A DNA stretch of 13,014 nt from Candidatus Bathyarchaeota archaeon (GTDB taxonomy: Archaea > Thermoproteota > Bathyarchaeia > 40CM-2-53-6), in contig VBBV01000063.1 in NCBI GenBank assembly GCA_005883695.1, forward strand, positions 1-13,014, read 5' to 3'. This document shows positions 1 through 13,014 of this stretch, in pieces (the stretch's first letter is position 1; each line of letters opens with the position of its first letter). Below the pieces are notes generated by a model, which had not been told where the DNA came from, made no database searches, and saw only the letters and a program-made list of their open reading frames with translations. Both the position numbers and the translations under genes were made by a program.

Positions 1-4
1 TCAC

Positions 5-748
5 TCATTTGCCAGCCGGTGCCTTTTTACCAGCATCCAGCTTTCGGAGGTACTTGTCAACCTCTTCAACGGGGAGTTTCTGGAATTTGCCCGTCTCCCT
101 CGGGATAACTGCGACTCGTATCTTTTGAGGTTCAGCCTTTCCTTCCAAGACTTTTGTCATACATTTCATTCCCAGCAATAATGCCTCGTCCATTGTCAGG
201 TTGTCTCTGTACTCCGCCTCAAGTATCTCATTGGCCGCATCGCCGCCAGCACCTATTGCCCAAGCCCTGTACGCGAAGAACGCCCCGCTGGGGTCCGTCC
301 AGAATAGCCTGCTTCCCTTCTTGTCGACTCCTCCAAAGAGCATTGAAATCCCGAAAGGCCGAACGCCAGCGTGTTGGGTGTAAAGTTGTTTTATTTCTCC
401 GATTCGCCGAGTTAGTATCTCGATGTCGATCGGTTCGTCGTACATCAACTTGTTACTTTGGGCGTATATTCTTGCTTGGTCAACCAGAATATGAGCATCG
501 CAGCTTAGCCCGGCCACCGCGGTTCCAACGTGATCATCTATTTGGAATATCTTCCACATGAAGGAAAGATCCTGAAGTTTCGAGCCTGCTCGCTCCTCTG
601 CGGCGAGAATGACTCCCTCAGGTGACGCGATGCCTAGGACCGTCGCGCCTCGCTTCACCGTTTCGCTTGCGTATTCAACTTGGAATAATCTCCCGTCTGG
701 AGAGAACACGGTTATGGCCCGGTCGTAAGCTCCGGGGACTGCAAACAT
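5..748 (-). CDS. psmA: 20S proteasome alpha subunit
   Basis: This is the alpha subunit of the archaeal 20S proteasome. Alpha rings form the gated outer rings of the cytoplasmic protease and dock ATPase activators. The protein is 247 aa, normal for the family, and has the hallmark N-terminus YDRAITVFSPDGRL followed by QVEYA. Starting at the ATG at 748 puts the gate residues at Tyr8, Asp9 and Arg10 and a lysine at 66, the same numbers as in the Thermoplasma subunit, where Lys66 binds the HbYX tail of activators. A TTG two codons upstream (754) is also in frame and lies about 8 nt after an AGGTG motif, so it cannot be excluded. The usual ARE/AREA stretch after QVEY reads ASET here. The gene lies downstream of the COG1325 RNA-binding gene on the same strand, but has its own TATA-like element. 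Its stop overlaps a possible next ATG as ATGA. Confidence 0.97.
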   Translation of the reverse strand: MFAVPGAYDRAITVFSPDGRLFQVEYASETVKRGATVLGIASPEGVILAAEERAGSKLQDLSFMWKIFQIDDHVGTAVAGLSCDAHILVDQARIYAQSNKLMYDEPIDIEILTRRIGEIKQLYTQHAGVRPFGISMLFGGVDKKGSRLFWTDPSGAFFAYRAWAIGAGGDAANEILEAEYRDNLTMDEALLLGMKCMTKVLEGKAEPQKIRVAVIPRETGKFQKLPVEEVDKYLRKLDAGKKAPAGK

Positions 749-795
749 GGACAACCTGGTGCACCTAGCTGAAATCGCGGTGACGAGGGTGAGTG

Positions 796-812
796 CGTAC
801 TAAAACCTTTCT
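796..812 (-). promoter_or_regulatory. Probable psmA promoter (BRE/TATA)
   Basis: Read on the minus strand, GAAAGG followed by TTTTAGTA resembles an archaeal BRE plus TATA box. It lies about 55 nt upstream of the psmA ATG, so transcription would start near 776 and leave a leader of about 28 nt. That leader contains an AGGTG motif at 763-767. The 211-bp gap between psmA and the upstream gene is long enough for an independent promoter. This is judged by eye only. Confidence 0.5.
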
Positions 813-918
813 CACCCTTGAGTTTCAAAGTTGGGCTAAGTTTTGGGGTCGGCCCGTCGCTGAGGACATCATCCTTTTGGTCAAGCTGGGACTGGCTTCG
901 TCATTCCCCAAACGCAAC

Positions 919-956
919 TCTTGACGCCTGAATAATAGGGTGTGGGTCTTGACGCC
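919..956. repeat. 10-bp direct repeat TCTTGACGCC, two copies
   Basis: TCTTGACGCC occurs at 919-928 and again at 947-956, a 28-nt period, just downstream of the COG1325 stop codon on the minus strand. Its role is unknown. It could be a binding site pair or part of the 3' end region of the upstream transcript. Confidence 0.5.
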
Positions 957-965
957 AGTGCTAAT

Positions 966-1421
966 CTAGCCCTGAATTTCTTCCAGTTTTTTCTGAATAT
1001 CGTCTACTAACTCTTCACTCTTCGGCGACTTTGTCCTGAACGAGATTTCGATTTTGATCGGATCTGAATTTTCAAGACGTATTCTTCCTCTTAACGAATC
1101 TTGTTTGTCAATCCGCAGGAAGAGAGTACCTGTGCTGTCAATCCTCGAAGCCAAGCTTGAGTATATCTCGATCCTGTCTAACCGGGAAAAACCGCTCCAT
1201 ATGTTTTGGAGCAAACTTTCTACGTTCCTCGCGCTTCTTATCGTGAACTCCAGAGTTACGATTTCGTTGCCGTGATGACCTTTGGCTCGGTTCATTGTTG
1301 AACTCACAGGGGTCCCGTCGAGGCAGAGGTTCCGCATAGCTTGAAGGACTTTTTCGCGATCTTCAGTTGCATGGATAATCGTTGAGATTTTCACGGAAAA
1401 GGCTTGTACCGGTGAACCCAT
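966..1421 (-). CDS. COG1325-family archaeal RNA-binding protein
   Basis: This is a small RNA-binding protein of the COG1325 (DUF54) family, often labelled a predicted exosome-associated protein. Recognisable family signatures are HATED near residue 17, KGHHGNEI at about 47-54, and FLRIDKQ at about 101-107 followed by a DPIKI stretch at 120. At 151 aa it matches the usual family length. A GTG at 1442 would add seven residues, but it lies only about 15 nt from the TATA-like element at 1452-1461. The ATG at 1421, about 35 nt from that element, fits an archaeal promoter better. The next gene downstream is psmA, a neighbour seen in the classical exosome/proteasome superoperon. The precise molecular role is not proven for the family, so the name reflects family membership and context. 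Confidence 0.88.
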   Translation of the reverse strand: MGSPVQAFSVKISTIIHATEDREKVLQAMRNLCLDGTPVSSTMNRAKGHHGNEIVTLEFTIRSARNVESLLQNIWSGFSRLDRIEIYSSLASRIDSTGTLFLRIDKQDSLRGRIRLENSDPIKIEISFRTKSPKSEELVDDIQKKLEEIQG

Positions 1422-1451
1422 TCGAGTCGACTGACGAGTCACAGCGTGCGC

Positions 1452-1461
1452 GTTAAAATAC
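1452..1461. promoter_or_regulatory. Shared TATA-like element between COG1325 gene and pth2
   Basis: The only A/T-rich run between these divergent genes is GTTAAAATAC. Its centre lies about 31 nt from the pth2 ATG at 1487 and about 35 nt from the COG1325 ATG at 1421. Both distances suit an archaeal TATA box giving a leaderless or very short-leader mRNA. It reads TTAAAATA one way and TATTTTAA the other, so one element may serve both directions. Confidence 0.5.
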
Positions 1462-1486
1462 CATGGGCTGTTACTCTGCCCAAGTC

Positions 1487-1852
1487 ATGTCAGCGGGTTT
1501 TCGTTTCAAACAAGTGCTCGTTGTAAGATTGGATCTGGATATGGGACGGGGAAAGGCGGCGGTCCAGTGCGCTCATGCGGCAGTATCAGCCGCAGAAGAG
1601 GCTCGTAACCATTTGCATAGTTGGTGGAAGTCGTGGATCGACGAGGGCCAACTCAAGGTCGCTCTGAAAGTTCCTGATCTCGAAAGCGTCTTGGAGCTCG
1701 AGCGGAAGGGTAGGTCCAAAGGGATTCCTGTCCACCTCGTAAGAGATCGGGGGCTTACGCAGGTCCCTACAGGGACGATAACCTGTCTAGGCCTTGGTCC
1801 AGCCCCAGCGGACGTTGTCGACTCTCTAACTGGGAACTTGGCCCTTCTTTGA
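1487..1852 (+). CDS. pth2: Peptidyl-tRNA hydrolase, archaeal/eukaryal type (Pth2)
   Basis: Pth2 hydrolyses the ester bond of peptidyl-tRNAs released from stalled ribosomes and so recycles tRNA. The product from the ATG at 1487 is 121 aa, the usual length. It carries the active-site block DMGRGKAAVQCAHAA at about 18-32, the VRDRGLTQVPTGT segment at about 85-97, and the family ending GPAP..VD..TG.L.LL. An ATG 24 nt upstream (1463) would add GCYSAQV, which is not family-like and sits almost on the TATA-like element, so the inner ATG is preferred. The gene is divergent from the COG1325 gene. It overlaps the convergent gene at 1826-2203 by 27 nt at its 3' end. No sign of transfer or damage is visible. 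Confidence 0.95.
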   Translation: MSAGFRFKQVLVVRLDLDMGRGKAAVQCAHAAVSAAEEARNHLHSWWKSWIDEGQLKVALKVPDLESVLELERKGRSKGIPVHLVRDRGLTQVPTGTITCLGLGPAPADVVDSLTGNLALL

Positions 1853-2203
1853 CCTAAGGCCCTCTAATGGATCGCCATGTTTCGTCGACGTAATCTCGAA
1901 CCTGCGCTTTGCCTCGCGCACGTAATCTGTGAACTCCGAGTCTGGTGTCTCACGGAATGTTGAGCCTATTCTCTGAAACAGTTTCTTCAGGATCAGTCTC
2001 TCGATCACTCTTGATGCTCCGCCCAGCGCCTTTTTCAGTCCAGTCGCGAACTCATCGATCTTGTCGGGAATCTGTTCGCGATCCAGAGAATGAATTGTGG
2101 ATAGATATTGGTACACGGCTTGCCTGGGCTCATTTCCGAGAACGGATAGTCCCTCATCAACACACTCAAGAAGCACCTGGCTGAAAGATTGCGTTCTGCT
2201 CAA
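1826..2203 (-). CDS. Small helical archaeal protein, tentatively NitrOD5-like output domain
   Basis: This 125-aa protein is predicted to be mostly helical. The first 80 residues hold the pattern DEGLSVLGNEPRQAVYQYL, then REQIPDKIDEF, then GGASRVIERLILKKLFQRIG. I recall the same layout from short archaeal proteins, some of which are annotated as carrying the NitrOD5 domain, one of the archaeal signal output domains. That name is from memory and should be treated as tentative. The tail after about residue 105 is charged and probably disordered. The start is TTG, and it overlaps the stop of the 610-aa membrane protein gene as TTGA, which implies translational coupling and a shared role. Its 3' end overlaps that of pth2 by 27 nt. 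No enzymatic motif is visible. Confidence 0.72.
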   Translation of the reverse strand: MSRTQSFSQVLLECVDEGLSVLGNEPRQAVYQYLSTIHSLDREQIPDKIDEFATGLKKALGGASRVIERLILKKLFQRIGSTFRETPDSEFTDYVREAKRRFEITSTKHGDPLEGLRSKKGQVPS

Positions 2204-4032
2204 TTGGACACTCTTCCGTCTGACCCTTGGCTCTCGTCCTCGAAAGTCGGTCTCTTGCTCTCGAAGCCGGAATACCCAGTGTTCTGCGTGCGAACTATTT
2301 TGAACCCATCCATGTCGTACTTGGCTTGTGATCTGAAAAGACCTCTTACTCCATTCAGAGCCCTGTCGTCGAGAGCTGTGAAGTTGATCAACACTAATGT
2401 TGAAGCCGATTCTGACTCAGACATCTCCACGACGGATGATAGCACTCCATAGCCTTTTTCGAATCCCTGAAAAAGTATCAGATCGGTGAATACGTCGAAA
2501 ACCATCCCGACCAAACGGCCATGGTTCGCCTGTAGTAGTTTATCGACCGCGTCTAGGAGCAATGAAGTATCTCTCTCAGGTAAGAGGACAAGTTCTTCAG
2601 AGACCTTTGACGGAGTTGACGTTTTTGTGCTGAAGGTGAACATTCGCAGGTTGTGCTGCCCGCGAAACTGTCTAAATGTTGGACTGCCCATGCTGGTGAA
2701 TATCGCTATTGGCTCGACGTTTGCTTGGAATTCTTTAGCAAATTTCTGGACTGCATCTTCATAGTTGCTCGCTGGATCGTATTCCAGTAGGATTCTGTTC
2801 CTTGACAATGCTTGATGCTTAGTGTTCAGCAGCTTGGAGAAGCTGTCTTGCTGGAGGGCAAGGTCGCGTACTCGGGCCTTCGGGTTCGCTTCACGGAGGG
2901 CCTCTAGTGTACCTGATTGTGCCTCTTCGACGTTAAGAGCCCATATCCGCGGCCTCCGCCGAGGACCCGGAAGATTGTCGAGGGATTTGACCTTTGATAT
3001 TATGAGGTTGCATTGGTCTAGACTCAGTTCCCCAAGGTCAACGAGTTCTCTTTTGGACCGGTGGAAACCGGGAGGAACGGCCAGATCATTCAACGTCTCA
3101 CCTGCTCCAAAGTCAATGGACTGAATCGTCGTTTGTGGACCCCTCAGTCGTGCATGATCTGTCCCTGTTCCCTTTAGGATTGCCTTGTAGAAGGGGACTT
3201 CGGACTTAATAACGTAAAAGACCAGGTCCTGTCTCGTCGCGATTCCGTCGTCCATGAACCTTTCAACGAGCCGTTTCCTGTCAGACTCAGTGTTGTACAG
3301 CACTATCGTGTCTTCTTCCGTCCTCGAGCTTACTGCTTGGAAGATCATCTCGCCTCCAGTGACAATTCTACTCAGGATGGTAGGCTCCCTCAGAGCAAAG
3401 GATACCAGAACGAACAAGGTTCCGTCGGCTAAGCTGCCGAAACTCTTGACCAAACTGGCGTAGCTTCCTGCGAAGGCTTCTTGGAGGAAAGTGATGAGAC
3501 CGAAACATGCCCAGCATAGACTGATCAACCTAATTGAGCCCGACGCTTTTGGATCCTGTACTCGTCTTGACTGCTCGTAAAAGGAGAAGACAGGAAGAGC
3601 GATGAACGATGCTAAAAGCAGAGAGCTCGATGCTAGATACCAAGTTTGATAGGAAAAGTAGTAGATATACTCGCCATTGGTCATCAAACTATTCACGGTG
3701 AACGGTTGCCAAATCAGAGCCGTGGTAGCCCAGCCGATGGATATGAAAAGGAAAACGAGTAAAGCCTTCGGAGGCCTGTTCATGAACCTCGTGAACTCTG
3801 TGAATCCGCCCTTCCCTTCGCTCTCCTTCAGAAGGTAACTTGCTAAACCGATCGAAATAGCAGTCAAGGTGAGGAAGATGGTATCCAAGTAGGGACTGGG
3901 AGGCTTGTTCAGCAGGTCTGAGGCCGTCGTATCAGACAGAAACAGAATGAAGCCAACATTTGCCGCAGCAATGAAGAAGACTGAATCCAGAAAGTAGGTT
4001 TTCTTGGCTCGTATCGTAAAGACTAAGGCCAT
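2200..4032 (-). CDS. Six-TM membrane protein with degenerate RecA/DUF835-like cytoplasmic region
   Basis: This 610-aa protein is a candidate membrane-bound signal receiver; its ligand is unknown. Hydrophobic segments lie at about 14-33, 50-68, 89-108, 132-152, 168-187 and 199-214. A soluble part follows from about 235. Residues 240-345 (TIVLYNTESDRKRLVERFMDDG, then LVFYVIKSE) resemble the permuted RecA-like MEDS/DcmR sensory fold. Residues 410-582 resemble the DUF835/inactive KaiC-like fold: RILLEYDP, then IAIFTSMGSP, then a Walker-B-like strand GMVFDVFTDLI at about 509-519 and a following FEKGYGVL helix. No Walker A motif is present anywhere, so ATP hydrolysis is unlikely. The last 25 residues are polar. 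The gene follows a 56-bp gap with two palindromes and overlaps the downstream small gene by 4 nt. The domain names are by-eye resemblance; the membrane topology is more secure. Confidence 0.82.
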   Translation of the reverse strand: MALVFTIRAKKTYFLDSVFFIAAANVGFILFLSDTTASDLLNKPPSPYLDTIFLTLTAISIGLASYLLKESEGKGGFTEFTRFMNRPPKALLVFLFISIGWATTALIWQPFTVNSLMTNGEYIYYFSYQTWYLASSSLLLASFIALPVFSFYEQSRRVQDPKASGSIRLISLCWACFGLITFLQEAFAGSYASLVKSFGSLADGTLFVLVSFALREPTILSRIVTGGEMIFQAVSSRTEEDTIVLYNTESDRKRLVERFMDDGIATRQDLVFYVIKSEVPFYKAILKGTGTDHARLRGPQTTIQSIDFGAGETLNDLAVPPGFHRSKRELVDLGELSLDQCNLIISKVKSLDNLPGPRRRPRIWALNVEEAQSGTLEALREANPKARVRDLALQQDSFSKLLNTKHQALSRNRILLEYDPASNYEDAVQKFAKEFQANVEPIAIFTSMGSPTFRQFRGQHNLRMFTFSTKTSTPSKVSEELVLLPERDTSLLLDAVDKLLQANHGRLVGMVFDVFTDLILFQGFEKGYGVLSSVVEMSESESASTLVLINFTALDDRALNGVRGLFRSQAKYDMDGFKIVRTQNTGYSGFESKRPTFEDESQGSDGRVSN

Positions 4033-4038
4033 GCAAGA

Positions 4039-4068
4039 AGCGCTGAGCGCTAACAGATCCAGGATCTG
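4039..4068. promoter_or_regulatory. Twin palindromes in front of the membrane protein gene
   Basis: Two perfect inverted repeats with a single-base centre sit side by side: AGCGCT-g-AGCGCT at 4039-4051 and CAGATCC-a-GGATCTG at 4054-4068. They occupy most of the 56-bp gap between the AbrB-like gene and the membrane protein gene. A TATA-like AAAATTAG lies just upstream on the minus strand (about 4074-4082). The second palindrome therefore falls between the TATA box and the expected transcription start, which suits a repressor operator. A single-base loop argues for a DNA site rather than an RNA hairpin. Confidence 0.5.
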
Positions 4069-4088
4069 ATGGACTAATTTTCATCGCC

Positions 4089-4286
4089 TCACTCGTCTTT
4101 CGGCACGACCTCTTTCGGGGATTCGTCCTTCCTCATCTCGTAGACGAGTCTGACAGACTCTTGGTTCTCGTTCAGACTTAGTTGGAAGTGAGAAGACGCG
4201 GCTACGCCGAGGAGCCTTGCGATGTCCACGGGAATCAACAGGTAGAGGCTGTCTCTAAGCTTGACAGGCTTGACCTTAAGCGGCAC
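4089..4286 (-). CDS. AbrB/SpoVT-like swapped-hairpin mini-protein
   Basis: This 65-aa product has the swapped-hairpin beta-barrel signature of AbrB/MazE-type DNA-binding proteins. VKPVKLRDSLYLLIPVDIARLLGV at about 6-28 matches the usual K-x-G/R-x-S-x-x-x-x-I-P-x-x-I-x-x-x-L-x-I pattern, followed by a strand FQLSLNENQESVRLVYEM. The tail is charged. Such proteins bind DNA as dimers, often as local regulators or as antitoxins; no toxin gene is adjacent. The start is GTG, chosen because the domain begins immediately after it. It lies between the TackOD1 gene upstream and the membrane protein gene downstream, both on the same strand. It is a natural candidate to bind the palindromes at 4039-4068, but that is inference. 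Confidence 0.72.
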   Translation of the reverse strand: MPLKVKPVKLRDSLYLLIPVDIARLLGVAASSHFQLSLNENQESVRLVYEMRKDESPKEVVPKDE

Positions 4287-4299
4287 GACGATTCAACTT

Positions 4300-4317
4300 A
4301 GCCACCGCAAAGTGGCT
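4300..4317. repeat. Hairpin in the leader of the AbrB-like gene
   Basis: AGCCAC and GTGGCT form a 6-bp inverted repeat around a 6-nt loop, 14 nt upstream of the GTG start at 4286. It may be an operator or a leader hairpin. It is short enough to arise by chance. Confidence 0.3.
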
Positions 4318-4335
4318 GTTCGGCTTGAGATTGGC

Positions 4336-4363
4336 GTAACCCTACTAGTAGTGACTAGGTTAC
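4336..4363 (-). terminator. Inverted repeat at the 3' end of the TackOD1 gene
   Basis: GTAACC at 4336-4341 pairs with GGTTAC at 4358-4363. The stem extends by two more pairs if one bulged base is allowed. It overlaps the TAA stop of the TackOD1 gene, and a nested CTACTAGTAG palindrome lies inside at 4342-4351. There is no clear U-tract, so termination is only one possibility; mRNA end protection or a protein site is equally likely. Confidence 0.3.
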
Positions 4364-5370
4364 AATTGCAGGTCGTCTATTGACTCTTCGTTGCCGGACA
4401 GGCCCGTCCAACCGAAGTGTTCCTTTAGGAGGTCGGCCGCCTGCTGGGAGTCGCGTGCTTCGATCACGGAGATTCTGTATAACGCGGCCAGCCTCTTGGC
4501 TTTCCCAGTTAGCCCCGGGATCGCCACGAGAACCGTTTGAGTGGGACTTACGTCAAACACCTTAGCGTATAGAGATGCGATAGGTGTCTCCTCGATTTCA
4601 CGCTCACTTGCAATTACATCAAGCACAACCATCTCCGAGGAGCCCTTTGAGGCAATTGCGTCAAATCTGTGGAGGGCCCCGGAACGGCCGGCGACCTGAC
4701 CAGGCATCTCGACTTTGTACTGGAAATCTTCGAGAGTGGCACCGATCGGTTTCATGACTAGAAAGGTCCGCTTGAACTCTTCCTCAGCATCCGCGCTAAT
4801 ACGGTAGCTGTAGACGCTCACGAACCCAGTGTCTTTGATGGTGAAGATGTGCCCGCAACTTCTGCACCTGTGGATCGGACTTGGCAGGTCTGACCTTTTG
4901 CCACACTGAGAGCACTGAAACCAGGCTCCAAGCTTCTGGTAATCTACACCCGCTTCAATCAGCTCCTTGTTGCACTTCGGACAATACAAACCACCTTCGA
5001 CAAGAAAGTTATCCACGCTATCTATGGTCCCGCATTCTGTGTGTTCTAGGAGAGTCTTCCGTTCTATATCAATGGAGTTGCAATTGGGACAGACGTAGTC
5101 ATTGCTGACATTTGCGGACAAACAGCTGGGACAAACGAGGATCTTTTCATGGAATTTGCGTTTGAATATTCCCACGTCCCAAAGCTTCTCGACGAGCTGC
5201 TTCGCGGCGGTCGTATCACCATCAACGACCTCTTCCACCTCAGGATACCTGGCTGTTTGACTGAGATCAAAACTAGGTACGAGTTCTACGATTTCCCCTT
5301 TGACAAATCTACCTAGAAGAAGCTGAACACTCTGATCCTGGTATAGGGTAAGCCTATCTTTGGACGTCAT
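4360..5370 (-). CDS. TackOD1-type zinc-ribbon protein with nuclease-like C-terminal domain
   Basis: This 336-aa protein has three parts. Residues 1-75 have no clear family. Residues 80-175 hold a run of zinc-binding pairs: C80/C83 with C94/C97, H110/C113 with C130/C133, and C153/C156 with C169/C172 plus H174. This layout matches the thaumarchaeal output domain TackOD1 as I know it. Residues 222-315 resemble a PD-(D/E)XK restriction-endonuclease-like fold: SGALHRFDA, then MVVLDVIAS, an AKVFDV helix, LVAIPGLTGKAKRLAALYRISVIEA. The expected catalytic lysine after the DVI strand is absent, so nuclease activity is doubtful. The ATG at 5370 follows an AGGT motif by about 9 nt. The gene is divergent from a KaiC gene across 151 bp. 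The zinc clusters are certain; the domain names are resemblance. A role as a signalling output or nucleic-acid-binding effector is inference. Confidence 0.8.
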   Translation of the reverse strand: MTSKDRLTLYQDQSVQLLLGRFVKGEIVELVPSFDLSQTARYPEVEEVVDGDTTAAKQLVEKLWDVGIFKRKFHEKILVCPSCLSANVSNDYVCPNCNSIDIERKTLLEHTECGTIDSVDNFLVEGGLYCPKCNKELIEAGVDYQKLGAWFQCSQCGKRSDLPSPIHRCRSCGHIFTIKDTGFVSVYSYRISADAEEEFKRTFLVMKPIGATLEDFQYKVEMPGQVAGRSGALHRFDAIASKGSSEMVVLDVIASEREIEETPIASLYAKVFDVSPTQTVLVAIPGLTGKAKRLAALYRISVIEARDSQQAADLLKEHFGWTGLSGNEESIDDLQL

Positions 5371-5450
5371 TTCTATTGACCTAACCCCCGCGCAGGTTCC
5401 CTAGGTTATTCGTAGGCGAGACGCGTTTAGCTGGATATTCGGAAGTTGTA

Positions 5451-5488
5451 TCTTGTTCAAGACGTTGGACGTATCAGAACGCATATGG
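5451..5488 (+). promoter_or_regulatory. Candidate control region of the divergent TackOD1/KaiC pair
   Basis: The 151-bp gap between the divergent genes holds a 12-bp inverted repeat TCTTG-TT-CAAGA at 5451-5462 and a TATA-like GCATATGG at about 5481-5488. The latter is 37 nt before the KaiC ATG, which would leave a very short leader. No Shine-Dalgarno site precedes that ATG. A 5+2+5 repeat is expected about a dozen times by chance in a window this size, so it carries weight only from its position. Confidence 0.3.
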
Positions 5489-5521
5489 TTTGCGAGTCGG
5501 TTCAACCCGTTTTGAAGACTT

Positions 5522-6286
5522 ATGGCTGACGCTTCGGGCAACCCGAACGCTAGTTCTAGAACTCCTACCGGGATCCCGGGCCTGGACAAGTTGCTCACCG
5601 GAGGATTGCCCAAGAGCAGGATCATTCTGCTTTCCGGGGGACCTGGGACCGGCAAGACGATACTATCTTCGCAGTATCTCGTCAACGGAATATTGGACTA
5701 CGAAGAAAGCGGTGTCTACGTCAGTCTCGACGAAAACAAACAACACGTCTTCGAGGAAATGCTTGACTTTGGTTGGGACTTCGAGGACCTTGAGAACAAC
5801 AAGAAGCTGATATTCCTAGAAGCCTCTCCGATCAGATATCTTCCGGCCGAGATAAAGGTTGGAAAATTGACGGTTGGTCGAAAGGAGTTCTCTATGGCAA
5901 CGTTGATCGAGATGATTAAGACGAGTGTTCGGGAGATTGGGGCCAAGAGAATAGTTGTGGACCCGGTGACGACGTTGGTTTTTCAATACGAAGGAGTGGC
6001 AGCCCAAAGAAACGCCTTGGTCGAACTTATGGAGGCGCTAGCGGACACTGGCGCGACATGTTTGATTACAACTGAACTTCGAAGGCCTGGCTTCGAGAGG
6101 AGCCTCGACTACGAAGAATATCTAGCACACGGAGTCATACTTCTGCAACAATTGCAGGTTGGTAAGTCGCTACTGCGTGTAATCCAAGTTGAGAAAATGC
6201 GCAAAACTCCCTTGGACAACCAACCCAGGCCTTACCGAATAACTGATACTGGGATCGAAGTCTTTCCGCGCGAAAGCGTTCTATGA
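5522..6286 (+). CDS. Single-domain KaiC-family ATPase (first of three)
   Basis: This is a RecA-superfamily ATPase of the archaeal KaiC type, 254 aa, with one domain. It opens with the family entry TGIPGLDKLLTGGLP (16-30), then Walker A GGPGTGKT (39-46). Next come VYVSLDEN, where the two acidic residues of KaiC (EE) read Asp70-Glu71, and a Walker B strand RIVVD (143-147). It ends with the KaiC-like segment VEKMRKTPLDNQPRPYRITDTGIEV (223-247). All parts needed for ATP binding are present. Archaeal stand-alone KaiC proteins are widespread and mostly act in signalling; the specific role here is unknown. It is the only plus-strand gene of the island, divergent from the TackOD1 gene and ending 5 bp from the convergent winged-helix KaiC gene. 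The start is ATG without a clear Shine-Dalgarno site. Confidence 0.92.
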   Translation: MADASGNPNASSRTPTGIPGLDKLLTGGLPKSRIILLSGGPGTGKTILSSQYLVNGILDYEESGVYVSLDENKQHVFEEMLDFGWDFEDLENNKKLIFLEASPIRYLPAEIKVGKLTVGRKEFSMATLIEMIKTSVREIGAKRIVVDPVTTLVFQYEGVAAQRNALVELMEALADTGATCLITTELRRPGFERSLDYEEYLAHGVILLQQLQVGKSLLRVIQVEKMRKTPLDNQPRPYRITDTGIEVFPRESVL

Positions 6287-6291
6287 CCGGA

Positions 6292-7329
6292 CTAAACTGA
6301 CTTCTTCACGCGGGGTTCTTCATATGGAATTATCAGACCCATCGAGGGGTCTCGGTTGTACGGCGTCCACGTGGTTATGTGTTGAGCACCTTTCATTTTC
6401 GAGACCCTTATGAAACGCGCTAACCCATCCTTTGTGTCTTCCACCTTCATCTCAATTACGCCATCGACCTTGTCTTGTATTGCAGCGATAATGGCCGGAT
6501 GAAATGCTTTCCTCGAAAGTGAGGTTACGCAGCTAGCTCGATTGCTCCTTATCTTTGCAATCAGGGTGTGTAGAAAATCGAAGGAGGGCCTTACTCCGCT
6601 TCTTTGTATGAGAGTAGTTAGCGAGTCCATCGCGAGCATTACATTGCCGGAGTCGCGAGCTTCCGACAGGGCTTTTGTTACCACTATACTAAGGTCGGAT
6701 AAGCGTTGGGGATCCTCGCTGTACTGTTCTTGACTTCTTACGCCGACGAGGAACGAATAACAGTCTATAAACACGAGTTTTCTCCTGCCTTCAACTTCGT
6801 AGTCTCTCGGATTGACTCCCATTAGTTTCATGGACTCTCTGATGCTGTCCGGAAAATCGTCTAAGGCTGCGTAGACAACGTTTCTGCCCTTCTTCAAAGC
6901 TTCCGTAACAAGCTGAATCAGTAGGGTCGTTTTCCCTGTTGCGGGATCACCCATGACTAGTACCACGGATGACGAGGGATAGCCGTCGGGTAAGAGTGAG
7001 TCGACCATCCCCACTCCTGTCAGGTCTCTATTCGAAGAGGTTGATGTCTCTTCGAACGACCCCGCTGACACAAGTCGTTGCGAGATCTCCTTTTGCAATT
7101 CTTGATCTCTGTCTTTGCTGAAGGAGATAACTCGCACCTCTTGAAGTAAGCCCAGCTCGACGAGATCCGATACATCACGCTCGATTTCCTTTGGACTCCG
7201 CCGAATCTTATTGGCGATACCTTCTATCGTATCGGTGGAGTCGGGATTGTCATGGAAGTACATCAACAATTCGGCTTTTGTTTCGGACCCAATCAGCTTC
7301 TCAAGAAGGTCGCTCCTAAGAGGAGGCAT
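6292..7329 (-). CDS. Winged-helix/KaiC-family ATPase fusion
   Basis: The 345-aa product joins a DNA-binding-like head to a RecA/KaiC ATPase. Counting from the ATG at 7329, residues 5-70 form a winged-helix-like region (LLMYFHDNP, TIEGIANKIRRSPKEIERDVSDLVELGLLQEV). A linker of about 30 residues follows. The ATPase domain starts with GVGMVDSLLPDGYPSSSVVLVMGDPATGKTT, with Walker A at about 127-134. The acidic pair is Asp157-Asp158 (VYAALDD) and the Walker B strand is VMLAMDS at about 230-236. The C-terminal KaiC strand reads RVSKMKGAQH. A TTG at 7356 would add nine residues and cannot be excluded. It follows the second single-domain KaiC gene on the same strand across a 71-bp gap that holds a palindrome with flanking T-runs. 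An ATP-dependent DNA-binding regulator is a plausible role but not shown. Confidence 0.87.
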   Translation of the reverse strand: MPPLRSDLLEKLIGSETKAELLMYFHDNPDSTDTIEGIANKIRRSPKEIERDVSDLVELGLLQEVRVISFSKDRDQELQKEISQRLVSAGSFEETSTSSNRDLTGVGMVDSLLPDGYPSSSVVLVMGDPATGKTTLLIQLVTEALKKGRNVVYAALDDFPDSIRESMKLMGVNPRDYEVEGRRKLVFIDCYSFLVGVRSQEQYSEDPQRLSDLSIVVTKALSEARDSGNVMLAMDSLTTLIQRSGVRPSFDFLHTLIAKIRSNRASCVTSLSRKAFHPAIIAAIQDKVDGVIEMKVEDTKDGLARFIRVSKMKGAQHITTWTPYNRDPSMGLIIPYEEPRVKKSV

Positions 7330-7360
7330 TATACTGTCCGCGACCTTTTCAGGCAAGACA

Positions 7361-7397
7361 ACAAAAAACGCTGCAGCAATGATTGCTAATTTTTTTC
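7361..7397. terminator. Palindrome with T-runs on both sides
   Basis: AGCAAT-g-ATTGCT (7375-7387) is a perfect 6+1+6 inverted repeat. On the plus strand it is followed by AATTTTTTT, and on the minus strand by GCAGCGTTTTTTG. Archaeal termination depends mainly on U-rich tracts, so on the minus strand this could end the KaiC transcript that stops at 7401. The A/T-rich part near 7388-7394 could equally be the TATA region of the next gene, with the palindrome as its operator. Confidence 0.45.
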
Positions 7398-7400
7398 CGC

Positions 7401-8141
7401 TTATCGTATCTTGTCGGGGGGAATCGGGGTTGGAGCTAGGGAGAATCCGTCTCTTGTTATGTAGTAGTCATATCCTTCTAGCCTGTGTTCGGTCCCTCTC
7501 ATCTTGGGAATGTAGACTCTTCGGCGAACCCTCGAGTTGTCAAAACTTGCATCCAAAATTACGAGACCGTCACCTAGAAACTCTTCGAAGTTGGTCCCAA
7601 GCTGTTGCTTTCCCCAAGGGACCTCGCTTATCATCAGCGTTGTGCAGTTCGCAGCCTCTAGGAATTTCACCATTATGTGAAGGAAGCTTCGGGCTTCGGC
7701 ATTACTCTCGAAGGCTGTCATGAGTGCGGAGAGAGAATCGAATACTAGCCTCTTTGCATTCATAGTGTGCAATGCCTCCAGAACCGTTTCAAGAGCCGTA
7801 CTAACTCCAGCTTTCATAGTAGATTGAAGAGAGACGAGGCGCAGTTTGTTTTCTGATTCGAGTCGGTTAAGGTCCCATCCGAACCTCAAACCGTTCCGTT
7901 TCAGCTTCTCACCGCTCTCTATGACAGACGCGTAAACGCCGTTTTCCCCGCATCGGGTGGCTCCATGGTACAGGAATTGCAATCCTAGGGTAGTCTTGCC
8001 GGTTCCCGGCTGGCCAGCAACAATAATGCAGTCGCCCCGTCGAAGCCCGCCTTCTATTATCTTGTCCAGACTAGGGACCCCGGTAGGGACTCGATCGTCT
8101 GGCTCTTGGATACTTGGGGCGATTGCCCGTCTAACTTCCAT
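7401..8141 (-). CDS. Single-domain KaiC-family ATPase (third of three)
   Basis: This is a 246-aa RecA-superfamily ATPase of the KaiC type. Counting from the ATG at 8141, the entry TGVPSLDKIIEGGLRRGD (20-37) leads to Walker A GQPGTGKTT (43-51). The acidic pair of KaiC is altered: VYASVIES has Ile before a single Glu at 75. The Walker B strand RLVFDS is at about 131-136, and the C-terminal PKMRGTEH matches the KaiC KMRGT motif. The start is well fixed: the ATG overlaps the stop of the upstream winged-helix gene as TAATG and is preceded by a strong GGAGGAG site. An upstream TTG at 8162 is rejected for that reason. It is probably co-expressed with the winged-helix gene and works with it; the substrate is unknown. 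Confidence 0.92.
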   Translation of the reverse strand: MEVRRAIAPSIQEPDDRVPTGVPSLDKIIEGGLRRGDCIIVAGQPGTGKTTLGLQFLYHGATRCGENGVYASVIESGEKLKRNGLRFGWDLNRLESENKLRLVSLQSTMKAGVSTALETVLEALHTMNAKRLVFDSLSALMTAFESNAEARSFLHIMVKFLEAANCTTLMISEVPWGKQQLGTNFEEFLGDGLVILDASFDNSRVRRRVYIPKMRGTEHRLEGYDYYITRDGFSLAPTPIPPDKIR

Positions 8142-8404
8142 TACTGCTCCTCCAACGACCAAAGCTTGACCGGTCCCACTTGTCGAAAGGCGACCTTCTT
8201 TTTTGCGCGAAGAACGTGCAAATATTTCGACGCTGTAGATCTATTCACTCTTAGATCCTTTGCGATTTCGCTGATTGAGCTGTTTGGCTTGTCGCCCAAT
8301 GAACTAATTATCCGTTCTTCAATGACCTCCAGCAACGTGCCATTCGAGGAATCGTTGATGTTCAACAATGACTTCCGAGTCAAATCAGCACTATTGCTAA
8401 TCAT
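8141..8404 (-). CDS. Small winged-helix DNA-binding protein
   Basis: This 87-aa protein consists almost wholly of a winged helix-turn-helix. Residues 24-38 form a first helix (LEVIEERIISSLGDK). The HTH follows at about 43-66 (SISEIAKDLRVNRSTASKYLHVLRAK), and a wing KVAFRQVGPVKLWSL fills the C-terminus. The arrangement is typical of ArsR/MarR-like archaeal regulators, with no extra ligand-binding domain. The stop codon overlaps the ATG of the following KaiC gene (TAATG), so the two are translationally coupled and probably act together, for example as DNA-binding and ATPase subunits of one regulator. The ATG at 8404 is about 51 nt from the A/T-rich element shared with the divergent IPK gene. 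The DNA target is unknown. Confidence 0.85.
   Translation of the reverse strand: MISNSADLTRKSLLNINDSSNGTLLEVIEERIISSLGDKPNSSISEIAKDLRVNRSTASKYLHVLRAKKKVAFRQVGPVKLWSLEEQ
8147..8153 (-). promoter_or_regulatory. Strong Shine-Dalgarno site fixing the KaiC start
   Basis: GGAGGAG on the minus strand ends 5 nt before the ATG at 8141 and lies within the last codons of the upstream winged-helix gene. It supports translational re-initiation at the TAATG overlap. It is the best match to the anti-Shine-Dalgarno sequence that I saw in the island. Confidence 0.8.
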
Positions 8405-8449
8405 AAGTCGGGTGTTACCCTCGAACCATCATCAAAGTCACCCCGAAGC

Positions 8450-8460
8450 CGCTAAAAGCA
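8450..8460. promoter_or_regulatory. Shared TATA-like element between winged-helix gene and IPK gene
   Basis: CGCTAAAAGCA is the main A/T-rich stretch in the gap between these divergent genes. It lies about 28 nt before the IPK ATG at 8483, so that mRNA would be nearly leaderless. It lies about 51 nt before the winged-helix ATG at 8404, leaving a leader of roughly 25 nt. It is judged by eye and is a weak match to consensus. Confidence 0.4.
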
Positions 8461-8482
8461 AGCTTTGCCCGGAATGCAGCGA

Positions 8483-9313
8483 ATGGACCAACTTACCATC
8501 TTGAAGCTAGGAGGGTCGGCAATTACCGACAAGGCTAGAGAGTGCACTCCGGACATTCCCGCGATTCAACATATTGCTGATCAACTTAGAGACTACGATC
8601 TTCCCCTGATTCTAATTCATGGCGGTGGTTCCTACGCTCACCCCTTCGTCACACGATCAGGCATAGGTCGCGGACTCCGCGATCAATCTCAGCTTCGTTC
8701 CATTGCAGAGACAGAATTCTATTTGAGCCAGCTTACGAGGATAGTTTGCGCGTCACTGCTGTTGCGAAATAAGCTCGCTGTTCCTTTTCATCCGCTGAGT
8801 TTTGTGACCTTTGACAATGGGAATGTGAAAAGAATCCTGTTGGACCCAATACGAAAAGCGTTGCGTGCCGGGCTCATTCCGTTGTTGCATGGGGACCTTG
8901 TGTTTGACGAGTCGGAGGGGATCGGAGTTCTTTCTGGGGACCGTCTCGCTTCGCTGATTGGACCTAGACTGGGAGCTTCTCGAGTACTGCTAGGCTGCGA
9001 TGTCAATGGAGTATGCTCGGAGAATCCGAGGACTTTCCCCAATGCCACTCTCATTCCCGAGGTTACACGCGAAAACTTCCGTCTGGTGTTGGACGCGTCA
9101 CGAGGCCCTTCGGGTGACGCAACCGGCGGCATGGGCGCGAAGGTCAGAGAGGCCATTCGGATTGCCAAGAATGGTTGCGAGTGTTACATCTTCAACCTAA
9201 GAGAAAAAAAGGCCCTCAAAGGGCTCCTTGAACGAAACAGGATCACGGGAACTAGATTCGTCCCTTGGACGAACTCTAGAAAGTCCTCGAAACAATCGCG
9301 TCGGAGAGCGTAG
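8483..9313 (+). CDS. ipk: Isopentenyl phosphate kinase
   Basis: IPK phosphorylates isopentenyl phosphate to isopentenyl diphosphate with ATP, the last step of the archaeal variants of the mevalonate pathway. The protein is an amino-acid-kinase fold of 276 aa. It shows KLGGS (8-12), HGGGSYAHP (46-54) with the family's catalytic histidine at 53, HGD (136-138), SGD (151-153) and ATGGMGAK (213-220). The ATG at 8483 is chosen over a TTG at 8465 and an ATG at 8474. It places KLGGS at residue 8, as in known IPKs, and is at leaderless distance from the TATA-like element. The C-terminal tail (NSRKSSKQSRRRA) is a basic extension that lies in the stretch overlapping the prenyl synthase gene on the other strand by 38 nt. 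The product feeds directly into that neighbouring enzyme. Confidence 0.95.
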   Translation: MDQLTILKLGGSAITDKARECTPDIPAIQHIADQLRDYDLPLILIHGGGSYAHPFVTRSGIGRGLRDQSQLRSIAETEFYLSQLTRIVCASLLLRNKLAVPFHPLSFVTFDNGNVKRILLDPIRKALRAGLIPLLHGDLVFDESEGIGVLSGDRLASLIGPRLGASRVLLGCDVNGVCSENPRTFPNATLIPEVTRENFRLVLDASRGPSGDATGGMGAKVREAIRIAKNGCECYIFNLREKKALKGLLERNRITGTRFVPWTNSRKSSKQSRRRA

Positions 9314-10286
9314 CCAACCCATCTCTATAGACAGATTTTCCTAGGACAGAAAGGTGAGCTTTAGCCTCGTGAAGGTATTTCGCTGCAATTTCTCGACAAT
9401 CTTTTTCCGCTGGGGTCTCCATGACCAGCCGTCTCGCCCTCATTACCATGGCTTGCGACACCTTCTCCGACCTCAAGGTAGTAAAAATCTCGGATTTCTT
9501 ATTTCGGGGTAAGTATCTCAGGGCCGTCAGTATCGCCGCGTTTCCTAGCTTGTGTTCAATGATGTCCTTGCCAATCTGTTTTCCTGTTTCTTCTCCACAA
9601 ATGTCCAGCACGTCATCCATTATCTGAAATGCAAGTCCCGCCTTCCATCCGAATTCGCTTACGGACCGCACGATCCGGAGGTTCGCTCGCGCGGAATAGG
9701 CTCCTATTTGGGAAGCAGCTTTGAAGAGAGCCGCGGTCTTTTTTCCTATCATCTCAAGGTAGAGGGCGAAGTTCGGGCTGAGAACGCGCTGGGTTTTGAG
9801 ATAAGGATCTTCCCTCCCGGCTTGTTCGAGCGTCATGTCGAGTCTCTCGCCTTCAATGATGTCCTTCATCGCCTTGACTGCGACCATTCTTGTCTTAGTT
9901 GGGGAGATGCATTTCTCAATTAGGTCGTCCAGGGCTTCACGGTAAAGCATGGCAATCAATAGAGCGACCGAGTCTCCAAACTTGACTCTCACAGTTGGTT
10001 TCCCTCTTCTCACAACTCCCCGATCAATCAGATCGTCCATTACCAGCGAGTAATTGTGAATCATCTCGACCAAGGCTGCAGGATTCATTCCATCCTCGAT
10101 CCTTCCACCACAAGCCGCGCATGCAAGAAGAACGAGAGTAGCTCGCATCCTTTTGCCGCCAGTTCTGAAATGGTAAGCCACAGGGTATTGGAACTTGGGA
10201 GAAGAAGCGTCGGCCAATGCCTTGAAAATTATAGGGTCTACCTTGCGTCCGGTCTCGACTATTTTGGTCAGCGGGTCTGGGTTCAT
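9276..10286 (-). CDS. Polyprenyl (geranylgeranyl) diphosphate synthase
   Basis: This trans-prenyltransferase condenses IPP with allylic diphosphates and makes the C20 precursor of archaeal ether lipids. The 336-aa product has the IPP-binding GGKRMR (43-48), first Asp-rich motif DDLID (84-88) and second Asp-rich motif DDVLD (224-228). The residue five positions before the first motif is Tyr79. In archaeal-type enzymes an aromatic residue there limits the chain to C20, so geranylgeranyl diphosphate is the likely product. A TTG at 10364 opens a longer frame that overlaps L15e and adds residues unlike the family. The ATG at 10286 is preceded by GGGGAG at 5 nt and is preferred. The gene follows L15e by 43 nt and is probably co-transcribed with it. 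Its 3' end overlaps the convergent IPK gene by 38 nt. Confidence 0.95.
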   Translation of the reverse strand: MNPDPLTKIVETGRKVDPIIFKALADASSPKFQYPVAYHFRTGGKRMRATLVLLACAACGGRIEDGMNPAALVEMIHNYSLVMDDLIDRGVVRRGKPTVRVKFGDSVALLIAMLYREALDDLIEKCISPTKTRMVAVKAMKDIIEGERLDMTLEQAGREDPYLKTQRVLSPNFALYLEMIGKKTAALFKAASQIGAYSARANLRIVRSVSEFGWKAGLAFQIMDDVLDICGEETGKQIGKDIIEHKLGNAAILTALRYLPRNKKSEIFTTLRSEKVSQAMVMRARRLVMETPAEKDCREIAAKYLHEAKAHLSVLGKSVYRDGLATLSDAIVSRTF

Positions 10287-10329
10287 GTGCTCCCCTTGCG
10301 TTTGTGATGCGCTCTTTGGGCACGTTTGG

Positions 10330-10752
10330 CTATTCGGCGAGCGCGGGATGACTTTTGTCGGCAAGGATTACTTCGTACCAGTGGTGGATGCCATCGGAAT
10401 ACAAGTAATACGAGTCAAGGATTGTCAGGTTGACGTATTTTCTGTTGGCGCGCTTTTCCGCTATTCTTTGAAGAGAGAGGCTTCTGGTGAATTTCGTTAC
10501 ACCCAAAGCCTTCTGCCGCCTCCCGGAAACAGGACGGGGTTTCTTGGCGCCGCCTCTTCTCACTCGGACCCTAACGAGCACGATCCCTTGTTTTGCTTTG
10601 TACCCGAGACGCCGTGCTCGATCTAGCCTTGTGGGGTAGGGAATCCGTTTGACGACGGGTTCCTTTCTCCAACCAATAACAGAGAGCCGGAGCCATTCTT
10701 TCAGCTCGGGCCTTTTCTCTCTCCATTGGTTTGCTAAGTGGGAATACGACAT
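10330..10752 (-). CDS. rpl15e: 50S ribosomal protein L15e
   Basis: L15e is a large-subunit ribosomal protein shared by archaea and eukaryotes. The core is unmistakable: WRKEPVVKRI, then PTRLDRARRLGYKAKQGIVLVRVRVRRGG, then KPRPVSGRRQKALGV, LQRIAEKRANRKY, LDSYYLYSDG and WYEVILADKSHPA. The ATG at 10752 gives 140 aa beginning MSYSHLANQWREK, which aligns with the family start. An ATG at 10806 would add 18 residues and lies too near the TATA-like element. The protein ends soon after HPA. Many archaeal L15e proteins continue for some 40 residues with a basic tail, so this one is short. Some TACK archaea may have short forms, but a shifted frame here encodes a basic tail (see findings). It is divergent from malic enzyme. 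Confidence 0.95.
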   Translation of the reverse strand: MSYSHLANQWREKRPELKEWLRLSVIGWRKEPVVKRIPYPTRLDRARRLGYKAKQGIVLVRVRVRRGGAKKPRPVSGRRQKALGVTKFTRSLSLQRIAEKRANRKYVNLTILDSYYLYSDGIHHWYEVILADKSHPALAE

Positions 10753-10822
10753 TTCCTTTTCGCTGACGCATCGACTGACGAATCCCTGATAAGGATTACT
10801 GGGCATTTTTTTCCTCTCAACA

Positions 10823-10832
10823 CCGTTAAATC
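10823..10832. promoter_or_regulatory. Shared TATA-like element between L15e and malic enzyme
   Basis: CCGTTAAATC is the only A/T-rich run that can serve malic enzyme (plus) and L15e (minus, GATTTAACGG). Expected transcription starts are near 10853 and 10802. Both exclude the longest frames of the two genes (TTG at 10841 and ATG at 10806). The position is by eye, without promoter scoring. Confidence 0.45.
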
Positions 10833-10879
10833 AGGCCGGTTTGCAACCGGGGTTTCTCCAAAGAAGTGACAAGCCAGGA

Positions 10880-12253
10880 GTGGCTCAAGATACAGCATTG
10901 TTGAAGAAAGCTTATGCTCCCCCTCGGCTTGCAATGAAGTACCATCCTTTCTATCAGGGAAAGATCGAGATCGTATCGAAGGTTCCCGTCGACTACTATG
11001 ATGATTTCGTGATCTGGTACACGCCAGGGGTCGCGGATCCCTGCAAGGAGATCCAAAAAAATCCGGAAAGGGTCTATGACTATACTAACAAGTGGAACAG
11101 TATCGCGATAGTTACCGATGGGACCAGGGTCCTAGGTCTTGGAGATATCGGGCCTGAAGCTGGGCTCCCCGTGATGGAGGGAAAAAGCCTGCTGTTCAAG
11201 TATTTGGGAGGAGTCGATGCTTACCCTATTTGCCTCGGCACCAAAAGGTCCGAGGAAATTGAGAGTGCGGTTCGATGGTTGCAACCGTCCTTCGGCGGGA
11301 TAAATCTCGAAGATATATCGCAACCGAAATGCTTTGACATTCTTGATTCCCTGAAAGCAGACCTTGGGATTCCTGTTTGGCACGACGACCAACAAGGTAG
11401 TGGAACAGTCGTTTGCGCCGGTCTTATTAACGCCCTCAAGGTTGTCGGTAAGAAGATCGGAAGCGCGTCAATCTGCATGCTAGGGGCAGGGGCGGCGAAT
11501 ATTGCAGTCGCGCGGATAATAATGGAAGCAGGAGTTTCACCTGGAAACATTATCATGGTAGACAGCAAAGGAATCCTCAATCGCCAGCGCACAGAGCTCG
11601 AGGAGGGGTACCACGCGAAATGGCAAATATGCTTGAAGACAAACTCCGAAGGGCGCACGGGTGGCTTTGCAGAGGCTCTGGAGGGAGCGGACGTCTTGAT
11701 TGCAATGTCAACGCCGGGGCCTGATGTGATTCCGAGAGGATTGATGTCAACAATGGCGGACGACTCGGTTATTTTCGCCTGTGCCAACCCTATTCCTGAG
11801 GTTTGGCCTTGGGAGGCAAAGGAGGCCGGTGTAAGGATAGTTGCAACAGGCCGGTCAGACTTTCCGAACCAAGTCAATAACTCCCTCGGATTTCCCGGGA
11901 TCTTCAGGGGGACGCTAGACGTCAGGGCGAAGATGATCAGCGACGAAATGTGCATCGCCGCCGCTAACGAGCTAGCTAAGATCGCGGAGGAGGGTGGCAT
12001 AGACGAAGAGAGGATTCTTCCAAGTATGAGTGACTGGGAGGTGTTCCCGCGAGAAGCGGCCGCGGTCGGGGCTGAAGCTGTCAGACAAGGATTGGCAAGA
12101 CTCGAGCTCACACGGAAGGAACTCTACGACAGAGCGAAGACGATCATAGGTCATGCGCGAAAGTCGACGGACTTGCTGATGCGAAAGGGACTGATCAAGC
12201 CCATTCCTCATAGTTCGATACGGGGTAGGACCAAACGGAGAATCGCAAGATAG
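10880..12253 (+). CDS. Malic enzyme (oxaloacetate-decarboxylating malate dehydrogenase)
   Basis: This enzyme oxidatively decarboxylates malate to pyruvate with reduction of NAD(P). From the GTG at 10880 the product is 457 aa. It has the catalytic tyrosine in YTPGVADPC (47-55), [20 protein letters not shown] (88-107) with the conserved lysine at 102, metal-binding INLEDI (141-146) and HDDQQGSG (168-175), and the nucleotide-binding GAGAAN (202-207). Coenzyme preference cannot be read safely. There is no phosphotransacetylase-like C-terminal domain, unlike large bacterial MaeB. The frame stays open to a TTG at 10841, but that codon precedes the expected transcription start; the GTG at 10880 is a judgement and could be wrong by a few codons. 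The last 16 residues are basic. The stop TAG overlaps the apparent start of npdG. It is divergent from L15e. Confidence 0.93.
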
Positions 12254-12921
12254 CCGTACTCGGAGGAGCCGGGGAAGAGGGTTTCGGTCTTGCTCTCCGA
12301 TGGGCTATAGCAGGGTACCAAGTATTCGTAGGTTCTAGAAATCCGGACAGGGCAGCGGAAGCTGCGAAGACGATCGCTCAAACTGCTGGACGGCCGGTCC
12401 GCGTTTCAGGATTGAGCAATGAGAACGCGGTCTCCCAGGCGGATGTAATAGTGGTAACAGTTCCTTTCGCAGCGTTAATCGACACTCTTAGGACTGTGAA
12501 GCCAAAATTCAGGCTAGGGCAGGTCTTGGTCAATGTGTCGGTGCCTCTTGAGACAGCGGTTGGCGGGCGCGCCACTAGGACAGTCGGTGTCTGGGCGGGG
12601 TCCGCTGGAGAACTCGCTGCCTCAGTTGTACCGAAAACGGTCAGCGTTGTGACGGCCTTCAACAATGTGAGCGCGGAACTCCTAAAGAATCTCTCCAAGA
12701 CTGTCGACTGTGATGTGCTTGTATGCTCCGATGATGAAAATGCAAAGAAGATTGTTCTCGATCTTGTGAAAGGCATTGTGGGAGCGCGTGGCTTCGATGC
12801 TGGCGCGCTCGAGAACTCGCGGACCATCGAACAAGTAACCGCGCTCTTGGTGTCATTGAATATCCGATACAAGGTGAAGAGCGCTGGTCTGAGGATCACT
12901 GGCATCTCTCCCGTTTCATGA
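12250..12921 (+). CDS. npdG: F420H2:NADP oxidoreductase, no canonical start codon visible
   Basis: NpdG (Fno) transfers hydride between coenzyme F420H2 and NADP. The reading frame encodes the whole family: beta strand [19 protein letters not shown] with the dinucleotide-binding glycines, VGSRNPDRA for the NADP phosphate, ADVIVVTVPF, VSVVTAFNNVSAELL, DCDVLVCSDDENAKK, DAGALENSRTIEQVTALL and the ending AGLRITG. The complete protein is about 223 aa. No ATG, GTG or TTG exists in frame between the upstream in-frame stop (12226-12228) and a TTG at 12412, which would delete the Rossmann motif. The start given is ATA at 12250, 9 nt after a GGAG motif and overlapping the malic enzyme stop as ATAG. Sequence error or frameshift from the upstream gene are the alternatives. 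Function is secure; the start is not. Confidence 0.88.
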   Translation: MAVLGGAGEEGFGLALRWAIAGYQVFVGSRNPDRAAEAAKTIAQTAGRPVRVSGLSNENAVSQADVIVVTVPFAALIDTLRTVKPKFRLGQVLVNVSVPLETAVGGRATRTVGVWAGSAGELAASVVPKTVSVVTAFNNVSAELLKNLSKTVDCDVLVCSDDENAKKIVLDLVKGIVGARGFDAGALENSRTIEQVTALLVSLNIRYKVKSAGLRITGISPVS

Positions 12922-12934
12922 TTCGTGGTCCAGT

Positions 12935-13014
12935 GTGCAGGTCGGGATTGTCGGCAAGCCGAACGCGGGAAAAAGCACTTTCTTCAGTGCCGCAACTCTA
13001 ACAATGGTTCCGAT
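12935..13014 (+). CDS. YchF/Obg-like GTPase, N-terminal fragment
   Basis: The first 26 codons of a P-loop NTPase are present before the window ends. VQVGIVGKPNAGKSTFFSAATL matches the start of archaeal COG0012 (YchF/OLA1-like) proteins, with the G1 motif GKPNAGKS about seven residues from the start. The FFSAATL that follows is characteristic of that family and differs from DRG-type GTPases. The start is a GTG 13 nt after the npdG stop, chosen because the family begins at this point and no ATG is in frame. It appears to be the third gene of the malic enzyme-npdG run. The usual full length is about 390-400 aa, so over 90% lies outside. Confidence 0.85.
   Translation, partial: MQVGIVGKPNAGKSTFFSAATLTMVP

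Follow-up and report, generated by a model that had tools for sequence, protein, structure and literature searches.

A KaiC-centred gene set with a proposed membrane receptor in one Bathyarchaeia family, probably regulating the type IV pilus

KaiC-like ATPases are reportedly hubs of signal transduction in archaea. In 2017, Makarova, Galperin and Koonin are said to have proposed a signalling network outside the two-component systems (TCS), made up of expanded KaiC families, KaiC domains that have lost activity, adapters of the DEATH-like kind and further outputs. Archaeal sensing with few or no two-component proteins is the question on which the gene set described here bears. Components of this kind appear in those portions of three papers that are covered here. 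TackOD1 and NitrOD5 are output domains, NitrOD5 being placed in an archaeal death-domain-like family, and response regulators of the REC-MEDS and REC-DUF835 types are iKaiC outputs (PMC5847659). Archaeal pilus loci contain KaiC-DEATH pairs together with a double-zinc-ribbon protein, arCOG06883 (PMC4858521), which is TackOD1 and had earlier been seen in thaumarchaeal pilus loci (PMC5847659). In Haloferax, motility and shape are influenced by CirA, a homologue of KaiC (PMC13286277).

We analysed a window of 13,014 nucleotides, i.e., the whole stretch of DNA presented above. The eight consecutive genes that the initial annotation had placed at 1826..8404 are all present as open reading frames at these positions (Table 1), and most of their assignments were confirmed. 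Three encode KaiC-family ATPases (PF06745: kaiC1 219, wHkaiC2 94 and kaiC3 187 bits; cut-off 26.6), one of which, wHkaiC2, carries the proposed extra N-terminal part with a winged-helix look (its HVO_A0114 match is weak at 18.6 bits, below cut-off). The TackOD1-type zinc protein (PF18551, 124.5 bits; cut-off 32) and the separate winged-helix protein wH87 of 87 aa (HTH_5, 22.6 bits; cut-off 22) were likewise recovered, and no histidine kinase or receiver domain is listed for the eight proteins (for wHkaiC2 among the best 25 of 33 families). The couplings of wH87 to kaiC3 by TAATG and of mem610 to small125 by TTGA are seen at 8143-8139 and 2203-2200, respectively. The island lies, as had been stated, between housekeeping genes. 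On one side these encode proteasome alpha, an RNA-binding protein and Pth2, and on the opposite side isopentenyl phosphate kinase, a polyprenyl synthase, L15e and malic enzyme. Within it, kaiC3 and small125 are not adjacent, and the window holds no pilus genes.

Table 1. Coordinates (window positions) and strand of the eight genes, their domains and two intergenic regions, with the evidence or remarks for each
Feature	Position	Strand	Evidence or remark
small125: NitrOD5/DEATH-like helical adapter	1826..2203	-	TTG start overlaps preceding gene's stop (TTGA)
mem610: six-TM protein with two ATPase-dead KaiC-like domains	2200..4032	-	AF2 model, Foldseek/VIA, no Walker A
Six-TM region of mem610, residues 18-215	3388..3981	-	long helices in model
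First KaiC-like (MEDS-like) domain of mem610, residues about 240-390	2863..3315	-	model, MEDS in homologue L153, hhalign
Second KaiC-like (DUF835/DUF7504-like) domain of mem610, residues 397-586	2275..2844	-	
abrB65: AbrB-like mini-protein	4089..4286	-	family profile A4 against PDB
TackOD1 protein: zinc domain (residues 12-191) and C-terminal PD-(D/E)XK-like domain	4360..5370	-	PF18551, model
TackOD1 C-terminal domain, residues 200-321, PD-(D/E)XK-like fold	4408..4773	-	
Divergent intergenic region kaiC1/tackOD1, 151 bp, conserved blocks	5371..5521	.	12-locus alignment
kaiC1: KaiC ATPase, divergent from tackOD1	5522..6286	+	PF06745, Walker A
wHkaiC2: N-terminal winged-helix-like part fused to KaiC	6292..7356	-	PF06745
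kaiC3: KaiC ATPase	7401..8141	-	likely ATG start 8141 (TAATG); frame open to TTG at 8162
wH87: winged-helix protein coupled to kaiC3	8141..8404	-	HTH_5
Divergent region wH87/isopentenyl phosphate kinase, 60 bp, conserved GGTAACAC block	8405..8464	.	13-locus alignment

The eight-gene set is real and is kept together in one Bathyarchaeia family. All eight genes occur in order in 9 of the 37 family loci, which include genomes counted twice, once per search. In 27 others the locus or contig stops inside the set or ahead of it, and L034 holds only the half from kaiC1 to small125. In a second genus (L040), all eight genes are present with the membrane gene in two pieces. In another genus (G021), the set lies in two halves on two contigs, each retaining its own housekeeping neighbours: kaiC1-tackOD1-abrB65-mem610-small125 adjoins pth2 and a proteasome gene, and wHkaiC2-kaiC3-wH87 adjoins the isopentenyl phosphate kinase gene ipk. 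Identity across the family loci ranges from 86 to 98% for kaiC1 and goes down to 41% for mem610. The complete island was found in none of 57 TackOD1 loci outside the family, which leaves its presence throughout the class unsupported, and the fixed site between identical housekeeping genes within the family disfavours a mobile element. The window is assigned to soil-dwelling Bathyarchaeia: in the TackOD1 search, 17 of 18 loci came from MAGs named Bathyarchaeota, Crenarchaeota or archaeon, the 18th being a weak bacterial match.

The membrane protein mem610 had been described as a six-TM protein with an inactive RecA-like tail. Its six-TM and ATPase-dead character stands, whereas the single tail is rejected in favour of two KaiC-like domains, as given by the AF2 model (mean pLDDT 73.6) and by the structure matches, the best of which (Foldseek/VIA) are double-domain KaiC proteins. 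Walker A is absent from all 30 orthologous rows. In the six-TM region, a simple hydropathy cut returns only 4 segments, and structure searches, by which this region was barely tested, revealed no known fold. The window protein itself matches neither the MEDS (PF14417) nor the DUF835 (PF05763) profile; its homologue in L153 reaches 58.1 bits for PF14417 (cut-off 29.8) and 22.4 bits for DUF835, below the cut-off of 33.1, and the A2 and A10 profiles align in hhalign with a probability of 100 over 573 columns.

The second dead-KaiC domain is found in 55 of 256 class genomes, 21 of them in the family, and in 22 of 300 further genomes sampled across the phylum. Twenty receptor regions outside the family were selected manually, chiefly among the highest-ranking matches, and 14 of these have a kaiC3-type KaiC close to the receptor. 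Receptor, KaiC and NitrOD5-like adapter occur together in 10/20 (L149, L153, L154, L156, L159, L161, L162, L164, L165 and L166); the adapter gene adjoins KaiC instead of following the receptor in L161, L165 and L166, the receptor is on the opposite strand in L165, and the KaiC frame is broken in L162. Four regions contain receptor and KaiC without adapter (L151, L155, L160 and L163, the first two of which stop at contig edges right after the receptor), and six contain neither KaiC nor adapter (L150, L152, L157, L158, L167 and L168), with L157, L158 and L167 stopping right upstream of the receptor. A GH3-like protein is located between KaiC and receptor in L163 and in L237 of another class. No KaiC adjoins the receptor gene of G311 (L230), and the mem610 paralogues within the family lie among other genes, again without KaiC. 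Five fetched loci show the dead-KaiC domain fused to a receiver domain. In three of them (L280, from a further genus of the window's family, L282 and L285), the fusion adjoins a kaiC1-type KaiC or is transcribed divergently from it, and in L281 and L283 no KaiC is nearby. Taken with the six-TM loci, these fusions suggest that the KaiC-associated dead domain takes either membrane or two-component input, with the island having only the membrane form.

Since receptor, KaiC and adapter lie side by side in other families, we consider that they belong together, and this core is supported by its recurrence across families. The refuting outcome named in the initial annotation, genes that never occur together elsewhere, was not observed: parts co-occur in other families, and the whole eight-gene island was seen in one family only. 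The latter finding, like the break in G021, would fit a view in which abundant KaiC and DNA-binding genes have clustered by chance, form no pathway and are kept by housekeeping synteny in a single family. So would the 23-29 PF06745 matches per genome, counted in 7/7 family genomes searched and including RecA relatives, as the profile matches 14/14 control genomes. Three KaiC genes in 6.6 kb are expected by chance at ~8e-5 (rough Poisson estimate; 27 matches per 2.2 Mb), a figure that overstates independence because KaiC genes are abundant and linked loci share common ancestry. The parts recur, however, in different arrangements in other families and in another class, and both halves outlast the break in G021, and we regard a mere coincidence of genes as improbable.

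Among the DNA-binding-like parts, the AbrB-like nature of abrB65 is suggested by the resemblance of its family profile (A4) to PDB 7xi6 (C56; E 8.6e-5) and to AbrB 7d2n (E 0.17), but not by Pfam, where nothing exceeds the cut-off. AbrB-like homologues were recovered from 23 of 256 class genomes, 20 belonging to the family. Outside the family, the gene in L316 precedes a kaiC3 relative (E 7e-82) by two genes, in L317 it directly adjoins a pilus ATPase and two pilins, and in L318 and L320 neither a KaiC nor a pilus arrangement is next to it. For wH87, the only match outside the family among the scanned loci is weak (5e-9, L047). Alignments of the two divergent regions (5371..5521 and 8405..8464) show conserved blocks, with no nameable operator. 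The membrane-to-ATPase-to-DNA pathway of the initial annotation is thus upheld in part: receptor, KaiC and adapter are linked elsewhere, whereas the DNA end is only suggested by winged-helix and AbrB-like resemblance.

The surroundings of wH87 open another interpretation. wH87 diverges over 60 bp from isopentenyl phosphate kinase, which is beside polyprenyl synthase, and the set might therefore regulate isoprenoid or membrane-lipid supply. In line with this, the divergent gap contains a conserved block, ipk and the synthase remain beside wH87-kaiC3-wHkaiC2 despite the split of the island, and in L103, near a pilus locus, a kaiC1 relative is flanked by a UbiA gene and a carotenoid gene of the CruF-like type. 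Against it, the ipk link is confined to this family among the loci read, and receptor-KaiC operons elsewhere sit among varied genes. We consider control of lipid supply unlikely.

The active KaiC proteins of the island are single-domain, and Walker A is intact in all orthologous rows that are complete and over 60% identical (kaiC1 18/18, kaiC3 6/6 and wHkaiC2 6/6). In the tree, the KaiCs of receptor operons from other families cluster with kaiC3 rather than kaiC1, with moderate support (87/89), which disfavours KaiC1 as the cognate ATPase that adjacency to the receptor would suggest; fine placement of the KaiCs is unsure because long branches were flagged. Homologues of wHkaiC2 extend to another class, with 42% identity in G311 and a position beside a NitrOD5-like gene and a KaiC in L229. 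The homologue in L323 likewise adjoins a NitrOD5-like gene and that in L324 adjoins kaiC1 (E 4e-94), and those in L321 and L322 occur without other island parts.

Judged from profile comparisons, small125 appears to be NitrOD5/DEATH-like. The window protein itself does not match PF11537 even with E values of up to 1 admitted; 5 of the 16 members of its wider family (A8) match this profile (best 3.1e-6), and the family profile matches PDB 2p9x (PH0832) with an E of 6e-4. In a separate set of 300 phylum genomes, PF11537 matches in 26, with 3 over cut-off, and among 30 loci taken from this search, 7 carry a KaiC match inside or adjoining the NitrOD5-like gene.

Two-component proteins are few in the family. 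Receiver-domain matches were found in 13 of 21 genomes (1 to 4 each) and HisKA matches in 11 of 21 (1 to 2 each), and G006, G013 and G015, which are 94-95% complete, have neither HisKA nor receiver matches and 25 to 29 PF06745 matches. None of the 21 family genomes, which are mostly incomplete, yielded KaiB; the KaiB control matched 6 of 14 genomes including S. elongatus, and exceeded the cut-off in one. Both absences are provisional because the MAGs are incomplete. The lack of KaiB in 21/21 genomes, along with the dead double-KaiC fold, would suit a timer, in which the KaiC proteins oscillate, the DEATH-like protein replaces KaiB and the receptor entrains the cycle. An archaeal oscillator with DEATH replacing KaiB has been suggested as possible (PMC4858521, in the portion covered here). 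The active KaiCs are, however, single-domain, and the missing KaiB itself also speaks against a clock, which makes a timer quite improbable in our view.

Nearly the whole class carries TackOD1, with matches in 195 of 256 genomes and scores over cut-off in 178. Ten cysteines (80, 83, 94, 97, 113, 130, 133, 153, 156 and 169) and His 110 are invariant in 43 rows, and C172 is present in 90% or more of them. The model has a mean pLDDT of 89.1. Structure searches, which barely tested the zinc part, revealed no known fold there, and related the C-terminal domain to AF1548 and EndoMS. Despite this resemblance and the conservation of D237 (37/43), D251 (39/43), K270 and D273 (43/43 each), it is very unlikely that TackOD1 is a nucleic-acid enzyme made of zinc ribbons and a PD-(D/E)XK-like domain, with the KaiC set serving DNA processing, as no lysine occupies the usual (D/E)xK place and 41 of the 57 loci from other families have a pilus neighbourhood.

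In these 41 loci, a T2SSE pilus ATPase lies 0.6 to 7.7 kb from TackOD1 in four arrangements, and the cluster consists of the ATPase, two T2SSF proteins and pilins; the 57 loci were hand-chosen, and several of the 16 without pilus ATPase stop at contig edges. NitrOD5-like genes were found in only three of the 57 and KaiC in only two, and we therefore take the KaiC-TackOD1 linkage to be family-specific. A NitrOD5-like gene directly follows TackOD1 in L061 and L062, L241 and L243 each have a pilus ATPase at a distance of 2 to 4 kb from a NitrOD5-KaiC pair, and the L149 receptor operon is 3 kb from a pilus ATPase. Within the family, the orthologous pilus ATPase lies elsewhere in the genome (matches in 16 of 21 genomes, 12 nearly full length). 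Two KaiC-type genes are right before the ATPase in six of eight fetched pilus loci, and in three of the eight (L101, L103 and L104) the cluster is adjoined by wHkaiC2-like genes, one or two in number, and by a relative of kaiC1 (E about 1e-106). The island had been called self-contained, a view that is not supported: it is split in halves in G021, pilus neighbourhoods elsewhere harbour TackOD1 and, in a single locus, also the AbrB-like protein, and relatives use the KaiC1 type and the dead-KaiC domain with receiver domains.

Our favoured reading, to which we assign a probability of roughly 0.5, is a KaiC-centred signalling set with membrane input that likely regulates the type IV pilus. The six-TM protein mem610 would sense a signal at or in the membrane, and its two dead KaiC-like domains would dock on, or mix into, the active KaiC3 ring and thereby change its ATP state. 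The NitrOD5/DEATH-like small125 may then read this state as an adapter, in the place of cyanobacterial KaiB, and the signal may reach transcription through wH87, the wHkaiC2 fusion, TackOD1 with its zinc domain and the AbrB-like protein. The process under control would likely be the type IV pilus of these cells. We infer the physical contacts, the direction of signalling, the KaiB-like role and the pilus target; as the window is free of pilus genes, the last of these is proposed by association. Relatives of the parts occur together or beside surface-pilus genes in other archaea, and the chain may thus control cell-surface behaviour without two-component proteins. The set is probably a receptor-KaiC-adapter-regulator system for the type IV pilus, with membrane input in place of the two-component input of relatives. 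More tentatively, and with some doubt on our part, it may represent a third class of archaeal transmembrane signalling besides two-component systems and Ser/Thr kinases, in which a dead-KaiC receptor gates an active KaiC ring, a DEATH-like adapter provides the readout, and the input module is exchangeable between six-TM and receiver forms.

With respect to known systems, a close parallel is the KaiC-DEATH pair of type IV pilus (T4P) subclade 4B, in which a pilus-linked KaiC is next to a DEATH-like helical protein (PMC4858521, as far as covered here). KaiC and a DEATH-like gene are neighbours in the homologous operons, and a pilus ATPase is nearby in the relatives L149, L241 and L243. The island differs from the pair by the addition of a six-TM protein with two dead KaiC domains and by its location away from pilus genes. 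It shares with the outputs in the covered portion of PMC5847659 the PF18551 zinc protein and a small stand-alone NitrOD5-like protein, but has no receiver domain, and its TackOD1 has a PD-(D/E)XK-like C-terminus and is beside KaiC. Similarly, the REC-MEDS and REC-DUF835 regulators of the same source have related dead-KaiC domains, and receiver-fused versions are beside KaiC1-type genes in three of five loci, whereas mem610 has a six-TM membrane input instead of a receiver domain. The cyanobacterial KaiABC clock resembles the set in the fold of KaiC and in having a partner by which the state of KaiC may be read; here, in contrast, no KaiB was found, the active KaiCs are single-domain, and the membrane partner is a dead double-domain protein.

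No published description of the receptor-KaiC-adapter operon was found in the literature, which was covered in part and without the 2017 mBio paper on KaiC hubs. As far as this partial coverage goes, the single links have been predicted in print, and the membrane-receptor operon and the eight-gene set are new variants. Compared with the 2017 proposal of KaiC hubs as it is cited in PMC5847659 and PMC13286277, the present data provide an explicit receptor-KaiC-adapter operon in several families in addition to the eight-gene set. Because the set names a receptor, a likely cognate KaiC (kaiC3 rather than the neighbouring kaiC1) and an adapter, it makes the hub idea testable with three proteins.

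KaiC genes of the kaiC1 type (E 1e-65 to 1e-71), named after a KaiC gene of the window's island, occur at the fetched loci L231-L235, where the neighbouring genes encode proteins of 344 to 1375 aa that carry a C-terminal KaiC-like domain. A winged helix is present in L231, and L232 shows a weak SNAP-like match. At L239, a weak NitrOD5-like match and a KaiC match lie within a single reading frame, in which the adapter and the ATPase would be naturally fused.

In the operons of L163 (the same place as L248) and L237, a GH3-like protein of the acyl-adenylate type (540-544 aa) is encoded between KaiC and the membrane receptor and may make the signal. Paralogues of this receptor occur in the Bathyarchaeia family sharing the island (L107, L109, L110, L112, L114, L116, L117; L108, L111, L113), and no KaiC match was found beside them (L107-L114, L116, L117). 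Their neighbours are either genes of the succinate dehydrogenase/fumarate reductase type, recognised as such in L109, or a TFB gene, recognised in L112.

Next to the type IV pilus cluster of the family, in L103 and partly in L101 and L104, KaiC genes are interspersed with other genes. L103 and L104 have a CruF-like carotenoid gene among them, L101 and L103 a UbiA gene, and a YjeF-type gene closes the stretch in L103.

Conserved non-coding blocks, GTATCAGAA and GGTAACAC, are located in the two divergent promoter regions of the window. Additional AbrB-like mini-proteins of the family are encoded upstream of small membrane-protein genes (L272, L273, L275-L278). In Bathyarchaeia, the C-terminal domain of TackOD1 proteins is PD-(D/E)XK-like, and its lysine, K270, has possibly moved.

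Coordinates of the features described
Feature	Sequence	Positions
PD-(D/E)XK-like domain of TackOD1	window	4408-4773
Divergent promoter region, kaiC1/tackOD1	window	5371-5521
Divergent promoter region, wH87/isopentenyl phosphate kinase gene	window	8405-8464
NitrOD5-like and KaiC reading frame	L239	7097-8875
Pilus-side KaiC genes with CruF-like, UbiA and YjeF-type genes	L103	12891-19499
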